From contig JAAFJE010000023.1 of the NCBI GenBank assembly GCA_013298025.1, positions 1 to 64,000 of the forward strand: 64,000 bases of DNA, in the 5' to 3' direction. This stretch comes from Cytophagales bacterium (GTDB taxonomy: Bacteria > Bacteroidota > Bacteroidia > Cytophagales > Spirosomataceae). Position numbers and translations under genes: made by a program. Position 1 is the stretch's first letter. Each line of letters opens with the position of its first letter. This document shows positions 1-64,000 of this stretch, in pieces. Below the pieces are notes generated by a model. It was not told the DNA's origin, ran no database searches, and saw only the letters and a program-made list of their open reading frames with translations.

Positions 1-47
1 CCTTATCTAAGATTTCCTTAGTTTTGTCATCAAGTATGTTTCTCATG
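1..47 (-). CDS. possible 5' end of a gene leaving the window
   Basis: On the minus strand an ATG at 47-45 opens a frame that stays open to the left edge (15 codons, MRNILDDKTKEILDK). The lysine/aspartate-rich helical start looks like coding sequence, but 15 codons are too few to assign a family. A strong inverted repeat lies directly upstream (51-97). Confidence 0.25.
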
Positions 48-50
48 CCT

Positions 51-97
51 AAGCTGAATTTAGTGTGTTTTGTCGCCACAAAATTCAGCTTTTATTT
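51..97. terminator. hairpin, possible bidirectional terminator or element end
   Basis: The arms AAGCTGAATTT (51-61) and AAATTCAGCTT (81-91) pair, extended by a GTG/CAC step, and a T-rich run follows on the plus strand. It could end a transcript, or it could be the terminal repeat of a mobile element lying to the left. Nothing in the window decides between these. Confidence 0.45.
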
Positions 98-122
98 TGT
101 ACTATCAAAAATCATCGGGTAG

Positions 123-911
123 AGTACTATACACTTCAAATCCCTAGAAGCACTAGATAGATTATCTATAGAACAAGATAAGCTCCTCTATTTTAATAAC
201 AAGCAATGGAATGTACTAACCTATAAAACTAAGCAAGTAACTATCGACAAAACATACCCTACGACACTGAGAGATAAGTCATTATATAAATTTTCTGGTA
301 CAAACCGTAAAATAGTTTTTGGCTTTGATGAGATTTACTTTTTTGACAATAATAATAAAATGACTCATATTATTAGAATGCCCTACGAAATAGTAGGCAT
401 TACAACTATCAACGATAATACGTGCTTTTGCACTCGTTTAGACAATAATGATATAGTAGTTTATCAAGATAAAAAGATGCTATGTAGTCATAAAGTTGAT
501 GGGGTTCATATTAGAGATATGGAGTTCAGAGAAGCTAAAAACTTTCTGTCAGCAGTTGTTTCGGGAGAAAATTATCGTCAAGTGACAGAATATTACTATG
601 ATTCACTAAAAAATAAGATATACAGCAAAACCTTTGAGGATACTGATGATGGGGCATATTTAGCTTACTCTAATGAAAAATTCCTTTATTATTTTGATGG
701 TGATAGTGACATCACCATCAAAAAGAGAAATCAGAATAAACTAGAAAATGTTAAAACTTTCTCACTAGCAAAATATTTCCCCTTTAATGCAAAAAACTTC
801 TCTTATTTTGATGAAGGCTCTCCGAATTTTATCATAAGAGAAGTAAATGACAAAATATACATCTTCACCATATTCAAAAAGCGACTTTACGGATACCGTT
901 TAGTTGAGTGA
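123..911 (+). pseudogene. hypothetical protein, frame open but no start codon (5'-truncated?)
   Basis: The frame is open from just after a TAG at 120-122 to the stop at 909-911, yet it has no ATG, GTG or TTG before the ATG at 360. Codons upstream of 360 read like the same protein: aromatic-rich short beta-type repeats such as KSLYKF, KIVFGFDE and IYFFDNN, continuing as YEIVGITT and NDIVVYQDKK. This resembles a propeller-like or surface-repeat protein. The simplest reading is a 3' remnant whose 5' end was replaced by unrelated sequence; otherwise a shorter 183-residue protein starts at 360. No family was recognised. A copy of repeat R1 starts 6 bp after the stop codon. Confidence 0.5.
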
Positions 912-916
912 GAATC

Positions 917-1095
917 CCCTCGCTGTTGCAAGTTTAACAACTTGGAACAATCAATCAAGTGCAGTCTCCGACTGCACCACCAGTACAACCAATAGCAAAG
1001 ATTGAATACTTTAGTAGGTTCACTTTGAGCAAGGTCGCAGTCGGAGATTGCTTTTTATTAGGCGTTCCAAGTTCTTAAACTTGAAACAGCTAGTG
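917..1095. repeat. R1 repeat, copy a (179-bp palindromic element)
   Basis: The ends are about 30-bp inverted repeats: CCTCGCTGTTGCAAG on the left, CTTGAAACAGCTAG on the right, both continuing through AACTTGGAAC. Inside are two hairpins, GTGCAGTC-tcc-GACTGCAC (959-977) and GCAGTC-gga-GATTGC (1037-1051) followed by TTTTT, which are reverse complements of each other. It lies between convergent gene ends (stop 911 on plus, stop 1109 on minus) and may act as a two-way terminator. The form is MITE- or REP-like; it encodes no protein. Confidence 0.8.
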
Positions 1096-1108
1096 GTTTA
1101 CAAAGTTG

Positions 1109-1477
1109 TTATCTACTTTCCTTTTTTCTTATCGAATCGATGAACTTTTCTAATTCTTTACTGTTATAAAAATCCAAACACTTCATCAGATACAAATTAT
1201 TTTTCGGGTCGTATGATTTGTAGTCTTTTTTAAGCCAATCGCTTATCATTTTTCTATAATGTTCATTTCCAAAAATATATTCTTCTTTTAAATTGATTAT
1301 TTGGACGTAGGTTGAACCATCTTTATATTGGGTTGGCTCATTTTTCGTTGCTTCGTAATAACAATCACAAAACGCTTGATTTTTAACTTTAAGAAGTTCG
1401 GTTTCCAGTTTGTTATTTTTTGTTTGAGCTGAACATTTTGTAAAACCTATCGCTAGAATGATATATATAGTTTTCAT
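1109..1477 (-). CDS. small secreted protein, possible Tai4-like immunity protein
   Basis: The 122-residue protein has a short hydrophobic N-terminal segment (residues 3-15), suggesting export to the periplasm. The mature part is helical and polar, with cysteines at 37, 39 and 100 and a C-terminal motif KCLDFYNSKELEKFIDSI. That ending recalls the T6SS amidase immunity family Tai4, and a second protein with the same layout lies downstream at 1792-2235. If so, it would neutralise a peptidoglycan-cutting effector in the periplasm. No cognate effector gene is visible here. It lies between R1 copies a and b, 14 bp from the former. Function is an inference; a plain hypothetical exported protein is the alternative. 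Confidence 0.55.
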   Translation of the reverse strand: MKTIYIILAIGFTKCSAQTKNNKLETELLKVKNQAFCDCYYEATKNEPTQYKDGSTYVQIINLKEEYIFGNEHYRKMISDWLKKDYKSYDPKNNLYLMKCLDFYNSKELEKFIDSIRKKESR

Positions 1478-1542
1478 CTCTGAGTATCAATGTAAGATTG
1501 TGAATTACGTTTTTTTTAACAGTTAGATAAATGGAAATTAAT

Positions 1543-1721
1543 CCCTCGCTGTTTCAAGTTTAAGAACTTGGAACAATCAATCAAGTGCAGTCTCCGACTG
1601 CACCACCAGTACAACCAATAGCCTAAATTGAATACTTTAGTAGGTTCAGTTTGAGTAGGGTCGCAGTCGGAGACTGCTTCTCATTCGGCGTTCCAAGTTA
1701 TTAAACTTGGAACAGCTAGTG
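1543..1721. repeat. R1 repeat, copy b
   Basis: Same length (179 bp) and same architecture as copy a: end CCTCGCTGTTTCAAG, inner GTGCAGTCTCCGACTGCAC hairpin, second hairpin GCAGTCGGAGACTGC, and right end CTTGGAACAGCTAG. The two copies differ at only scattered positions, which suggests recent spread. This fills most of the gap between the two immunity-like genes. Confidence 0.8.
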
Positions 1722-1791
1722 AATAAATTTATTATTTTAGTTTTCAACCCAACAGAAAGACAGGTACTACAGACATTTTATATGATTGGGA

Positions 1792-2235
1792 TTAATCAGG
1801 ATTAGCCAAGAAACCTTCTTTTGTTATTTCTCTTTTTACGATCGTATCAGCTATTTTTTCTAATTTAACATCTCTATACTCGTTCATACAAGTAGCCAAA
1901 AGACTTTGCTTTTTACTGTTAGCATTGAATAAAACACTATTTCCAATCGCTCTGGCATAATTGAGGATTTGTGTTAAATCTTGCTCAGGCACGTAAGTAT
2001 GAAATGTTTCATAGAATAATTTACTCCTATCTTTTTCAAGCAACTTACTACCATTATGCTTTAGTCCTGCATTTATACATTCAAAAAGAAAATAATCTTT
2101 TAGCAACATTTTGTATTGTCCTCTCTTAATAGCTAAAAAAGAGTCTATTTCCTTGTCAGTCATAGTCCTCTTTTGAGCAGAAATATTGAATACAATTAGT
2201 ACCACGAATAAACTGCTTATTATATTTAGTTTCAT
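1792..2235 (-). CDS. small secreted protein, paralog-like to the 1109-1477 protein
   Basis: The 147-residue protein has a clear signal peptide (residues 1-20, ending ISA-Q). The mature chain has cysteines at 53 and 116, a spacing of 63 residues, equal to C37-C100 in the neighbouring 122-residue protein. Its C-terminal motif TCMNEYRDVKLEKIADTI matches the neighbour's KCLDFYNSKELEKFIDSI in layout. I infer a shared fold and a tandem family, possibly Tai4-like immunity proteins. No toxin partner is adjacent. Confidence is high that this is a gene and low on the role. Confidence 0.6.
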   Translation of the reverse strand: MKLNIISSLFVVLIVFNISAQKRTMTDKEIDSFLAIKRGQYKMLLKDYFLFECINAGLKHNGSKLLEKDRSKLFYETFHTYVPEQDLTQILNYARAIGNSVLFNANSKKQSLLATCMNEYRDVKLEKIADTIVKREITKEGFLANPD

Positions 2236-2410
2236 AGTAGTTTTTTTGTTCTCTCAAATATAGTTCTTAGGACATCAGAAAGCTTGTAAAATGTCTTAAA
2301 ACAGATAAACGCTATGATGCTTTTTACGTTTTAAAGCATTCCATTTGTTTTTTTAGGATTTTGCGTAAGTCCTTAGTTCCTTAGTCATAACTTTATTTTT
2401 TACTTAAAAA

Positions 2411-4732
2411 TTATAAGGCATATTTTACCCTCAGCGAAATATTTCTTCCCATCTCATCGGCAAAATACCTAAAACGATTCATGTAATCTCGATACGCTGC
2501 GTTCAACAGATTGGTAATGCCTAAGCCAACGCTTAGATTTTGGATATTTTTAAAAGCATAATTGGCTTGCATACTCACCAACTGATAAGAGGGAGGTGGC
2601 GGCAGAAAATCGCTGTTTGACTCTACTCGTGTTTGTTTAGCAACCCAACTATGAGTAAGGCTTACGTAGGTATTGCTTGACCAACGATAAGTCAGGGTAT
2701 TTTCCCATCTATCAGGTGGAATATTCACCATAAAACGATTGTTTAGAACATCCTTTGCTCGCACCATTGCATATTTTGTTGCCCATTCGAGTCGCTTTGC
2801 AAGGGCGTATTTAGCCGAAACATCGATACCTACAAAGGAGGCATCTACTTGGGTGTAGTCAAACGCTGGGAAAGCTCCTCGCACCGATAGCACTGTTTGC
2901 AACACCCCATTTTCTATACGGGGTTGTAGGTAAATAAAATTTCGGATATAATTAACATAAGGAGCTACTTCAAAAGCCCACTTTTCGGCTTGATAGCTTA
3001 CCGAAGCATTGAGATTATGAGCCACTTCTGGCTGCAAGGCAGTATTGCCTTTTTCATAAGCAGCCGAACCATGATGCACGCCATTAGAAAACAGTTCGTT
3101 CATCGTAGGAGCACGCCACGCCAAGGCGGTATTCATTTTTATGAGCCAGCTTTCTTTAGGTTGGTACGAAGCCCCCAGCGTAGCAGAAGCATTAGCAAAC
3201 GTAAACGATTGGTGAAACACCTCGCCTCCCGTAGCCAAGCCATATACACTAGAATAACGAGTATCGTAACGCAAGCCCGCTTCTAAGCCCCATTGCTTTT
3301 TTGTCCAACGTTCTATCAAAAAAACACCCGTACTAAGCGTTTCGTAATTAGGAATCAGCACGGTACTGGTCAGGGGTTTTTCTAAGGTATAAGAAGAAGA
3401 AAGATTGTATTGATACAGCGTATTTACGCCAAACGTTCCCGACAATACACCCCAGAGTGGTCGATGTTCGAGGAGCAATTCGCCTTGGTAGCTGGTGAGT
3501 TTGAAGTTGAGCGTGTTCAATGTTCTATTGCCACGAGGCACGTCGTATTCCAAACGCCAATTGTATTGTCTTGAAAGCGTCAAAGAAAATTTTCCTAGTT
3601 TTTCACTAATCAAAAATGATTTGACTTTCAGCAAATGATGAGCGAGGTCTTGGTTGGGTCGGTTGATGGTATAGCTAGGCGTACTAGGCGTGTAGTCGCT
3701 ACTTGGCTGTGGGTTATTGATGGCATTCATCAAGTCGGTGAGATTTCCGATATGTGAGCCAGCAAAAATGCCCAGTTGCGTATCGAAATAGCTAAAGAAT
3801 GCCTCTACGCCAGCATGGTATGTTTGGTAGCCTACCGTAGCTGAAAAATTTCGTTCTTGTACGCCCGTGTTGCCCAAGTAATAATGGGCAGTTTTTACAT
3901 CGCCTCCTCTTTTGTAAGTAGCTTGCAAACGCCAAGCCAGTCCTTTTATCGACTTTATGCCACCTTCTACAATACCCGAAAGCACCCCTTGCTGGCCATT
4001 AGAAAAGGCGACAGTATTGAACTGGGCGTGTATCTTGGCGGAGTCTGGTAATGGATTTGGTTCTACCATAATTACGCCGGCAATCGCATCGGAACCGTAT
4101 CGAACGCCCGCCGCTCCTTTAATTAAGGTAATTTTTTGTGCCACAAAAGGGTCTATTTCGGGGGCGTGCTCGCTGCCCCATTGTTGTCCTTCCTGCCTGA
4201 TGCCATTATTCAAAATCAATACACGGTTTGAGTGCATCCCATGAATAACGGGCTTGGCAATGCTACTACCTGTTTGCAGCATCGAAACGCCTACCAGTGC
4301 CTGCATCGACTCGGCGAGCGATTTGCCTCTGGTTTCGTCGAGGGCCGCTCCTGTGAGGGTATTTTTAGTTTGCGTTGTATTTTCCTCTTTTTTACCTGTA
4401 ACGACCACTTCTTGAATATGCTCATCGGCGGCATTTAGGTCGAAGTCTTCGAGGTGTTCTTTTTCTAGTAAAAAATTAATTTCTACTTTCTGGAAAGTCA
4501 AGGCTTGGCAAACCAAGGTATAATTCCCTCTACAAAGTTGCCGAAACACATAACGCCCTTCGGCATCGGTAAAGGTAGCTAGGTTTGTACCTTTCAGATA
4601 AACCACCGCCCCTGCAATGGGTTGGTGCGTTTCTTTTTCGTGTACCACACCTTTGATAGTACAGGTACATTGTTGGGCCCTGAGTGCCTGTACCAAACCC
4701 AGTAAAAGCAATAAAATAATACTTCGTTTCAC
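2411..4732 (-). CDS. TonB-dependent outer membrane receptor with CarboxypepD_reg-like domain
   Basis: Outer-membrane gated channel that imports a siderophore, metal complex or vitamin using TonB energy. I start it at the GTG at 4732, giving 773 residues, because a hydrophobic signal (KRSIILLLLLG) follows at once and a TATATTTG promoter element lies at 4757-4764; the longer frame to 4816 would read through that promoter. A CarboxypepD_reg-like beta-sandwich follows (about 22-110), then IQEVVVTGK leading into the plug. The plug carries VIHGMHSNRVLILNNGIRQ and GQQWGSEHAPEIDPF, a signature of receptors often linked to metal uptake. A beta-barrel ends in NISLRVKYAL. Substrate is unknown. It is divergent from the ECF sigma gene, so regulation by that factor is possible. 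Confidence 0.85.
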   Translation of the reverse strand: MKRSIILLLLLGLVQALRAQQCTCTIKGVVHEKETHQPIAGAVVYLKGTNLATFTDAEGRYVFRQLCRGNYTLVCQALTFQKVEINFLLEKEHLEDFDLNAADEHIQEVVVTGKKEENTTQTKNTLTGAALDETRGKSLAESMQALVGVSMLQTGSSIAKPVIHGMHSNRVLILNNGIRQEGQQWGSEHAPEIDPFVAQKITLIKGAAGVRYGSDAIAGVIMVEPNPLPDSAKIHAQFNTVAFSNGQQGVLSGIVEGGIKSIKGLAWRLQATYKRGGDVKTAHYYLGNTGVQERNFSATVGYQTYHAGVEAFFSYFDTQLGIFAGSHIGNLTDLMNAINNPQPSSDYTPSTPSYTINRPNQDLAHHLLKVKSFLISEKLGKFSLTLSRQYNWRLEYDVPRGNRTLNTLNFKLTSYQGELLLEHRPLWGVLSGTFGVNTLYQYNLSSSYTLEKPLTSTVLIPNYETLSTGVFLIERWTKKQWGLEAGLRYDTRYSSVYGLATGGEVFHQSFTFANASATLGASYQPKESWLIKMNTALAWRAPTMNELFSNGVHHGSAAYEKGNTALQPEVAHNLNASVSYQAEKWAFEVAPYVNYIRNFIYLQPRIENGVLQTVLSVRGAFPAFDYTQVDASFVGIDVSAKYALAKRLEWATKYAMVRAKDVLNNRFMVNIPPDRWENTLTYRWSSNTYVSLTHSWVAKQTRVESNSDFLPPPPSYQLVSMQANYAFKNIQNLSVGLGITNLLNAAYRDYMNRFRYFADEMGRNISLRVKYAL

Positions 4733-4756
4733 GTTTGTTGAAGGGATGATGAGATA

Positions 4757-4789
4757 CAAATATATTAATTCCGCAAGAAAAATTGCAAC
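4757..4789 (-). promoter_or_regulatory. candidate Bacteroidota-type promoter for the TonB receptor
   Basis: On the minus strand TATATTTG (4764-4757) fits the -7 box TAnnTTTG, with GTTG 21 bp upstream as an imperfect -33 box (TTTG expected). Predicted transcription starts near 4750, a short leader before the GTG at 4732. Confidence 0.45.
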
Positions 4790-4814
4790 ATTGTTGCATA
4801 TATTTAATATACCC

Positions 4815-4857
4815 AAGACTTAAACAAGATTTTTTCAGTAAATTTTGTTTAAGTCTT
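4815..4857. promoter_or_regulatory. 13-bp perfect inverted repeat upstream of the TonB receptor
   Basis: AAGACTTAAACAA (4815-4827) and TTGTTTAAGTCTT (4845-4857) are exact reverse complements across a 17-nt spacer in a gene-free AT-rich stretch. It shares the core TTGTTTAA with the palindrome at 5006-5041, so both could be sites for one regulator. A weak terminator is the alternative. Confidence 0.4.
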
Positions 4858-5005
4858 TTACAGATAAATATTAAACAAAATAAATTTACCAAAAACAATA
4901 CAAAAGTATTATTTTGAACTTTTTTCACTATAAAAATTTATAATTTATTGATTAACAAAGATTTTTTTTCTTATTTATAAAAAATATTTCTCCTTTTTCT
5001 TTCTT

Positions 5006-5041
5006 TTTTGTTTAACAATAACATATATTTGTTAAACAAAA
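5006..5041. promoter_or_regulatory. palindrome overlapping the likely ECF sigma promoter
   Basis: TTTTGTTTAACAA (5006-5018) and TTGTTAAACAAAA (5029-5041) are perfect 13-bp arms with a 10-nt spacer. TATATTTG (5024-5031), a match to the -7 consensus TAnnTTTG, lies across the spacer and right arm, so a protein bound here would block the promoter. This suggests repressor control of the sigma gene 29 bp downstream. Confidence 0.5.
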
Positions 5042-5069
5042 ATCAACAACACTATAAACGCCAATACCT

Positions 5070-5582
5070 ATGACAGCAATTGAATTTTCTTTTCATATTG
5101 GTAAAGTTTCAAAGTCGTTGAAACCCTTTGCCATGAAGCTCACAAGAGATTATGAAGAGGCAAATGATTTACTTCAAGACACATTATTGAAGGCATTTAC
5201 AAACCGAGAAAAATATACAGAAGGAACAAACTTGAAGGCGTGGCTATACACCATCATGAAAAATACGTTTATTACGAATTATCAAAAAATGGTTCGTAAA
5301 AACACCTTCATTGATACTTCAGACAACCTTCACTACATTAACTCAAATGAATCGACAACCGACAACCAAGCGTTAAGCTCGTTTGCCATGAACGACATCG
5401 AAACGGCTGTTAAGGCACTAGAAGAGTCGTATCGGATTCCATTTGTGATGTATTTTAGAGGGTTTAAATACCATGAAATTGCCGACAAACTCAATATTCC
5501 TATTGGGACTGTCAAAAACCGCATACACATTGCACGGAAAGAGCTTAAAGACAAGTTGAAAATGTACGAGCATTGGAATTAA
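5070..5582 (+). CDS. RNA polymerase sigma factor, ECF subfamily
   Basis: The 170-residue protein has the usual ECF size. Region 2 is seen at about 15-75 (RDYEEANDLLQDTLLKAF, then NLKAWLYTIMKNTFI), and region 4 with its helix-turn-helix at about 110-160 (IPFVMYFRGFKYHEIADKL, IPIGTVKNRIHIARKELK). It would direct RNA polymerase to a small regulon. No anti-sigma gene is adjacent on either side, which is unusual for a classical ECF and fits control at the level of its own promoter palindrome. crtI-crtB lie just downstream and are plausible targets, by position only. Confidence 0.9.
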   Translation: MTAIEFSFHIGKVSKSLKPFAMKLTRDYEEANDLLQDTLLKAFTNREKYTEGTNLKAWLYTIMKNTFITNYQKMVRKNTFIDTSDNLHYINSNESTTDNQALSSFAMNDIETAVKALEESYRIPFVMYFRGFKYHEIADKLNIPIGTVKNRIHIARKELKDKLKMYEHWN

Positions 5583-5733
5583 GCGACAAAGCTTGTATCT
5601 TCGTGGCAAATTATAAGAACGGGTCGTTCTTCTTGGAGTTACATTTCATCAGCAACACAAAGCATTGACTCCAAAAACGACAATTGTAAAATAATTGATT
5701 AGTTTTTTGGTTAACAGAAGAAAGTTGCAAAGG

Positions 5734-5757
5734 GTCGAGTACATGCTCGACTTTTTT
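5734..5757 (+). terminator. rho-independent terminator after the sigma gene
   Basis: GTCGAG-tacatg-CTCGAC followed by six T. It is 150 bp beyond the sigma stop codon, so either the transcript has a long 3' end or a small RNA is made from 5583-5757. Confidence 0.65.
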
Positions 5758-6135
5758 GTTGTCCGAATCACTAAGCATTTGTTTAATCTTTTCTTTCCTT
5801 TGCCCCATTTTCGTTACACAAAAGCAAGTTTTTTACAAACAAATCACCGTTAGAATCAGTTTTAAAGATAGTATTAGTGTTTTTACAGTATTGTGTAAAG
5901 TAGCCTTACGTGTGTAAATGTACCACGATAGCAATGCCCTTACACACATTCAAAACTCATCCTAAAATTAACATATAGGACTGTACGAAAGATTTGATTG
6001 CTATTTTTTGATTTCGGAATTTGGGTAAAAAGTCCCTTTTTATTCAAATCTATTTTGAAACAATTTTATACAAACGTATAAATCTACAAGCAGGAAAACG
6101 CTTGGTACAGCCCTTTTTAACATACTTATAAATAG
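5758..6135. other. gene-free stretch upstream of crtI
   Basis: No convincing gene is seen. The region holds an 8-bp inverted repeat GTGTGTAA (5910-5917) / TTACACAC (5940-5947), with a related TTGTGTAA at 5891-5898, which could be an operator for the carotenoid genes. No clear TAnnTTTG box is seen, as would be expected if crtI used an alternative sigma factor. Confidence 0.3.
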
Positions 6136-7602
6136 ATGAAAAAAATCATCGTGATAGGTGCAGGCTTTTCGGGATTGTCGGCAGCCACAGCCCTTGCAAG
6201 CAAGGGTTATGACGTAACCATCCTCGAAAAAAATAGTGGCCCAGGCGGACGAGCAAGAGTATTTGAAGCAGCAGGATTTACTTTCGACATGGGCCCTAGT
6301 TGGTATTGGATGCCCGATATTTTTGAAAACTATTTTGCCCATTTTCAAAAAAAACCTAGCGATTATTACGACCTAGTACGCCTCGACCCTTCGTATGCTG
6401 TCATTTTGCAAAACAACGAAACTATTGCTTTGCCTGCAAGCCTCGAAGGATTAAGAGCCTTATTTGAACAACTGGAGCCGGGCAGTGGCGTACATTTCGA
6501 TGCGTTTTTGAAACAAGCCGCTTACAAATATGAAGTAGGTATCAACAAATTTGTGTGGAAGCCATCCAGAAGTATCACAGAGTTTTTGAGTCCTAAACTA
6601 CTATACGATGTTGTTCGCCTCGATGTATTTCAGTCGTTTGCGAGCCATATTCGGAAGTTTTTTAAGAATGAAAAAATTCTTAAACTCATGGAATTTCCGA
6701 TACTATTTTTAGGGGCAACACCCGAAAACACACCTGCTATGTACAGCCTCATGAACTACGCCGAAATGGCATTAGGCACGTGGTATCCGATGGGAGGGAT
6801 GCACCTGATTGTGAAAGGAATGGTAAGTTTGGCAGAAGAAAAAGGTGTAAAGATTTTATACAACCAAGAGGTAAAGCAAATCGTAGTAGCACAACAACAA
6901 GCCCAGCGAGTGGTTACGACAACGCAAACCTTCGATGCCCACGCTGTAGTTGCCAGTGCCGATTATCACCACGTAGAAGACCAAATTTTGGGCGAGCAAT
7001 ACCGCAATTACGACGAAGCGTATTGGCATAAACGAGTGATGGCACCGTCGTCGTTGTTGTTTTATTTAGGTGTAAACAAACGCATTCCTAAGCTCTTGCA
7101 TCACAATCTTTTTTTCGATGAAGACTTTGCCATTCATGCACACGAAATTTATACCCAACCCCAATGGCCCAGTAAGCCTTTATTTTATGCCTCTGCACCC
7201 TCTAAAACCGATAGCAGCGTAGCACCAGAAGGCTGTGAAAACTTGTTTTTGTTGATACCAGTAGCACCAAATTTAGAAGACACACCAGCCATTAGAGAAA
7301 AATATTACAACATTATCATGGAACGCCTCGAACGCTACTGCGGCGTTGGCATCAGAGATGCCGTAGTGTATAAACGAAGCTATGCACACCACGATTTTAT
7401 CAGTGATTATCATGCTTTCAAAGGAAATGCCTATGGACTTGCCAATACATTGATGCAAACCGCTCTATTGAAACCAGCTTTGAAAAATAAAAAAATATCA
7501 AACCTGTATTATACAGGACAACTTACCGTACCAGGGCCAGGAGTGCCACCCTCGCTCATTTCGGGCTTGGTAGTTGCCAACGAATTAGCAAAAGAAATTT
7601 AA
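6136..7602 (+). CDS. crtI: phytoene desaturase (CrtI-type)
   Basis: FAD-dependent desaturase that converts colourless phytoene to coloured polyenes (neurosporene or lycopene) at the membrane. The 488 residues match the family. The dinucleotide-binding motif GAGFSG (8-13) and the acidic end of the Rossmann beta strand (ILEKN) are followed by GPGGRARVFEAAGFTFDMGP. The C-terminal signature YYTGQLTVPGPGVPPSLISG is the classic CrtI ending. crtB follows after 32 bp, so the two are probably cotranscribed. No cyclase or hydroxylase gene lies in the window, so the final carotenoid cannot be told. Product range (three or four steps) is not readable from sequence. Confidence 0.93.
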   Translation: MKKIIVIGAGFSGLSAATALASKGYDVTILEKNSGPGGRARVFEAAGFTFDMGPSWYWMPDIFENYFAHFQKKPSDYYDLVRLDPSYAVILQNNETIALPASLEGLRALFEQLEPGSGVHFDAFLKQAAYKYEVGINKFVWKPSRSITEFLSPKLLYDVVRLDVFQSFASHIRKFFKNEKILKLMEFPILFLGATPENTPAMYSLMNYAEMALGTWYPMGGMHLIVKGMVSLAEEKGVKILYNQEVKQIVVAQQQAQRVVTTTQTFDAHAVVASADYHHVEDQILGEQYRNYDEAYWHKRVMAPSSLLFYLGVNKRIPKLLHHNLFFDEDFAIHAHEIYTQPQWPSKPLFYASAPSKTDSSVAPEGCENLFLLIPVAPNLEDTPAIREKYYNIIMERLERYCGVGIRDAVVYKRSYAHHDFISDYHAFKGNAYGLANTLMQTALLKPALKNKKISNLYYTGQLTVPGPGVPPSLISGLVVANELAKEI

Positions 7603-7634
7603 TCAATCTCTAACGCTTGAATGCAAAACCTAAT

Positions 7635-8471
7635 ATGATGGATTTGTATAGTACCACCACATTTGGCTGTAGTAAGCTCATCACCGAGCATTACAGTACA
7701 TCGTTTACCTTGGGCATCAAAACCTTAGATAAGCGTTTTCATGAGCCTATTTATGGTATTTACGGTTTTGTGAGATATGCCGACGAAATTGTAGATACGT
7801 TTCATGGATACGACCAAAAAAGTTTATTACTCAGATTTAAGGCCGATACCTACCAAGCCATAGAAGAAAAAATCAGTTTGAACCCCGTGTTGCATTCGTT
7901 CCAAACGGTTGTACACCAATACGGTATAGAACACGAGTTGATTGAGGCCTTTCTTTATTCTATGGAAATGGACTTGTACCATGCCGATTATAGCCAAGAA
8001 GGCTACGAAAAGTACATTTATGGTTCTGCCGAAGTAGTAGGCCTTATGTGCCTGCGGGTGTTCTGTGAAGGAGATACCGCACTTTATCAAAAGCTCAAAG
8101 CCGATGCCCAAAGCCTTGGCGCAGCCTTCCAAAAAATCAACTTTTTACGAGATATTAAATCAGATTTTCAAGAAAGAGGCAGAACGTATTTTCCTGGCGT
8201 GGATTTTGCTAACTTTACCTTGGCCGATAAACAAAAGATAGAAGCCGACATCCAAGCCGATTTCGATGCTGGTCTGAGAGGTATCCAAGGCCTGCCTAAA
8301 GGAGCAAAATCGGGCGTGTATTTGGCATACAAATACTACGTTCGGTTGTTCGACAAAATCAAAGGATGCCCTGCCTCCAAAATTCAGCACGAGCGTATCC
8401 GTGTACCAGATTTTCAGAAAATAGCCCTTTTGGCCAAAACGTATTTTCAGTTACAACTTAACGTCATTTAA
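7635..8471 (+). CDS. crtB: phytoene/squalene synthase family protein (phytoene synthase)
   Basis: Joins two geranylgeranyl diphosphates head to head to give phytoene, the substrate of the CrtI encoded just upstream. I prefer the ATG at 7635 over the TTG at 7617, because family members start close to the motif CSKLITEHYSTSF. The first aspartate-rich Mg-binding motif is RYADEIVDTF and the second lies in INFLRDIKSDFQERGRTYFP; both are intact. Length about 278 residues, normal for the family. The pairing with crtI makes phytoene rather than squalene the likely product. Confidence 0.92.
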   Translation: MMDLYSTTTFGCSKLITEHYSTSFTLGIKTLDKRFHEPIYGIYGFVRYADEIVDTFHGYDQKSLLLRFKADTYQAIEEKISLNPVLHSFQTVVHQYGIEHELIEAFLYSMEMDLYHADYSQEGYEKYIYGSAEVVGLMCLRVFCEGDTALYQKLKADAQSLGAAFQKINFLRDIKSDFQERGRTYFPGVDFANFTLADKQKIEADIQADFDAGLRGIQGLPKGAKSGVYLAYKYYVRLFDKIKGCPASKIQHERIRVPDFQKIALLAKTYFQLQLNVI

Positions 8472-8494
8472 CCACTGAATATAGTTGTAGTACG

Positions 8495-8525
8495 AGCATA
8501 GCCTAATGGCTATGCTTTTTTTTTA
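8495..8525 (+). terminator. terminator after crtB
   Basis: AGCATAGCC-taat-GGCTATGCT followed by a run of T: a strong intrinsic terminator closing the crtI-crtB unit. Confidence 0.85.
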
Positions 8526-8704
8526 TTTATTTTACTAAAAAATTTTATATTTCCTCATTTATCTGTATTTTCAAGCCATCATCTATCAAAAGAACTACTA
8601 CTCTCAGCTACTTGTTTACACCATTTGGGTTGCGAGGCTCTTCTTTTTACCCTTGGCTAGTTCTCTAAACTGATGACCTATTTACAATACAATCTAATTA
8701 TTTT

Positions 8705-9772
8705 ATGAAAAAACTTTTTCTCCTACTCTCACTGCTCTGTACAGTGGGTGCAACGCTTTATGCACAAAACGATAAAAAAGAAACTTTATCGGAAGCCGAA
8801 CTCCTCAAAGCACAACAAGCGTACCTCGATTCTGTAGAATCGGTCATGAAATACCAAACAGGTACGATTCAGTTGGCAAACAATTTGGCTAAAATCAACA
8901 TTCCTACAGGCTTTAAATACCTCAACGCCGAACACGCCAATGTTATCCTAACCGACGTTTGGGGCAATCCGCCGAGCGAAGGGGTTCTGGGCTTGATTTT
9001 GCCAGCAAACATGAAAATCACCGACGGACAAGCCTACGCTTTTATCATCGAATGGGACGACATGGGTTATGTAAAAGACGATGATGCCGACGAAATCGAC
9101 TACGATGATTTGTTGAAAGAAATGCAAGATGATACGGAAGCCGCCAACGAAGAACGCAAAGAAGCAGGCTACCCAACGGTGAAACTTGTGGGCTGGGCTG
9201 CCAAACCCTTTTACGACAAAGACCGTAAAATTTTGCACTGGGCCAAAGAAATCGCTTTTGGCGAAACACCCGAACACACCCTCAATTACAACATCCGTAT
9301 TTTGGGGAGAAAAGGGGTACTTGTCCTCAATGCCGTTTCGTCGATGAACCAATTGAGCCTTGTTAATAAAGACATCGACAAGGTTTTAGACATTGTTGAG
9401 TTTACCGACGGAAACAAATATGGTGACTTCAATCCTAGTGCCGATAAAATTGCAGCCGTGGGCATTGGTGGACTTGTAGCAGGCAAAGTCCTTGCCAAAC
9501 TGGGCATTTTGGCCGTGATAGGGAAGTTTTTTGCTCCCTTGCTCAAATTGGGCAAACTCTTGGTTGTGGGTATTGTAGCTGGTATTTCGGCACTGTGGCG
9601 GTTGATTACTGGTCGAAGAAAAGAGGAAGAAACAAGCGAAGAAAGTGCAACTGAAACAACTGACGATGCCGCAGAAACAACAGAGATAGCCACTGTATCC
9701 GATAGCACAACAGGTACCAATACGACTGAAACGCCAGAGAATAAAGAAGGAACAGAGAATCCATCTGCATAA
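8705..9772 (+). CDS. DUF2167 family membrane-anchored protein
   Basis: The 355-residue protein has a signal peptide (1-21, ending LYAQ). The central part carries the DUF2167 pattern: GTIQLANNLAKINIPTGFKY, then VWGNPPSEGVLGLILP, an acidic stretch with MGYVKDDDADEIDYDDLL, and GWAAKPFYDKDRKILHWAKE. Two hydrophobic segments follow at about 250-300, then a basic GRRK and a Thr/Glu-rich, low-complexity tail of about 50 residues. The function of the family is unknown; it is probably anchored in the inner membrane with its main domain outside. It is a single-gene unit between terminators. Confidence 0.85.
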   Translation: MKKLFLLLSLLCTVGATLYAQNDKKETLSEAELLKAQQAYLDSVESVMKYQTGTIQLANNLAKINIPTGFKYLNAEHANVILTDVWGNPPSEGVLGLILPANMKITDGQAYAFIIEWDDMGYVKDDDADEIDYDDLLKEMQDDTEAANEERKEAGYPTVKLVGWAAKPFYDKDRKILHWAKEIAFGETPEHTLNYNIRILGRKGVLVLNAVSSMNQLSLVNKDIDKVLDIVEFTDGNKYGDFNPSADKIAAVGIGGLVAGKVLAKLGILAVIGKFFAPLLKLGKLLVVGIVAGISALWRLITGRRKEEETSEESATETTDDAAETTEIATVSDSTTGTNTTETPENKEGTENPSA

Positions 9773-9781
9773 TTTTGTACC

Positions 9782-9837
9782 AAAAGCTGATTTTTTAGAA
9801 TTTTTCAAAAAACATTTATCCTAAAAAATCAGCTTTT
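9782..9837. terminator. bidirectional terminator after the DUF2167 gene
   Basis: AAAAGCTGATTTTTTAG (9782-9798) and CTAAAAAATCAGCTTTT (9821-9837) are perfect 17-bp arms. Confidence 0.8.
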
Positions 9838-9905
9838 ATCTTATGATTCACCTAGACTGAACATTCATGTTGAATGAGGTAGTTGTGAATAACGAATTAA
9901 TTATC

Positions 9906-9936
9906 TCCTCGCTGTTTCAAGTTCTTAAACTTCCTG
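9906..9936 (+). repeat. R1-type left end beside the IS110 element
   Basis: CCTCGCTGTTTCAAG followed by TTCTTAAACTT matches the outer end of the 179-bp R1 elements, but the interior of R1 is absent; IS110 sequence follows. The opposite end lies at about 11600-11614. Confidence 0.6.
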
Positions 9937-9978
9937 CAACCGCTTTTTAACCATTTGATTTACAGTAAATTAAATATT

Positions 9979-11351
9979 CTATTTTTGAAGAGTCACCCCC
10001 AGTCTTTTAGCCATTTTTTCTAAGTTTTTTAATTGTCTATCTTGATATTTTATCTCATATTCAGCTTGTGTACGTGTTTCAAACTCTACCTTCTTAGTCA
10101 TCATGTTCCAGAAAATTACAGCTATTTTTCGTGCAGTAGCTTTCACTGCAACAGCGCTTCCTTTTCTTGCGGCGAGTTTTCGATAAAAAGAACCTAAATA
10201 GCATTTACTTTTATTCAATGCCCATGCTGTCATTCTAAAAGCTTGATTAGCTCTGTTGGCTACTGAATGTTTAAAATGTCCAACGATTTTTTCTCCTGTA
10301 ATTTTGGGTTTAGGAGCTAATCCTAGCCAAGAAGTAAAATTTTGAGCCGTTTTCCACTTACTCAAATCTGTACCTGTTTCTGATAAAATGGTAAGAATCG
10401 TCTTCTCATCTACTCCGCTGATTTGAGTTAAATCTACGCCTACAATTTCTTGTAGATAACTCTTTGCATCGAAGGAATAATCGTTTTGTCGGATTGCTTT
10501 TGTTTTATTTCTTAATTCATCTCCTGAGCCTCCATTGATTTCTCCCAATGTCCTTTCAATCTCTTTTTCACATTCTAACATTTGATCTTTGATGAAATCA
10601 TACATAGTCAAGGCTTGTTTGAGACTAAAAAGGTGTTCTGTTCGCCAATTGCCTTGGAGTCCTTTCTCAAAGTCTTCTGCAGAAACTTTCATCTGAGGAT
10701 GACGAAATTTGGCTAACTCTTTAGTGCTTCTTTCGCCTTTAACAATCGCTCTGATAATGTTCATACTTGTTTTCAATTCTGTTCCAGATGCAATCTGCGG
10801 AGTGCCGCCCAGATGCGGTTTGATATTCAATAATTGAAGAGATTTTCCCATCAATGCTATCTGAATACCCTTTTGTTGTTCTAAATTTTCTCGCTGACGT
10901 ACATAAGCTCTCAACTCTCTAATTTTACCCTCAGCAATAAACGAACCACTTAATAAGCCGTAACTATGTAATTGCTGTATCCACTGGCTATCTGACACAT
11001 CGCTCTTGCGACCGGGTACGTTGCGTACATAACGAGCATTGGCTAAACATAACTCCAATCCTTTACTTTCCAGTACGTCATAGAGATTGACCCAATAAAT
11101 CCCTGACTGGGCGTCCCCGTAGCTTCCATTGCCACCGAAGTAACGCCAAGACTCACTAACCAGTCTGCTAATTCTTCTAAATCTTGGGTAAAAGTACCAA
11201 AACGTCTTACTGATTCATCTGACAAAGAACCGACACATACATAATGAACACTAGCTCCTACATCAATACATGCCACCTGTTGATTTAATACTGAAAGCGG
11301 TCTGCTTTTCGTAGATTGTTTGACCCTTTTGCAATTCGATTTTTGTTTCAT
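9979..11351 (-). pseudogene. IS110 family transposase, frameshifted
   Basis: RuvC-like DEDD recombinase split over two frames. The first (11351-11043) carries IDVGASVHYV and VAMEATG, which supply the D and E. The second (from 11058) carries VNLYDVLESKGLELCLANAR (read upstream of its ATG) and GRKSDVSDSQW, which supplies the last two D. It then has the Transposase_20 domain (QISGVDEKTILTILSE, SWLGLAPKPKITGEK) with the serine-type C-terminal region. At the junction the family reads ATG-IYW; here 14 extra bases (near 11101-11114) separate them and shift the frame by -1. All catalytic residues remain, but a full protein needs a frameshift. Confidence 0.85.
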
Positions 11352-11549
11352 CTTTAACCAATGTTTAGATATTTATGAAAACAAAGTAGAATAGTCTGAA
11401 TTTAAAATACTCTTCCTAACGAAGTCTATGCTTAAAAAAAATAAAACATACCTATCAAATATTGATTTGACTACTATTCTATGCCATGCTTGAAATCGAA
11501 CTTAATAAGTATCAATGTCTAAACGGCTTTTCTTCTTTGTTCTCGAATA
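11352..11549 (-). ncRNA. candidate bridge RNA region of the IS110 element
   Basis: IS110-group elements encode a structured guide (bridge) RNA in the non-coding end upstream of the transposase. Here that end is about 200 bp. It contains pairing segments TAGAATAGT (11387-11395) / ACTATTCTA (11473-11481) and a small hairpin ATCAA-ATA-TTGAT (11454-11466) between them. Loops that match the target and donor could not be assigned by eye. Confidence 0.35.
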
Positions 11550-11614
11550 TAAAGCTATCGGTTGTTAAGTATATGTGCAAAAGGGTTTGTGGGGGCTTGA
11601 AACAGCGAGGGGGT
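11550..11614. repeat. 65-bp repeat with R1-type end, copy A
   Basis: It runs from TAAAGCTATCGGTTGTTAA to the R1-type end CTTGAAACAGCGAGG. A second copy with only a few differences lies at 62860-62924, more than 50 kb away. It gives the inverted partner of the R1 end at 9906. Confidence 0.7.
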
Positions 11615-11848
11615 ATTAGAGGAAAAAAAGGATAAGATAAAAACACGTTACTTTGGCAAAAAGAAAGTAGAGGGTTGGATTAAAAAAAACGAAGCCAATT
11701 AGGCATAGTTTTTACTCATGGCATGAGTAATTGGTTTGTTGCTTACGCAAAACGCCAAAAACCTACCTCTATTCGACAACCCATTAAATAGTTGTGAAGA
11801 TGCCATAAACCTATTACTTTTACAAATGCTTAAAATAAATAATCAACT
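11615..11848. other. gene-free stretch with repeat remnants
   Basis: It holds CTCATGGCATGAG, which recurs in the R3 module near 61980, and GGTTTGTTGCTTACGCA, a piece of repeat R2. No promoter was recognised for the DUF423 gene. Confidence 0.4.
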
Positions 11849-12220
11849 ATGAATAAGTTTTTTTTACAACTAGGAGCGGTGTTGGCAGGACTATCGGTTG
11901 CGTTGGGAGCATTTGGTGCGCATGCTTTCAAGGCTAGTTTGGAGGCTGTAGATAGAGTTGATACCTTTGAAACAGCAGCCCGTTATCAGATGTATGGAGG
12001 GTTGGCGTTGTTGTTGGTAGGAATAATTTCGGGGCAATTTACACATAAATTTATCCGATATGCAGGCAATGCCTTGTTGTTTGGCACACTTGTTTTTAGT
12101 GGGTCGTTGTACTTGATTTGTGCCACAGGTGTCACATTATGGGGTGCTGTAGCCCCAATTGGTGGCAGCAGCTTGATGCTCGGCTGGCTTTTATTGCTTA
12201 TAGGTATAACAAAAAAATAA
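11849..12220 (+). CDS. DUF423 family inner membrane protein
   Basis: The 123-residue protein has four hydrophobic helices. The family signature GAFGAHAFK sits at about 21-29, with the following polar helix (DTFETAARYQMYGGLALL), and the C-terminal half has FSGSLYLICATG and APIGGSSLMLGWLLL. Relatives (YgdD-type) are widespread small membrane proteins of unknown function. A strong convergent terminator overlaps its stop codon. Confidence 0.9.
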   Translation: MNKFFLQLGAVLAGLSVALGAFGAHAFKASLEAVDRVDTFETAARYQMYGGLALLLVGIISGQFTHKFIRYAGNALLFGTLVFSGSLYLICATGVTLWGAVAPIGGSSLMLGWLLLLIGITKK

Positions 12221-12249
12221 AGAGAGAAAACTCCTTTCTCTCTTTATTT
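12215..12249. terminator. convergent bidirectional terminator
   Basis: AAATAAAGAGAGAAA (12215-12229) and TTTCTCTCTTTATTT (12235-12249) are perfect arms with a 5-nt loop, exactly between two convergent genes. Confidence 0.85.
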
Positions 12250-13272
12250 TCAATGCACCAAGACCTGTTCGAGGCTGGCCCATACGAGTTCGCCCATGGT
12301 TTTGCATTGTAAAAACTTTTCGGATTTATACCATCTTGCCAATTCTCTTTTGAGTTGGTCTATGTTTTCGGGAGGGGCAATTTCATCTCTAGCCATCACC
12401 GACATGAGTTCGTACATACGCTGTTTTTCTACTTTCAAACGGCCCGCAATCAACGACCGCTCTTCTATTTGGTATTGCATAACCGACTCGGGAGTCATGT
12501 ATTTCATGCCCAACTCGACCAATGGAAAATTTTGCTTAAAATATTGTGGCATATACACCGAACGGCGGCCTTCGTAGCTTTGTTGGTCGAAGTCGATGGC
12601 CCTGATGCGGTAATACACTTCCTCAAAATCGGGTGTGATGTCGATGACAAAGTTAGAAGAGTGCATATCGCCCAAAAGTCTTACAAAACATCTTTCGTTG
12701 AATTTGATAAATTCTTTCGACAAACGAATCGGATTGAGGTTGGGGTCTTGTATGGCTTGTTTAAAAAACTGGTCGCCCGGTAAGCCTGCAATGTGTTCTT
12801 CTATGACGGTATTTTCGTAGGTCAAATAGCTGATTCTGTTGGGCGAAAGCAGGTGCTCTAGTTCCATGCCATAAACCCTAGAGGCATCGGCTCGTTTGAT
12901 ATAAAAGTAATCGAAGTTGTCGTTTACTTTATTGACAATCCTAATCCTAAATGGCTGTGTATTACCATAAGTACACAAATCTACCCGGTCCACGGTAAGG
13001 TGTTTGATTACCTTGTCGTCGCCATCGGTTTTTAGGTCGGCATAAATTTTCTTCAAGCCTTCATACACATATTCTATATCTGAATACGGGTAAAATACAG
13101 TTTGCCAGAGGGTATCATTTCCAAATTTATCGTACAAATTGATGGCACTTTCAAAGCGAAGTAAATCGGTGTATTGTAGGGGTATCGCAAATTCTCGGTT
13201 GTATTTGGTCAAATATTTGCGAAGCTGAAGATTGATTTTGAATGGAGGTTTTTTCTTAGAAATCAGTGCCAT
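12250..13272 (-). CDS. kinase-fold (aminoglycoside-phosphotransferase-like) protein of unknown substrate
   Basis: The 340-residue protein shows the core of a protein-kinase-like fold: a candidate ATP-binding lysine (FYIKRADASR, K126), a helix glutamate (MELEH, E138), a hinge-like IEEHIAGLPGDQF, the catalytic-loop motif LGDMHSSNFVID (GDxHxxN, 201-207) and the metal-binding IDFD (226-229). The order and spacing match small-molecule kinases of the APH/choline-kinase type, with a longer N-terminal part. It has no signal peptide and is probably cytoplasmic. The substrate cannot be deduced from the isolated gene. Confidence is good for the fold, low for any named activity. Confidence 0.65.
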   Translation of the reverse strand: MALISKKKPPFKINLQLRKYLTKYNREFAIPLQYTDLLRFESAINLYDKFGNDTLWQTVFYPYSDIEYVYEGLKKIYADLKTDGDDKVIKHLTVDRVDLCTYGNTQPFRIRIVNKVNDNFDYFYIKRADASRVYGMELEHLLSPNRISYLTYENTVIEEHIAGLPGDQFFKQAIQDPNLNPIRLSKEFIKFNERCFVRLLGDMHSSNFVIDITPDFEEVYYRIRAIDFDQQSYEGRRSVYMPQYFKQNFPLVELGMKYMTPESVMQYQIEERSLIAGRLKVEKQRMYELMSVMARDEIAPPENIDQLKRELARWYKSEKFLQCKTMGELVWASLEQVLVH

Positions 13273-13371
13273 GAAAGTGAGTGCTTTGAAGAGGAACGTT
13301 AGCTGTAGTTGGTGTATCTGTTATCCGTTTTTTACCAATAACAAATACACCAACTACCATTACTTTAATCC

Positions 13372-14682
13372 TTAGTTTTGAATATTGCCATACATGGTAA
13401 AGTTACGATTTTTACTTTTTAATACCGCAATTCTACCATTGTTAGGGTCGAAATCAAAACTAAAATTGTCATTTTCTATAATATCGGTAAAGGCTGCCGC
13501 TCCTGCTTCTACAATCGAACTGATGTCGGAACCAAGGTAGGTAAAGGTATAATTTCCGCCCGAATAATTCACTTGGTAGTAAATCAAGCCTTCAAAGCTA
13601 GAGGTGCTACGAGTGTATTTAAACCCAAAAGCACAAACACCTCCATCAGAACTGAAATACATATTAATGTCGTTTAATTCTCTGGTTGGAGCAGTGGTTG
13701 ACAACCGACTGATTTCGGCTTTGATACTGTTGTAAATGCTCGTGTAACTAGGGTCTTGGTTGAGTACGGTAGGACCAAAGTTGATGCCGCTAAACAATGA
13801 GCCAATGGCATACCTAAACGGCATGGCAGGCTTGGTGGTTTGGCGTAAATTGATACGGGTGTTGTTTATCGTAATGTAATACACTTTGGCAGAATTGTCC
13901 CAATACATATCCTGAAATGTATAATTCAAAATGGTAATGGGGTTTTGCAAATGAATGCCCGTTGTAGTGAAATAATAGGCCGAATAGCCTCCATAAAGGC
14001 TATTATTATAAATGAAGTAATAGGTGAAAATTTTATTCCCCATATTAACACTCAAATCTACTACTTGACCATTAGGCAATACCAAAGACGTAAATTTATT
14101 GTTTACATAATAATAATTATACGATTGTGAAACAGTCGTATAGAGTGCTCCATTGGTCAAACTTGCATTTTCGGCTTGGGTAATAGGCGTTAAAACCATT
14201 TTGGTTTTATAAATATTTCCCTCTAAAATGACTGAGTCGGTAGTGGCTTTTTTGAAAGCCAGTTCTTGGTCTGCCGAATAGCCTTGTCCTACTGTACCGC
14301 CCCATACACTGGGGTCGGGGTCCACCAACAAATGCAAGTAATTATAGGTATCAAATACCAACGACGGCACAGCCAAGGCTTTTACTTGGTAAGTACTCGT
14401 AAAGCTTTGTGCTGCCGAAAGATAGAATAGGTCGGAGTACATCGCTACTTGCCCGTCGGTCGTAAATTTCAGGTAAAAGCTATAGCCTCCTTCTGTACCA
14501 CTGTTGGGGTAGTAGGAAGCCTTCCAACCGTAGGGTGCATCGGTCAACACTTTTTTATAGGCATTGAGTGCCTCTGTTGTTCGCTGGTTGGCTGTACCCG
14601 AGAACAAGGGCTCTACTTCTACTTTTTGGCACGATACCAAAAGAAGTGGAGCAAAGAACAGATATATCAAGTATTTCTTCAT
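13372..14682 (-). CDS. DUF4302 family surface lipoprotein
   Basis: Last gene of a four-gene operon (SusC, SusD, metallohydrolase, this). A lipoprotein signal ends LLLVSC (C18). The start of the mature protein matches DUF4302: RTTEALNAYKKVLTDAPYGW, then GGYSFYLKFTTDGQVAMYSD. The remainder is beta-rich and full of Tyr and Asn, with FSFDFDPNNGRI near the end. DUF4302 proteins accompany SusC/SusD systems and probably sit on the outer face of the outer membrane to bind substrate. Length 436 residues is normal. Confidence 0.85.
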   Translation of the reverse strand: MKKYLIYLFFAPLLLVSCQKVEVEPLFSGTANQRTTEALNAYKKVLTDAPYGWKASYYPNSGTEGGYSFYLKFTTDGQVAMYSDLFYLSAAQSFTSTYQVKALAVPSLVFDTYNYLHLLVDPDPSVWGGTVGQGYSADQELAFKKATTDSVILEGNIYKTKMVLTPITQAENASLTNGALYTTVSQSYNYYYVNNKFTSLVLPNGQVVDLSVNMGNKIFTYYFIYNNSLYGGYSAYYFTTTGIHLQNPITILNYTFQDMYWDNSAKVYYITINNTRINLRQTTKPAMPFRYAIGSLFSGINFGPTVLNQDPSYTSIYNSIKAEISRLSTTAPTRELNDINMYFSSDGGVCAFGFKYTRSTSSFEGLIYYQVNYSGGNYTFTYLGSDISSIVEAGAAAFTDIIENDNFSFDFDPNNGRIAVLKSKNRNFTMYGNIQN

Positions 14683-14690
14683 AAAAGTCG

Positions 14691-15554
14691 TTATTTAGTA
14701 AAGTTGGTGATAGCCGTTTGGGTGGTTGTTTGCAAACTACGGAAGTCGATATTGTAGGCATCTTTGAAATAGGCTACTACAATTTTTTCTTTCTTCCGAA
14801 TCGCCGCTTGTCCGCTTGCACTTGGAATGGCATTCACAATGGCATCGAAACCAGCTCTGCCTTCTACGAGCATGGTGGCAATCATTTCTACAAAATCTTC
14901 ATCTGTACCCGACATAGAATAAGGTGTAATGTATCCTTGTGCATAAGCTTCGCTGTCGCTTACGTTATACCAGTTGGAAGTATATGTTCCGGGCGTAATT
15001 TGCTTGTATTCTACAGGATAAGCAATGTTTTGATGTAAAATGTGAGCAAACTCATGGTGAATCGTATGCAACGTGAATTTTACCCCAGCAAGATTGGTTT
15101 TTGAAAAATTATTTACGTCAAAAAGTACTACTTTGCGTCCGCCTTCGGCTGTACCCAAGGTGATTGTTCCGTCTGAGTTGTAGTTGGGGCTACCAACCAA
15201 TACGTATTGTTTAGGACAAAAAGTTTTGATAAAAGGCTCGCCTGCCTCTTTTACATAAGGGGCTATCCAAATAGCTTTTACAGCTTCCATAATGGGCTGT
15301 ACCTGTGAGGCATAAGGCGGTACAAGCGTTTTGTTGAGAGGCACTTCATACGGATTCCAACGGTACAATACCTCTATGTTGTAGGGGGTGGTAAAGTTGG
15401 TTCTAAGCCACGTATCGAGGGTGGTGGTAGGATACACATCGCCGCCTAGCCCGTCAACGGTGGCACTTACATCTTCTGTTTTTGAGCATCCTGCCAAGCC
15501 TACCAAGGTACTGCTGAAGGCAAGGATATATATCAATTTTTGTAGGGTTTTCAT
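14691..15554 (-). CDS. substrate import-associated zinc metallohydrolase lipoprotein
   Basis: A 287-residue lipoprotein (LVGLAGC, C23) with the zinc-protease motif HEFAH at 167-171, preceded by a beta strand (VKFTLHTIH) and followed by DEDFVEMIATML, where a third metal ligand is expected. This family (often called LP_HExxH with TonB) is found beside SusC/SusD pairs and may trim a peptide or protein substrate at the cell surface before import. It lies 29 bp from SusD and 9 bp from the DUF4302 gene, so all are one transcript. Confidence 0.88.
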   Translation of the reverse strand: MKTLQKLIYILAFSSTLVGLAGCSKTEDVSATVDGLGGDVYPTTTLDTWLRTNFTTPYNIEVLYRWNPYEVPLNKTLVPPYASQVQPIMEAVKAIWIAPYVKEAGEPFIKTFCPKQYVLVGSPNYNSDGTITLGTAEGGRKVVLFDVNNFSKTNLAGVKFTLHTIHHEFAHILHQNIAYPVEYKQITPGTYTSNWYNVSDSEAYAQGYITPYSMSGTDEDFVEMIATMLVEGRAGFDAIVNAIPSASGQAAIRKKEKIVVAYFKDAYNIDFRSLQTTTQTAITNFTK

Positions 15555-15582
15555 AAAAGTTCTGTGTTTGTTTGGTAAACAA

Positions 15583-17031
15583 CTATCTTGGATTGGCGGC
15601 TACTCCCGATAAAGTAGCTTCTTGTGGAATTTGTAGCAGTTTGCGTAAATCGTTACTCAAAAGCGTCTGGCTACTTCCGTCGATATTGTTATGCACTATC
15701 CTTACTTTGTAGCGGAGGATGTCGAACCAACGAAGCCCTTCGTGCATAAATTCTACACGTTTGAAATACAAAATCGTATTGAGCAGGGCATTGGCTGTGC
15801 TGGTTGTTCCCCAAAAAGTATTGTTTTTGCTTACAGTAAGGTTGTGCTGTGCCGCATTGTAGTTATCGATGCGTAAACTCAAAAATGTATTCAAATCGGC
15901 AATAGCAGCATCGTTATTTCCTTTATACAAATACGCTTCGGCACGGTTAAAGAGTACTTCTTCGGTCGTAAATAAAGGAATCATGTCGTAGCCATTTCCG
16001 ATGTCGGCTGTTGGGCTTACACGCACAAAATGCTCGTTGTATTTGGGTAAAAATACGCCTCTTTCGCTTCCAAATAAAGAATAAGCCCAAAAACCACCAG
16101 AAGGATTACTACCAAAATACAGGGCTTGTCCTAGATTTGAAGTGAGCATATAGCGGTTTGAACGCCAGTATCTTGCCCAATAAGAACCCGTTTCTGCCAA
16201 CAACAAATTGGCTTTTTCGGTCGCTAAAGTGTAGCGATACGATATTTCGGTAAAGCTTTGGGTTGAATAATCGTTGTTCCAGTCACGCATATTTTCGGCA
16301 AAACCATTGGTGCCTGCTACTTTGGTGGCATATTCTATTACTTTGTCGTAATTTCTTTTAAATAAATAAAAACGAGTGGCAAAAGCATAAGCGGCTTTTT
16401 GGGTAAAATGATAGGCGGCTACTTTATACACTTGGTCTTTAATCAACGGAATACCCGCTAGTAAATCTTTTTCTATCATATCATATACATACGCTACTGT
16501 TTTGCGGTCGTATTGCTTGATTACCACTTTTTCGGTTTCTGTTACATACGGAATACCGGGGTCGGTACTGGCGGTGGTGGCATCATAAAATTTTGAAAAA
16601 AGACTGACCAACATAAAATGAGCGTATGCTCTTGCGACCAACGCTTCGCCTTTTTGCGGAGCAAGGTTGGGCGTATCGCCTAGGGCAGCGATTGATTCGA
16701 GGGCTTGGTTGGCACTGGCAATGGCGGCATAGCAGGCAAACCAATAGTACTGCGGACTGTCGTTGTCGTCTTGTAGCACATCTGCCCAAAAGTAGGGTTT
16801 TGAATAAATGGGTTGAGCACTTCCTTCGTAGTTGTCGCCTACGTTGTCTGACATAAGCTCACAAAAAGGTGAGTAATTGGCACGAGGATAAGCACTTACC
16901 AAGAGTTCTGATATTTTTTCTGGCGTATTAATATCAGTGCGGTTGTCTGGAATGGTATCGAGGTATTTTTCACAACCCGATAACCCAAGGATGCCAGCAA
17001 CCAACAGAATATAGCTAACAATTTTTTTCAT
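15583..17031 (-). CDS. RagB/SusD family nutrient-binding lipoprotein
   Basis: Surface lipoprotein that caps the SusC channel and captures substrate. A lipoprotein signal ends GILGLSGC, and the mature start CEKYLDTIPDNRTDINTPEKI is typical. The helical TPR-like body includes KGEALVARAYAHFMLVSLF, where most SusD proteins have a very similar helix. The C-terminal part has FNRAEAYLYKGNNDAAIADLN and EFMHEGLRWFDILRYK. Length 482 residues. It follows SusC by 13 bp. With a protease-like partner, the substrate may be a peptide rather than a glycan, though this is inference. Confidence 0.92.
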   Translation of the reverse strand: MKKIVSYILLVAGILGLSGCEKYLDTIPDNRTDINTPEKISELLVSAYPRANYSPFCELMSDNVGDNYEGSAQPIYSKPYFWADVLQDDNDSPQYYWFACYAAIASANQALESIAALGDTPNLAPQKGEALVARAYAHFMLVSLFSKFYDATTASTDPGIPYVTETEKVVIKQYDRKTVAYVYDMIEKDLLAGIPLIKDQVYKVAAYHFTQKAAYAFATRFYLFKRNYDKVIEYATKVAGTNGFAENMRDWNNDYSTQSFTEISYRYTLATEKANLLLAETGSYWARYWRSNRYMLTSNLGQALYFGSNPSGGFWAYSLFGSERGVFLPKYNEHFVRVSPTADIGNGYDMIPLFTTEEVLFNRAEAYLYKGNNDAAIADLNTFLSLRIDNYNAAQHNLTVSKNNTFWGTTSTANALLNTILYFKRVEFMHEGLRWFDILRYKVRIVHNNIDGSSQTLLSNDLRKLLQIPQEATLSGVAANPR

Positions 17032-17044
17032 GATTTCAACAATT

Positions 17045-20000
17045 TTAAATACCTAACTTGAATGAGAGTGATATTTGTCTTGGTATAGGCAAGGCTACAC
17101 CGCCCGACGAAAAGAACTCTGGGTCTTGTCCGAGTAATTTTTTGTCTGAATACAACAGCATCAAATTGGTTGCCGAAAGCTTCAGGGAAGCATTTTTTAC
17201 TCCAATGCCCTTCGCCCATTTGGCAGGTAAATTGTACGACAGCGAAACGTTTTTCAAGCGTACAAACGAGCCGTCGGCTACCCGTGCTGTAGAGATATTG
17301 TAGAAGGTATAAGGAAATTCTCCTGACTGAAGGTTTTGATACTGTCGGGCATCTATAATCACAGGAATATTGGTGATTTTTTCGTCGCCATACAATAACC
17401 AACGGTTTGAAAACTCTCTAGGCATGGCTGTAAGGTCGGTGTAAGATTGGTCGAAGCTAGGATTCAATCGAATTTTGTTGCCGCCTTGGTACGATACAAA
17501 AACGTTTAAAGACCAGTTTTTATAGTTGAGGTTGTTCGACCAACCGCCCGTATAAGTGGGGTCCACAGAACCTTCGTATTTGAGGTATTGTGTGATTTTA
17601 CTTTGCATATCGACAATGGTACTAACTTCGCCATTTTCGTTTTTGAACGTTGGTATGCCATTTTCATTGAGTCCTGTAAACTGTAACGAGAACAAGCCTC
17701 TTACGGCATAGCCCTCTTGTGGCCCACCTTCTGCTTTTGTCAGGTCATAAATCAAAGGAAGGCTACTGAGTTTTGTAATTTTATTTTGGTTGAAACCCAA
17801 GGTAAAAGTCGAACGCCACTGTAGGCCTGTTTGGTTGATAGGCGTTGCGGTAAGTGAGAAATCAATACCTTTGGAAGTCATATCGGCGTAATTGGCGAGT
17901 TTGTAGGCTTCGCCACCGATACCAGCCGTTTTGATTAAGCCAATCAAATCGAAGCCTTTGCGTTGGTACGCATCTACTTCAAAATTAAGGGTGTTGTTCC
18001 ATAAACCTAGGTCAAAGCCAACATTGGTTTCGTATTGTTTTTCCCAAGTGAGTTCTGAGTTTTCGAGGTTTTGGATGGCAATAACCGATTCTTTTTCAGA
18101 AAGATAAGGGCGGTTGGTTACGCTGTTTTTGAAAATAGCCGTAGAGTTTCTTGCATTTCCCATGCTGGCTGTTAGTCCATACGTACCACGCAACGACAAT
18201 CTACTGATAATGTCTATATCTTTCAAAAATGCTTCTTCTTTGATGTTCCAAGCCCCACTGACGTTCCAAGTAGGAAGCCATCTTGCGGAGGTGGCACGGC
18301 CCAATTGGTTAGAGCCGTCGAGGCGGGCTGTTCCATTGAAGGTGTATTTGCCTTTGTAAGAATAACTGGCATTAGAGAAAAATGCTACAAAACGGTCCCG
18401 TTGGTTGGCTAACCCATAGTAGTCGAAGTTGCCTTCTAGGTATTGTTTGATAATGCGGTAATCGGTAAACGGAATGCCTCCTTTGTCGAATTGATAGCCG
18501 TAGCCAATAAAGTAGGATTCTTGGCGGTCGGCATATTTGATTTCTTGTCCGAGCAAGGCATTCATGATATGCGTTTGGTCGATGGTTTTATTCCAAGAAA
18601 GTTGGTGTCTTGCATAATAATTCACAAGTTTATCTTCATTTCTTCTATAAATCCCCCCTTGAGGCATCACCACAATAGGCTCGGCTTCTGGGTTATCGGG
18701 GTCACGGTACAAGAATTTGTTTCCTGCTCTTACGGTAGCATTTTCGGCGGCACGATAGGCATTTGCCATGTTCGAGTTTTCGTAGGTATTATTTTCACGG
18801 GTCGATTTTACATACCGAATTGTACCTAACACATCGTAGGTAAAATGCTTCGAGAATTTGTATTGTCCTTCTACCTGAAACTTCAAATCGAGTTGATTGA
18901 GTGCCAAAAAGTTGTTGTTTACTTCATGAATGATATTGAAAGGAGCATAATTGCGTTTGAAATATTCGAGGTTGCCGTTTTCATCATAAGCTGTCAAGGC
19001 TCTACTCGTAGAAAGTGCGTAGTTGAAAGGGTTAATATCGAAATCTCGGTCGTAGCGGCCTTGATAGGCGTTGTTTACCCGGTCTTGTGTAGCGGGTGTG
19101 CGTTGTTCCCGAATAGCTCCTACGGTAGTAAAGCCCAACGAAAGTCGGTCGCTGAGTTTGTAGTTGGCTCGCATATTGGCGGTATAGCGACGCACCCGGT
19201 CGGCGATTGTCCAGCCGCTATCGTCATACACCGACGTAGAGAAATAGTACTGCGAGGCTTCTGTACCAGAGCTAATGCTCAACGAATGCTCTTGTGCGAT
19301 AGAATTGCGGAAAAGAATATCAAACCAATTGGTATTTACTTTGGCATATCTTTGCAAAAATACCGAACGGGATTCGGGCGTATTGACAAGCCCAAATTGT
19401 CCATTGGTGGTATTATAAGTACTAATCAAATCGTACATTTTGCCATAAACGCCTGTGTTGGCACGGCGCGATACGTCGCTGTAGGTAAGCCAGCCTTTGC
19501 GTTCCATTTCGGCATAAACCCCCATTTGCTCGTTCGAGTTCATGATGTTGTAATCGCTGTAGGTGGGTTTCAACATCATCGAAATATTGCTAGTATAGCT
19601 GATGGTTGGCTTTTGGATGCGTCCTTTTTTGGTGGTTACTACAATTACGCCATTCATGGCTCTTGCTCCATACAAGGCGGTGGCAGAGGCATCTTTCAGG
19701 ATTTGGAAGCTTTCAATGTCATCAGAGTTGAGCCCCGATACCGCCGATCCAAGCAGGGTGTTGGCATTTCCCGAAGCGAGGTCGTCGTTTGAGATATTTA
19801 CTACATCTTCTAGCACAACGCCATCAATTACCCAAAGGGGTTTGTTTTCACCCGTGATAGAGGTTGCTCCACGAATCCGAATTTTGGGGGCTGCCCCAAA
19901 TGTACCAGATACGTTTTGTACCGATACCCCAGCCGCACGCCCTTCGAGCATACGCCCTACATCGACCGTACCAGCAATTTTGATTTCGTCGGTTTTCAGC

Positions 20001-20521
20001 TTGACGGCGGCACCCGTAAACATACTGCGGTCTATTTTTTGGTAGCCCGTTACCACCACTTCGTCGATATTTTGGTTGTCAGATTCGAGTACAACATCTA
20101 TTACCGTTTGGTTGCTTACCGTAATTTCTTGCGGTTTGAAACCAACACTCGAAAAAACCAAGACAGCACCTGTTTTTACTTGGATGCGGTACTTGCCCTT
20201 GGTATCGGCAACCGTACCATTTTTTGTACCTTTTTCTCGAATAATAGCACCCACCAGCGGGCTTTTGCTGCCATTCATGTCTATTTCATACACCGTACCC
20301 GTGACGGTAAGGTCGGCAAGTTTGACTTGTGCCAAAGGCGGAGGCAATGGGCGTTTGGCAAAGCCAACAGACAAACTGCAAAGCCAAAGCATACCCCACA
20401 GGAATATGCGAGAAATGGGCGGCACATATACGTGGTTATGCCGCAAACAACCTAGCGAAAATAGCATTTTTAAAGGGCGTTTAGTAGTGTTATTTGTCAT
20501 AATGAAGCGTTTTGACAACAA
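17045..20521 (-). CDS. SusC/RagA family TonB-linked outer membrane protein
   Basis: Large TonB-dependent channel (1158 residues) that imports what SusD binds. The start is uncertain between ATG 20521 and ATG 20500; either leaves a long basic leader before the hydrophobic signal (FLWGMLWLCSLSVGFA). A CarboxypepD_reg-like domain follows (about 60-135). It is followed by QNIDEVVVTGYQ and the SusC plug signature (GVSVQNVSGTFGAAPKIRIR, then NKPLWVIDGVVLED and SFQILKDASATALYGARAMN). The barrel ends in RQISLSFKLGI. It heads the operon 20.5 to 13.4 kb; no adjacent sigma/anti-sigma pair was seen. Confidence 0.93.
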   Translation of the reverse strand: MLSKRFIMTNNTTKRPLKMLFSLGCLRHNHVYVPPISRIFLWGMLWLCSLSVGFAKRPLPPPLAQVKLADLTVTGTVYEIDMNGSKSPLVGAIIREKGTKNGTVADTKGKYRIQVKTGAVLVFSSVGFKPQEITVSNQTVIDVVLESDNQNIDEVVVTGYQKIDRSMFTGAAVKLKTDEIKIAGTVDVGRMLEGRAAGVSVQNVSGTFGAAPKIRIRGATSITGENKPLWVIDGVVLEDVVNISNDDLASGNANTLLGSAVSGLNSDDIESFQILKDASATALYGARAMNGVIVVTTKKGRIQKPTISYTSNISMMLKPTYSDYNIMNSNEQMGVYAEMERKGWLTYSDVSRRANTGVYGKMYDLISTYNTTNGQFGLVNTPESRSVFLQRYAKVNTNWFDILFRNSIAQEHSLSISSGTEASQYYFSTSVYDDSGWTIADRVRRYTANMRANYKLSDRLSLGFTTVGAIREQRTPATQDRVNNAYQGRYDRDFDINPFNYALSTSRALTAYDENGNLEYFKRNYAPFNIIHEVNNNFLALNQLDLKFQVEGQYKFSKHFTYDVLGTIRYVKSTRENNTYENSNMANAYRAAENATVRAGNKFLYRDPDNPEAEPIVVMPQGGIYRRNEDKLVNYYARHQLSWNKTIDQTHIMNALLGQEIKYADRQESYFIGYGYQFDKGGIPFTDYRIIKQYLEGNFDYYGLANQRDRFVAFFSNASYSYKGKYTFNGTARLDGSNQLGRATSARWLPTWNVSGAWNIKEEAFLKDIDIISRLSLRGTYGLTASMGNARNSTAIFKNSVTNRPYLSEKESVIAIQNLENSELTWEKQYETNVGFDLGLWNNTLNFEVDAYQRKGFDLIGLIKTAGIGGEAYKLANYADMTSKGIDFSLTATPINQTGLQWRSTFTLGFNQNKITKLSSLPLIYDLTKAEGGPQEGYAVRGLFSLQFTGLNENGIPTFKNENGEVSTIVDMQSKITQYLKYEGSVDPTYTGGWSNNLNYKNWSLNVFVSYQGGNKIRLNPSFDQSYTDLTAMPREFSNRWLLYGDEKITNIPVIIDARQYQNLQSGEFPYTFYNISTARVADGSFVRLKNVSLSYNLPAKWAKGIGVKNASLKLSATNLMLLYSDKKLLGQDPEFFSSGGVALPIPRQISLSFKLGI

Positions 20522-20931
20522 TAGTTTCGGTTAAAGCAGGCAATATTTCTTTAACTATTCTAAAAGTAAGGATGTTTAGCGTTATTCGGTGTTATTGGTC
20601 AATTAATGTGCTTTCGACCAGTCCTTAAATATAGTTGAATAAGCATAAAGTGATATTTTTCCTGCAATAGAGAGGATTAAACTCATATAAATGTACAAAT
20701 AAATCTTATTCAAGCAGATAAAATATCCTGATTTTTCTCCGAAAAAAGTACTTGTCGATTACCGCCCTTAAAGCAAAATTCTACCTAGTTTACGGATAAA
20801 TTTTATGTTTTTTGTAAAAATACGACGGCGGAATATTTATCTTTGTGGCTCATTGTTATCATAAACTGGTTAATTACAGCAAACTGAATCGAACCAATTG
20901 CCTGTAATACCTCCTAATAGAAACGAGAAAT
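20522..20931. other. divergent promoter region between susC-like gene and accD
   Basis: A 410-bp AT-rich stretch without a gene. The accD side has a promoter candidate at 20811-20845. On the susC side no TAnnTTTG match was found. Confidence 0.4.
20811..20845 (+). promoter_or_regulatory. candidate promoter of accD
   Basis: TTTG (20811-20814) and TATCTTTG (20838-20845) match the Bacteroidota -33 and -7 boxes; the 23-nt spacer is a little long. Confidence 0.4.
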
Positions 20932-21774
20932 ATGTCTTGGTTTACCAGAAAAGATAAGGGAATTTTAACGCCCACCGAGTTTAAACGTGAAGCTCCAGAC
21001 GGGCTTTGGTACCAATGTCCTTCTTGTAAAAAAGTGATGCACACCCGTGAGCATCGCCTTTTTGCTTGGACTTGCTCTAGTTGCAATTATCACGAGAAAA
21101 TTGGTTCTCAGGATTACTTTGAATTGTTATTCGACCAAACACGCTATACCGAACTAGACGCTTATATGTCGTCTGGCGACCCACTTAGTTTTGTGGATAC
21201 CAAACGCTACCCCGACCGTATCAAGGCTACCGAAAAGAAAACGGGCTTGAAAGATGCCGTTCGGACGGCACACGGCAAAATGAATGAGGTAGATGTAGTA
21301 ATTGCGGCGATGGATTTTGCCTTTATCGGTGGTTCGATGGGCTCGGTTGTGGGTGAAAAAATTGCCCGTGCTATTGATTTTGCCTTGAAACACAAAATGC
21401 CTTTCCTCATGATTTCTAAATCGGGTGGGGCAAGGATGATGGAAGCGGGCTTCTCGCTGATGCAAATGGCAAAAACGTCGGCTAAATTGGCGTTGTTGGC
21501 AGAAGCAAAAATTCCTTATGTGTCGTTGCTTACCGACCCTACTACGGGTGGTGTAACTGCTTCGTATGCTATGCTTGGCGACTTCAATATTTCGGAGCCA
21601 GGGGCTTTGATTGGCTTCGCTGGCCCAAGGGTTATCCGTGAAACCATTGGTAAAGATTTGCCCAAAGGTTTCCAAAGTGCCGAATTTGTCCTAGAGCATG
21701 GTTTCTTGGATTTTATCGTAGATAGAAAAGACCTGAAAGATAAACTGACGGCTTTGTTCAATATGTTGAAATAG
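20932..21774 (+). CDS. accD: acetyl-CoA carboxylase carboxyltransferase subunit beta
   Basis: Carries out, with the alpha subunit AccA, transfer of CO2 from biotin to acetyl-CoA, the first step of fatty acid synthesis. The N-terminal C4 zinc ribbon is intact (C29, C32, C48, C51 in CPSCKK and CSSCNYH). The crotonase-fold carboxyltransferase core follows, with [46 protein letters not shown] and [16 protein letters not shown]. Length 280 residues is normal. It is a single-gene unit with its own promoter and terminator; accA is not in the window. Confidence 0.97.
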
Positions 21775-21797
21775 AAGCCTGTGGCGGTTGTTTTTCC

Positions 21798-21843
21798 AAG
21801 GCATCAATATTTGCTTTCCTAAGCAAATGTTGATGCCTTTTTT
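21798..21843 (+). terminator. terminator after accD
   Basis: AAGGCATCAATATTTGCTT / AAGCAAATGTTGATGCCTT, one mismatch, followed by T run. Confidence 0.85.
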
Positions 21844-21986
21844 ATAAAAAAAGTACTATAACTGTTCTACAGATAAGCATAGCTTTTTGCGAGAATTTTA
21901 CTAACATTGCAATAAATATACACATCGTTTCAAACGTTCGTGCAGTACCAAGTACGACGATTGAATTTATCAAAATCAATATTTCT

Positions 21987-22919
21987 ATGTTCAAATACCA
22001 ACACACCATCCTAAGTCTTTTATTACTGGTATCCACCCTTACTTCTTTGGCACAAGAAGTAAAACCCGAAGCTCCCAAAGATACAACCTACTGGAAGAAG
22101 AAAACTTCTTTTGGTGCAACCTTCAATCAAGCCAGTTTCAACGACGCTTGGCAAAGCGTACAAGGGGCTAGAGGCTCGGTAGGATTGAATGTTTTTTTCA
22201 ATGCCAAAGGCGAATATACCCGAGGTAAACTCAACTGGGTGAACGATTTGCAGATGCAATATGGCTTGCTCGACAATGGGCAGGGCTTGCGTAAAACCAT
22301 TGATAGGATTTTCTTCGACACAAAATTAGGGGAAAGAATATCACCTCATTGGTTGTTTATTGCCAACTTCAACTTCCAAACGCAGTTTGCCAAAGGCTAT
22401 AATTATGGTGCTGGCCCCGATGTAACCAATCCCAACGGCACAATTACCAAGAGCGATTTGTTAGTTTCAAATTTGTTTTCGCCCGCCTTTCTTACCGAGT
22501 CGATTGGTTTGGAATGGAAGCCATCAAAGATGTTCAACATGACTTTTGCCCCTGGTGCTTTGCGTCAGACCATTGTTTTAGACCAAAGTATTGCCCCCAA
22601 GGCTGGCGAACGCTACGGTGTGCCAGATGGACAAAAGGTAAGAAATGACGTTGCCTTGATGCAAATTGTGGCAAACTTAGATAAAGAAATTGCTAAAAAT
22701 ATCAACCTGAAATGCCGCTATGCTGTGTTTGTGAAATACAACAACTTGGCGGCTATTGATAACCGTCTGGATGCTAAATTTACGGCAAAAGTCAACAAAT
22801 ATATCAGTACTACTTTCGACGTAATTGTGCAATATTTCCAAGACCAAAGCATGAATGTGCAAGTAGCCCAAAACCTTGGCGTAGGCTTTTTGTACAACTT
22901 TAATGATGGTAAAAAATAG
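21987..22919 (+). CDS. DUF3078 family outer membrane protein
   Basis: The 310-residue protein has a signal peptide (ending LTSLAQ). The mature start carries the family pattern YWKKKTSFGATFNQASFNDAW, followed by strands with alternating residues such as GKLNWVNDLQMQYGLLDNG and SIGLEWKPSKMFNMTFAPG. It ends in QNLGVGFLYNFNDGKK, a beta-barrel type C-terminus. DUF3078 proteins are Bacteroidota-specific probable outer membrane proteins of unknown role. Single-gene unit with a strong terminator. Confidence 0.88.
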   Translation: MFKYQHTILSLLLLVSTLTSLAQEVKPEAPKDTTYWKKKTSFGATFNQASFNDAWQSVQGARGSVGLNVFFNAKGEYTRGKLNWVNDLQMQYGLLDNGQGLRKTIDRIFFDTKLGERISPHWLFIANFNFQTQFAKGYNYGAGPDVTNPNGTITKSDLLVSNLFSPAFLTESIGLEWKPSKMFNMTFAPGALRQTIVLDQSIAPKAGERYGVPDGQKVRNDVALMQIVANLDKEIAKNINLKCRYAVFVKYNNLAAIDNRLDAKFTAKVNKYISTTFDVIVQYFQDQSMNVQVAQNLGVGFLYNFNDGKK

Positions 22920-22944
22920 CATAAGCCTAGGTTAAAAGCTTTAC

Positions 22945-22978
22945 AACAAGGTATTGGACACCCCAATACCTTGTTTTC
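22945..22978 (+). terminator. terminator after DUF3078 gene
   Basis: AACAAGGTATTGG-acacc-CCAATACCTTGTT followed by TTCTT. Confidence 0.85.
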
Positions 22979-23250
22979 TTTAGTAGTATATATTTTTTAT
23001 AATGAACGAATTAGCTCGTACAAATGGCCTTTTTTGTAAGTCAACACCTCTTTTGTGAGCATACCTAACAAAGATACTTTGTGGAAAAAACAAGCGATAC
23101 AAGCGATGTTTTTTATCAAGAAGCCTAGTTATGTATTAGGCTTTTTTAATTACTTTGCATAAGAAAAGAGGAGGCTTGTGTGGGGCGGCGTATCAAATCA
23201 TTCCAGCAAGAAAAAGATACTGCATAAACTATTGCTTAAATAATCATTGT
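22979..23250 (+). other. gene-free stretch upstream of murD, possible small RNA
   Basis: A second terminator-like hairpin, AAGCCTA (23121-23127) / TAGGCTT (23137-23143) with a T run, has no protein gene before it. A small hairpin ACAAAG/CTTTGT (around 23069-23083) lies upstream. A short transcript ending at 23147 is possible; a murD leader attenuator is the alternative. Confidence 0.25.
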
Positions 23251-24588
23251 ATGAAAATTGTCATTTTAGGAGGAGGAGAAAGTGGTGTAGGGGCAGCTTT
23301 ACTAGCCAAGCACAAAGGATTTGATGTTTTTTTATCAGACAAAGGTGTACTTTCTGAAAAGTATAAGGAGATACTCGACCAACACGGGATTCCTTATGAA
23401 GAAGGGCAACACAACGAAGAGTTTATTTTAGATGCCGACGAAGTTATCAAAAGCCCCGGTATTCCCGACAAAGTGGAGCTTATCAAAAAGCTAAAATCAC
23501 TTAAAAAACCTATTATTTCAGAAATAGAATTTGCGGCACGCTATACCAAAGCAAAAATCATTGCTATTACGGGTAGCAATGGCAAAACCACCACTACTTT
23601 GCTGACATACCATTTGCTCAAAAATGCAGGCTTCAATGTAGGTTTGGCGGGCAACGTAGGCGATAGTTTTGCCAAACAAGTGATAGAAGATACATTCGAT
23701 TATTTTGTGCTAGAATTGTCTAGCTTTCAGTTAGATAACTGCTACGATTTTAGGGCAGATGTGGCTATTTTATTGAATATTACACCCGACCATCTCGACC
23801 GCTACGAGTATAATTTTCAAAATTATATCAATTCAAAATTTAGGATTTTACAAAATATGACTCCTGAAAACGATTTTATCTATTTTCAGGAAAGCGAAGC
23901 CTTGGCCCAAGTGCTAGAAGAAAAGCATTTTGCAGTGCAGTATTTGCCCGTGTCTATCAAACAAAAAGTGGCAACAGGCGGCTCGGTCATCGACGGAATG
24001 CTAGAAGCGACTTATCGAGGAAATACCTTTCAGCTCCCAATCGAGCAATTGCCCATCAAAGGAACGCACAACGGCATCAATGCGGCTTGTGCTGTGTTGG
24101 CTGCCAAAGCCGTGGGCTTATCGGACGAAGCCATTACCGAAGGGTTACTTTCGTTTACCAGCGTAGAGCATCGCCTCGAACCAGCAGGTACTATCAAGGG
24201 CATTTCGTTTGTAAACGACTCTAAAGCCACCAACGTCGATTCGGTGTTTTATGCTTTGGGAAGTTTTAGCAACCCCATTATTTTGATTATGGGCGGTGTG
24301 GATAAAGGAAACGATTATTCACAAATTGATGAATTAGTAGCCGAAAAAGTCAAAGCATTGATTTGTATGGGTATAGACAACCACAAATTACTAGATTATT
24401 TTGGCAAAAAAGTCCCACAAATTTTTGATACCAAAAGTATGCAAGAAGCCGTAGCATTGGGCTTGTCGCTAGGCGAAGAAGGTGATGTGGTATTGCTTTC
24501 GCCAGCCTGTGCAAGCTTCGATTTATTCAAAAATTATGAAGACCGTGGCCGACAATTCAAAGAAGCGGTGAAGGGCTTGGGTGAATAG
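23251..24588 (+). CDS. murD: UDP-N-acetylmuramoyl-L-alanine--D-glutamate ligase
   Basis: Adds D-glutamate to UDP-MurNAc-L-Ala in peptidoglycan precursor synthesis (cytoplasm). I start at the ATG at 23251 (445 residues): MKIVILGGGESGVG is the normal N-terminus, and the longer frame from 23155 runs through the leader. The ATP-binding loop ITGSNGKTTT lies at 106-115, the Mur-ligase centre at ELSSFQLDN and NITPDHLDRY, and the C-terminal domain at VNDSKATNVDS and LSPACASFDLFKNYEDRG. It opens the broken dcw cluster of this window; upstream members such as mraY, murE and murF are not adjacent. Confidence 0.96.
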   Translation: MKIVILGGGESGVGAALLAKHKGFDVFLSDKGVLSEKYKEILDQHGIPYEEGQHNEEFILDADEVIKSPGIPDKVELIKKLKSLKKPIISEIEFAARYTKAKIIAITGSNGKTTTTLLTYHLLKNAGFNVGLAGNVGDSFAKQVIEDTFDYFVLELSSFQLDNCYDFRADVAILLNITPDHLDRYEYNFQNYINSKFRILQNMTPENDFIYFQESEALAQVLEEKHFAVQYLPVSIKQKVATGGSVIDGMLEATYRGNTFQLPIEQLPIKGTHNGINAACAVLAAKAVGLSDEAITEGLLSFTSVEHRLEPAGTIKGISFVNDSKATNVDSVFYALGSFSNPIILIMGGVDKGNDYSQIDELVAEKVKALICMGIDNHKLLDYFGKKVPQIFDTKSMQEAVALGLSLGEEGDVVLLSPACASFDLFKNYEDRGRQFKEAVKGLGE

Positions 24589-24642
24589 TTCTAAGTCGGT
24601 ATTAGTACTTAATTGTGATGTAGAATAATTAGACAATAGGTT

Positions 24643-25893
24643 ATGTACATAGAATCTCTAGTGATACGAAACATCCGTTCGATAGATACATTTGAGATGG
24701 ATTTCAAAAATCATGCAGGTTGGCATGTGCTTATTGGGGATAATGGGTCTGGGAAATCGAGTGTCATCAGAAGTATTGCCATTGGGCTACTAGGAGAAGA
24801 CGATACCAAAGCACTTTCATTCTCTGAAAACTTTGCTACATGGCTTCCTCCCAATGAAGTCACAGGCAATATTGAAATAAAAGGAATGAGAGATAACAAT
24901 TATGACATGCCCGTATATAAATCAAATAAAAAGTTTACTTCTCATGTCACAATTGAGCGTATAAATGGTAATGACAAAGTGACAATCAATGGTAAAGTTA
25001 CACCGCAAACAGCACTTTGGGGGCAATACAGCAGTAATAATGGGTGGTTTGTAGCTGCGTATGGGCCATTCAGAAGATTGAGAGGAAATACAGAAACTGT
25101 TATCAGTTCAAGACCTAGGCTTGGTGCTTGTATTACGGCTTTTAGAGATGATATTGCCCTGACTCAACTAACGGAGTGGTTGAAGAATTTGGCTCTTGAT
25201 GCGACCAAAAAGCCAAAAGCTAAAAAGAATTTAGAAGGTATTATTGCATTTATCAATTCATCGCAGTTATTGCCTGGCGGTGCTCAATTAACGGACGACA
25301 TTGATTCTGACGGTATAAAATTGGTCGATGGGAATAATGTCAAAGTTTCATTACAGGAAATGAGCGATGGGTTTAGGTCTATTTTGAGTATGATACTCGA
25401 CATCATTAGGTATATGATAGAGGTGTATGGTACTGATAATGTTTTTAAAACCAATGGTATTTTTCATGAAATAGATTTGCCCGGTGTTGTGCTAATTGAC
25501 GAAGTAGATGCTCATTTACATCCAACTTGGCAAACGAGAATTGGGCAATGGTTTACGAAGTTTTTCCCCAATATTCAATTTATTGTCACTACACATAGTC
25601 CGTTGGTATGTAGGGCTTGTGAGCAAGGCAGTATTTGGCGTTTGGCGAGTCCTGGCAGTGAACTTAGTTCTGGTAAAGTAACGGGTACAGATTTGCAACG
25701 TCTTATCTATGGAGATGTGCTTGATGCTTATGGTACTGAAATTTTTGGCGAAAATGTGAGCCAATCCGAGGCAGGGGCTGATTTGGCAAAGGAATTAACG
25801 GCATTGAGCAAAAGAGTGTTTTTAGGAGAGAAACTTACAAGCAAAGAAAAGGAGAGAATTAGCGAAATTAAAAAAATATTACCTGCAATATAA
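24643..25893 (+). CDS. AAA/SMC-type ATPase, PtuA-like (Septu anti-phage system)
   Basis: A 416-residue RecF/OLD-type ATPase. Walker A is GDNGSGKSS (32-40), the ABC-type signature is LQEMSDGFRS (about 237-246), Walker B is GVVLIDEVDAHLHP (281-294) and the H-loop TTHSP (316-320). The insert between Walker A and the signature is short, so there is no long coiled coil. The next gene, overlapping by one base (TAATG), encodes an HNH nuclease; ATPase plus HNH in this order is the Septu PtuA/PtuB arrangement. PtuA is thought to hold and control the nuclease until phage infection. It starts 54 bp after murD and reads in the same direction, with no promoter box seen. Other ATPase-HNH effectors (as in retrons) are the alternative, but no reverse transcriptase is near. 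Confidence 0.75.
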   Translation: MYIESLVIRNIRSIDTFEMDFKNHAGWHVLIGDNGSGKSSVIRSIAIGLLGEDDTKALSFSENFATWLPPNEVTGNIEIKGMRDNNYDMPVYKSNKKFTSHVTIERINGNDKVTINGKVTPQTALWGQYSSNNGWFVAAYGPFRRLRGNTETVISSRPRLGACITAFRDDIALTQLTEWLKNLALDATKKPKAKKNLEGIIAFINSSQLLPGGAQLTDDIDSDGIKLVDGNNVKVSLQEMSDGFRSILSMILDIIRYMIEVYGTDNVFKTNGIFHEIDLPGVVLIDEVDAHLHPTWQTRIGQWFTKFFPNIQFIVTTHSPLVCRACEQGSIWRLASPGSELSSGKVTGTDLQRLIYGDVLDAYGTEIFGENVSQSEAGADLAKELTALSKRVFLGEKLTSKEKERISEIKKILPAI

Positions 25894-26720
25894 TGATTCA
25901 GTTAATAAGACCTTCTCTTACCATTACGCATAATGCCCAATTGAGGGAATATCAGAGGACTGTAGATGCTTGCACGACATTTTCAGCAAAAGTTCGCTTT
26001 GCCAAAGATGACTTTTCCACTAAAAATGTAGTAGGAAATGCCGTTTTCGACCATGTTAAAAGTAAGCTAAAAGAAATGTGTAGCGGAGCAGAGCGTTGCC
26101 ATTATTGCGAAGATTCGGCAGTAGATCAAGTAGAACATTTTTATCCTAAAGATGCTTATCCTGAGTGCTGTTATGATTGGAATAATTATTTTTACGTTTG
26201 TGGCCCTTGTAATAGAAAGAAAAATAATAAATGTGCCATTATCAATGCCCAAGGTCAATTGATAGATGTTACACCTCCCAAAACAAAAGCTCATCTAGTT
26301 ATTGATAGAACTCCGCCCGTGTCTGGACGATATGCCTATGTGAATACAGAAAACGAAAATCCTTTAGACTTTTTTATGCTCGATATATTCAATGGTACTT
26401 TTGCATTGGTGGAGAATCCACATAAACAAGGTGTTGATTTGCTAAGAGCAACCTACACACTTGAGCAGTTGGATATAGGAAGAAAAAGGGTTTTGTGTAG
26501 GGCTCGCCAAAAAGCATACCAAGATTTTTTAAATGCTTTAGAAGCTTATTGGTTTGAATCACAGGTAATTAAACCTGATAAAGCAAAGCTTAAAAGAATT
26601 ATTGCTTGTATAAAAGAGGCAAATCATCAAACCGTTTGGCAAGAAATGAAAAGACAAAAAGACCTAATTCCAGAACTATCCGCTATTTTTGGTAAACTGC
26701 CAGTAGCTTTAGGATGGTAA
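25893..26720 (+). CDS. HNH endonuclease, PtuB-like (Septu anti-phage system)
   Basis: The 275-residue protein has an HNH site with zinc-binding pairs: CHYC (69-72), the catalytic VEHFYPK (H82), the middle asparagine in DWNNYF (N97) and CGPCNRKKNN (C103, C106). This CxxC...EHfxPK...CxxCN layout is that of the HNH family found with Septu and retron ATPases. The C-terminal 130 residues are helical and basic, probably for ATPase or DNA contact. It overlaps the ATPase stop codon by one base, so translation is coupled. It would cut nucleic acid when released by the ATPase. Downstream is ftsW, 53 bp away. Confidence 0.75.
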   Translation: MIQLIRPSLTITHNAQLREYQRTVDACTTFSAKVRFAKDDFSTKNVVGNAVFDHVKSKLKEMCSGAERCHYCEDSAVDQVEHFYPKDAYPECCYDWNNYFYVCGPCNRKKNNKCAIINAQGQLIDVTPPKTKAHLVIDRTPPVSGRYAYVNTENENPLDFFMLDIFNGTFALVENPHKQGVDLLRATYTLEQLDIGRKRVLCRARQKAYQDFLNALEAYWFESQVIKPDKAKLKRIIACIKEANHQTVWQEMKRQKDLIPELSAIFGKLPVALGW

Positions 26721-26773
26721 TAACGATTTACTATAAAAACCAGGTATAAAATAATTAAACTTATCCATCATTT

Positions 26774-27922
26774 ATGACAATAGCTTGGTTGAAAGAAAAC
26801 CTCAAAGGAGATTACCAAATCTGGACAATCGTGGCGTTTTTGTCGCTTATCAGTTTGATGGTCGTGTTTAGTGCGACGGGCAAATTGGCGATTATGTCGG
26901 ATTCGGGTACATTTTCTTTCTTTATCAAACACGCTTTTCTGGTATTTGCAAGTCTTATTACCATGTGGCTTTGCCATCGGATAGACTACCATAAATTTGC
27001 TACTTATTCTAATGTAGGGGTGATTTTATCGATTGTGTTGTTGATATACGCCTACAAGTTTGGGGTTTCTATCAACGACGCTCGTCGCTGGGTGCGTTTG
27101 CCGTTGATTGGTATGACTTTTATGCCTTCCGATGTAGCCAAACTTTCGTTGATTACCAATGTGGCGGCTATGTTGGCGGTCAAACAAAAAGTGCAATATA
27201 CTTTCTGGGAGCTAGTTCCCATGATTGGCAAAATCATTTTGGTATGTGCTTGTATTGCCCTTACCAACGTTTCTACGGCTGTACTGTTGTTTCTAACCTG
27301 CTTCTTGCTGATGTTCTTTGGGCGTGTACCAACGCCTTATTTGGGCTTGGCTATTGCAGGTATTTTTATCCTTGGTACATTGCTTGTGATGACTGGTACG
27401 GGAAGCCGTATCGAAACGGCTCGTAACCGTATTGCAAACTTCTGGGATGGAGTTACGGGAAATAAAAAGAAAGATGCCGATAAAGACGCTGATTATCAAA
27501 TAGAAAGGAGTTTTTATGCCATTGCCAACGGCGACTTTATCGGTCGAGGGCCAGGTCGAAGCCAACAACGCTACTTTCTCTCACAGGCCGACTCCGATTT
27601 TGTGTATTCTATCGTCATAGAAGAATGGGGAATGTTTGGTGGGGTATTTGTACTGGTCTTGTATCTTTGGTTTTTATACCGAGGTATGAAGGCCGTCGAT
27701 AGCTCTGGTAGGGCTTTTGGTGGCTTGCTGTCGGCAGGACTTACTTTTAGCTTGGTGATACAAGCAATGGTCAATATGGGTGTTGCCACAGGTTTGGGCC
27801 CCGTGACGGGGCAACCGCTTCCCTTGCTGAGTTGGGGTGGTAGCTCATTGATTTTTACAGGTATTTCGGTGGGTATTATTTTGTCGGTTAGTCGTGATAA
27901 AACCCAAGAAAGTGCTATTTAA
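26774..27922 (+). CDS. ftsW: FtsW-type SEDS peptidoglycan glycosyltransferase
   Basis: Inner-membrane polymerase of septal peptidoglycan, working with a class B PBP. About ten hydrophobic helices over 382 residues. SEDS signatures are present: VFSATGKLA in the first segment, VSINDARRWVRLPLIGMTFMPSD with the conserved W-R-x-P region, ANGDFIGRGPGRSQQRYFLSQADSDFVYSI with its catalytic aspartate loop, and LPLLSWGGSSLI near the end. Placement between murD and murG identifies it as FtsW rather than RodA. Confidence 0.95.
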   Translation: MTIAWLKENLKGDYQIWTIVAFLSLISLMVVFSATGKLAIMSDSGTFSFFIKHAFLVFASLITMWLCHRIDYHKFATYSNVGVILSIVLLIYAYKFGVSINDARRWVRLPLIGMTFMPSDVAKLSLITNVAAMLAVKQKVQYTFWELVPMIGKIILVCACIALTNVSTAVLLFLTCFLLMFFGRVPTPYLGLAIAGIFILGTLLVMTGTGSRIETARNRIANFWDGVTGNKKKDADKDADYQIERSFYAIANGDFIGRGPGRSQQRYFLSQADSDFVYSIVIEEWGMFGGVFVLVLYLWFLYRGMKAVDSSGRAFGGLLSAGLTFSLVIQAMVNMGVATGLGPVTGQPLPLLSWGGSSLIFTGISVGIILSVSRDKTQESAI

Positions 27923-28058
27923 ACGATTGTTCGTGTTTTTTACTAAAAAAACAATACAGCAAATGACTTTTCGCATAGCGTTATTTGTGTATAAGCGGTA
28001 AGTTTTGCCTTACTATTTTCGCATAGTTTAGTTTTTAAATTTTGTATTAGCCTTGAAA

Positions 28059-29153
28059 ATGCCAAAAATTATTATCTCAGGTGGAGGAACAGGCGGGCAT
28101 ATTTATCCCGCTATTGCTATTGCCAATGCCCTTAAAGAAATCAATCCTGCAACAGAAATTTTGTTTGTAGGTGCAGAAGGTAAAATGGAAATGGAGAAAG
28201 TTCCCAAAGCAGGGTATCCTATCATCGGACTACCCATTGCTGGCATTAATCGCTCTAGCATAGCGGCTAATCTTTCGTTTCCTGCCAAACTTATCAAAAG
28301 CTTGACGAAAGCCCAAGAGGTAATCAAAAACTTTCAGCCTGATGTGGCTATTGGGGTAGGGGGCTACGCTTCTGGGCCTTTGCTGCTGGCGGCTTCTTGG
28401 AAAGGTATTCCGTACCTGATTCAAGAACAAAACTCTTATGCTGGCGTAACCAATAAATTTTTGGCTAAAAAAGCCCAGAAAATTTGTGTGGCTTACCCTC
28501 GCATGGAACAGTTTTTTCCGGCTTCTAAAATTCAAATGACGGGCAACCCCGTAAGAAAAGATATTTTGAATGTAGCCGCCAAAAGAAATCAGGCATTTGA
28601 ACATTTTGGATTAAATCCCGCTATCCCAACGGTCTTGGTGATTGGTGGAAGCCAAGGGGCAAGAACCATCAACGAAAGCATCGACGGTGGACTTACCACC
28701 TTGGTCGATGCGGGCTATCAGGTGGTTTGGCAAACGGGCAAGTTGTATATCGAAAGGGCTCAAACGGTTGCCGAACTATTCAAAGGGAAGGTGTTTGTGT
28801 CTGATTTTATTTATGAAATGGACTTTGCTTATGCCGTGGCCGATGTGGTAGTGTCGAGGGCTGGGGCTTTGTCGGTATCGGAACTTTGCTTGGCAGCGAA
28901 ACCTGCTATTTTAGTGCCTTTTCCAGCCGCCGCCGAAGACCATCAAACCAAAAATGCCCTGAGCTTGGTCGATAATGATGCCGCTCTTTTGGTAAAAGAT
29001 AGTAAGGCAAGAGAGGAACTCATCAAAGTGACGCTCGATTTGCTGAAAGATACAGCTAAACAAGAACGCTTGTCGGCCAATATCCAACAACTAGCCAAGC
29101 CCGAAGCTGCCTACGAAATTGCCCAACAAGTATTGGCATTAATTCAAAGATAA
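28059..29153 (+). CDS. murG: UDP-GlcNAc:undecaprenyl-PP-MurNAc-pentapeptide transferase
   Basis: Makes lipid II from lipid I at the inner face of the membrane (GT-B glycosyltransferase). I use the ATG at 28059 rather than the TTG at 28053, because MPKIIISGGGTGGHIYPAI is the standard start. Key motifs are the glycine-rich loop GGGTGGHI (8-15), GVGGYASGP, EQNSYAGVTNK, the second G-loop VIGGSQGARTIN, and the UDP-GlcNAc-binding VVSRAGALSVSEL followed by VPFPAAAEDHQTKNA. 364 residues. Confidence 0.97.
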   Translation: MPKIIISGGGTGGHIYPAIAIANALKEINPATEILFVGAEGKMEMEKVPKAGYPIIGLPIAGINRSSIAANLSFPAKLIKSLTKAQEVIKNFQPDVAIGVGGYASGPLLLAASWKGIPYLIQEQNSYAGVTNKFLAKKAQKICVAYPRMEQFFPASKIQMTGNPVRKDILNVAAKRNQAFEHFGLNPAIPTVLVIGGSQGARTINESIDGGLTTLVDAGYQVVWQTGKLYIERAQTVAELFKGKVFVSDFIYEMDFAYAVADVVVSRAGALSVSELCLAAKPAILVPFPAAAEDHQTKNALSLVDNDAALLVKDSKAREELIKVTLDLLKDTAKQERLSANIQQLAKPEAAYEIAQQVLALIQR

Positions 29154-29244
29154 AAAAATAACAATCGGTTTAATCGCTGTTTTTAGTAATCTTGTAAATT
29201 TATTTTTGATTAAAATGAATCGTAAATTACTGAAAATGAAAAAA

Positions 29245-29445
29245 CTAATTCATAATTGGCAATTAGTGCTGTACGAAAATTTAAGTATTGTTTCTAAAAT
29301 AAAATTGCAGTAGCGGCAACCCTTGCGGTTGCCACATTCCAAATGGCAACCGCAAGGGTTGCCGCTACTGCAAAAATGCTAACGATAAGAACGCTTTTGA
29401 ACAACATAAAATCCTTTGTACAGCACTAATTGACAATTCACAATT
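29245..29445. repeat. MITE-like palindromic element in the dcw cluster
   Basis: The outer inverted repeats CAATTAGTGCTGTAC (29260-29274) and GTACAGCACTAATTG (29418-29432) extend with mismatches to about 24 bp. At the centre is a perfect 30-bp stem (29305-29334 and 29344-29373) with a 9-nt loop, built from GCAGTAGCGGCAACCC and its complement. It codes for nothing and fills the murG-to-oxidoreductase gap. Confidence 0.8.
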
Positions 29446-29476
29446 TTGCATTAATACTTCATCCTTATTCACTTTT

Positions 29477-30496
29477 ATGTTAAATGTAGCACTCGTCGGA
29501 TTTGGCTTATCGGGGCGTTATTTGCAAGCGCCTTTTCTAGCGGCAAATCCCAACTTCAACCTTGCCATCATTGTTACTTCTAACGAGCAGTTGGCTACGG
29601 CTTTGTATCCTCATGCCAAAGTGGTAGCAAGCATCGAAGAAGCACTGACCGATGACATTGATTTGGTGAGTATTGCTTCGCCAAGTTATACGCACTTTGC
29701 TTATGCTCAACAAGCTTTGTTGGCAAAAAAACACGTGTTGATAGAAAAGCCTATGGCTTCCTCGGCTGCTGAGGCTGAAGCGTTGGTTACATTGGCAAAA
29801 GAGCAAGGAAAGCTATTATCGGTTTTTCAAAACCGCCGTTTCGATTCCGATTTTCTCACCCTAAAAAAAGTAATAGAGGGGCAATTACTCGGAGATATTG
29901 TTTCGTATGAAGCACGTTACGACCGTTTTAAACCAATTTTGAATACCAAAAAATGGAAAGAAGAAGCCAATCCTGCCAATGGTATTATCTATGATTTAGG
30001 CCCTCATATCTTAGACCAAGCCTTGCTTTTGTTTGGTTTACCTGACGACTATTGGGGCAAAACATACCGCCAACGAGCAGGGTCGGTCATCGACGATGCC
30101 TTTGATATATTTTTATCGTACCCCACTTTTCACGTAAAATTATCGTCGAGTTTGTTGGTCAAAGAAGAAAGTCCTCGCTACCAAATTCATGGTACAAAAG
30201 GGTCTTTTGTCAAATACGGCATCGATATGCAAGAAGACCACCTCAAAGCTGGGTTGCTGCCCGGCATGGAAGGCTTTGGCAAAGAGCCAACTTCGCAAGC
30301 CGCATGGCTCAATACCGAAATCGCAGGTGTATCCATCAAAGGGCATATCGAAACCGAAACAGGCGATTGGGGTAAGTTGTTTCAAAACATCTACGAAGCG
30401 ATTGCCGAAGGAAAACCACTGGCCGTAGAACCTTCGTTGGTGGTAGAGCAGATTAGAATTATCGAAAGTATTTGTGAGAAAAAAGCCAAGTATTAA
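29477..30496 (+). CDS. Gfo/Idh/MocA family oxidoreductase
   Basis: NAD(P)-dependent oxidoreductase of sugars or related compounds, 339 residues. The Rossmann start is VALVGFGLSGRYLQAPFL (GxGxxG at 8-13). The family's EKP motif appears in KKHVLIEKPMASSAAEAEAL, and the catalytic-domain histidine in DLGPHILDQALLLFG. The C-terminal alpha/beta domain holds YQIHGTKGSFVKYG. Substrate unknown. It is not part of the usual dcw set; it splits murG from murC together with the palindromic element upstream, so a later insertion is likely. Confidence 0.9.
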   Translation: MLNVALVGFGLSGRYLQAPFLAANPNFNLAIIVTSNEQLATALYPHAKVVASIEEALTDDIDLVSIASPSYTHFAYAQQALLAKKHVLIEKPMASSAAEAEALVTLAKEQGKLLSVFQNRRFDSDFLTLKKVIEGQLLGDIVSYEARYDRFKPILNTKKWKEEANPANGIIYDLGPHILDQALLLFGLPDDYWGKTYRQRAGSVIDDAFDIFLSYPTFHVKLSSSLLVKEESPRYQIHGTKGSFVKYGIDMQEDHLKAGLLPGMEGFGKEPTSQAAWLNTEIAGVSIKGHIETETGDWGKLFQNIYEAIAEGKPLAVEPSLVVEQIRIIESICEKKAKY

Positions 30497-30503
30497 TGTG
30501 AAA

Positions 30504-30590
30504 TTGTGAATTGTCCTTGCCTAAAATAGTTTTGGATAAGGACAAACCTTAATTCGCAACTCACTAACTGCCTAATTCACAATTGACTCA
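30504..30590. repeat. short inverted repeats between oxidoreductase gene and murC
   Basis: AATTGTGAATTGTCC (about 30505) pairs with AATTCACAATT (about 30574), and an inner TTGTCCTT/AAGGACAA pair lies between. The word AATTCAC next to TGACA also occurs at 29431, 37275 and 39440 in intergenic DNA. Confidence 0.45.
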
Positions 30591-30624
30591 ATCACAATGC
30601 TGAATTGATATTTAAAACAAAAAA

Positions 30625-32001
30625 ATGAATCTAAAAAGCTTAAAATACGTATATTTCTTGGGCATTGGAGGCATCGGAATGTCGGCCATTGCTCGTTGGT
30701 TTATTGCCAATGGTTATCAATTGGCAGGATACGACAAAACGCCTACACCGCTCACCGATGCCTTACAGCAGGAAGGGGCAAGTATTCATTTTGACGACGA
30801 TGTACAACAAATTCCTGCCTCTTTTTTAGCGAATACAGCCGAAACTTTGGTAGTTTATACCCCAGCTATTCCTGCAAATCATACGGAATTTAATTATTTG
30901 AAGGCTCAGGGTTTTACGCTCATGAAGCGTTCGCAGGTATTGGGTTTGCTTACGCAAAACATGAAAACCATTGCCTTGGCGGGTACGCATGGCAAAACCA
31001 CCACGTCGTCGATGGTGGCACATTTGTTGAAAAATGCAGGTAAAAATGTTACGGCATTTTTGGGTGGAATTACCCAAAACTATGGTACGAACTTTTTGAT
31101 AAATGAAAGCCCCGACGATATTATTTGTGTGGTAGAAGCCGACGAATTTGACCGTTCGTTTTTGACACTTTTCCCCGATTTGACCATCGTGACTTCTACC
31201 GATGCCGACCATCTTGATATTTACGGCGACCACGCACACGTGCTAGAGTCGTTTCGGATGTTTGTAGGGCAAATTAAGCCTGATGGAAAGTTGTTTCAAA
31301 AAATAGGCTTGGAATTAGAAGCTGCTACCAGCAACGAGGCGTTTACGTTTTCTTTGAATCAAGGCGATTATCATAGTACAAACTTACGTATCGAAAATGC
31401 CGAAATGCACTTCGACATCGTGTATCCGGGCGGTGTTATAGAAGATTGTTCGTTGCTCACACCCGGTTTTCATAACGTCGAAAATGCCCTTGCAGCTACT
31501 GCCGTGGCGTTGGAAGTGGGACTTACGCCGGCCCAAGTGAAGGAGGGTATTTGTAGTTTTGGAGGCGTAAAACGCCGTTTCGAGTACCATGTACGCAAGC
31601 CGTCGGTGGTTTATATCGACGACTACGCCCACCATCCGACTGAGATTGAGGCATTTTTACAGTCGGTCAAAGCACTTTATCCCGACCGCAAACTGACGGC
31701 TATCTTTCAACCGCATTTGTACTCTCGTACACGTGATTTTCAGGAAGGATTTGCCAGTAGCTTGTCGTTGGCCGATAGCCTGCTTTTGCTCGATATTTAT
31801 CCAGCCAGAGAATTGCCTATAGCAGGCGTGACATCTGAGATTATTTTCGACAAAGTGACGTTATCAGATAAAGTATTGGTCAAAAAAGAGGAGGTTTTAG
31901 GTATTTTAGAAGACCGTAAACCTTCCTTAATCGTAACCATAGGAGCAGGCGATATAGATACTTTAATTCCTGCCATTAAAAATTTATTGACCGTTAACTA
32001 A
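30625..32001 (+). CDS. murC: UDP-N-acetylmuramate--L-alanine ligase
   Basis: Adds L-alanine to UDP-MurNAc, the first amino-acid step of peptidoglycan precursor synthesis. The N-terminal UDP-binding loop is FLGIGGIGMSAIARW, the ATP loop LAGTHGKTTTSS (118-129), the Mur-ligase core VEADEFDRSFL with STDADHLDIYGD, and the C-terminal domain IDDYAHHPTEIEAFL with FQPHLYSRTRDF. 458 residues, standard. It precedes ftsQ after a 381-bp gap, unusually long for a dcw cluster. Confidence 0.97.
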   Translation: MNLKSLKYVYFLGIGGIGMSAIARWFIANGYQLAGYDKTPTPLTDALQQEGASIHFDDDVQQIPASFLANTAETLVVYTPAIPANHTEFNYLKAQGFTLMKRSQVLGLLTQNMKTIALAGTHGKTTTSSMVAHLLKNAGKNVTAFLGGITQNYGTNFLINESPDDIICVVEADEFDRSFLTLFPDLTIVTSTDADHLDIYGDHAHVLESFRMFVGQIKPDGKLFQKIGLELEAATSNEAFTFSLNQGDYHSTNLRIENAEMHFDIVYPGGVIEDCSLLTPGFHNVENALAATAVALEVGLTPAQVKEGICSFGGVKRRFEYHVRKPSVVYIDDYAHHPTEIEAFLQSVKALYPDRKLTAIFQPHLYSRTRDFQEGFASSLSLADSLLLLDIYPARELPIAGVTSEIIFDKVTLSDKVLVKKEEVLGILEDRKPSLIVTIGAGDIDTLIPAIKNLLTVN

Positions 32002-32382
32002 ATATTCTGTTTTTTATCGTAGTTTTCGTATAATAAAAAAAGCAAATTGTCCTTATTTTCGTGCGTTCTTGTACGAAGCACAACGTTTTTTCGTATTTAT
32101 CTTATGGTCAAACATAAAAATGTTAAACAAACTTGAGAAAAATATAGTAATTTCGTGTGAATATCATCAGAAATTTTGTCGTTGTACGACGGAAAAAAAG
32201 GATAAAAGTTGTTCATTAGGCTCTTGTAAGACTAATGAAAAGTATTAATTGATTGATTATAAGGGTATTGGGTGGTGTTGTTAAAGATTTATGCAGTTGA
32301 TAATGATAAGTAGCCAAGCCCCAAGATTGTTTTATTGCTAACGTATTTAGAATAAGATAGAATTTTAAATTTTCTCTTTGCT
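32002..32382. other. gene-free stretch between murC and ftsQ
   Basis: AT-rich, several stops in all frames, no strong hairpin with a T run. CGTTGTACGACG around 32177-32188 is a short palindrome. It probably holds a separate promoter for ftsQ-ftsA, but no exact TAnnTTTG box was identified. Confidence 0.35.
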
Positions 32383-33156
32383 TTGTCTTTGAAGTTACAT
32401 ACCAAACGATTACTCTGGTTGATAATCGCTCCCATTTCGATTATTGCTGCTGTTGTTGTAGCTAATAGTATTCACAAAGGACAAAAATGTAAAAAAGTGA
32501 ATGTCGAAATAGTGGGTGCTGGTGAGCATCGGCTATTGAAAGCGGCAGAAATATTGGGCGTTATCAATGCAGACCCTCTGGAAGCTCCTCAAGGAAAGCT
32601 TTTTGAAAAGATAGACTTTAGGGCTATCGAAAAGAAAATTCTAGCAAAGAAAAAGTTGGTCAAATCTTGTCAGGTACATCGAGATTTGAGCGGCGAGCTT
32701 ACGGTGTCTATACAAGAACATACACCCATAGCTAGAGTGCTAAACGCCAACGCTACCAATCACCAATTATACGATAATTACTTAGCCGAAGATGGTTCTT
32801 TTATAGGAATGTCGCAACATTATACGCAACGGGTCATTTTACTGTCGGGGGCGTATTTGATGGGAAAAAAAAGCTTGCAAAGCCCTCCCAGCAAACCTAT
32901 TCTTGATTTGATAAGCTATATCAAAGAAGACGAATTTTGGCGAGCCCAAATTACTCAAATTATCGTAGAAAAAGATGGTGGTATTCGACTCTTGCCCGAA
33001 GTAGGTACGCACGTGATAGAGTTTGGCTTGGCAAAAGATTTTGACACAAAGTTTAAGAAACTAAAATTGCTTTACAATTATATTTTGCCCACCAAAGGAT
33101 GGGACAAATATAAGCATATAAATATAAAATACAGGAATCAGATTGTTTGTGAATAG
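32383..33156 (+). CDS. ftsQ: cell division protein FtsQ-like
   Basis: Bitopic inner-membrane protein of the divisome; the periplasmic part recruits and regulates other division proteins. The frame has no ATG before the transmembrane segment; TTG at 32383 (or 32389) is the likely start, giving KRLLWLIIAPISIIAAVVV as the membrane helix. The following POTRA-like and beta domains include KVNVEIVGAGEHRL, AIEKKILAKKKLVKSCQVHR with DLSGELTVSIQEHTPIARVL, and DFDTKFKKLKLLYNYI near the end. Divergent family; identity rests on size (257 residues), layout and its place between murC and ftsA. Confidence 0.85.
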   Translation: MSLKLHTKRLLWLIIAPISIIAAVVVANSIHKGQKCKKVNVEIVGAGEHRLLKAAEILGVINADPLEAPQGKLFEKIDFRAIEKKILAKKKLVKSCQVHRDLSGELTVSIQEHTPIARVLNANATNHQLYDNYLAEDGSFIGMSQHYTQRVILLSGAYLMGKKSLQSPPSKPILDLISYIKEDEFWRAQITQIIVEKDGGIRLLPEVGTHVIEFGLAKDFDTKFKKLKLLYNYILPTKGWDKYKHINIKYRNQIVCE

Positions 33157-33223
33157 GAATACTGTACAGACAAAGAATATGGCACTTTTTATGCTATAGT
33201 ATTGCTAAAAACTTCTAAATCCC

Positions 33224-34597
33224 ATGAGTGAAATTATTGTTGGATTAGACATAGGCAGCAAGCAGGTCAGCGTGGTAGCTGGTAGGCTCGATAGCTTAGG
33301 AAAGCTAGAGATACTCGGTTTGGGGAAAGCCGATACCACAGGCCGAGTTTCTAAAGGGGTAGTCTTAAATGTGGCTCGAACAATAGAGTCGGTGCGTAGT
33401 GCCATTGAGCAAGTGGAAGAACAGGCCAATATCGATATTCGTGGCGTGATTGCGAGTATCGCTGGAACAGCCATTGCTGGTGCGAAACACAAAGCCATGA
33501 TTACAAGAAATACTTTGGGTGAAGAAGTAACTGTGACAGACGTTGACCAGCTTACCAGCGATGCCGAACGTACTTTTATCTCGCAAGGAAATTCTATTGT
33601 ACATACGCTTCCGCAAGAATATACCGTCGATTCTAGTTCGGGTATCTACGAGCCTGTAGGTATCACAGGGCTAAAATTGCAGGGCGATTTTCTGTTGGTG
33701 ACAAGCCCTACTTCGGTGCTTGATAAAACCAAAAGGTGTATCGAGCGTGCCAAAGAAAAAATGGAAATAGAAGGCGGTTTGGTGTTTTCGCCTTTGGCGG
33801 CTTCGCTGGCGGTGCTTTCAGACCAAGAAAAGAAAAGCGGTGTAGCATTGGTCGATATTGGCAGTGGTACAACCGAAATCGTGATTTATTATAAAAATGT
33901 CATTCGACATATTTGTGTTTTGCCTTTTGCTGGCGATATTATTACGGCCGATATTGAGCAAGGCTGCAATGTTTCTAACGAACACGCCGAGGTGCTAAAA
34001 GTAAAATTTGGCAATGCCTTGGCTACTTCTGTGCCTTTTGAAGAAACGGTGTCTATTCCGGGTATCAATGGCAGAAGACCTAAAGTGGTGTCGGTCAAAA
34101 ACTTGTCTATCATCATCGAAGAGCGTGTTAAAGAACTGGCTGCAATGGTCAGTGCCGAAATCAATCGCTCTGGCTATGGCAATCGCCTCTCGTGTGGGAT
34201 TGTCCTCACGGGTGGAAGTGTACAAATGCCTAATATTTGCGAGCAGTTCGAGCGTGTGACAGGGCGTGATGTACGGATTGGCTATCCTAACGAAAATTTG
34301 GGTAAAACCATTACCGAAGAAATCAAAAACCCTACCTATGCCACGGCTGTAGGTTTGGTTTGGAATGGTATCAGGTCTTTAGACGAACGGGAAGATAGCT
34401 ACCGAGAAATGCGTAGAATACCTATGCCTAAGCCTGCTCCAACGCCTGTATCTTCGGCTACGGCTAGAACAAGGCGAGAAACCGATAAACCTGTAGAAAC
34501 GCCTAAAGAAAAGAAAAATGGCGGACTTTGGGGAAGTATCAAACGGATTGGAACAAAATTGCTGGGCGAAGACCTAGACGAACAAGACCAGTATTAA
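33224..34597 (+). CDS. ftsA: cell division protein FtsA
   Basis: Actin-like membrane tether of the FtsZ ring. Nucleotide-binding motifs are IVGLDIGSKQVSVVAG near the start and GVALVDIGSGTTEIVIYY with LPFAGDIITADI in the middle; a glycine-rich adenosine motif GIVLTGGSVQMPNI follows. SHS2-type 1C domain lies at about 85-165. The C-terminus carries an amphipathic helix (GGLWGSIKRIGTKLLG) for membrane binding after a proline/threonine linker. 457 residues. ftsZ, which normally follows directly, is absent; a terminator and a convergent symporter gene come instead. Confidence 0.96.
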   Translation: MSEIIVGLDIGSKQVSVVAGRLDSLGKLEILGLGKADTTGRVSKGVVLNVARTIESVRSAIEQVEEQANIDIRGVIASIAGTAIAGAKHKAMITRNTLGEEVTVTDVDQLTSDAERTFISQGNSIVHTLPQEYTVDSSSGIYEPVGITGLKLQGDFLLVTSPTSVLDKTKRCIERAKEKMEIEGGLVFSPLAASLAVLSDQEKKSGVALVDIGSGTTEIVIYYKNVIRHICVLPFAGDIITADIEQGCNVSNEHAEVLKVKFGNALATSVPFEETVSIPGINGRRPKVVSVKNLSIIIEERVKELAAMVSAEINRSGYGNRLSCGIVLTGGSVQMPNICEQFERVTGRDVRIGYPNENLGKTITEEIKNPTYATAVGLVWNGIRSLDEREDSYREMRRIPMPKPAPTPVSSATARTRRETDKPVETPKEKKNGGLWGSIKRIGTKLLGEDLDEQDQY

Positions 34598-34603
34598 TAT
34601 ATC

Positions 34604-34640
34604 AAAAGGGTTGTTTAAGTGTTGCTTAAACAACCCTTTT
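34604..34640. terminator. convergent terminator after ftsA
   Basis: AAAAGGGTTGTTTAAG / CTTAAACAACCCTTTT, perfect 16-bp arms with a 5-nt loop; it overlaps the stop codon of the symporter gene on the other strand. Confidence 0.85.
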
Positions 34641-36008
34641 TTCTTTCCAGAAAGAACCTATAACCATACTGCCCAAACTTACTAATAATCCAATAAGCGA
34701 GGAAGGAAAGGCAGTTTCGTAAACAAAATGACAAATTGCCCAACTGCCCAAACCCAAAAGCATAGCGGCGATACAACCTGTAGCATTGGCTTTTTTCCAA
34801 TATAAACCTACAGTGAGTGGCACAAACAGCGACACCAAACTAAATGCCGACGATTCGCCTACTAACTCAAAAATATCTTGTCGGGAAGAAGCCATCCAGA
34901 TACTCGCAAATGTTACCAATACAACAGATATTCTGATGATAAGTAACAATTGCTTGTCTGCCAGTTGTGGAAAAAATGGCTTGATGATATTTTCACCTAA
35001 AACCGACGCAGGAGCTAAGATTGCACCGCTCGTTGTACTCAATACTGCCGAAATTAATGCCCCGAAAAAGAGAATTTGCAGGAAAATATTGGTATGTTTC
35101 ATCACCAAATTCGGGATGAGCATTCGGTTGTCGCTTTGCATTAATTCTGGGTGTAAGTATTTAGCCATCAACGCAATAAACAAAGGAAGTAAAGCAATAG
35201 ATATGTATAAAAATCCTGCCAGCACCGAGGCTCTTACGGCTGTATTTTCGTTTTTTGAAGCCATTACTCTTTGAAAAATATCTTGTTGCGGAATCGACCC
35301 CAAGCCTACGGTAATCCAAGCCGTAATATATTGAGCTATTCCCAAACCCGAAAAAGAAGGGGGAGCAAAACTAAAAAATCCTTTAGGCGATTGATTCAGT
35401 ACTGGAGTAATGCCGCCAATTTTTTCTTCTAAAACAAAAAATAAAATCACTAAACCGATGATGAGTACAATATTATGAAAAAAATCTGTCACCGAAACCG
35501 ACCACATTCCGCCCATTAAAGTATAACTCATCACCAACAAAGCACTTAGCCAAATCCCCGTTTGTAAAGGCCAGCCCATAATTACTTCCAGTACCGTTCC
35601 CATCGCTATCAATTGGGCGGCTATCCAACCAAAGTACGAAGGAATCATCACCACAGCCGAAACCAGTTCTGCCGTAGCTCCAAAGCGAATTTTGAAGTAA
35701 TCGCAAAAGGTTAAAATATTGAGTCGGTAGAAAGTACGGGCATAAAACAAGCCGACTAAAATCAGGCATAAAGCCGCTCCGAAAGGCTCTTCAATTACGC
35801 CAGCAATGCCATGTTCGATAAATTCGGAAGGTGCACCCATCATCGTTTCCGAGCCAAACCAAGTAGCAAACGTTACCATAGCCGATAAGCCCAACGAAAG
35901 CCCTCGCCCTGCCAACACGAAGTCTTCGGTATTCACGATTTTCCGAGAAGCCCACCAACCGACGAATAGATTGATAGAAAGATAAGCCAGAATAAAACCA
36001 ATAAGCAT
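34626..36008 (-). CDS. sodium:solute symporter family protein
   Basis: Inner-membrane Na+-coupled transporter of the SSS (SLC5) family, 460 residues with about 13 hydrophobic helices. Family marks are GRGLSLGLSAMVTFATWFGS in the first part (after the typical TEDFVLAGR), PLQTGIWLSALLVMSYTLMG-type region (GGMWSVSVTDFFHNIV), and SSAFSLVSLFVPLTVGLYW with NATGCIAAMLLG. Substrate cannot be told. The promoter side faces ndk on the same strand. Confidence 0.9.
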   Translation of the reverse strand: MLIGFILAYLSINLFVGWWASRKIVNTEDFVLAGRGLSLGLSAMVTFATWFGSETMMGAPSEFIEHGIAGVIEEPFGAALCLILVGLFYARTFYRLNILTFCDYFKIRFGATAELVSAVVMIPSYFGWIAAQLIAMGTVLEVIMGWPLQTGIWLSALLVMSYTLMGGMWSVSVTDFFHNIVLIIGLVILFFVLEEKIGGITPVLNQSPKGFFSFAPPSFSGLGIAQYITAWITVGLGSIPQQDIFQRVMASKNENTAVRASVLAGFLYISIALLPLFIALMAKYLHPELMQSDNRMLIPNLVMKHTNIFLQILFFGALISAVLSTTSGAILAPASVLGENIIKPFFPQLADKQLLLIIRISVVLVTFASIWMASSRQDIFELVGESSAFSLVSLFVPLTVGLYWKKANATGCIAAMLLGLGSWAICHFVYETAFPSSLIGLLVSLGSMVIGSFWKEKRVV

Positions 36009-36075
36009 AGCCTTTTAAGTTGTGCGTTAGTTGTCTAGGAAAGTTGTTGAGCGATTTAGGATGGCGGTTTTGCAT

Positions 36076-36105
36076 AAAAAAGTCAGCTCATGTCCTGAGC
36101 TGACT
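36076..36105 (-). terminator. terminator after ndk
   Basis: On the minus strand AGTCAGCTCA-ggaca-TGAGCTGACT is followed by a T run. Confidence 0.85.
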
Positions 36106-36140
36106 GTACAAAACGGTGGTGTTTTGCCGTTTACCACAAC

Positions 36141-36560
36141 CTAGAATTGTTCTGTAGCGGCAAAGAAGAACGAGCCTTCGATTGCAGCATTCTCGTCTGA
36201 ATCAGAACCATGAATGGCATTGGCTGTCATAGATTTAGCAAACAACTTACGAATAGTACCCTCATCGGCTTTACTTGGGTCGGTAGCCCCAATAAGCTTA
36301 CGGAAATCTGCTACGGCATTGTCTTTTTCTAAAATTATTGGAACAATTGGCCCAGAAGACATATACTGGCATAAATCAGCATAAAAAGGTCTTTCGGCAT
36401 GCACCTCATAAAACTTACCAGCCAACGCAGGCGTTAACAAGGTTTTTTTCATGGCGATAATTTTAAAACCAGCTTCTTCAATGATTTTGATGATAGCACC
36501 AGTGTGTCCATCTGCTACAGCGTCGGGCTTGAGCATCGTAAAAGTTCTATTCGTAGCCAT
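36141..36560 (-). CDS. ndk: nucleoside-diphosphate kinase
   Basis: Transfers the gamma phosphate of ATP to nucleoside diphosphates through a phosphohistidine. The 139-residue protein has the N-terminal [10 protein letters not shown], the Kpn-type region, and the active-site NAIHGSDS with H117. The DP residues and RKLFA helix are normal. It is transcribed alone, with a good promoter upstream and a terminator downstream. Confidence 0.97.
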
Positions 36561-36589
36561 AAAAGGGTATTATTAATGTTTAGTTTAAA

Positions 36590-36621
36590 CAAATTTAGTG
36601 GGCTTTCGGTCAAGTTCCAAG
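36590..36621 (-). promoter_or_regulatory. promoter of ndk
   Basis: Minus-strand TAAATTTG (36597-36590) fits the -7 box TAnnTTTG, and CTTG lies 20 bp upstream at the -33 position. Confidence 0.5.
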
Positions 36622-36775
36622 AAAAAAATACCTAAGCTATACGCTCTTAGCAAATGTGTTGAGGGGATAAAATGAAATGGATAGATTTTTATCCTAATCG
36701 TTCTGGAAAAATGTCATTTAGCCGACGTTTGCGTTTTGAGGATGAAAGTACCTTTAGGCTTAAAATCAAAAAGCC

Positions 36776-37204
36776 ATGAAAACAATCATTTTATCTTTAC
36801 TGGTATGTACTTGTTTGCTGTCTTGCGTCAAAGACATCGAATTACAGCCGCTCAATCAAGTGCCTAGTCCTAGCGTACAAAATGGCGTAATGGAGGCAGA
36901 AGGCGTATTTATGAATGGCGTACACACTGTTTCGGGGACAGTGAAGCTTGTCACCGATAGCCAAGACCCACAAAAAAAATACTTGTCATTTCAGCAGTTC
37001 AATACCGAGCAAGGCCCTGATTTATATATTTATCTATCAGAGGAAATCCGTCCAACCAATGCCGTAAGTGTGGTCAAATTAGCCAATACGGGCACTTTTA
37101 CCCTAGAAATTCCAACGGGTACTTTCACCGAAAAGCATCAGTATGTACTTGTCTGGTGCAAGCAATTCAGTGTCCTTTTTGGAAGTGCCAAATTAGCCAA
37201 GTAA
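36776..37204 (+). CDS. DM13 domain lipoprotein
   Basis: The 142-residue lipoprotein (LVCTCLLSC, C17) is almost entirely a DM13 domain: GVFMNGVHTVSGTVKLV, LSFQQFNTEQGPDLYIYLS, ANTGTFTLEIPTGTFTEKHQ and VLVWCKQFSVLFGSAKL. DM13 is a predicted electron-transfer or cytochrome-like fold with a conserved cysteine (here in VWCK). It is probably anchored on the periplasmic or outer face. Bacterial roles are not established. Confidence 0.88.
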   Translation: MKTIILSLLVCTCLLSCVKDIELQPLNQVPSPSVQNGVMEAEGVFMNGVHTVSGTVKLVTDSQDPQKKYLSFQQFNTEQGPDLYIYLSEEIRPTNAVSVVKLANTGTFTLEIPTGTFTEKHQYVLVWCKQFSVLFGSAKLAK

Positions 37205-37330
37205 GTAATCGTACAAATTTAATTTTTGATTAAAAATGGTGTAAGTTTTGAATATCAAAACACTCATTCACTCATTGACAATTCACCATTTTTCCTTATT
37301 GCTTAGTAACACATATTAAAAGATAGACTC

Positions 37331-38062
37331 ATGAAAAAAATATTTGTATGCTTGTTCCTGACTATTGTCGCATTACAGGCATTTTCTCAAACTACAGCTC
37401 AGTCTTATCAAGCGATAGACGCAGGTTTTTCGGCAGGAAAAGGTTTTTCTTCGGCATTTTCTTATATAAAAATATTTGGTGTAGGAAAGCACAAACGTTT
37501 TGGTGTGGGGTATGGTATCAGGCTCAGTTCTTTTTGGGCAAAAGATATTGATATGCGTACAGCACCCGCTTCGCTGACTTCTGGAACATCTAGTTTTGCG
37601 GCTTTATTTGCGGAAGACTTGGTCGCAAATATTGATACCTTTCGGTTGAATACGGTTCAGGTGAATGCCCTCAATGTATCTATCAACCTACAATATGCCC
37701 TCAGTCGCAAATTGGAAGTAGGAATGAACATAGATGCCGTTGGCTTTACCTTCGGGGCTAATCAGCAAGGACGTTTAATTGCCAACGCCTCCAAAAGAAC
37801 CTTTGCCAATGGTTCGGTGGTGTCGGAGGCAATGCCTACCACGTTCAATTTGCTGCTGGTCAGTGATTCTGACTTGGGTAGCCTTAATTCGGAAATATTT
37901 GCACGGTATTGGCTCAATGAAAAGGTGGCGATTAGGGCAGGATTGAGCTTTATGTTTTCGGAATACACCACTACGCAAAAAGTAAATGTTGCCAACGAAC
38001 AAAACGACCGTTGGCGGTATAAAAGCCTGTTGCCATTGATTGCCGTTTCGTATAAGTTTTAG
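37331..38062 (+). CDS. outer membrane beta-barrel protein, unknown function
   Basis: The 243-residue protein has a clear signal peptide (1-20, ending LQAFSQ). Alternating strands such as GVGYGIRLSSFWA, ALNVSINLQYALSRKLEVGM and VAIRAGLSFMFSEYT, and a C-terminus LPLIAVSYKF ending in phenylalanine, indicate an outer membrane barrel of about eight or ten strands. No named family recognised. It is 127 bp after the DM13 gene, with repeat-like TTGACAATTCACC in the gap, so it is probably a separate unit. Confidence 0.65.
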   Translation: MKKIFVCLFLTIVALQAFSQTTAQSYQAIDAGFSAGKGFSSAFSYIKIFGVGKHKRFGVGYGIRLSSFWAKDIDMRTAPASLTSGTSSFAALFAEDLVANIDTFRLNTVQVNALNVSINLQYALSRKLEVGMNIDAVGFTFGANQQGRLIANASKRTFANGSVVSEAMPTTFNLLLVSDSDLGSLNSEIFARYWLNEKVAIRAGLSFMFSEYTTTQKVNVANEQNDRWRYKSLLPLIAVSYKF

Positions 38063-38402
38063 GCAAGGCAGTACATACATTAAACTCCGATTATTCCGTC
38101 TTTTCATGACAAAAGATGAGTATATCGGAGTTTACAAGTATATGGTCTAATGTAAATAAGCCAAACGGCTATTGTACTCATGGCACATCTATTACGTTCA
38201 ATAAATTTCTACAAAAAGTAATCTCTCAAAGTATAGCCCAACCCACTCGTATCTTATTCCCTTCCTTTGCTTCCCCCAATCCTATAGAACTTACAAAAAT
38301 ATCCTAGCCCGAAGGATAACAAACTGTAAACTATTGGCTAACTTTGTAACTTTGTGAACTAACAAACCCTAATTTTTTTCCCATTTAGTTGGAATTACTA
38401 GA

Positions 38403-39428
38403 ATGCAACATATTGAAGCCTTTCGTGAGATAATTGCTACCCCGAAAAAGATTGTGATTACAACTCACTTCAAACCCGATGCCGATGCGCTCGGTTCGTC
38501 GCTTGGTTTGGCAGGCTACCTCAAGAAAAAAGGCCATCAAGTGCAGGTGATTACGCCTTCCGATTACCCTAAATTTCTTTTCTGGATGTCGGGTAACGAA
38601 GAGGTAATCAACTACGAAGATGCTAAAAACCAGAAAAAAGCACAGCAGCTTATTCAGGCAGCCGACCTTATTTTTTGTTTGGATTTCTCCGCTATAGCAC
38701 GCATCGAAAGTATGTCATCGGTAGTGGCTTTGTCGAAAGCTACGAAAGTGATGATAGACCACCATACCAACCCCGAACAATTCGCTACCTTTGTTTACCA
38801 CGATGTAAAAGCCGCCGCTACGGCACAGTTGATTTACCAATTGATTGTGTTGCTGGGCGATAAGCACCTCATCGACCAAGCCATTGGCGAATGCTTGTAT
38901 GCGGGTATCATGACCGATACGGGTTCTTTCCGTCATCCCAATACCACGCCAGAAGTACATCGCATTGCTGCCGAAATTATGGAGTTGGGCGTAAATACCA
39001 ATTTGGTGCATCGCCGGGTATATGATAGCACGACAGCCGATAGATTGTCTTTTTTGGGCTATATTTTGTCAGAAAAAATGGTGGTACTCCCCGAATATCG
39101 GGTAGCGTATTTTGTGGTGACAGCCGAAGAACTCAAGCGTTTCAATTCGCAAACGGGCGATACCGAGGGTATTGTCAATTATGGTTTGCAGATAGACGGC
39201 ACGGTGATGTCGGTGATTATTGTCGATAGGCCAGAGGCTATCAAAATGTCGTTTCGGTCGGTAGAAGAATTTGCGGTGAATACCATTGCCTCGAAGTACT
39301 TCAACGGAGGAGGGCATAAAAATGCGGCTGGCGGCAAAACCGTAGGCTTAGGCTTGGAAGCTACTGTAGCACGGTTTTTGAGCATTTTACCCGAATACCA
39401 ATCCGAATTATTGGCAGTACCTATATAA
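38403..39428 (+). CDS. DHH family phosphoesterase (NrnA-like oligoribonuclease/PAP phosphatase)
   Basis: The 341-residue protein has DHH motifs: ITTHFKPDADALGSSLGLAG with the DxD metal ligands, LIFCLDFSAIARI, VMIDHHTNPE (DHH), AGIMTDTGSFRHPNT, and a C-terminal DHHA1 domain ending in FNGGGHKNAAGG. Family members degrade short oligoribonucleotides or pApA and dephosphorylate PAP. It lies directly before the FKBP lipoprotein genes. Exact substrate not readable from sequence. Confidence 0.9.
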   Translation: MQHIEAFREIIATPKKIVITTHFKPDADALGSSLGLAGYLKKKGHQVQVITPSDYPKFLFWMSGNEEVINYEDAKNQKKAQQLIQAADLIFCLDFSAIARIESMSSVVALSKATKVMIDHHTNPEQFATFVYHDVKAAATAQLIYQLIVLLGDKHLIDQAIGECLYAGIMTDTGSFRHPNTTPEVHRIAAEIMELGVNTNLVHRRVYDSTTADRLSFLGYILSEKMVVLPEYRVAYFVVTAEELKRFNSQTGDTEGIVNYGLQIDGTVMSVIIVDRPEAIKMSFRSVEEFAVNTIASKYFNGGGHKNAAGGKTVGLGLEATVARFLSILPEYQSELLAVPI

Positions 39429-39591
39429 GTAGCAATGTAAAATGGTGAATTGTTAATTGCAGATTAGGGTTTTGATTTTCAAAAGTTACGTGTGGTTTTA
39501 ATCTAAATTAAGCTACGTGTTTGAAAATAAAAAACGTACATCACTCATTAATTTTAGCGTTAAATTTTTAATTATTAATAAAACTAAACAA

Positions 39592-40458
39592 ATGTTGAAA
39601 AAACTCAGTGCTGTTATAGCGGTAGCCACCCTTATGGTTGCTTGTAACAAAAACCGTGTGGAGGTAATCGAAAACGTAAAAATTCAGATTCATAGCCACG
39701 ACGATAAGGCTAAAAAGGTAAAAGATGGGGACATTATTACTTTTTCTGTAAAAATATTCAATGATAAAGATTCGTTATTGCAAGAGTCACCAGCATCGGC
39801 ACCTGCTCGTGCTATGATTCAGCCGGCTGGTGCATCGGGCTTTAAAGGAAGCTTTGAAGATGGATTAAGATTACTTTCTCTTGGCGACAGTGCAACCATT
39901 TTCGTGCCAGTTGACTCTTTAGCTAAAGGAGCACAACAATTGCCTCCATTTATCAAAAGAGGAACAGACTTGAAATATGCTGTAAAATTGATTAAAACGC
40001 AAAGCCGTGCCGATTTCGATAAAGACATGGCTGCACAGGCACAAAAAGACAAGGCTTTGGCAGAAGAGCGTAAAGCTAAAAACCCACAGTTGATTGCCGA
40101 CTATATCAGCAAAACTGGTAAAACATTTAAAACAACAGCTTCTGGTTTGTACTACAGCATCGAAACAGAAGGTACTGGAGCAAATCCTAAAAATGGCGAT
40201 GTGTGTAAATGTTTATATACAGGTAAATTCTTAGATGGTAAAGTTTTCGACCAAAGCAAGCAACCAATTGATATGCCTATCGGTCAGATGATTCCGGGCT
40301 TCAATGAGGCTTTAACTTTATTGAAAAAAGGAGGCAAAGGTACATTTATTATTCCACCTCAAATTGGTTATGGCGATGCCGGACAAGGCCCTATTCCTGC
40401 CAATTCGGTGTTGGTGTTTGATTTAGAAGCACTTGATTTCAAACCCGCTGGAAAATAA
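39592..40458 (+). CDS. FKBP-type peptidyl-prolyl isomerase lipoprotein (first of three)
   Basis: The ATG at 39592 is chosen over 39517 because the lipoprotein signal MLKKLSAVIAVATLMVAC follows at once. The mature protein has an N-terminal FKBP-like part (DGDIITFSVKIFNDK, GLRLLSLGDSATIFVP) and a well-formed C-terminal FKBP domain (NGDVCKCLYTGKFLDGKVFD, IPGFNEALTLLKKGGKGTFI, PPQIGYGDAGQGPIPANSVL). It speeds folding of exported proteins. The GldI gliding-motility lipoproteins are of this type and the neighbour is a DHH gene, but no other gld gene is near. 288 residues. Confidence 0.88.
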   Translation: MLKKLSAVIAVATLMVACNKNRVEVIENVKIQIHSHDDKAKKVKDGDIITFSVKIFNDKDSLLQESPASAPARAMIQPAGASGFKGSFEDGLRLLSLGDSATIFVPVDSLAKGAQQLPPFIKRGTDLKYAVKLIKTQSRADFDKDMAAQAQKDKALAEERKAKNPQLIADYISKTGKTFKTTASGLYYSIETEGTGANPKNGDVCKCLYTGKFLDGKVFDQSKQPIDMPIGQMIPGFNEALTLLKKGGKGTFIIPPQIGYGDAGQGPIPANSVLVFDLEALDFKPAGK

Positions 40459-40477
40459 TTGTATTGGACTATAGCAC

Positions 40478-40519
40478 CAAAAGTGTAAGTGGCTCTTTTG
40501 TATGCCTCTTACACTTTTG
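40478..40519 (+). terminator. terminator after first FKBP gene
   Basis: AAAAGTGTAAG / CTTACACTTTT with an 18-nt loop, continuing into TTTTG. Confidence 0.6.
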
Positions 40520-40664
40520 TCTGTTTAATTGCATTGGGCTTTGTTGGGATTTAACAGTTTTTAACAAGCAAATGGCAAGAGATAGTTGCAACTTTGTGAT
40601 TTGAAAAGTTGTCTATCTTTCTTGGCTTTCCATAAGCCAATCACTATACTAATAATTTGCAACA

Positions 40665-41549
40665 ATGATGAAGAAGTTTTTAAGTTGGAATATGCTAAGT
40701 CTGCTCGCTATGGTTGTCGTGCTTAGTTCATGTTTATCCAAAATCACCTTGGAAGATGATGAAATCTTACAACAAAACGAAAGCCAGATAAAGGCATACA
40801 TTGCTGCCAATAATTTGAGCGCTACGAAAGCCCCCAATGGTGTGTACTACCAAGTAACCAAAGTTGATACTTCTGGAAGAAAAATGATTATTGGCGATAC
40901 CGTGCGGGTAAACTATGTGCTTTCTCGGCTCGATGGCTACGTGTTGTCGAGTGCTGTGCTGAACAAAGACAAGCCTTTCCAATTTATCAATGGCTATAGT
41001 ACAAGTTTGTTTGTCAATTTGTTACCGTATTTGCATGAAGGCGAAACAGGTACATTTATCATTCCTTCTACCATGGCTTTGGGGAGCCAAACGTTGGCTA
41101 ATTTGCCTGCCAATTCGCCTTTGCGTTGCGATATTCAATGGTTCAAAACCTTTAGCGAAGAGGCCGATATTGATAGATATGTGCGTGACAACAAGATTAC
41201 CCTTACTGGACGCTACTCGAATGGCTTGCGTTACCTTAGATTAACAGAAGGCACAGGCGATTATTTGGCTTCGGGCAAAGTGGCACAAGTAAAATATACA
41301 GGCAAGTTTTTGAGTGGAGTAGTGTTTGATTCTAATGTTGGAAAATCAGATACCCTCACGGTAACAGGAGGTGACAGAAGTGGTTCAATACGTCAAGGTT
41401 TTCAATTGGGAGTTGAGTTGATGCGTGTAGGGGAGAAAGCTATGATTATTTTCCCATCCTCTATGGGTTATGGTACGACTGGGGCGGGTAAAATTCCAGG
41501 AGAAACACCGCTTATTTTTGAAATAGAGTTTCTATCCATCAAGCAATAG
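40665..41549 (+). CDS. FKBP-type peptidyl-prolyl isomerase lipoprotein (second of three)
   Basis: Lipoprotein signal MVVVLSSC near residues 16-23. It has two FKBP-like units. The first is degenerate (IIGDTVRVNYVLSRLDGYVL, YLHEGETGTFIIPSTMALGS) and lacks most aromatic pocket residues. The second is fuller (GKVAQVKYTGKFLSGVVFD, IRQGFQLGVELMRVGEKAMI, GYGTTGAGKIPGETPLIFEI). So catalysis may be weak and a chaperone or binding role is possible. 294 residues; ATG 40665 or 40668. It has the same layout as the genes on both sides, indicating tandem duplication and divergence. Confidence 0.87.
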   Translation: MMKKFLSWNMLSLLAMVVVLSSCLSKITLEDDEILQQNESQIKAYIAANNLSATKAPNGVYYQVTKVDTSGRKMIIGDTVRVNYVLSRLDGYVLSSAVLNKDKPFQFINGYSTSLFVNLLPYLHEGETGTFIIPSTMALGSQTLANLPANSPLRCDIQWFKTFSEEADIDRYVRDNKITLTGRYSNGLRYLRLTEGTGDYLASGKVAQVKYTGKFLSGVVFDSNVGKSDTLTVTGGDRSGSIRQGFQLGVELMRVGEKAMIIFPSSMGYGTTGAGKIPGETPLIFEIEFLSIKQ

Positions 41550-41640
41550 CTAGTCGCAAAACTATTTCGATAGCAAACAAAAAGCCTATGCCAGCAGAGG
41601 TTTGGCTGTATTATTACAAAACCATCAACTGTATTTGACG

Positions 41641-42534
41641 ATGAAAAAAATTTTATGGGTAGGAATTATCGCCTGCGTCGTATTATTGAACGCCTGTTCT
41701 ATCGGCACGACCGATGTTGACCCTACATCAACAGACCAACTCAAAAAAAACCAAGAGTTGGTACAGAAATACATTACCGACAATAAGCTTTCGATGCAGC
41801 AGGACGCATCAGGGTTTTATTATTCGGTTGATGCCAGCAATACCTCAACCAAAGCGGCGGTGATGGGTAATGTAGTTTCTATAAAATACATCATTTCTAC
41901 GATTAGTGGAACGGTACTAGATTCGTCGAGAATTAAGCAGAATATTCCACAATCATATATATATGGCGTAACAACGAGTCTTTTCAACTATGCCGTTAAT
42001 TTAATGAAACAAGGCAATAAAGGCTTGTTTTTGTTTCCGCAATATAGCTCGTCGAGTGGCGAACCCATCAAGCTGGAACTTACCCTGGAAGCTGTCAGAA
42101 CTGAAACAGAATACATAGATTATTTCCAAGCAACAAAATATCCTACCAGTAACTTTACTACCACATCAACAGGCGTTCGCTATGTAGTGACTACTGCCAA
42201 TGCCGCAGGTACAAGTATTACTACGGGTAAAAGCGTTACAGTGAAATATACAGGACGTTTGTTGTTTGAATCCAAAAAAATAGACAATCTTGGTGTACTT
42301 TATTACGATTCAAAATTTGATGAAGGCACTATTGAATTTACCACAGGAGCATCACAAATGATACCCGGTTTTGAAGAAGGCGTATCAAAACTGAAGCAGG
42401 GAGAAAAAGGTGTTATCCTTATACCTGCGGCCTATGCCTATGGAAGCTCAGGCGTGTCGAATGGTACAGGAGGCTATAACATACCGCCTTATGCTTCGGT
42501 TTTATTTGAAGTAGAGGTAACAAGCGTAAAATAA
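41641..42534 (+). CDS. FKBP-type peptidyl-prolyl isomerase lipoprotein (third of three)
   Basis: ATG at 41641 gives the lipoprotein signal KKILWVGIIACVVLLNAC; the longer frame from 41602 is not needed. The first FKBP unit is shortened (MGNVVSIKYIISTISGTVLD, NLMKQGNKGLFLFPQ). The second has an insert (LLFESKKIDNLGVLYYD) and then IPGFEEGVSKLKQGEKGVIL with AYAYGSSGVSNGTGGYNIPP. 297 residues. It starts 91 bp after the second FKBP gene, and a terminator closes the group. Confidence 0.86.
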   Translation: MKKILWVGIIACVVLLNACSIGTTDVDPTSTDQLKKNQELVQKYITDNKLSMQQDASGFYYSVDASNTSTKAAVMGNVVSIKYIISTISGTVLDSSRIKQNIPQSYIYGVTTSLFNYAVNLMKQGNKGLFLFPQYSSSSGEPIKLELTLEAVRTETEYIDYFQATKYPTSNFTTTSTGVRYVVTTANAAGTSITTGKSVTVKYTGRLLFESKKIDNLGVLYYDSKFDEGTIEFTTGASQMIPGFEEGVSKLKQGEKGVILIPAAYAYGSSGVSNGTGGYNIPPYASVLFEVEVTSVK

Positions 42535-42563
42535 CCTTGCAATTACATTCTTATTATAACAAC

Positions 42564-42586
42564 GGCGACTCGAAAAGTCGCCTTTC
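42564..42586 (+). terminator. terminator after FKBP group
   Basis: GGCGACT-cgaaa-AGTCGCC followed by TTTCTT. Confidence 0.75.
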
Positions 42587-42615
42587 TTATGTCATCTTAA
42601 TTGATTTTTATTGTT

Positions 42616-43197
42616 ATGAAAAAATTATGTTTTGCCACCAATAATGCCAATAAACTCAAGGAAATACAGGCATTGTTGGGGGAAGCGTTTCAATTGCAAT
42701 CCTTGCAGGAAACAGGCTGTACCGAAGAACTTCCCGAAACAGGATTGACCTTAGAAGCCAATTCTGCCCAAAAAGCCCAATATTTATACGATAACTATCA
42801 AATAGATTGCTTTGCCGACGACACTGGGTTGGAGGTAGAAGCCCTCAACGGCGAGCCGGGTGTTTTTTCGGCAAGGTATGCTGGCGAGCCTAAAAATGAA
42901 CAAAATAACATCGCTCTTTTGTTACAAAAATTACAAGGGCTAAATGAGCGTAAAGCTCGGTTTAGAACGGTTATTACGCTTATTTTAGCTGGACAAACCT
43001 TCCAGTTTGATGGAATTGTATCGGGGCATATCATTGATGAGTTGCGAGGAACAAACGGTTTTGGCTATGACCCTATTTTTGTACCAGAGGGTTTTGATAA
43101 GACTTTTGCCGAAATGACGATGCAAGAAAAAGGACAAATTTCGCACCGAGCAAGGGCTTTTCAAAAGCTGGTAGCATTTTTGCAAGAATTAAAATAG
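42616..43197 (+). CDS. rdgB: non-canonical purine NTP pyrophosphatase (Ham1/RdgB)
   Basis: Removes ITP, XTP and dITP from the nucleotide pool to protect DNA and RNA. The ATG at 42616 gives MKKLCFATNNANKLKEI, the classic start with the TNNxxK motif. Further marks are SAQKAQYL, CFADDTGLEVEALNGEPGVF, SARYAGE, GTNGFGYDPIFVPEG and QISHRARAF. 193 residues, standard. The frame from the TTG at 42601 would add five residues without homology. Confidence 0.95.
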   Translation: MKKLCFATNNANKLKEIQALLGEAFQLQSLQETGCTEELPETGLTLEANSAQKAQYLYDNYQIDCFADDTGLEVEALNGEPGVFSARYAGEPKNEQNNIALLLQKLQGLNERKARFRTVITLILAGQTFQFDGIVSGHIIDELRGTNGFGYDPIFVPEGFDKTFAEMTMQEKGQISHRARAFQKLVAFLQELK

Positions 43198-43566
43198 TTG
43201 AAAAAGCGTGTTTTCTAAGTGATTCGCTTGCTATGTTGGATGTAGAAGTATGGTGTTTGGAGGAGTCAGGGCTATTTTACCGAATGATTTAGCTTTTCCA
43301 TCAAAATAATCCTGTTGCTCCATTCAACACTTGAATAATTGATGGTTTAGTGTTTTGTATAAAATACTTGTTATATAGGATTAATAGACAAAAGGTCTAT
43401 ATTATTGATTTTTATCAAGAATTATATTGTATTTAAGCACTGAAAATCATAGTTTTGTAAAATATTTTACGTATTTCTTTTTCAAAAAAAAGGGTATAGG
43501 AAAGCATAATTGTCTTTTATGAAAACCAACCTAACATACCATTTATTTAATTCAATCTGTCTTTAA
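43198..43566 (+). other. gene-free stretch before the DUF5686 gene, with a promoter candidate
   Basis: At 43450-43457 TAGTTTTG fits the -7 box TAnnTTTG, with ATTG (43426-43429) 20 bp upstream as an imperfect -33 box. This would leave a leader of about 105 nt. Nothing else was recognised. Confidence 0.4.
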
Positions 43567-46119
43567 ATGTCAGCAAAATCACTCTTTAGACTTAAACTTA
43601 TTTTGTTTATGATTGGTATCTCTTCTTGGGCTGCTCGTGGACAGTATGTCATTACGGGAAGAGTAACCGATGCCAAAAATGGCGACCCGTTACCTTTTGC
43701 AACGGTGGGAATCAAAGGAAAAAACATAGGTATTCAAACCAGTTTTGAAGGTGTTTTTACGCTCCGAACCAAGGTGCTTGGCGATTCTATTTATGTAAGT
43801 ACCGTAGGGTATAAAACCAAAATGAAAGTCCTCGACCCCAAAGCAAGCAACCAAACCATAGACTTCCAATTGATGCCTGAAACCAGAGCTTTAGACGAAG
43901 TGGTGGTGTATTCGGGTGAAAATCCTGCTTTCAAGATTTTACGTAAACTTCGAGAAAATGCCGAAAAAAATGACCGTAAGCGTCTGACGGCTTATGAATA
44001 TGATTCTTATTCAAAAATGGAACTAGATGTAGATAACATCTCGGAGAAGTTTAAGAAAAAGAAAGTAATGAAGCAAATCCAAGGAGCTATTGATAAGTTT
44101 GAAAAACTCGCTGGCGAAGATGGCAAACCCGTCATTCCGACGTTTATTTCTGAAACTGTTTCTAAGTTTTATTACAGAGAAAGTCCTTTTCGTAAAAAAG
44201 AAATGATTCTTAAAAACAACGTCAAAGGCGTTGGGGTAAAAGAAGGAGGTTTTGTATCGCAATTGGTTGGAGGTAACTTGTTGGCTAATTATAACTTCTA
44301 CGATAACTTCGTGCCGTTTTTGGGTAAAGACATTATTTCTCCTGTGGGCGACAACTGGAAAGGTACGTACCAATGGTATTTGTCAGACACCACCGACATT
44401 GATGGGCATATATGCTACGGCATGGAATTTGACCCTAAAAACGACAAAGATTTAGTTTTTACGGGAAAAGCCTATATCGACACCACGTCGTTTGCCTTGG
44501 TGCAAATAGATGCGACGGTGGGTAGCGAAGCCAATATCAACTTTATTGATAAAATAAAAATATCACAAGAGCTAGAACAAACGCCCGAAGGTGCTTGGTT
44601 GCCAGCCAAAACACGCTTTTTGATAGACATTGCCGAACTGACCAAAGGCTCGGCTGGGATGCTCTTGAAAATGTATATTTCAAACCGCAATTTTGTCATA
44701 AATCAGCCTAAACCCTTGGCATTTTATGATTTAGGCATCGAAGTAGCAGAAGATGCTAAAGAACCAGACCCTAAATTCTGGCAAGAAGCACGGCACGAAC
44801 CCATGACAGCCCAAGATTTGCTGGCATCGAAACTTATCGACACCGTGCGGAATGTGCCTATTGTACGTACTTATGTAGAAATTGCCGAAATTGTGGCCAG
44901 CGGCTACAAACGCTTTGGAGGTATCGAAGTAGGCCCCTATTTGTACGCATTGGCATTCAATAAGATAGAAGGAATGCGTGTGCGTTTGGGCTTTAGAACC
45001 AACGCCCAGTTTAGTAAAAAATGGGTATTTAAAGGATTTTTAGGCTATGGTACAAAAGACCAAGTGCTGAAATATGGTGGCGAAGCGGATTATATTTTCT
45101 CAAAAAGACACTGGACAGTAGCAGGAATTAAGCACACGTATGATTTAGAACGCATTGGATTAACTCCCGAATTGATTGCCGATAATAAAATTTTCTATGC
45201 CTTTACCCGGTGGGGCAATTATACTGGTGCGTTTTTCCGAACAGAAAACGAGGTGTTTTTCAAAACAGAACCAACCAAAGGCATTATGTTTTCGGCCTCG
45301 TTTACCCAACGGAGCTTCGACCCATTGTTTAAGTTTCAGTACAGAACGCAACCAGACCTCGGATCATTATCGCCTTCAAAAGCGTATTATGATGATACTT
45401 TCTTTACCCTAGAAGCCCGTTTTGCCAAAAACGAAACCTATATCATGGATGGCAACGAAAGGGTAACGCTTGGCACTAAACGAGTACCAGTAGTAACGCT
45501 TACCTACCAACGAGGAGTAAAAGGAGTAATGAGTGCCGATTTCAACTATGAACGCTTTACGGCAAAAGTGTTCCAAACCTTTCGCTTGGGTACGTTGGGC
45601 CGTTCTAGTTATACCTTACAGGCAGGTTATACGCCTTCTCATTTGCCTGCACCTTTGTTGTTTCCTCATTTGGGCAACCAAACGTTTTTCTTCAACAGAG
45701 CGGCATTCAATACTATGCACTATTTCGAGTTTGTGAGCGACAAATATGCGTCTTTGCAATATACCCACGATTTCGACGGATTGTTGTTCAATAGAATCCC
45801 AGCGATTCGACAACTCAAATGGCGTTTCTTGGTTTCGGCCAATGTCCTTTTCGGAAGTCAAAGCAATGATAACCTCAAACTCATGGACGAAGCAATGCCA
45901 GTGTTTGACCCACGTCATAAACAAGTAGAACCCAAATACAATTTCTCGGCATTAGACCCATCTATTCCTTATGCAGAAGTGGGTTATGGCATTGATAATA
46001 TCTTAAAAATATTTCGTTTGCAAGCCTTTCATCGTTTGACTTACCTCGACCACCTTTCGCCTGATGGCAAACGTCCTGATAAGTTTACGATTAAGGCATC
46101 GGTGCATTTCTCTTTCTAA
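43567..46119 (+). CDS. DUF5686 outer membrane protein with CarboxypepD_reg-like domain
   Basis: An 850-residue protein with signal peptide (ending SWAARG-Q). A CarboxypepD_reg-like domain at about 27-105 (YVITGRVTDAKNGDPLPFAT, GVFTLRTKVLGDSIYVSTVG) is followed by LDEVVVYSGENPAFKILR and the long DUF5686 part with a predicted C-terminal beta-barrel ending in ASVHFSF. Such proteins are common in Bacteroidota and resemble TonB-receptor relatives without a plug. Function is unknown; an outer membrane role is inferred. Confidence 0.9.
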   Translation: MSAKSLFRLKLILFMIGISSWAARGQYVITGRVTDAKNGDPLPFATVGIKGKNIGIQTSFEGVFTLRTKVLGDSIYVSTVGYKTKMKVLDPKASNQTIDFQLMPETRALDEVVVYSGENPAFKILRKLRENAEKNDRKRLTAYEYDSYSKMELDVDNISEKFKKKKVMKQIQGAIDKFEKLAGEDGKPVIPTFISETVSKFYYRESPFRKKEMILKNNVKGVGVKEGGFVSQLVGGNLLANYNFYDNFVPFLGKDIISPVGDNWKGTYQWYLSDTTDIDGHICYGMEFDPKNDKDLVFTGKAYIDTTSFALVQIDATVGSEANINFIDKIKISQELEQTPEGAWLPAKTRFLIDIAELTKGSAGMLLKMYISNRNFVINQPKPLAFYDLGIEVAEDAKEPDPKFWQEARHEPMTAQDLLASKLIDTVRNVPIVRTYVEIAEIVASGYKRFGGIEVGPYLYALAFNKIEGMRVRLGFRTNAQFSKKWVFKGFLGYGTKDQVLKYGGEADYIFSKRHWTVAGIKHTYDLERIGLTPELIADNKIFYAFTRWGNYTGAFFRTENEVFFKTEPTKGIMFSASFTQRSFDPLFKFQYRTQPDLGSLSPSKAYYDDTFFTLEARFAKNETYIMDGNERVTLGTKRVPVVTLTYQRGVKGVMSADFNYERFTAKVFQTFRLGTLGRSSYTLQAGYTPSHLPAPLLFPHLGNQTFFFNRAAFNTMHYFEFVSDKYASLQYTHDFDGLLFNRIPAIRQLKWRFLVSANVLFGSQSNDNLKLMDEAMPVFDPRHKQVEPKYNFSALDPSIPYAEVGYGIDNILKIFRLQAFHRLTYLDHLSPDGKRPDKFTIKASVHFSF

Positions 46120-46218
46120 AAAGTAAAGTGCTTTTAATCAAGAAGATAACGAAATTTAGAAAAAAGCACCACATAAATACGCTACAGAATTTGAAAAAAT
46201 AACTGTATTTTTACTCAA

Positions 46219-46253
46219 ACTCCTACTCCTGCAACCGAGTAGGAGTTTTTTTA
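46219..46253 (+). terminator. terminator after DUF5686 gene
   Basis: ACTCCTACTC / GAGTAGGAGT hairpin followed by seven T. Confidence 0.85.
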
Positions 46254-46317
46254 TAGATAAATCCTTACGTTTGTAGCATCCCTTTGGCGTGCAAGCTCAA
46301 CAACTAAATCATTTGAA

Positions 46318-47442
46318 ATGTCAGTACCATTAAAACTATCAAAACAACATACAGAAAAAATGCTCAAACACCTTGGGGTATGGAGTGCCTACACAGTGTA
46401 TTTTAGTATTTTATTGCATCTTTTTTACAAAGAACCTATTACCATAACCTTTGCCGTTACGTCGGTGCTTTTTCGGCTAGGGGATGCTTTTTTATTTTAC
46501 GGAAACGCACTCGTAGTCTTGCCTCGCTTTTTTACACCTAAAAAAATATTGCCACTCATTCTCTCATTTACAGCTTTGTTTGGCGTTTATTTTGCCTACC
46601 GCTTATTGGTAGAATTGGTCTTACAAAATGTTTTATTTGGCATTGATACCCAAAGTTCTTTTGTGCTAGAAAGGTATGTATCGCTGACTATCTTCAATGG
46701 CAATACTTATGTGCTATTTAGTTTTGGGTATTTTTATGCTAAAAAATCCATTCGTCAGCAGCAAGCAATGGCGGCACAGGCCTTGGCGATTGCCGCAAAA
46801 GATGCTGCTCTTGCCAAACAAGAAGCGGCAATTGCTACACTCGAAAAAGAAAAAATGATGATGGAATTGGCTTTTTTGAGGGCACAAATCAACCCACATT
46901 TTATGTACAATACCCTCAATATGCTCTACAGCAAGGTGCGAGGAGCATCGAAGCAAGTTGGGCATCTGATTTTGACTTTCGCCGAAATGATGCGGTATGC
47001 TACCAGCACAAGAATGCAACAAGATACCGTTGATTTGGCCGATGAAATAGCTTTTGTGAAACAATACATATTGTTGCAAAAACAACGCTTTCAAGATAAT
47101 TTGCAAATAAATTTTTACGAAGAAGGCGATTTTACTTGTGTACGTATTATGCCGATGCTCCTGATTACACTCATGGAAAATTGTTTTAAACACGGCGAGT
47201 TGCATGACCCCAATCATCCCTTGAAAATCGAAGCTATACGAAACGATGGCGTATTTACTTTTCGCACTTGGAACTTGAAAAAGCTCGAAAACGATACTTT
47301 TTTTATAGACAAAGGACAAACGGGCATTGGCTTGGAAAATATCCGAAAAAGATTATATTTAGTACATGGCGAGGCTCAATCGCTGATGATAGAAGAAAAT
47401 GAAACAAGCTATACGATTCATTTTAGTTTGTACAACCCTTAA
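46318..47442 (+). CDS. LytS-type sensor histidine kinase
   Basis: Inner-membrane kinase of the LytS/YehU class, 374 residues. Four hydrophobic helices (about 20-140) form the sensor, then an alanine/lysine-rich coiled coil (about 148-185) leads to the His_kinase domain. That domain has AFLRAQINPHFMYNTLNML, with the phospho-accepting H194. The ATPase part has the N box LITLMENCFKHGE and a G box GQTGIGLENIRKRL. It passes phosphate to the response regulator whose gene starts 11 bp later. No ligand-binding domain is visible, so the signal is unknown. Confidence 0.93.
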   Translation: MSVPLKLSKQHTEKMLKHLGVWSAYTVYFSILLHLFYKEPITITFAVTSVLFRLGDAFLFYGNALVVLPRFFTPKKILPLILSFTALFGVYFAYRLLVELVLQNVLFGIDTQSSFVLERYVSLTIFNGNTYVLFSFGYFYAKKSIRQQQAMAAQALAIAAKDAALAKQEAAIATLEKEKMMMELAFLRAQINPHFMYNTLNMLYSKVRGASKQVGHLILTFAEMMRYATSTRMQQDTVDLADEIAFVKQYILLQKQRFQDNLQINFYEEGDFTCVRIMPMLLITLMENCFKHGELHDPNHPLKIEAIRNDGVFTFRTWNLKKLENDTFFIDKGQTGIGLENIRKRLYLVHGEAQSLMIEENETSYTIHFSLYNP

Positions 47443-47453
47443 CTCAAAACAAT

Positions 47454-48188
47454 ATGATTAATTGTATTGCCGTTGACGACGAACAGGCTGCTTTAGATAT
47501 TTTGGTTGATTATATCAGCGAAACGCCCTTTTTAAACCTTGTCGCTGCCACCACCAATCCGATGGATGCCGTTGGTATTTTACAAGCCCAAGACATCGAC
47601 CTTGTGTTTACCGACATTAAAATGCCCCGTATCAACGGCTTAAATTTAGCACAACTATTCGATAGAAGGGTAAAATTTGTCATGACCACAGGCTACCAAG
47701 ATTATGCCCTGAAAGGTTTTGAACTAGGCGTATTAGATTATTTGGTAAAGCCTTTTTCCTACGACCGCTTTTTGATGGCCGTCAATAAAATGCCTTTACA
47801 AATGACCCTCATCGACGAGCCAGTGGCTGTGCCAACGCCTCACGAAGAATATTGTTTTGTGAAAGCCGACGGTAAAGGGAAGTTTCAGAAAATTCTTTTC
47901 AAAGACTTACGCTACATAGAAGCCCAAAAAAACTATGTAGCCTTGCACTTACAAGAAGAGCAAGTTTCAACCCATCTATCTATAAGTGATTTAGAAAAAC
48001 GCCTTCCAGCCGAAAAGTTCATGCGGGTGCATCGCTCTTATATTGTTGCTTTTGATAAAATTACAGGCATAGAAGGCGAGCAAATTATTATAGACAAAAC
48101 CACCAAAATTCCGATAGGCGATAGCTATGCCGAAGCTTTCTTTGCCATCGTACAAGATAAAACCTTATCGAAAGAGCGAGAGAAATAA
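47454..48188 (+). CDS. LytTR family response regulator
   Basis: Partner of the kinase just upstream, 244 residues. Receiver domain 1-120 with acidic pocket (VDDE, D8-D9), phospho-site VFTDIKMP (D54), switch T in VMTTGYQ and K in LDYLVKPFSYDRF. The C-terminal LytTR DNA-binding domain (about 130-235) has FKDLRYIEAQKNYVALHL and KFMRVHRSYIVAF. LytTR proteins bind pairs of short direct repeats; one such pair lies 87 bp after the stop codon (48275-48293). Confidence 0.94.
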   Translation: MINCIAVDDEQAALDILVDYISETPFLNLVAATTNPMDAVGILQAQDIDLVFTDIKMPRINGLNLAQLFDRRVKFVMTTGYQDYALKGFELGVLDYLVKPFSYDRFLMAVNKMPLQMTLIDEPVAVPTPHEEYCFVKADGKGKFQKILFKDLRYIEAQKNYVALHLQEEQVSTHLSISDLEKRLPAEKFMRVHRSYIVAFDKITGIEGEQIIIDKTTKIPIGDSYAEAFFAIVQDKTLSKEREK

Positions 48189-48505
48189 GCCTAGCCAAAA
48201 TAGCCCAACAAGAGGCTTGGAAAGCAGAAAAATGGATACGAACTATTTTTTACGCCTAAAAATGCCCTAAAATGACGTAACAAATACGTAACATTTTGTA
48301 CTTATTTTGGACTGTTTGCATTATTTAAAGAACTTTTATTACACAATAGGTTTTAGGAAAAGTTTCATTTATTTTTGTTTTGAACCATCTAAAATAGACA
48401 AACGATTACCCCCTTTTTCAACTGTCAAATAAAAAATTTATCAGTAATCGAATGCCGTTTGAGGTTAGTCATTTTTCATAAATTAACAGATTTAAAACCC
48501 CTAAA
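48189..48505. other. gene-free stretch before plsY with direct repeats
   Basis: ACGTAACA occurs twice with 11-bp period (48275-48282 and 48286-48293), one helical turn apart, a form fitting LytTR targets. A TATTTTTG box at 48370-48377 could be the plsY -7 element, but no TTTG is at the right distance. No gene is seen. Confidence 0.35.
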
Positions 48506-49144
48506 ATGTTAACCACATTAATTTTTGCTTGTGCAGTTGTTGCGTATTTACTCGGCTCTATCCCTACCGCAATTTGGTACGGCGAGGCTTATTTTGGAAT
48601 AGATGTACGTAAGCACGGAAGCGGCAACGCTGGTGCAACCAATACGTTCAGAGTGCTAGGAAAAAGAGCCGGTACCGTGGTGTTGTTGATAGATGCCCTG
48701 AAAGGTTGGATTGCAACTTCTTTGGCTTTGATGTTGTATTATGGACATTTGATTGAATGGAACGATTGCCAGCAATTGAAACTGGTTTTTGGTTTTGCTG
48801 CCGTCATTGGTCACATTTTCCCTGTTTTTTCTGATTTTAAAGGTGGAAAAGGCGTTGCTACCTTGCTTGGTATGGTGATGTCGGTACACCCAGAGGCTGC
48901 GTTGGTTTGTATGGTTATTTTCTTTGTGGTGTTTTTATCGTTCAATTATGTGTCTTTAGGGGCTATCGTGGCTTCGTTTGCCTTCCCGATTTTACTCTTG
49001 TTGAAAACCTTCGGAAAAGAAAATGACCTTGTGATTGTTTTCGGATTTTTACTATTTATTATGATTGTCGTAACGCATCGAAAAAACATCGTTCGATTGT
49101 TGAGAGGACAAGAAAACCGTATTTATTTACGAAAAAGAAAGTAA
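48506..49144 (+). CDS. plsY: acyl-phosphate:glycerol-3-phosphate acyltransferase
   Basis: Membrane enzyme that makes lysophosphatidic acid from acyl-phosphate, the first step of phospholipid synthesis. The 212-residue protein has about seven hydrophobic segments and the three PlsY motifs: YLLGSIPTAIWYG, GSGNAGATNTFRVLGKRAG and HIFPVFSDFKGGKGVATLLG. It is a single-gene unit with a strong terminator. Confidence 0.96.
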   Translation: MLTTLIFACAVVAYLLGSIPTAIWYGEAYFGIDVRKHGSGNAGATNTFRVLGKRAGTVVLLIDALKGWIATSLALMLYYGHLIEWNDCQQLKLVFGFAAVIGHIFPVFSDFKGGKGVATLLGMVMSVHPEAALVCMVIFFVVFLSFNYVSLGAIVASFAFPILLLLKTFGKENDLVIVFGFLLFIMIVVTHRKNIVRLLRGQENRIYLRKRK

Positions 49145-49160
49145 ACCTTGATTTACTTGT

Positions 49161-49192
49161 AAAAAAAGCGAAGAGCCATCTTCGCTTTTTTT
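49161..49192 (+). terminator. terminator after plsY
   Basis: AAAAAAAGCGAAGA-gcca-TCTTCGCTTTTTTT, perfect stem; may work both ways. Confidence 0.85.
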
Positions 49193-49218
49193 ATGGGCAA
49201 ATGTTGCCCTGCAATGGT

Positions 49219-49248
49219 TTTGTTTGCAGGCATAACTTTCTATATTTG
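49219..49248 (+). promoter_or_regulatory. promoter of the dipeptidase gene
   Basis: TTTG (49219-49222) and TATATTTG (49241-49248) with an 18-nt spacer match the Bacteroidota -33/-7 boxes; the leader would be about 45 nt. Confidence 0.55.
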
Positions 49249-49301
49249 TACCCTTATAAAAAAACGTGTTAAGTTGTAAAATTTATTGAATCATCAACGT
49301 T

Positions 49302-50666
49302 ATGCAAGACTATATTGCTCAGAATAAGGATAGATTTTTAGCCGAATTACTCGATTTATTACGAATCCCGTCGATTAGTGCCGATACCCAATACAAAGCA
49401 GATGTACGTAAAGCGGCCGAATTTGTATGTGAAAAAATTCAATTGGCTGGTGCCGATGTCGCCGAAATTTGCGAAACACCAGGGCATCCTATTGTTTTCG
49501 GACAAAAAATAATTGACCCTGCCTTGCCCACCGTGCTGGTATATGGGCATTATGATGTACAACCTGCCGACCCTTATGAATTGTGGGATTCGCCCCCGTT
49601 TGAACCAGTCGTAAAAGACGAGAAAATTTACGCTCGTGGGGCTTGCGACGACAAAGGGCAGTTTTATATGCACATCAAGGCTTTTGAAACCATGATGGCT
49701 ACCAATACTTTGCCTTGTAATGTAAAATTTATGATTGAAGGCGAAGAAGAAATTGGCTCTAATAACCTCGAACTTTTTGTGAAAGCCAATCGTGAAAAGC
49801 TACAAGCCGATGTTATCCTCATTTCTGATACGGCTATTATTGCCAATGACACGCCTTCGATAGATGTAGGCTTGCGTGGGTTGAGTTATTTAGAAGTAGA
49901 AGTAACTGGAGCAAACCGAGATTTGCATTCGGGCGTATATGGTGGGGCCGTAGCCAACCCTATCAATGTATTGTGCCAAATGATAGCCTCTTTGCACGAT
50001 GAGCATAATCATATTACCATTCCGGGCTTTTATGATGCTGTAGCCGAGCTCACGGCAGCCCAACGCACAGCTATGGCTGCTACGCCTTTCGATTTGGAAG
50101 CCTATAAAAAAGACCTCGGCATTGCCGAAGTGCGAGGCGAAGAGGGCTACACTACGCTCGAAAGAGCTTCTATTCGCCCGACCCTAGACGTAAATGGTAT
50201 TTGGGGCGGATATATTGGCGAAGGAGCAAAAACGGTACTTCCTTCAAAAGCTTATGCAAAAATCTCTATGCGTTTAGTGCCAAATCAGCAATCGGAGGTT
50301 ATTACTAAAATGTTTATTGAGCATTTTGAAGCTATTGCCCCCGCAGGTGTACAAGTAAAAATAAGACCCCATCATGGAGGCGAACCTTACGTAACCCCCA
50401 CCGATTCGATAGAATTTTTGGCTGCCGAAAAAGCAATGGAGGAATCTTTTGGTAAAAAGCCCGTGCCTACCAGAGGCGGTGGAAGTATCCCGATTGTAGC
50501 CTTATTTGAAAAAGAACTAGGCTTAAAAACCGTTTTGATGGGTTTTGGATTAGACTCCGACGCCATTCACTCGCCTAACGAACACTACGGTTTGTTTAAT
50601 TATTATAAAGGTATCGAAACTATTCCTTTGTTTTTTCAACATTATGCGGCACTTGCACAGAAATGA
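49302..50666 (+). CDS. M20 family dipeptidase
   Basis: Zinc peptidase of 454 residues, cytoplasmic (no signal). Metal and catalytic motifs: LVYGHYDVQPADP (H and following D), YARGACDDKGQFYMHIKAFE with bridging aspartate, IEGEEEIGS (catalytic and metal glutamates), and SIPIVALFEKELG with IHSPNEHYGLFN (last histidine). The inserted dimerisation domain holds REDLHSGVYGG-like sequence (NRDLHSGVYGGAVANP). It cleaves dipeptides or similar small peptides; precise substrate unknown. It has its own promoter. Confidence 0.93.
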   Translation: MQDYIAQNKDRFLAELLDLLRIPSISADTQYKADVRKAAEFVCEKIQLAGADVAEICETPGHPIVFGQKIIDPALPTVLVYGHYDVQPADPYELWDSPPFEPVVKDEKIYARGACDDKGQFYMHIKAFETMMATNTLPCNVKFMIEGEEEIGSNNLELFVKANREKLQADVILISDTAIIANDTPSIDVGLRGLSYLEVEVTGANRDLHSGVYGGAVANPINVLCQMIASLHDEHNHITIPGFYDAVAELTAAQRTAMAATPFDLEAYKKDLGIAEVRGEEGYTTLERASIRPTLDVNGIWGGYIGEGAKTVLPSKAYAKISMRLVPNQQSEVITKMFIEHFEAIAPAGVQVKIRPHHGGEPYVTPTDSIEFLAAEKAMEESFGKKPVPTRGGGSIPIVALFEKELGLKTVLMGFGLDSDAIHSPNEHYGLFNYYKGIETIPLFFQHYAALAQK

Positions 50667-50702
50667 TTTTTTGTGTTTTTGTAGTAAAAAATAAAATCAA
50701 AT

Positions 50703-50763
50703 TGAGGAGCTCCATAGCTTTGTGATGTATGTTATGCGTCATATTTACAAAGCTATAGGAGCT
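50703..50763 (+). terminator. long imperfect hairpin after the dipeptidase gene
   Basis: GGAGCTCCATAGCTTTGT pairs with ACAAAGCTATAGGAGCT across about 25 nt. No good T run follows, so a terminator is likely but not certain. Confidence 0.45.
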
Positions 50764-50861
50764 ATAATTTTGTAAAGGTATGCACGTCGAATAGTTTTTT
50801 CTTCAAATATCTCCAAATCAAACACTTGTATGTATTTTCTGCTAAAAAAAGTGTTTGTTTC

Positions 50862-50893
50862 TTTGTTCACCGACTAAGTGCGATGTATTTTTG
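50862..50893 (+). promoter_or_regulatory. promoter of the LruC-domain gene
   Basis: TTTG (50862-50865), 20-nt spacer, TATTTTTG (50886-50893): the best match to the Bacteroidota promoter in the window. The leader to the ATG at 51106 would be about 205 nt, long enough for post-transcriptional control; no known riboswitch was recognised in it. Confidence 0.6.
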
Positions 50894-51105
50894 TCGAGTC
50901 AAAAGAAATAATACTAAAAAATGACAGTAAAATAGTCCGCCGAGTGAAGTTCAACTTTTTCTATTTTTTCCACTAAACCAAACGATAACAAGTAGAAAGC
51001 TATGACGCTCCCTCAGTCTGTATATCAATCTGTTATATTCATATATTTACTCTTAAATTAATTCCAAAAATTAAAAATTCTGTCTATCTTAAAATTAACA
51101 TTGCC

Positions 51106-53538
51106 ATGAAATTAAAATTATTAGCAACCGTTCTAAGTCTAGGTGCTGTAATCTATGCTTGTACGCCTGAGTCGCTTGTAACAGAGCCAGAACTAACCAC
51201 ACTCAATGTTCCCACTACATTTGATTGGAGAACAGCCAAAGATGTACAATTCAGTGTTGACGTAAGCGATTTGCGTTTTAGCAATGCTTTACACGTGATT
51301 TCTGTATATGCAGAAGACCCAAGCACAGGGGTTTTACCTCTAGCCAAAGGTGCTGCGGCCATCAATTCGCCATTCAGTGCATTGGTATCTCTGCCTACAG
51401 TTTTAAAAGAAATTTTTATCGTAAAAACTGCTCCAGATGGTACGAAGATTACGGAAAAAGTAAACGTTGAATCGACAAACAACGTAGAAATTTCTATCGG
51501 TAGCACGCCTTCTGGTCGATTTGCAGCAACAGAAACATATCTTCAAACTAACGCTGTTGTAGTGCCAGAAACAAGCCCCAACTGTGATTCGGGTTGTGAT
51601 GTAAAAATTGATGAAAAGTCTGACAAAAACGTTACGCTAGATTCTAAAACAGTATGTTTGACAGGTAGTAACTATGCTGTAAACATCAACTCAAATAACC
51701 TCAAAGGAGGTACATTGCGTATTTGCGGTACAAACATCACCGTAAACAATTTGAACCTACAAAACAACGCTACGTTCACGGTAATTGTGACAAGCACAGG
51801 TTCGGCCAACTTCAGTAACCTCAACTGGGATTCTCCAAATGTTACTTTCAAAAACTTTGGTACATTAACTTTCTCTGGAAACTTTATCGTTGGCGGTACA
51901 TTTACAAACTACGGTACTGTAAATGCCAACTCAGAATTGCAAACACGCTCAACTGCTGTGATTCAAAACGAAGGTAAAATGATCATCAAAGGAAACGCTC
52001 CTTTGCAAGGTAAAGTTACAACAAACGGCACATTTACAGTAGGCGGTGAGTTGAACCTAAACTCTTCAAGTACTTCGTTGGTAAACGGTGGTACAGTTTC
52101 GGTATCAAGCAATTTTAATATCAATGATAAAGGCTCATTTACGAATACTGGTACAGCTACTTTTGCTAAAGATTTACAATTGAACTCTTCTAACACGACA
52201 ATTGACAATAGCAATAGCATGACTGTAACGGGTAAAATGACGGTAAATAGCAGTACTACATTCAACAACAGTGGTTCATGTACTGTAAACGAATTGCAAA
52301 TCAATAGCAATGGTATCGTTAATAACAAATGTAAATTGATTGTTAAAACTATCTTGGGGGTTGACAACATTCTGAACAACTATAACTTCGTAAGCGTTGG
52401 TAACTATACAAGAATCAATAGTTCTGGAAAAGTAAACTTGTTTGATGGTGCATACTTGTTGACAAACATCTTGAATACTTTTGATGGAAAAATTACAGGT
52501 ACAGGTACTAACTACTCGTTGTTCAAAGTGGTGAATCCAGCTTCTGACAACATCAATAATGGAAGTGGAACGAAAGTAACAGGTACAGTACAATTTGCTG
52601 AACCAAGCGGAAAATTGAAAGCAAGCTTCTTCGATAAAGATGCTAAATCAACTAAAGACGGAGGTATTTATATCCCTAAAACAGAGTGTAACGACGGTAA
52701 CGGTACAGCCCCTGTCGTAATCAAAGATGCCGATAGCGATGGTATCGTAGATGCAGAAGATAGCTACCCTAACGACCCAACCAAAGCTTTTGATAGCTAT
52801 TCAACGCCTTCTACAGCAGCGTTTGAAGACCAATGGCCTTCTACGGGTGACTACGATTTGAACGACGTTGTATTGACCTACAAATACCAAATTGTTACTA
52901 ACGCTACGAACAAAGTAGTACAAATCAAGGGTAACTATATATTGCAAGCGGCTGGTGGAGCATTACAAAATGGTGCTGGGGTACAATTTAACCTTCCTAG
53001 CGGCTCGGCTAAAAACTTTAGCTCTACTACTGGTGCTTCAATCGAGGCAGGTCACGATAGTTTAGTGGTAGTATTGTTCCAAAATAGTGGCAAAGAATTA
53101 GGTGCTTGGAACACTATCCCAACAGAAAAAGCGGTGGCTACCAAAGCATACTCTTTCAGCGTTGATATTGCCAATGGTCCATTGTTGAAAACGTTAGGTG
53201 TTGGTTCTTATAACTTGTTTATTTGGAATAACTCGGCTGGTAGAGGAAGAGAAACACACTTGAAAGGTAAAGTGCCAACAAAACTAGCTGATACAAAATT
53301 GTTTGGTACACAGGCCGATGCTTCTTTGAAAGTGAAATACTACAGTACCTTGACAGGCTTCCCTTGGGGTATCGAAGTATCAACCGATAGCTTCAAGTAT
53401 CCAGCAGAATATAAATCTATTAAATCGGCGTACTTGAAATTTGCTGATTGGGTTACTTCTGGTGGTACTTTGTACAAAGACTGGTATTCTAATACGGCTA
53501 GTGGGTATCGCAATAATACAAATATCTACAAGCCATAA
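51106..53538 (+). CDS. LruC domain surface lipoprotein with repeat region
   Basis: An 810-residue lipoprotein (signal ending VIYAC, C19). Residues about 160-450 are Asn/Thr/Ser-rich with short repeated strands (TFTNYGTVNANSEL, GTFTVGGELNLNSSS, GSFTNTGTATFAKDLQLNSS), suggesting a beta-helix like that of adhesins. A calcium-binding-type aspartate repeat follows (KDADSDGIVDAEDSYPNDP). Then comes the LruC domain (AFEDQWPSTGDYDLNDVVL, YNLFIWNNSAGRGRETHLKG). LruC proteins are surface-exposed in Bacteroidota and Leptospira. A role in attachment or matrix is inferred. It has its own promoter and terminator. Confidence 0.88.
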   Translation: MKLKLLATVLSLGAVIYACTPESLVTEPELTTLNVPTTFDWRTAKDVQFSVDVSDLRFSNALHVISVYAEDPSTGVLPLAKGAAAINSPFSALVSLPTVLKEIFIVKTAPDGTKITEKVNVESTNNVEISIGSTPSGRFAATETYLQTNAVVVPETSPNCDSGCDVKIDEKSDKNVTLDSKTVCLTGSNYAVNINSNNLKGGTLRICGTNITVNNLNLQNNATFTVIVTSTGSANFSNLNWDSPNVTFKNFGTLTFSGNFIVGGTFTNYGTVNANSELQTRSTAVIQNEGKMIIKGNAPLQGKVTTNGTFTVGGELNLNSSSTSLVNGGTVSVSSNFNINDKGSFTNTGTATFAKDLQLNSSNTTIDNSNSMTVTGKMTVNSSTTFNNSGSCTVNELQINSNGIVNNKCKLIVKTILGVDNILNNYNFVSVGNYTRINSSGKVNLFDGAYLLTNILNTFDGKITGTGTNYSLFKVVNPASDNINNGSGTKVTGTVQFAEPSGKLKASFFDKDAKSTKDGGIYIPKTECNDGNGTAPVVIKDADSDGIVDAEDSYPNDPTKAFDSYSTPSTAAFEDQWPSTGDYDLNDVVLTYKYQIVTNATNKVVQIKGNYILQAAGGALQNGAGVQFNLPSGSAKNFSSTTGASIEAGHDSLVVVLFQNSGKELGAWNTIPTEKAVATKAYSFSVDIANGPLLKTLGVGSYNLFIWNNSAGRGRETHLKGKVPTKLADTKLFGTQADASLKVKYYSTLTGFPWGIEVSTDSFKYPAEYKSIKSAYLKFADWVTSGGTLYKDWYSNTASGYRNNTNIYKP

Positions 53539-53553
53539 GCTTTCATAAACCAT

Positions 53554-53592
53554 AAAAAAGGGCATCTAGCATGAGTTAGATGCCCTTTTTTT
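53554..53592 (+). terminator. terminator after LruC gene
   Basis: AAAAAAGGGCATCTA / TAGATGCCCTTTTTTT, 15-bp stem. Confidence 0.9.
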
Positions 53593-53757
53593 ATAAATCA
53601 AATCCAAGTGTTTTTATCAAAATATACCCTTTGTCTATCTGAAATCAGATAAGGTAATTGCCTTACTGATGAATAAATCTGAAATCCCCCCAATAACCTA
53701 TATCGAATTAGAGATAAAATTGTAAATTTACAGCAGTATTACTGTATCTTAACTGGC

Positions 53758-54591
53758 ATGTCTGACGAAATCAAATTAGATAATCTTACCACAGAAGCAA
53801 GCTCGCACTATCAGAACTTGGAACAGATGTCTTTGCGACAAATTTTAGAAGGTATCAACAACGAAGATAAAACTGTGCCTTACGCCGTAGAAAAGGCAAT
53901 GCCGCAAATTGAAAGCTTGGTCAGTGAAATAGTACCTCGGATGAAGCAAGGCGGTCGGTTATTTTACATTGGGGCAGGTACAAGTGGTCGTTTGGGTGTT
54001 GTAGATGCCTCTGAATGTCCGCCTACTTTTGGCGTTCCTTTCGACTGGGTAATCGGACTCATTGCTGGTGGCGATGGGGCTATCAGAAAAGCGGTAGAAT
54101 ATGCCGAAGACGACGTAAACCAAGCTTGGAAAGATTTAGAAGCCTACCAAATATCGTCGTTAGATACAGTTGTAGGGATTGCCGCTTCGGGCAGAACGCC
54201 TTATGTGATTGGTGGTATCGAAAAAGCAAGAGCAGCTGGTATGCTTACGGGTTGTATCGTATGCAACCAAGGAAGTGCTTTAGCACAAGCAGCAGCTTAT
54301 CCGATTGAGGTGGTTGTTGGCCCTGAATTTGTTACAGGAAGTACACGCATGAAAGCTGGCACAGCTCAGAAATTGGTCTTAAATATGCTTTCAACTTCAA
54401 TCATGATTCAGCTTGGAAGGGTGCGAGGTAACAAAATGGTAGATATGCAACTGAGCAATTACAAGCTGGTGGCTCGTGCCGAAAACATGGTGATGCAAGA
54501 ATTAGGGGTTGATAAAAATACGGCGGCTCAATTACTAAAAGAGCATGGCAGTGTGCGTAAATCTGTAGATGCGTACAAGGCAAGTCTTTAA
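53758..54591 (+). CDS. murQ: N-acetylmuramic acid 6-phosphate etherase
   Basis: Cleaves the lactyl ether of MurNAc-6-P to give GlcNAc-6-P in cell-wall recycling. SIS-fold protein of 277 residues. The N-terminal LTTEASSHYQNLEQMS is followed by RLFYIGAGTSGRLGVVDASECPPTFG, GGDGAIRKAVEYAEDD, GIAASGRTPYVIGG and the C-terminal TGSTRMKAGTAQKLVLNM. It is slightly shorter than the E. coli enzyme but all motifs are present. No MurNAc transporter or kinase gene is adjacent. Confidence 0.95.
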   Translation: MSDEIKLDNLTTEASSHYQNLEQMSLRQILEGINNEDKTVPYAVEKAMPQIESLVSEIVPRMKQGGRLFYIGAGTSGRLGVVDASECPPTFGVPFDWVIGLIAGGDGAIRKAVEYAEDDVNQAWKDLEAYQISSLDTVVGIAASGRTPYVIGGIEKARAAGMLTGCIVCNQGSALAQAAAYPIEVVVGPEFVTGSTRMKAGTAQKLVLNMLSTSIMIQLGRVRGNKMVDMQLSNYKLVARAENMVMQELGVDKNTAAQLLKEHGSVRKSVDAYKASL

Positions 54592-54746
54592 CATATTATT
54601 AACAATAAAACTAAAAATTTTGTTGTAAACTTGACGTTGAAATCAAGTATAGCTAGTTAGACTTTGAGGTCTAAGGTATCGCCTGTTAGTGAATCCAAAT
54701 ATTGATTGTAGTATTACATTTTCCCAGAAACCCCTTATAATAACAA

Positions 54747-55070
54747 ATGAAAAAAGTTGTGTTAAGTGCATTATTCCTTGCGGCTTTATCTATCAATGCT
54801 AAAGCTGAGGACTTTCCAGAGGATATCAAACCTTTGATGACAAAATATACTTGTACGGCTTGCCATAAAGTAGATACAAGATTGGTTGGTCCGGCTTATA
54901 CCGATGTAGCGAAAAAGAAATATACCAACGAAAAAATCGTTGAGTTGATTGCTAATCCTAAGCCGTCTAACTGGCCTGGTTATCCGCCAATGGCAGCGAT
55001 GAAAAACGTTCCAAAAGAAGATGCCATAAAAATTGCTACATGGATTAACTCTTTGAGAAAGAAAAAATAG
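54747..55070 (+). CDS. class I c-type cytochrome
   Basis: A 107-residue periplasmic electron carrier. Signal peptide 1-20 (ending NAKA), heme site CTACH (C36, C39, H40), then LVGPAYTDVAKKK as in c551-type cytochromes, and a methionine ligand in PPMAAM before the C-terminal helix DAIKIATWINSLRKKK. The redox partner is unknown. Single-gene unit with terminator. Confidence 0.93.
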   Translation: MKKVVLSALFLAALSINAKAEDFPEDIKPLMTKYTCTACHKVDTRLVGPAYTDVAKKKYTNEKIVELIANPKPSNWPGYPPMAAMKNVPKEDAIKIATWINSLRKKK

Positions 55071-55078
55071 TTTTTGTT

Positions 55079-55112
55079 AAAAGGCATCTTTGATTCAAAA
55101 GATGCCTTTTGT
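55079..55112. terminator. convergent terminator after cytochrome gene
   Basis: AAGGCATCTT / AAGATGCCTT stem, T run on plus and A run on minus; lies between convergent genes. Confidence 0.8.
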
Positions 55113-55113
55113 T

Positions 55114-56088
55114 TTATAAAACCATAACGGCTTTTCCTGTAAAGTTCCGCTGCATAATGGCTTCTAATACAGCAGGAACATCGTTCAAAGCACAAGTGCT
55201 AATGGCTTGCTGGGCAAGTTTGCCTGCTAAGAACCATTGAATTAAATCGTTCATGTTGGCTCTTTGTTCATCTTCTTCCTTTCTCGAAAATGCTCCCCAA
55301 AACACGCCCACAATAGAAGCTCCTTTGAGTAAGGCCAAATTGAGCGGTAGCTGCGGAATTTGCCCTGTGGCAAAGCCTACAACCAAATAGCGTCCTTGCC
55401 AAGCCATCGCCCGAAAGGCTTGTTCTGTGTAAGTGCCTCCAACGGGGTCAAGTACCACGTCGATGCCTTGGTTGGCTGTTAGTTCGTTGAGTTTTTCTCG
55501 TAAATCTTCTTGTTGGTAATTGAGTAGCCAATCGGCACCATACTGCTTGCTTTGGGCTAGTTTTTCGTTTGTAGAAGCGGCTGCTATGACTTTTGCCCCA
55601 AGAATATGCCCTAAATTAACGGCAGCAAGACCAATGCCCCCACCTGCACCCAATACCAACAAAGACTCGTTGGCTTGTAGCTGACCTCTATTTTTTAAGG
55701 CATAATAAGCCGTGCTGTAATTATAAAAAACACCAGCCGCTTTTACCAAATCTATCGCCGAAGGCAACACATACACCCTTGTAGCCTCGGCAACTGCATA
55801 TTCGGCCATGCCTCCCCAGCCCGTGAAGGCGATGACGGTAGCCCCCACAGCAAGGTTTTGTACAGCACTCCCTACCGCAACGATATGTCCTGTTAGCTCA
55901 CCTCCGAGTACAAATGGACAGGCAGGTTTGACTTGGTATTTTCCCTGTAACATCAGTGTATCTGGAAAATTGATGCCACAGGCTTTTACCTGAATCAATA
56001 CTTGTGTGGGCAAAAGGGGAGGCGTGGGGAGGTCGTCTATAACCAAGTGTTGCGTTGAGCCATACGCCGTACAAATGAGGGCTTTCAT
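55114..56088 (-). CDS. NADPH:quinone oxidoreductase family protein (zinc-independent MDR)
   Basis: A 324-residue medium-chain dehydrogenase of the quinone oxidoreductase type. The N-terminal GroES-like part has VKACGINFPDTLMLQGKYQ and FVLGGELTGHIVAVG; the usual zinc ligands are absent. The Rossmann part has LLVLGAGGGIGLAAVNLG, a quinone oxidoreductase pattern (NADPH-type), and DVVLDPVGGTYTEQAFRAM. It probably reduces quinones or alpha,beta-unsaturated carbonyls. A small ORF overlaps its start by 4 bp. Confidence 0.92.
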   Translation of the reverse strand: MKALICTAYGSTQHLVIDDLPTPPLLPTQVLIQVKACGINFPDTLMLQGKYQVKPACPFVLGGELTGHIVAVGSAVQNLAVGATVIAFTGWGGMAEYAVAEATRVYVLPSAIDLVKAAGVFYNYSTAYYALKNRGQLQANESLLVLGAGGGIGLAAVNLGHILGAKVIAAASTNEKLAQSKQYGADWLLNYQQEDLREKLNELTANQGIDVVLDPVGGTYTEQAFRAMAWQGRYLVVGFATGQIPQLPLNLALLKGASIVGVFWGAFSRKEEDEQRANMNDLIQWFLAGKLAQQAISTCALNDVPAVLEAIMQRNFTGKAVMVL

Positions 56089-56291
56089 GTGGAAAAGGGT
56101 AATAAAACAGCTACACTAAACTTAAAATAATTTGTTAAAGTTACAACATTTGACTGATAACATGGTACATATTTTATGTGAGTGAGATACTCATTTGGAA
56201 TACAACCATAAGCTTTCCAAAAATCAGAGAAACCATGTTTCTTGTAATATTCATCGAGTAGTTTTCGATAAAATTCTTTGGAAGAACTCAT
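56085..56291 (-). CDS. short ORF of unknown function, possibly a gene remnant
   Basis: A 68-residue frame with coding-like helical sequence at its start (EFYRKLLDEYYKKHGFSDFW) and a less protein-like end. It overlaps the start of the oxidoreductase gene (ATGA type), which would allow coupling. No family recognised. It may be the N-terminal stub of a lost gene at the border of the accessory region. Confidence 0.3.
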   Translation of the reverse strand: MSSSKEFYRKLLDEYYKKHGFSDFWKAYGCIPNEYLTHIKYVPCYQSNVVTLTNYFKFSVAVLLPFST

Positions 56292-56306
56292 CGAACTATC
56301 AGCGAT

Positions 56307-56462
56307 ATGAAAAAAGACAATTTGCCTATTTCGTTTATTGAGAGCTATCCAGATACGAATTTGACAAAAGGTAAAACCTCATCAAGTTCGAGTTGGTCAT
56401 CTTCTTTCGCAGGGGCAATGGTCGTCTTAAGATCAGCTAAGGATTGGGCTTTTTTACGCTAA
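56307..56462 (+). CDS. small ORF, unknown
   Basis: A 51-codon frame from an ATG at 56307, reading KKDNLPISFIESYPDTNL then a serine-rich SSSSSWSSSF and AGAMVVLRSAKDWAF. The serine run and ending are not typical of random DNA, but no family, promoter or ribosome site supports it. It might be a remnant, or a stress-type small protein. Confidence 0.25.
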   Translation: MKKDNLPISFIESYPDTNLTKGKTSSSSSWSSSFAGAMVVLRSAKDWAFLR

Positions 56463-56753
56463 ATAAGACTAGACAACAACCACAGTCAATACATTTATAG
56501 GTTTGTGAACCACCATATAGGCGGTCCGATTTTTCCGCTTTGACATTTATTCCAAGTATGTTGACTAACTACCATTTATTATTGCAAATATAAGAAATTA
56601 GTTAATTTTAACACTACCAATAGTTATTTCCATCCCTATTGGAACTATCTCCAATAAGCTGTGCGTAAGCCACAAACCTATAGTATATTTTCTTTTCACT
56701 TCATAGGTAGCAAGTTGCAGGGGCAAAACATCGCACTCATGCCATGACTGACA
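56463..56753. repeat. degenerate R2 and R3 repeats before the toxin gene
   Basis: 56647-56700 is a decayed R2 copy in reverse orientation (ATCTCCAATAAGCTGTGCG, then ACAAACCTATAG). 56713-56775 (running into the toxin ORF) matches the end module of the R3 array at 61956-62015: GTTGCAGGGGCAAAACATCG and then TGACTGACAATGGTATGGG. The rest (56463-56640) is AT-rich with no gene seen. Confidence 0.65.
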
Positions 56754-59636
56754 ATGGTATGGGTATCATCAGCCTTATGTGATAAGTCAGTAAACACATC
56801 AACAACTTACATCGCCAAATGTAAGCTCGGCAATTGCGAAAGTACAGGGGCTTCGCTGACAACTGGAAACGGAAATACCTCTCTTACGCTCAAGCTCCAA
56901 ACCAATAGCCCTATTGCGGCTGGCGAAAGCCTCGAACTATCGGCAGAAGCTTATGATGCCAACGCCACCTATACTTGGAATGTCAACAATACTACCTACA
57001 CAGGTAAAACGCTTGCTGTGCCAAACCTTGCTGCTGGTACATATACTGTAACGTGCACCGCAACGGCTGGTAGTTGTACCACACCAAGTACTACCACAGT
57101 ACAGGTAAACCAAACTGCTGATTGTGCTGTGTATATCAGTGCTACAGATGGTAGCACCGAAACCTATTCTTTTGCCCCTGCCAACAATGGTGTAGTAAAA
57201 CCCCTTACGCTATCGGTAGTTGATGAGAACGAAAATGGTACTGCTTTTTGGGGTGTCAATGCCGGCATTACGTACCAATGGACGGGGCCTAACGGCTTTA
57301 CAAGCAATATTGCTACGCCTAGCGTAAGTAAACCGGGCCTTTACTCGCTCAAAATGCTCAGTGGTACAAGCCAATGTGCTGCCAAGGTTAGCCTCTCGGG
57401 CGAGCCTTGCCAAACGGTAAAAGCCATGTACTGCAACCCTGCCTCGGCAGTGAAAGCCCCCGAAGAAACCACCCGCCTCAATTTCCTCGATGTAGGTGAC
57501 AACGTGTTTGCTGGCGATTTTATAGCCAATATCCTGACAGCCGAACCTACAGGCGATGGCAAGTTTAGTGGTACTGCCGCCGTAAGTGTGCCTTACCTCA
57601 AAGGTATTGCCCTCGAAACCCAGTTTACCAATGTTGACTTTAACCAATGCTTATCGCTCAAAAACGGAACGGATAATAAGTTGGTGACGGTGTTTGACCC
57701 GACTTTGGGGAATGTGGTGGATTTAGGTAACGTAATAGATATTTATAAAAATGCTTCTTCTAGTATAAAAGATATACTGCATATATTTACAGGTTCTTGC
57801 TCTGAAACTTCACAATTAGAAAAAGAGCTAGATAACTTAGAAAAAGCATTTGTATTAGATAATACGAATACCGTAGAGGAAAAACAGGAGATTCGAACGG
57901 CATTAGATAATTTAAAACAAGCTATTGTTGAGTTAAAGACTTGTCAATCTTGTACCAATTCAGGAAACAGAATTAGTGTTGAGCAACAAAATCTTGAAGG
58001 AGGTGATTGTAATAAAAAGCTTATCAATTGTCAGCAAAAACAAGCTGTCTTTCAAGCAAAAGCCTTAGTCAATGATGCTTTAGTAAAACGTAAGCCAACA
58101 AGAGAAATCGTAATTTCTGCAACGCCTGAGATGATTGCAACAGAATTTACGTCATTGGTTGAAGCTACAAAAGCTGAACTTACCAAAACAGATCTTGCTA
58201 GTTGTAGCGATTCATACAATAAGCCCAAAAATATTGATGGTATTCGATATTTTTGTCATAATTTTCCGATACCTTCTAAACAATTCAAGCTAATTTATTT
58301 GGGACAACCATTTGATGAAGCTGATGGAAGAAAAATAGATTATTTTTATGCTGCGGATAAATTCGACCATCATATTTGTATTACGAAAGAATTAATTTTA
58401 GGTCGTTTCATTCATAGATTTACTATTTTTGATAACACTTCTCAAAAGTGGGGAAGTTGGCAAGAGTTTTATCCACGTTTAGGTATTACCGCAGGAGAAG
58501 CATTTGGTAATATGATGGATGAGGCTGTGTATAATATGGCTATTGCTATGATTTCAGGAGGTACATCATTTGCAAAAAATGCACTTGTAGATGCTTCTGC
58601 TGATATTATTTATAGCAGTGTGATACAAGCCATGCCGTTGTGTATAAAGAATGCTAAAATAGACGTTGATTGCTTTAAACAGCAAGTTAGTGAAAACATA
58701 AAACACAATGCAATTGCCTTAGTTGGTACGGTAGCCGCAGTAACCATAACGTCAAAGTTATGGAAGGGGCTTCGTGAAATGGCGGGGTTAATTGATGAAG
58801 CACAAATTACGCCTACACAATTACAAGAAAGCCTACCTCTTTCAAAGACCAAAGCCCACAGCAAACTGGATAATGTAGAAATACCTACTACAGCTATCGA
58901 AGAAGCTGACGATTTGGTAAGGGTTAGTGGAGCGGGGGCAGGGAGCTTAACAAACAAGCTGATAAGTAGAGGACTTTCAAGCACTATGGCAGATGATATA
59001 GTTTTGAGAGCTATGTATATTGATGATAAAATTGGGGGTAATAAAATGCAATCTCTGATAGAGAAATTAGCAAGTGCATCTAACTTTAAAAATCCAGAAG
59101 ATTTGTTTATAAATATTGATGCCTGTATGAAGAAAATACAATTCAATGGAAAAAAAATATCTTCTGCAGATATTGATTTGACCAGAGCAAATTCTTTAAT
59201 AGAAGAATTTAAAGAAGGTAAATATTGGATAGATCAAGAATGTGAAGTTTATATTTCTAAAAAATGGGCTGGAAATGTTGATGAGGTAGATGTTACGATA
59301 CCTACTAAGAGAGGCTTGGTAGAATGTAAGAATGCTACAGGGAATGATTTAAGGGCAAATTTGCTGGAAATTATTAAAAAATATACTACTGAAGGTAAAT
59401 TAAGCTCTGTAATAAAAAATAAATACCCAAATCATTATGGAAAAATAAGTGTAAGTAACGCTTCCAATGAATATTACAACCTAAACAAGCAACAAATAAT
59501 TAACAGATTTAGACAAGATTTATTTCCTAATATCAATAATTCGGGTGTTGATAAAAACACATTAGTTAATGTTGTAAAAGAACTTCATATTGAAAATGGA
59601 CAAGGTAGAATCATTATAAAAAATACAGAATGGTAA
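56754..59636 (+). CDS. polymorphic-toxin-like protein with C-terminal PD-(D/E)XK-type nuclease
   Basis: A 960-residue protein. Residues about 40-215 hold two Ig/PKD-like units (GESLELSAEAYDANATYTWN, LAAGTYTVTCTA; ITYQWTGPNGFTSNIATPSV). About 235-320 is a linker domain (FLDVGDNVFAGDFIANI, GKFSGTAAVSVPYLKGI). About 325-400 is helical, and 580-680 carries hydrophobic helices. The tip has DEVDVTIPTKRGLVECKN, with D846 and E857-x-K859 as a PD-(D/E)XK metal site. It would be a DNA- or RNA-cutting effector. There is no signal peptide: an in-frame TGA at 56745 and repeat DNA precede the ATG, so the real N-terminus is probably lost. From about 57.7 kb the DNA is more AT-rich than before. An immunity-type gene overlaps the end. 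Confidence 0.75.
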   Translation: MVWVSSALCDKSVNTSTTYIAKCKLGNCESTGASLTTGNGNTSLTLKLQTNSPIAAGESLELSAEAYDANATYTWNVNNTTYTGKTLAVPNLAAGTYTVTCTATAGSCTTPSTTTVQVNQTADCAVYISATDGSTETYSFAPANNGVVKPLTLSVVDENENGTAFWGVNAGITYQWTGPNGFTSNIATPSVSKPGLYSLKMLSGTSQCAAKVSLSGEPCQTVKAMYCNPASAVKAPEETTRLNFLDVGDNVFAGDFIANILTAEPTGDGKFSGTAAVSVPYLKGIALETQFTNVDFNQCLSLKNGTDNKLVTVFDPTLGNVVDLGNVIDIYKNASSSIKDILHIFTGSCSETSQLEKELDNLEKAFVLDNTNTVEEKQEIRTALDNLKQAIVELKTCQSCTNSGNRISVEQQNLEGGDCNKKLINCQQKQAVFQAKALVNDALVKRKPTREIVISATPEMIATEFTSLVEATKAELTKTDLASCSDSYNKPKNIDGIRYFCHNFPIPSKQFKLIYLGQPFDEADGRKIDYFYAADKFDHHICITKELILGRFIHRFTIFDNTSQKWGSWQEFYPRLGITAGEAFGNMMDEAVYNMAIAMISGGTSFAKNALVDASADIIYSSVIQAMPLCIKNAKIDVDCFKQQVSENIKHNAIALVGTVAAVTITSKLWKGLREMAGLIDEAQITPTQLQESLPLSKTKAHSKLDNVEIPTTAIEEADDLVRVSGAGAGSLTNKLISRGLSSTMADDIVLRAMYIDDKIGGNKMQSLIEKLASASNFKNPEDLFINIDACMKKIQFNGKKISSADIDLTRANSLIEEFKEGKYWIDQECEVYISKKWAGNVDEVDVTIPTKRGLVECKNATGNDLRANLLEIIKKYTTEGKLSSVIKNKYPNHYGKISVSNASNEYYNLNKQQIINRFRQDLFPNINNSGVDKNTLVNVVKELHIENGQGRIIIKNTEW

Positions 59637-60403
59637 TGAGAGAGTTTGATAAAGTAGTAAATTCAAGTAATTATTGGTGTGATTTTGAGTCTGAATTATC
59701 TATTTATTATCATTTAAAATGGATAGGAGAACATAGTATAAATAAGTTTATTAGTAATGAAATGATATTTTTTACAAAGTATATTTCACTTTGTAAAAAA
59801 TATGGTTTTGCCATTCCATTAAATTGTAATGAGGATAATTTTTTTGACTTATACCAGCAGGAAATAAATAAAAAAAAAGGCTATGATATGAGTGCTTGGT
59901 ATCTTATGTTTCGTATGTACACATACGGAAAAGAACTAGTTTATCCTTCAAAATTATTTATTGATATAAAGGATATATCATTTAAAAACATAGTAAATAT
60001 TGACCCAATTTCAGAACTTAAACATCTAGAAGTAGATAATGTAAGCTTCGCACCACCACTAATAATAGAGTTGAGAGAAAAACAAGATGAAATTGTATTA
60101 ACTTGTTATATAGACAACGACATTTTTAATTTAGAGTTAGATAATAAAAAATGCCATGATTTGGATTATTTTGTCGATAATTCTGGTTTAGCTTACTTAA
60201 ATACTCCTCGTTTCAATAGTTTTTTACGAGATTTAAAAAAACTATGTTTTGAGTATTGTGCTACAGATTTTGAGTTTGAGAATTTGGGTTTGAAAGATTT
60301 TTGTGAAGATGGTGTAATGTTTAATGGAGAAGTAGTTTATTATGAAGATATAGAAAATTTGTTAGAACCTCACCAACGAATTCCCTCGCTGTTTCAAGTT
60401 TAA
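59636..60403 (+). CDS. putative immunity protein to the upstream nuclease toxin
   Basis: The ATG at 59636 shares its A with the TAA of the toxin gene (TAATG), so translation is coupled; an ATG at 59630 would add two residues. The 255-residue protein is acidic and cytoplasmic (no signal), with AT-rich DNA like the toxin tip. No family was recognised. It is called immunity on position only. Its last codons (IPSLFQV-stop) are read from repeat R1c, which starts at 60383, so the native C-terminus may have been changed by that element. Confidence 0.6.
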   Translation: MREFDKVVNSSNYWCDFESELSIYYHLKWIGEHSINKFISNEMIFFTKYISLCKKYGFAIPLNCNEDNFFDLYQQEINKKKGYDMSAWYLMFRMYTYGKELVYPSKLFIDIKDISFKNIVNIDPISELKHLEVDNVSFAPPLIIELREKQDEIVLTCYIDNDIFNLELDNKKCHDLDYFVDNSGLAYLNTPRFNSFLRDLKKLCFEYCATDFEFENLGLKDFCEDGVMFNGEVVYYEDIENLLEPHQRIPSLFQV

Positions 60404-60668
60404 CAACTTGGAACAACAAATCAAGTGCAGTCTCCGACTGCACCACCAGTACAACCAATAGCAAAGATTGCATATTCCGCCTTCGTTGGAGTTATCTCCA
60501 ACGAAACGAGCGTAAGCAACTCGCCAACTATCAAAAAAGAAAATAGGATAGAGGTTTGTTGCTTACGCACAGCTTGTTGGAGATAACTCCAACAATGGCG
60601 AAATAGCAAAGATTGAATACTTTAGTAGGTTCAATTTGAGCAAAGTCACAGTCGGAGACTGCTTTCCG
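60383..60668. repeat. R1 repeat, copy c, interrupted by an R2 element
   Basis: R1 left end (CCCTCGCTGTTTCAAG) and GTGCAGTCTCCGACTGCAC are followed by ATAGCAAAGATTG (60458-60470). An R2 unit (60471-60602) comes next, then ATAGCAAAGATTG again (60603-60615), and R1 resumes with AATACTTTAGTAGGTTC and CAGTCGGAGACTGC. R1a has the same sequence with only one copy of the 13-mer, so the repeat pair looks like a target-site duplication. The right end of R1 is missing. Confidence 0.8.
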
Positions 60669-60830
60669 CCTTCGTTGGAGTTATCTCCAACGAAACGAGC
60701 GTAAGCAACTCGCCAACTATCAAAAAAAGAAAATATGATAGAGGTTTGTTGCTTACGCACAAAAAGAAAATATGATAATGGTTTGTTGCTTACGCACAGC
60801 TTGTTGGAGATAACTCCAACAAGGGCGAAA
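60665..60830. repeat. R2 repeat with internal duplication
   Basis: R2 starts CCGCCTTCGTTGGAG and ends CTCCAACAAGGGCGAA; the palindromes GTTGGAGTTATCTCCAAC and GTTGGAGATAACTCCAAC at its two ends are reverse complements of each other, as are GCGTAAGCAAC and GTTGCTTACGC inside. In this copy the inner segment AAAATATGATA-GGTTTGTTGC is present twice. Confidence 0.8.
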
Positions 60831-60901
60831 AAGTCGTGAGTATTCTGGTGGTTATTATATTGGTACAAATTTTTTATACATATTTTTTAAATGAAAAGAT
60901 T

Positions 60902-61249
60902 ATGAGAGTATTATTAATCTTGATCGAAACAATTTGTATTACAATTGTTTTCTTTTTGGGTTTATGTTTAGGTATTGTTTTTAATATGTACGATACTGAT
61001 AGGAAATATCAAAAAGAGGAAATACTAGCATTGTGGATGTGTATTGTTATCATATTCTTATTTTTAAGATTATTAGCCCGTAACGCATCAGTAAAAATAC
61101 AATTAGCAATAGTTATATTATACCTATTTCTATTATACTATGTTCGATTTAGTGGGATGTTTACTAGCCATGTTTTATTTCATTTAACATTCTTTGGTAC
61201 TCTTTCTTTAATCATAATTTCGTTAATGAGTCTGTATAGACGTCCATGA
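60902..61249 (+). CDS. small four-helix membrane protein, unknown function
   Basis: The ATG at 60902 is chosen because the longer frame starts with a GTG lying in the R2 border at 60836. The 115-residue product has four hydrophobic segments (ILIETICITIVFFLGLCLGI, MCIVIIFLFLRLL, LAIVILYLFLLYYV, LFHLTFFGTLSLIIISL) with few charges. It could be a membrane immunity protein, as found in polymorphic toxin loci, but no family is recognised. It is bounded by R2 upstream and R1d 5 bp downstream. Confidence 0.55.
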   Translation: MRVLLILIETICITIVFFLGLCLGIVFNMYDTDRKYQKEEILALWMCIVIIFLFLRLLARNASVKIQLAIVILYLFLLYYVRFSGMFTSHVLFHLTFFGTLSLIIISLMSLYRRP

Positions 61250-61253
61250 GTTG

Positions 61254-61347
61254 CCCTCGCTGTTTCAAGTTTAACAACTTGGAACAATAAATCAAGTGCA
61301 GTCTCCGACTGCACCACCAGTACAACCAATAGCAAAGATTGCATATT
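61254..61347. repeat. R1 repeat, copy d (left half)
   Basis: Begins 5 bp after the stop codon of the membrane protein gene. It has the R1 left end, the GTGCAGTCTCCGACTGCAC hairpin and ATAGCAAAGATTGCATATT, the same R1-R2 junction as in copy c, then R2 sequence. The R1 right half is missing. Confidence 0.75.
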
Positions 61348-61750
61348 CCGCCTTCGTTGGAGTTATCTCCAACGAAACGAGCGTAAGCAACTTGCCAACT
61401 ATCAAAAAAAGAAAATATGATAGAGATTTGTTGCTTACGCACAGCTTGTTGGAGATAACTCCAACAAGGGCGAAATTTCCGCCTTCGTTTGAGTTATCTC
61501 CAACGAAACGAGCGTAAGCAACTCGCCAACTATCAAAAAAAGAAAATATGATAGAGGTTTGTTGCTTATGCACAGCTTGTTGGAGATAACTCCAACAAGG
61601 GCGAAAACAAAAAGAAAATATGATAGAGGTTTGTTGCTTACGCACAACGAAACGAGCGTAAGCAACTCGCCAACTATCAAAAAAAGAAAATATGATAGAG
61701 GTTTGTTGCTTATGCACAGCTTGTTGGAGATAACTCCAACAAGGGCGAAA
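61348..61750. repeat. array of R2 repeats
   Basis: Complete copies at 61348-61475 and 61479-61606, then truncated copies at about 61607-61645 and 61647-61750. All keep the same orientation. Differences are single bases (for example TTTGAG for TTGGAG at 61487). The apparent minus-strand ORFs here are translations of the repeat. Confidence 0.8.
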
Positions 61751-61975
61751 GTTGCAGGGGCAAAACATCGTGTGATATAACCTTCCTGCAAGTTGCAGGA
61801 GCAAAACATCGTGTGATGCAACCTTCCTGCGAGTTGCAGGGGCAAAACATCGTGTGATATAACCTTCCTGCGAGTTGCAGGAGCAAAATATCATGTGATA
61901 CAATCTTCCTGCAAGTTGCAGGAGCAAAACATCTTGCGATGCAACCTTCCTGCAAGTTGCAGGAGCAAAACATCG
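61751..61975. repeat. R3: five and a half 41-bp tandem repeats
   Basis: Units start at 61751, 61792, 61833, 61874, 61915 and 61956 (partial), each beginning GTTGCAGGRGCAAAACATC and ending CCTTCCTGCRA. Every junction makes the palindrome TCCTGCAAGTTGCAGGA or a one-base variant. The whole period is conserved, so it is not a CRISPR. Confidence 0.85.
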
Positions 61976-61977
61976 CA

Positions 61978-62032
61978 CTCATGGCATGACTGACAATGGT
62001 ATGGGTATTATCAGTCATGCCATGAGCTTTTT
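61978..62032 (+). terminator. hairpin at the end of the R3 module
   Basis: CTCATGGCATGACTGA (61978-61993) and TCAGTCATGCCATGAG (62011-62026) are perfect 16-bp arms followed by CTTTTT. The left arm and loop recur with changes at 56737-56775. Confidence 0.6.
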
Positions 62033-62105
62033 CCAGAACGAGCGGGACGCTCTAAGTAATTATAGTTCGTAGGAATGCTTCGCTAAACCTACGACCAGTC
62101 CCAGC

Positions 62106-62813
62106 CTAACTTCTAATAGCCCTCCCTCTTATTTCTCTTGGTACTTCGCTATAATGTACGCCATATTTGACAAACTCCTTTTGATAATCAAGATTGATAT
62201 AAGCTGGTGAGTCTGACGTGGTATAAGACTCATAATCCATATCTAAATATTTCATCCACTCCATCGTTATGCGATGATGTATAAAGCGTAAGTTGGTAAA
62301 CCCAAAATAGCTTAAATGTTTTACTTGGTTGTAGGTAAATTCTTCATCAAAGTAATTGCATGCTGCTATTCCAAAATAAACACTCCATTTTACTTTATGT
62401 AGCTCTAATTTTAAAGAATAATTTATTCCCCCTTTAAATTCAGGACTTCTTAAATCTTCTTCTAAAATCGGTAAATAGCCTAGCTTCTTCCATTTATTTT
62501 CGCCTCGCTGAGGTGGTGGATTAATTCCTAAAACTGGACTTGTCAAGAAATCAGTATTCTTAAAAAAGTCAACACTTTTTCCCTTAAATGGCTGCTCAGA
62601 ACGATAATTTAGGATTTTGACCAGTGTTCCTAATTGGCTGAATGCCGACATTGAAAGGGTTTGGACATAAGCAAAGCCCAAATGCTCTTCTAATGGTACT
62701 TCCCATAACATCCCATGATGAGAATCTATTATTTCTCTTCGCTCAAAAGCTACATGATTCGTTTCCATATTCATTTCCTCTAAATTGAAAGCCTCCTGTT
62801 TTAAAGTTATCAT
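62106..62813 (-). CDS. putative immunity protein, Imm26-like
   Basis: A 235-residue cytoplasmic protein. The N-terminal third, MLWEVPLEEHLGFAYVQTL followed by GTLVKILNYRSEQP, has the layout of Imm26 immunity proteins: a short strand with W-x-x-P-L, a G-x-x-Y strand and a following VKI-Y strand. The middle has KWKKLGYLPILEEDL and the C-terminus is acidic with many Tyr residues. No toxin gene is directly beside it; it may be an orphan kept for protection. Repeats lie on both sides (R3 module and the 65-bp repeat). Family match by eye, moderate. Confidence 0.55.
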   Translation of the reverse strand: MITLKQEAFNLEEMNMETNHVAFERREIIDSHHGMLWEVPLEEHLGFAYVQTLSMSAFSQLGTLVKILNYRSEQPFKGKSVDFFKNTDFLTSPVLGINPPPQRGENKWKKLGYLPILEEDLRSPEFKGGINYSLKLELHKVKWSVYFGIAACNYFDEEFTYNQVKHLSYFGFTNLRFIHHRITMEWMKYLDMDYESYTTSDSPAYINLDYQKEFVKYGVHYSEVPREIRGRAIRS

Positions 62814-62859
62814 TTGTAAATAACAAATTTAACAACTTCCTACCAACGTTAATCTAATG

Positions 62860-62924
62860 TAAAGCTATCGGTTGTTAAATATATGAGCAAAGGGGTTTGT
62901 GGGGGCTTGGAATAGCGAGGGGTT
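62860..62924. repeat. 65-bp repeat with R1-type end, copy B
   Basis: Matches 11550-11614 base for base except for a few positions, from TAAAGCTATCGGTTGTTAA to CTTGGAATAGCGAGG. It lies upstream of the Imm26-like gene. Confidence 0.7.
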
Positions 62925-63022
62925 TGTTATGCGTCATTTTGCTCCGATAGAACGCTGAAACTTAACTTGCAAGTTTAAATTATTTTTTACAGTTTTGTAT
63001 CTAAACGAATACAACTTAAAGA

Positions 63023-63322
63023 ATATACTTTATTGAAAAGACAACGGAATTTGATAAGTGGCTCAAGAAACTAAGTGACTTGAGAGCAAAAGCTAAGATT
63101 TTACTCAGAATCCAAAAATTGGAGAAAGATGAACACTTTGGAGATTGTGAACCTGTTGGAGATGGTATCAGAGAACTGAGAATTAATTACGCAAAAGGCT
63201 ATCGAGTATATTTAAAAGAAATTGACGGAAAAATTATCATTCTGCTTGTTGGAGGAGATAAATCAACGCAACAAAAGGACATTGAAAAAGCTAAAGATAT
63301 TTGGGAAAAAATAAAAAAATAG
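63023..63322 (+). CDS. HigB/RelE-type toxin, start codon apparently lost
   Basis: Toxin of a type II toxin-antitoxin pair; relatives cut mRNA on the ribosome. The product includes TTEFDKWLKKLSDLRAKAKI, FGDCEPVGDGIRELRINYAK and GYRVYLKEIDGKIIILLVGG, the pattern of the addiction-module killer family of about 99 residues. The expected first codon (before YFIEKTTEFDKW) is ATA at 63023; no ATG, GTG or TTG occurs in frame until the TTG at 63080, which would remove about 19 residues including the first helix. So it is either started at ATA or silenced. The antitoxin gene follows after 3 bp. Confidence 0.7.
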   Translation: MYFIEKTTEFDKWLKKLSDLRAKAKILLRIQKLEKDEHFGDCEPVGDGIRELRINYAKGYRVYLKEIDGKIIILLVGGDKSTQQKDIEKAKDIWEKIKK

Positions 63323-63325
63323 AAA

Positions 63326-63610
63326 ATGGAAAGATCAAAATTTGATATTGCAGATTATTTAGACAGCAACGAAATGATTGCTGAATATTTGAATGCAGTT
63401 TTGGAAGAAGGTAATGATGCTGAAATTGTTACCGCAATCGGGCATATTGCAAAAGCTATCGGTATGACTAAAATTGCAGAAAAAACTGGCATGAGCAGAC
63501 CAAGTTTATACAAAGCATTATCGGAAGGAGCGAAACCACAATTTTCTACAATCATGAAAGTTTTGAAAGCTGTTGGAGGACAAATACACATCAATCCATT
63601 AACCCCATAA
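63326..63610 (+). CDS. HigA-type antitoxin, putative addiction module antidote
   Basis: The 94-residue protein has the family start SKFDIADYLDSNEMIAEYLN and a helix-turn-helix MTKIAEKTGMSRPSLYKAL, then ALSEGAKPQFSTIMKVLKA. It would bind and neutralise the toxin encoded just upstream and repress the operon. The toxin-first gene order is normal for HigBA-type pairs. It appears complete although the toxin start is damaged. Confidence 0.85.
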   Translation: MERSKFDIADYLDSNEMIAEYLNAVLEEGNDAEIVTAIGHIAKAIGMTKIAEKTGMSRPSLYKALSEGAKPQFSTIMKVLKAVGGQIHINPLTP

Positions 63611-63639
63611 AAAACGAACGCATAGCATTACCCAAAGTA

Positions 63640-63908
63640 GGATTGACGTTCTTCGATTGGAGCTTTCGTTGGGTTTTCTCCAACGATATGAAAATATGAT
63701 GGCGGTTTGTTGCTGACGCACAAGGGCAAACAGCAAAGATTGAATATTTTGCTTTGAGCAAGGTCGCAGTCGGAGACTGCTTTTTATTAGGCGTTCCAAG
63801 TTCCTACACTTGGAACAGCTAGGGGGGGGGCTTACGCACAATTTGAGCAAGGCCGCAGTCGGAGACTGCTTTCCGCCTTCGTTTGAGTTATCTCCAACAA
63901 GGGCGAAA
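63640..63908. repeat. decayed R1 and R2 copies at the right edge
   Basis: 63655-63715 is a degraded R2 (CGTTGGGTTTTCTCCAACG, GGTTTGTTGCTGACGCAC). 63729-63826 is the right part of an R1 (AGCAAAGATTGAATATTTTG, GCAGTCGGAGACTGC, GTTCCAAGTTCC, CTTGGAACAGCTAG). 63840-63907 has a further GCAGTCGGAGACTGC and a shortened R2 (CCGCCTTCGTTTGAG to CAACAAGGGCGAA). Confidence 0.65.
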
Positions 63909-63909
63909 A

Positions 63910-63999
63910 GGCATTAAATATGATGATTGGTTAGATGATTTAGATATAAATGAATTGATACAAGATGGTTTTTACAAAATGACTACTAAAACTTGGTAA
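63910..63999 (+). pseudogene. C-terminal gene fragment after a repeat
   Basis: Directly after the R2 end the frame GIKYDDWLDDLDINELIQD continues as GFYKMTTKTW and stops at 63997-63999. The acidic helix reads like the end of a protein, but no start lies before it other than repeat DNA. Probably the 3' stub of a displaced toxin or immunity gene. Confidence 0.35.
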
Positions 64000-64000
64000 A

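Follow-up and report, generated by a model that had tools for sequence, protein, structure and literature searches.

Defence modules have mostly been described from islands and mobile elements. Septu is a two-gene module that pairs an ATPase, PtuA, with an HNH nuclease, PtuB. A reverse transcriptase is present in Septu type II and absent from type I (PMC8565338); the type II systems, or retrons of type I-A, such as Ec78 and Ec83, use the same ATPase and HNH effector families. One report on the E. coli Septu system EcB88 states that the Walker motifs in PtuA are required, as is the H-N-H motif in PtuB, and that infection causes tRNA-Tyr to be cut in the variable loop (PMC13096335). In a second report, the PtuAB proteins of retron Eco7 likewise deplete tRNA-Tyr, and the Septu system of E. 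coli ATCC 25922 is reported to act on nicked DNA (PMC11555353).

The pair described here shares with Septu type I both genes, their order, their tight coupling and the Walker and HNH motifs, and differs in its location: this is a known system in an unusual place, between murD and ftsW. It lies in the window, by which we mean the whole 64,000-nt stretch of DNA that was analysed, and was noticed in an initial annotation as a PtuA/PtuB-like pair running in the same direction as its neighbours, with short spacers on both sides and a TAATG overlap; ORF calls and Pfam agree with that description. The stop of murD at 24588 and the start of ftsW at 26774 leave spacers of 54 nt (murD-ptuA) and 53 nt (ptuB-ftsW), all four genes are on the plus strand, and ptuA and ptuB overlap by 1 nt, base 25893, within TAATG. 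The features are listed below, with the ATG at 23251 taken as the start of murD.

23251..24588, plus strand: murD, the upstream neighbour; Pfam MurD_N, Mur_ligase_M and Mur_ligase_C; 81-82% identity in four congeners
24589..24642, plus strand: murD-ptuA spacer, 54 nt; without a terminator-like site, a plus-strand sigma-70-like match or a TANNTTTG motif
24643..25893, plus strand: ptuA, the ABC/SMC-type ATPase of Septu, 416 aa; PADLOC PDLC00269 PtuA1, Pfam AAA_21 and AAA_15, PDB PtuA chains
24736..24762, plus strand: Walker A, GDNGSGKSS; G35, G37, K38 and S39 invariant in 16 sequences
25483..25503, plus strand: Walker B, GVVLIDE; D286 and E287 invariant in 16 sequences
25893..26720, plus strand: ptuB, the HNH nuclease of Septu, 275 aa; PADLOC PDLC00340 PtuB1, PDB PtuB chains, Pfam HNH below cut-off
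26097..26222, plus strand: HNH core; C69, C72, E81, H82, N98, C103, C106, N107 and K110 invariant in 17 sequences
26721..26773, plus strand: ptuB-ftsW spacer, 53 nt; without a terminator-like site, with a sigma-70-like match (9/12) at 26727-26755
26774..27922, plus strand: ftsW, the downstream neighbour; Pfam FTSW_RODA_SPOVE; 78-81% identity in four congeners

Seven of the eight nearest plus-strand genes could be named by Pfam. They are an accD-like carboxyl transferase gene, a DUF3078 gene, murD, ftsW, a murG-type glycosyltransferase gene, a GFO/IDH oxidoreductase gene and a Mur ligase gene, which lies downstream of ftsW and is read as murC. The eighth, at 32383-33156, had no Pfam match and is followed by ftsA, also identified by Pfam. 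No integrase domain was detected by Pfam in the ten genes flanking the pair; across the 64-kb window, Rfam returned zero families at gathering score and ARAGORN found no tRNA. We consider it highly probable that the locus is a Septu type I module which a single lineage gained horizontally and which entered the short murD-ftsW spacer, or a position beside it, without damage to murD or ftsW.

The identity of the two proteins is carried by profile matches. PtuA was matched by the PADLOC PtuA1 model (PDLC00269) with 442 bits and an E-value of 8e-133 over residues 1-413, and PtuB by the PtuB1 model (PDLC00340) with 276 bits and 7e-83 over residues 1-275. Because PADLOC models for both PtuA and PtuB match over nearly the full length, the pairing is not a matter of chance. 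The best PADLOC label for PtuA other than PtuA itself was a type IV restriction enzyme model, at 152 bits, and the comparison with PtuA and PtuB families proposed beforehand thus returned Septu models as the best labels, rather than ATPase or HNH families from outside defence. Pfam recognized AAA_21 and AAA_15 in PtuA and only a sub-threshold HNH domain in PtuB. The NCBIfam models, which were built for retron Ec78, scored 137 bits against a cut-off of 500 for PtuA and 37 against 150 for PtuB; these scores lie far under the cut-offs, and the pair therefore represents a divergent branch. Matches in the PDB were confined to local stretches: for PtuA the top ones were retron and Septu PtuA chains (best 6e-25), and for PtuB they were PtuB chains (best 3.4e-5). 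PtuA is distant in sequence from the solved PtuA structures, the best match being the ATPase of retron Ec83. The Walker residues are invariant in a 16-protein PtuA alignment and the HNH-core residues in a 17-protein PtuB alignment; the invariance of H82 and N98 holds within those 17 sequences, and H75 and N91 of Septu EcB88 lie outside the alignment. PtuB also immediately adjoins PtuA at all 11 other PtuA loci in the family.

The NCBIfam and PDB matches are mostly to retron PtuA and PtuB, and one might accordingly suppose that the pair is a type I-A retron (Septu type II) whose reverse transcriptase and noncoding RNA have been lost or overlooked. This idea is largely refuted already, and we regard it as extremely improbable. 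A search of the assembly for RVT_1 gave a single match, on contig C49, not the contig of ptuAB; the window holds no Rfam match at gathering scores; and the Ec78 models score far under their cut-offs. The pair thus differs from the type I-A retrons in having no nearby reverse transcriptase and no Rfam RNA in the window, and the initial statement that it is not a retron stands. The locus has a Walker A/B ATPase, an HNH nuclease with H and N, ptuA followed by ptuB, and no reverse transcriptase. From its sequence the module is Septu type I (PtuAB), and not a retron, since the assembly's sole RVT_1 match is on C49.

The same genome carries a second Septu pair, on contig C53 (L062:8908-10658), with a PtuA of 419 aa (PDLC00295, 431 bits) and a PtuB of 166 aa (PDLC00339, 102 bits). 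Compared with the murD-ftsW pair, it is on another contig, its PtuA is about 25% identical and its PtuB is shorter. Downstream of it, at a distance of 1.3 kb, is a gene for a hybrid sensor kinase. Short DNA matches to the Walker B stretch of ptuA were also seen at C50:133802-133920 (74%) and C52:91708-91824 (70%) (L002, L003); these are probably other ATPases of the same superfamily.

We compared the murD-ftsW junction among relatives, a check that had been set beforehand. In a family sample of 121 genomes, ftsW was found in 117 and murD in 94 at the thresholds used, and both in 91. The two genes were adjacent on one strand in 78 of these 91; in the remaining 13 they were apart or on separate contigs and are uninformative on the junction. 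The gap is 2188 nt in the genome under study and 20-149 nt (median 77) in the other 77. An order sample of 213 genomes gave ftsW hits in 203 and murD hits in 181. Among the matches listed (the first 150 for each gene), 120 genomes had both genes, adjacent in 93 and not in 27; the other 92 adjacent genomes among them had gaps of 17-437 nt (median 65), the widest being in genome G231. Of these 92, 79 lie outside the family, giving 156 distinct other genomes with adjacent genes and gaps of 17-437 nt, none of which holds an insert of comparable size. PtuA itself is sparsely distributed. At E<=1e-20 it was found in one of five genomes of the genus, the four congeners having no match, and at E<=1e-60 in 12/121 genomes of the family, 18/390 of the order and 3/395 of the phylum. 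Judged by their coordinates, the other 11 loci of the family at 1e-60 all lie away from murD and ftsW.

The gap of 17-437 nt in 156 other genomes and the lack of PtuA in four congeners mean that ptuAB is not a conserved gene pair of this junction across the Cytophagales sample. As judged from these genomes, it is a lineage-specific insertion and not a fixed part of the division and cell-wall cluster. The same results bear on two other explanations. Position alone would favor a domesticated ATPase-nuclease that serves cell-wall synthesis or division, not defence; we find this very unlikely, given the 156 other junctions that lack an insert of such size, the four congeners without a PtuA match at E<=1e-20 and the wide margin by which Septu models score highest. 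A draft assembly of 53 contigs could, in principle, have misplaced between murD and ftsW a Septu locus that belongs somewhere else. Such an artefact is scarcely credible: two false joins would be needed, both falling in spacers and both preserving conserved order and orientation within a 65-kb contig, and murD and ftsW each have one match in the assembly at the thresholds used.

Where the inserted Septu module came from was approached through its relatives. PtuA matches at E<=1e-60 in the family and order are 41-54% identical over the matched part. In a tree of 23 PtuA sequences, with good support for 5 of its 20 inner branches and weak to that extent, the protein forms a long lone branch, and the branching departs from the genera: G031, G085 and G094, all of genus g31, fall in three places. 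GC3 is 0.32 for ptuA and 0.26 for ptuB, against 0.41 for murD and 0.46 for ftsW; among 38 genes of the window, ptuB ranks second lowest and ptuA seventh lowest, which is low, not extreme. PtuA relatives at E<=1e-30 occurred on 6 of 72,556 plasmid records (best 43% identical), a single partial match at E<=1e-15 was found among 50,697 phage records, and searches of named genomes with short exact patterns gave four relatives at 44-48%; no donor was found in these plasmid, phage and named-genome searches. The best reading of these comparisons is that the module was gained horizontally in its own lineage.

No direct or inverted repeats of at least 12 nt pair the two ends of the insert. A flanking direct repeat, GACAATAG, found upstream of ptuA and again where ftsW begins, was considered as a target duplication and rejected, 365 of 1225 pairs of gene-start windows having scored at least as high. 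When the two spacers were compared with eight empty sites each, 15 of the 16 comparisons looked like shuffles; the exception was the upstream spacer against G036, from another genus, with a score reached by 1 of 200 shuffles. Because the spacers of the relatives are too diverged, the breakpoints cannot be placed.

The location raises the matter of how the pair is transcribed. Neither spacer contains a terminator-like site, and neither contains TANNTTTG, which we take to be the Bacteroidota -7 promoter motif; one copy is present at 26684, close to the 3' end of ptuB. A sigma-70 scan found 20 sites where 14.5 (sd 4.0) were expected by chance. One of the sigma-70-like matches falls between ptuB and ftsW, at 26727-26755, and would allow ftsW a promoter of its own, although the total number of sites is close to chance level. 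These motif scans are not evidence either way on whether the genes have promoters of their own. Since the genes share one strand, are closely spaced and have no terminator-like site between them, we infer that ptuAB is expressed from the murD-ftsW transcript.

By analogy with its tested relatives, the following sequence of events can be proposed. The pair would be transcribed as part of the murD-ftsW operon, and the PtuAB complex would stay inactive until phage infection. On infection, the HNH nuclease of PtuB would cut nucleic acid, and the cutting would put an end to phage growth, though the host would pay a cost. Because the Walker and HNH motifs are kept, an infection-triggered nuclease is the likely mode of action of PtuAB here.

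A junction in a sister genus, g31, shows what can happen to a module in such a position. In G094, PtuAB is flanked by a SIS-domain gene at 43 nt and a FabG-like gene at 42 nt, all in the same direction. We examined this junction in nine genomes of the genus (L087-L095). The SIS and FabG-like genes are adjacent, with no module, in G075, G118, G031, G063 and G050. In G110, G085 and G102 the junction is occupied by a gene for an ATPase together with another gene, some 190 codons long. PADLOC identifies this pair as HEC-01, with 560 and 161 bits in G110 and 560 and 146 bits in G085; for G102 the HEC-01 assignment comes from an alignment of the region with G085 (74%), not from PADLOC. In Pfam terms the G110 pair is AAA_21 plus DUF4276. 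Like the murD-ftsW module, the candidate defence pair HEC-01 is a two-gene, ATPase-led module at an operon junction, although it has another effector and sits in another, putative operon; the site it occupies holds Septu in one close relative and is vacant in others. The immediate flanks of G094, G110 and G075 are 92-96% identical, yet G094 holds Septu, G110 holds HEC-01 and G075 has no module. Aligned with each other, G094 and G075 match up to the first gene's stop codon and again from the second gene's start codon. Compared in this way, the genomes show modules coming and going at the SIS/FabG-like junction while the neighbours remain intact. HEC-01 may have occupied the site earlier, with loss or replacement in other genomes.

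It had been proposed initially that a Septu pair cotranscribed with murD and ftsW would be hard to lose. That expectation is weakened, because immediate flanks of 92-96% identity in the sister genus hold Septu, HEC-01 or nothing at all. The turnover there also fits the notion that ptuAB is a silent or decaying passenger, which landed at murD-ftsW by chance, is barely expressed and is on its way out, as do its presence in one of five species of the genus and the 54-nt spacer without a promoter motif. We nevertheless judge this unlikely: both reading frames are open, the conserved catalytic residues are retained, and the pair is flanked by two co-directional and presumably transcribed genes. An intact Septu module acquired by this lineage remains the preferred explanation.

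The other family PtuAB loci provide a wider setting. Their Pfam-named neighbours are mostly ordinary genes (prfC, ggt, an aldehyde dehydrogenase gene), and several neighbours have no Pfam match. From the ORF calls, co-directional neighbours within 150 nt on both sides were found in 3 of the 12 family genomes with PtuA at 1e-60 (the one under study, G094 and G085); 8 of the 12 had no such close two-sided neighbours, and in one the locus was at a contig edge. The idea that PtuAB is enriched in operons was set aside, as 3/12 compares with a chance level of about 1/3 (a rough estimate, not computed), and no enrichment is claimed. Three species of the same genus, G085, G031 and G102, have PtuAB immediately upstream of a gene for gamma-glutamyltranspeptidase (L053, L058, L059). 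The G085 PtuA groups apart from those of G031 and G102 in the tree, as if the site beside ggt had been filled twice.

These observations suggest that small defence modules can settle in operon spacers, but with two junctions they are anecdotal and give no rate. A broader proposal, which we put forward tentatively and think may well prove wrong, is that spacers of housekeeping operons in this family are docking sites for two-gene ATPase-effector defence modules, swapped from stop codon to start codon without an integrase, with the murD-ftsW case placing defence under the transcription of septal wall synthesis. If this were so, growing and dividing cells, the best hosts for phage, would be the ones armed. 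The location, together with the series of Septu, HEC-01 and empty sites, points to a route of carrying and exchanging defence genes that island searches would miss, and the murD-ftsW locus offers a direct test of growth-tied defence expression. Among literature titles on Septu, essential-operon defence, Bacteroidetes and HEC-01, none concerned defence modules inserted in division operons.

Elsewhere in the window, the region 56754-60403 contains a 960-aa ORF, for which Pfam gives a weak PKD match and nothing else, and, overlapping it, a 257-aa ORF whose GC content (26.6%) is unusually low. From their layout and composition we would guess that the two may be a secreted polymorphic toxin and its immunity gene. 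Near them, at 61345-61975, a 131-nt unit is repeated in tandem (3 copies), as is a 41-nt unit (5.5 copies).
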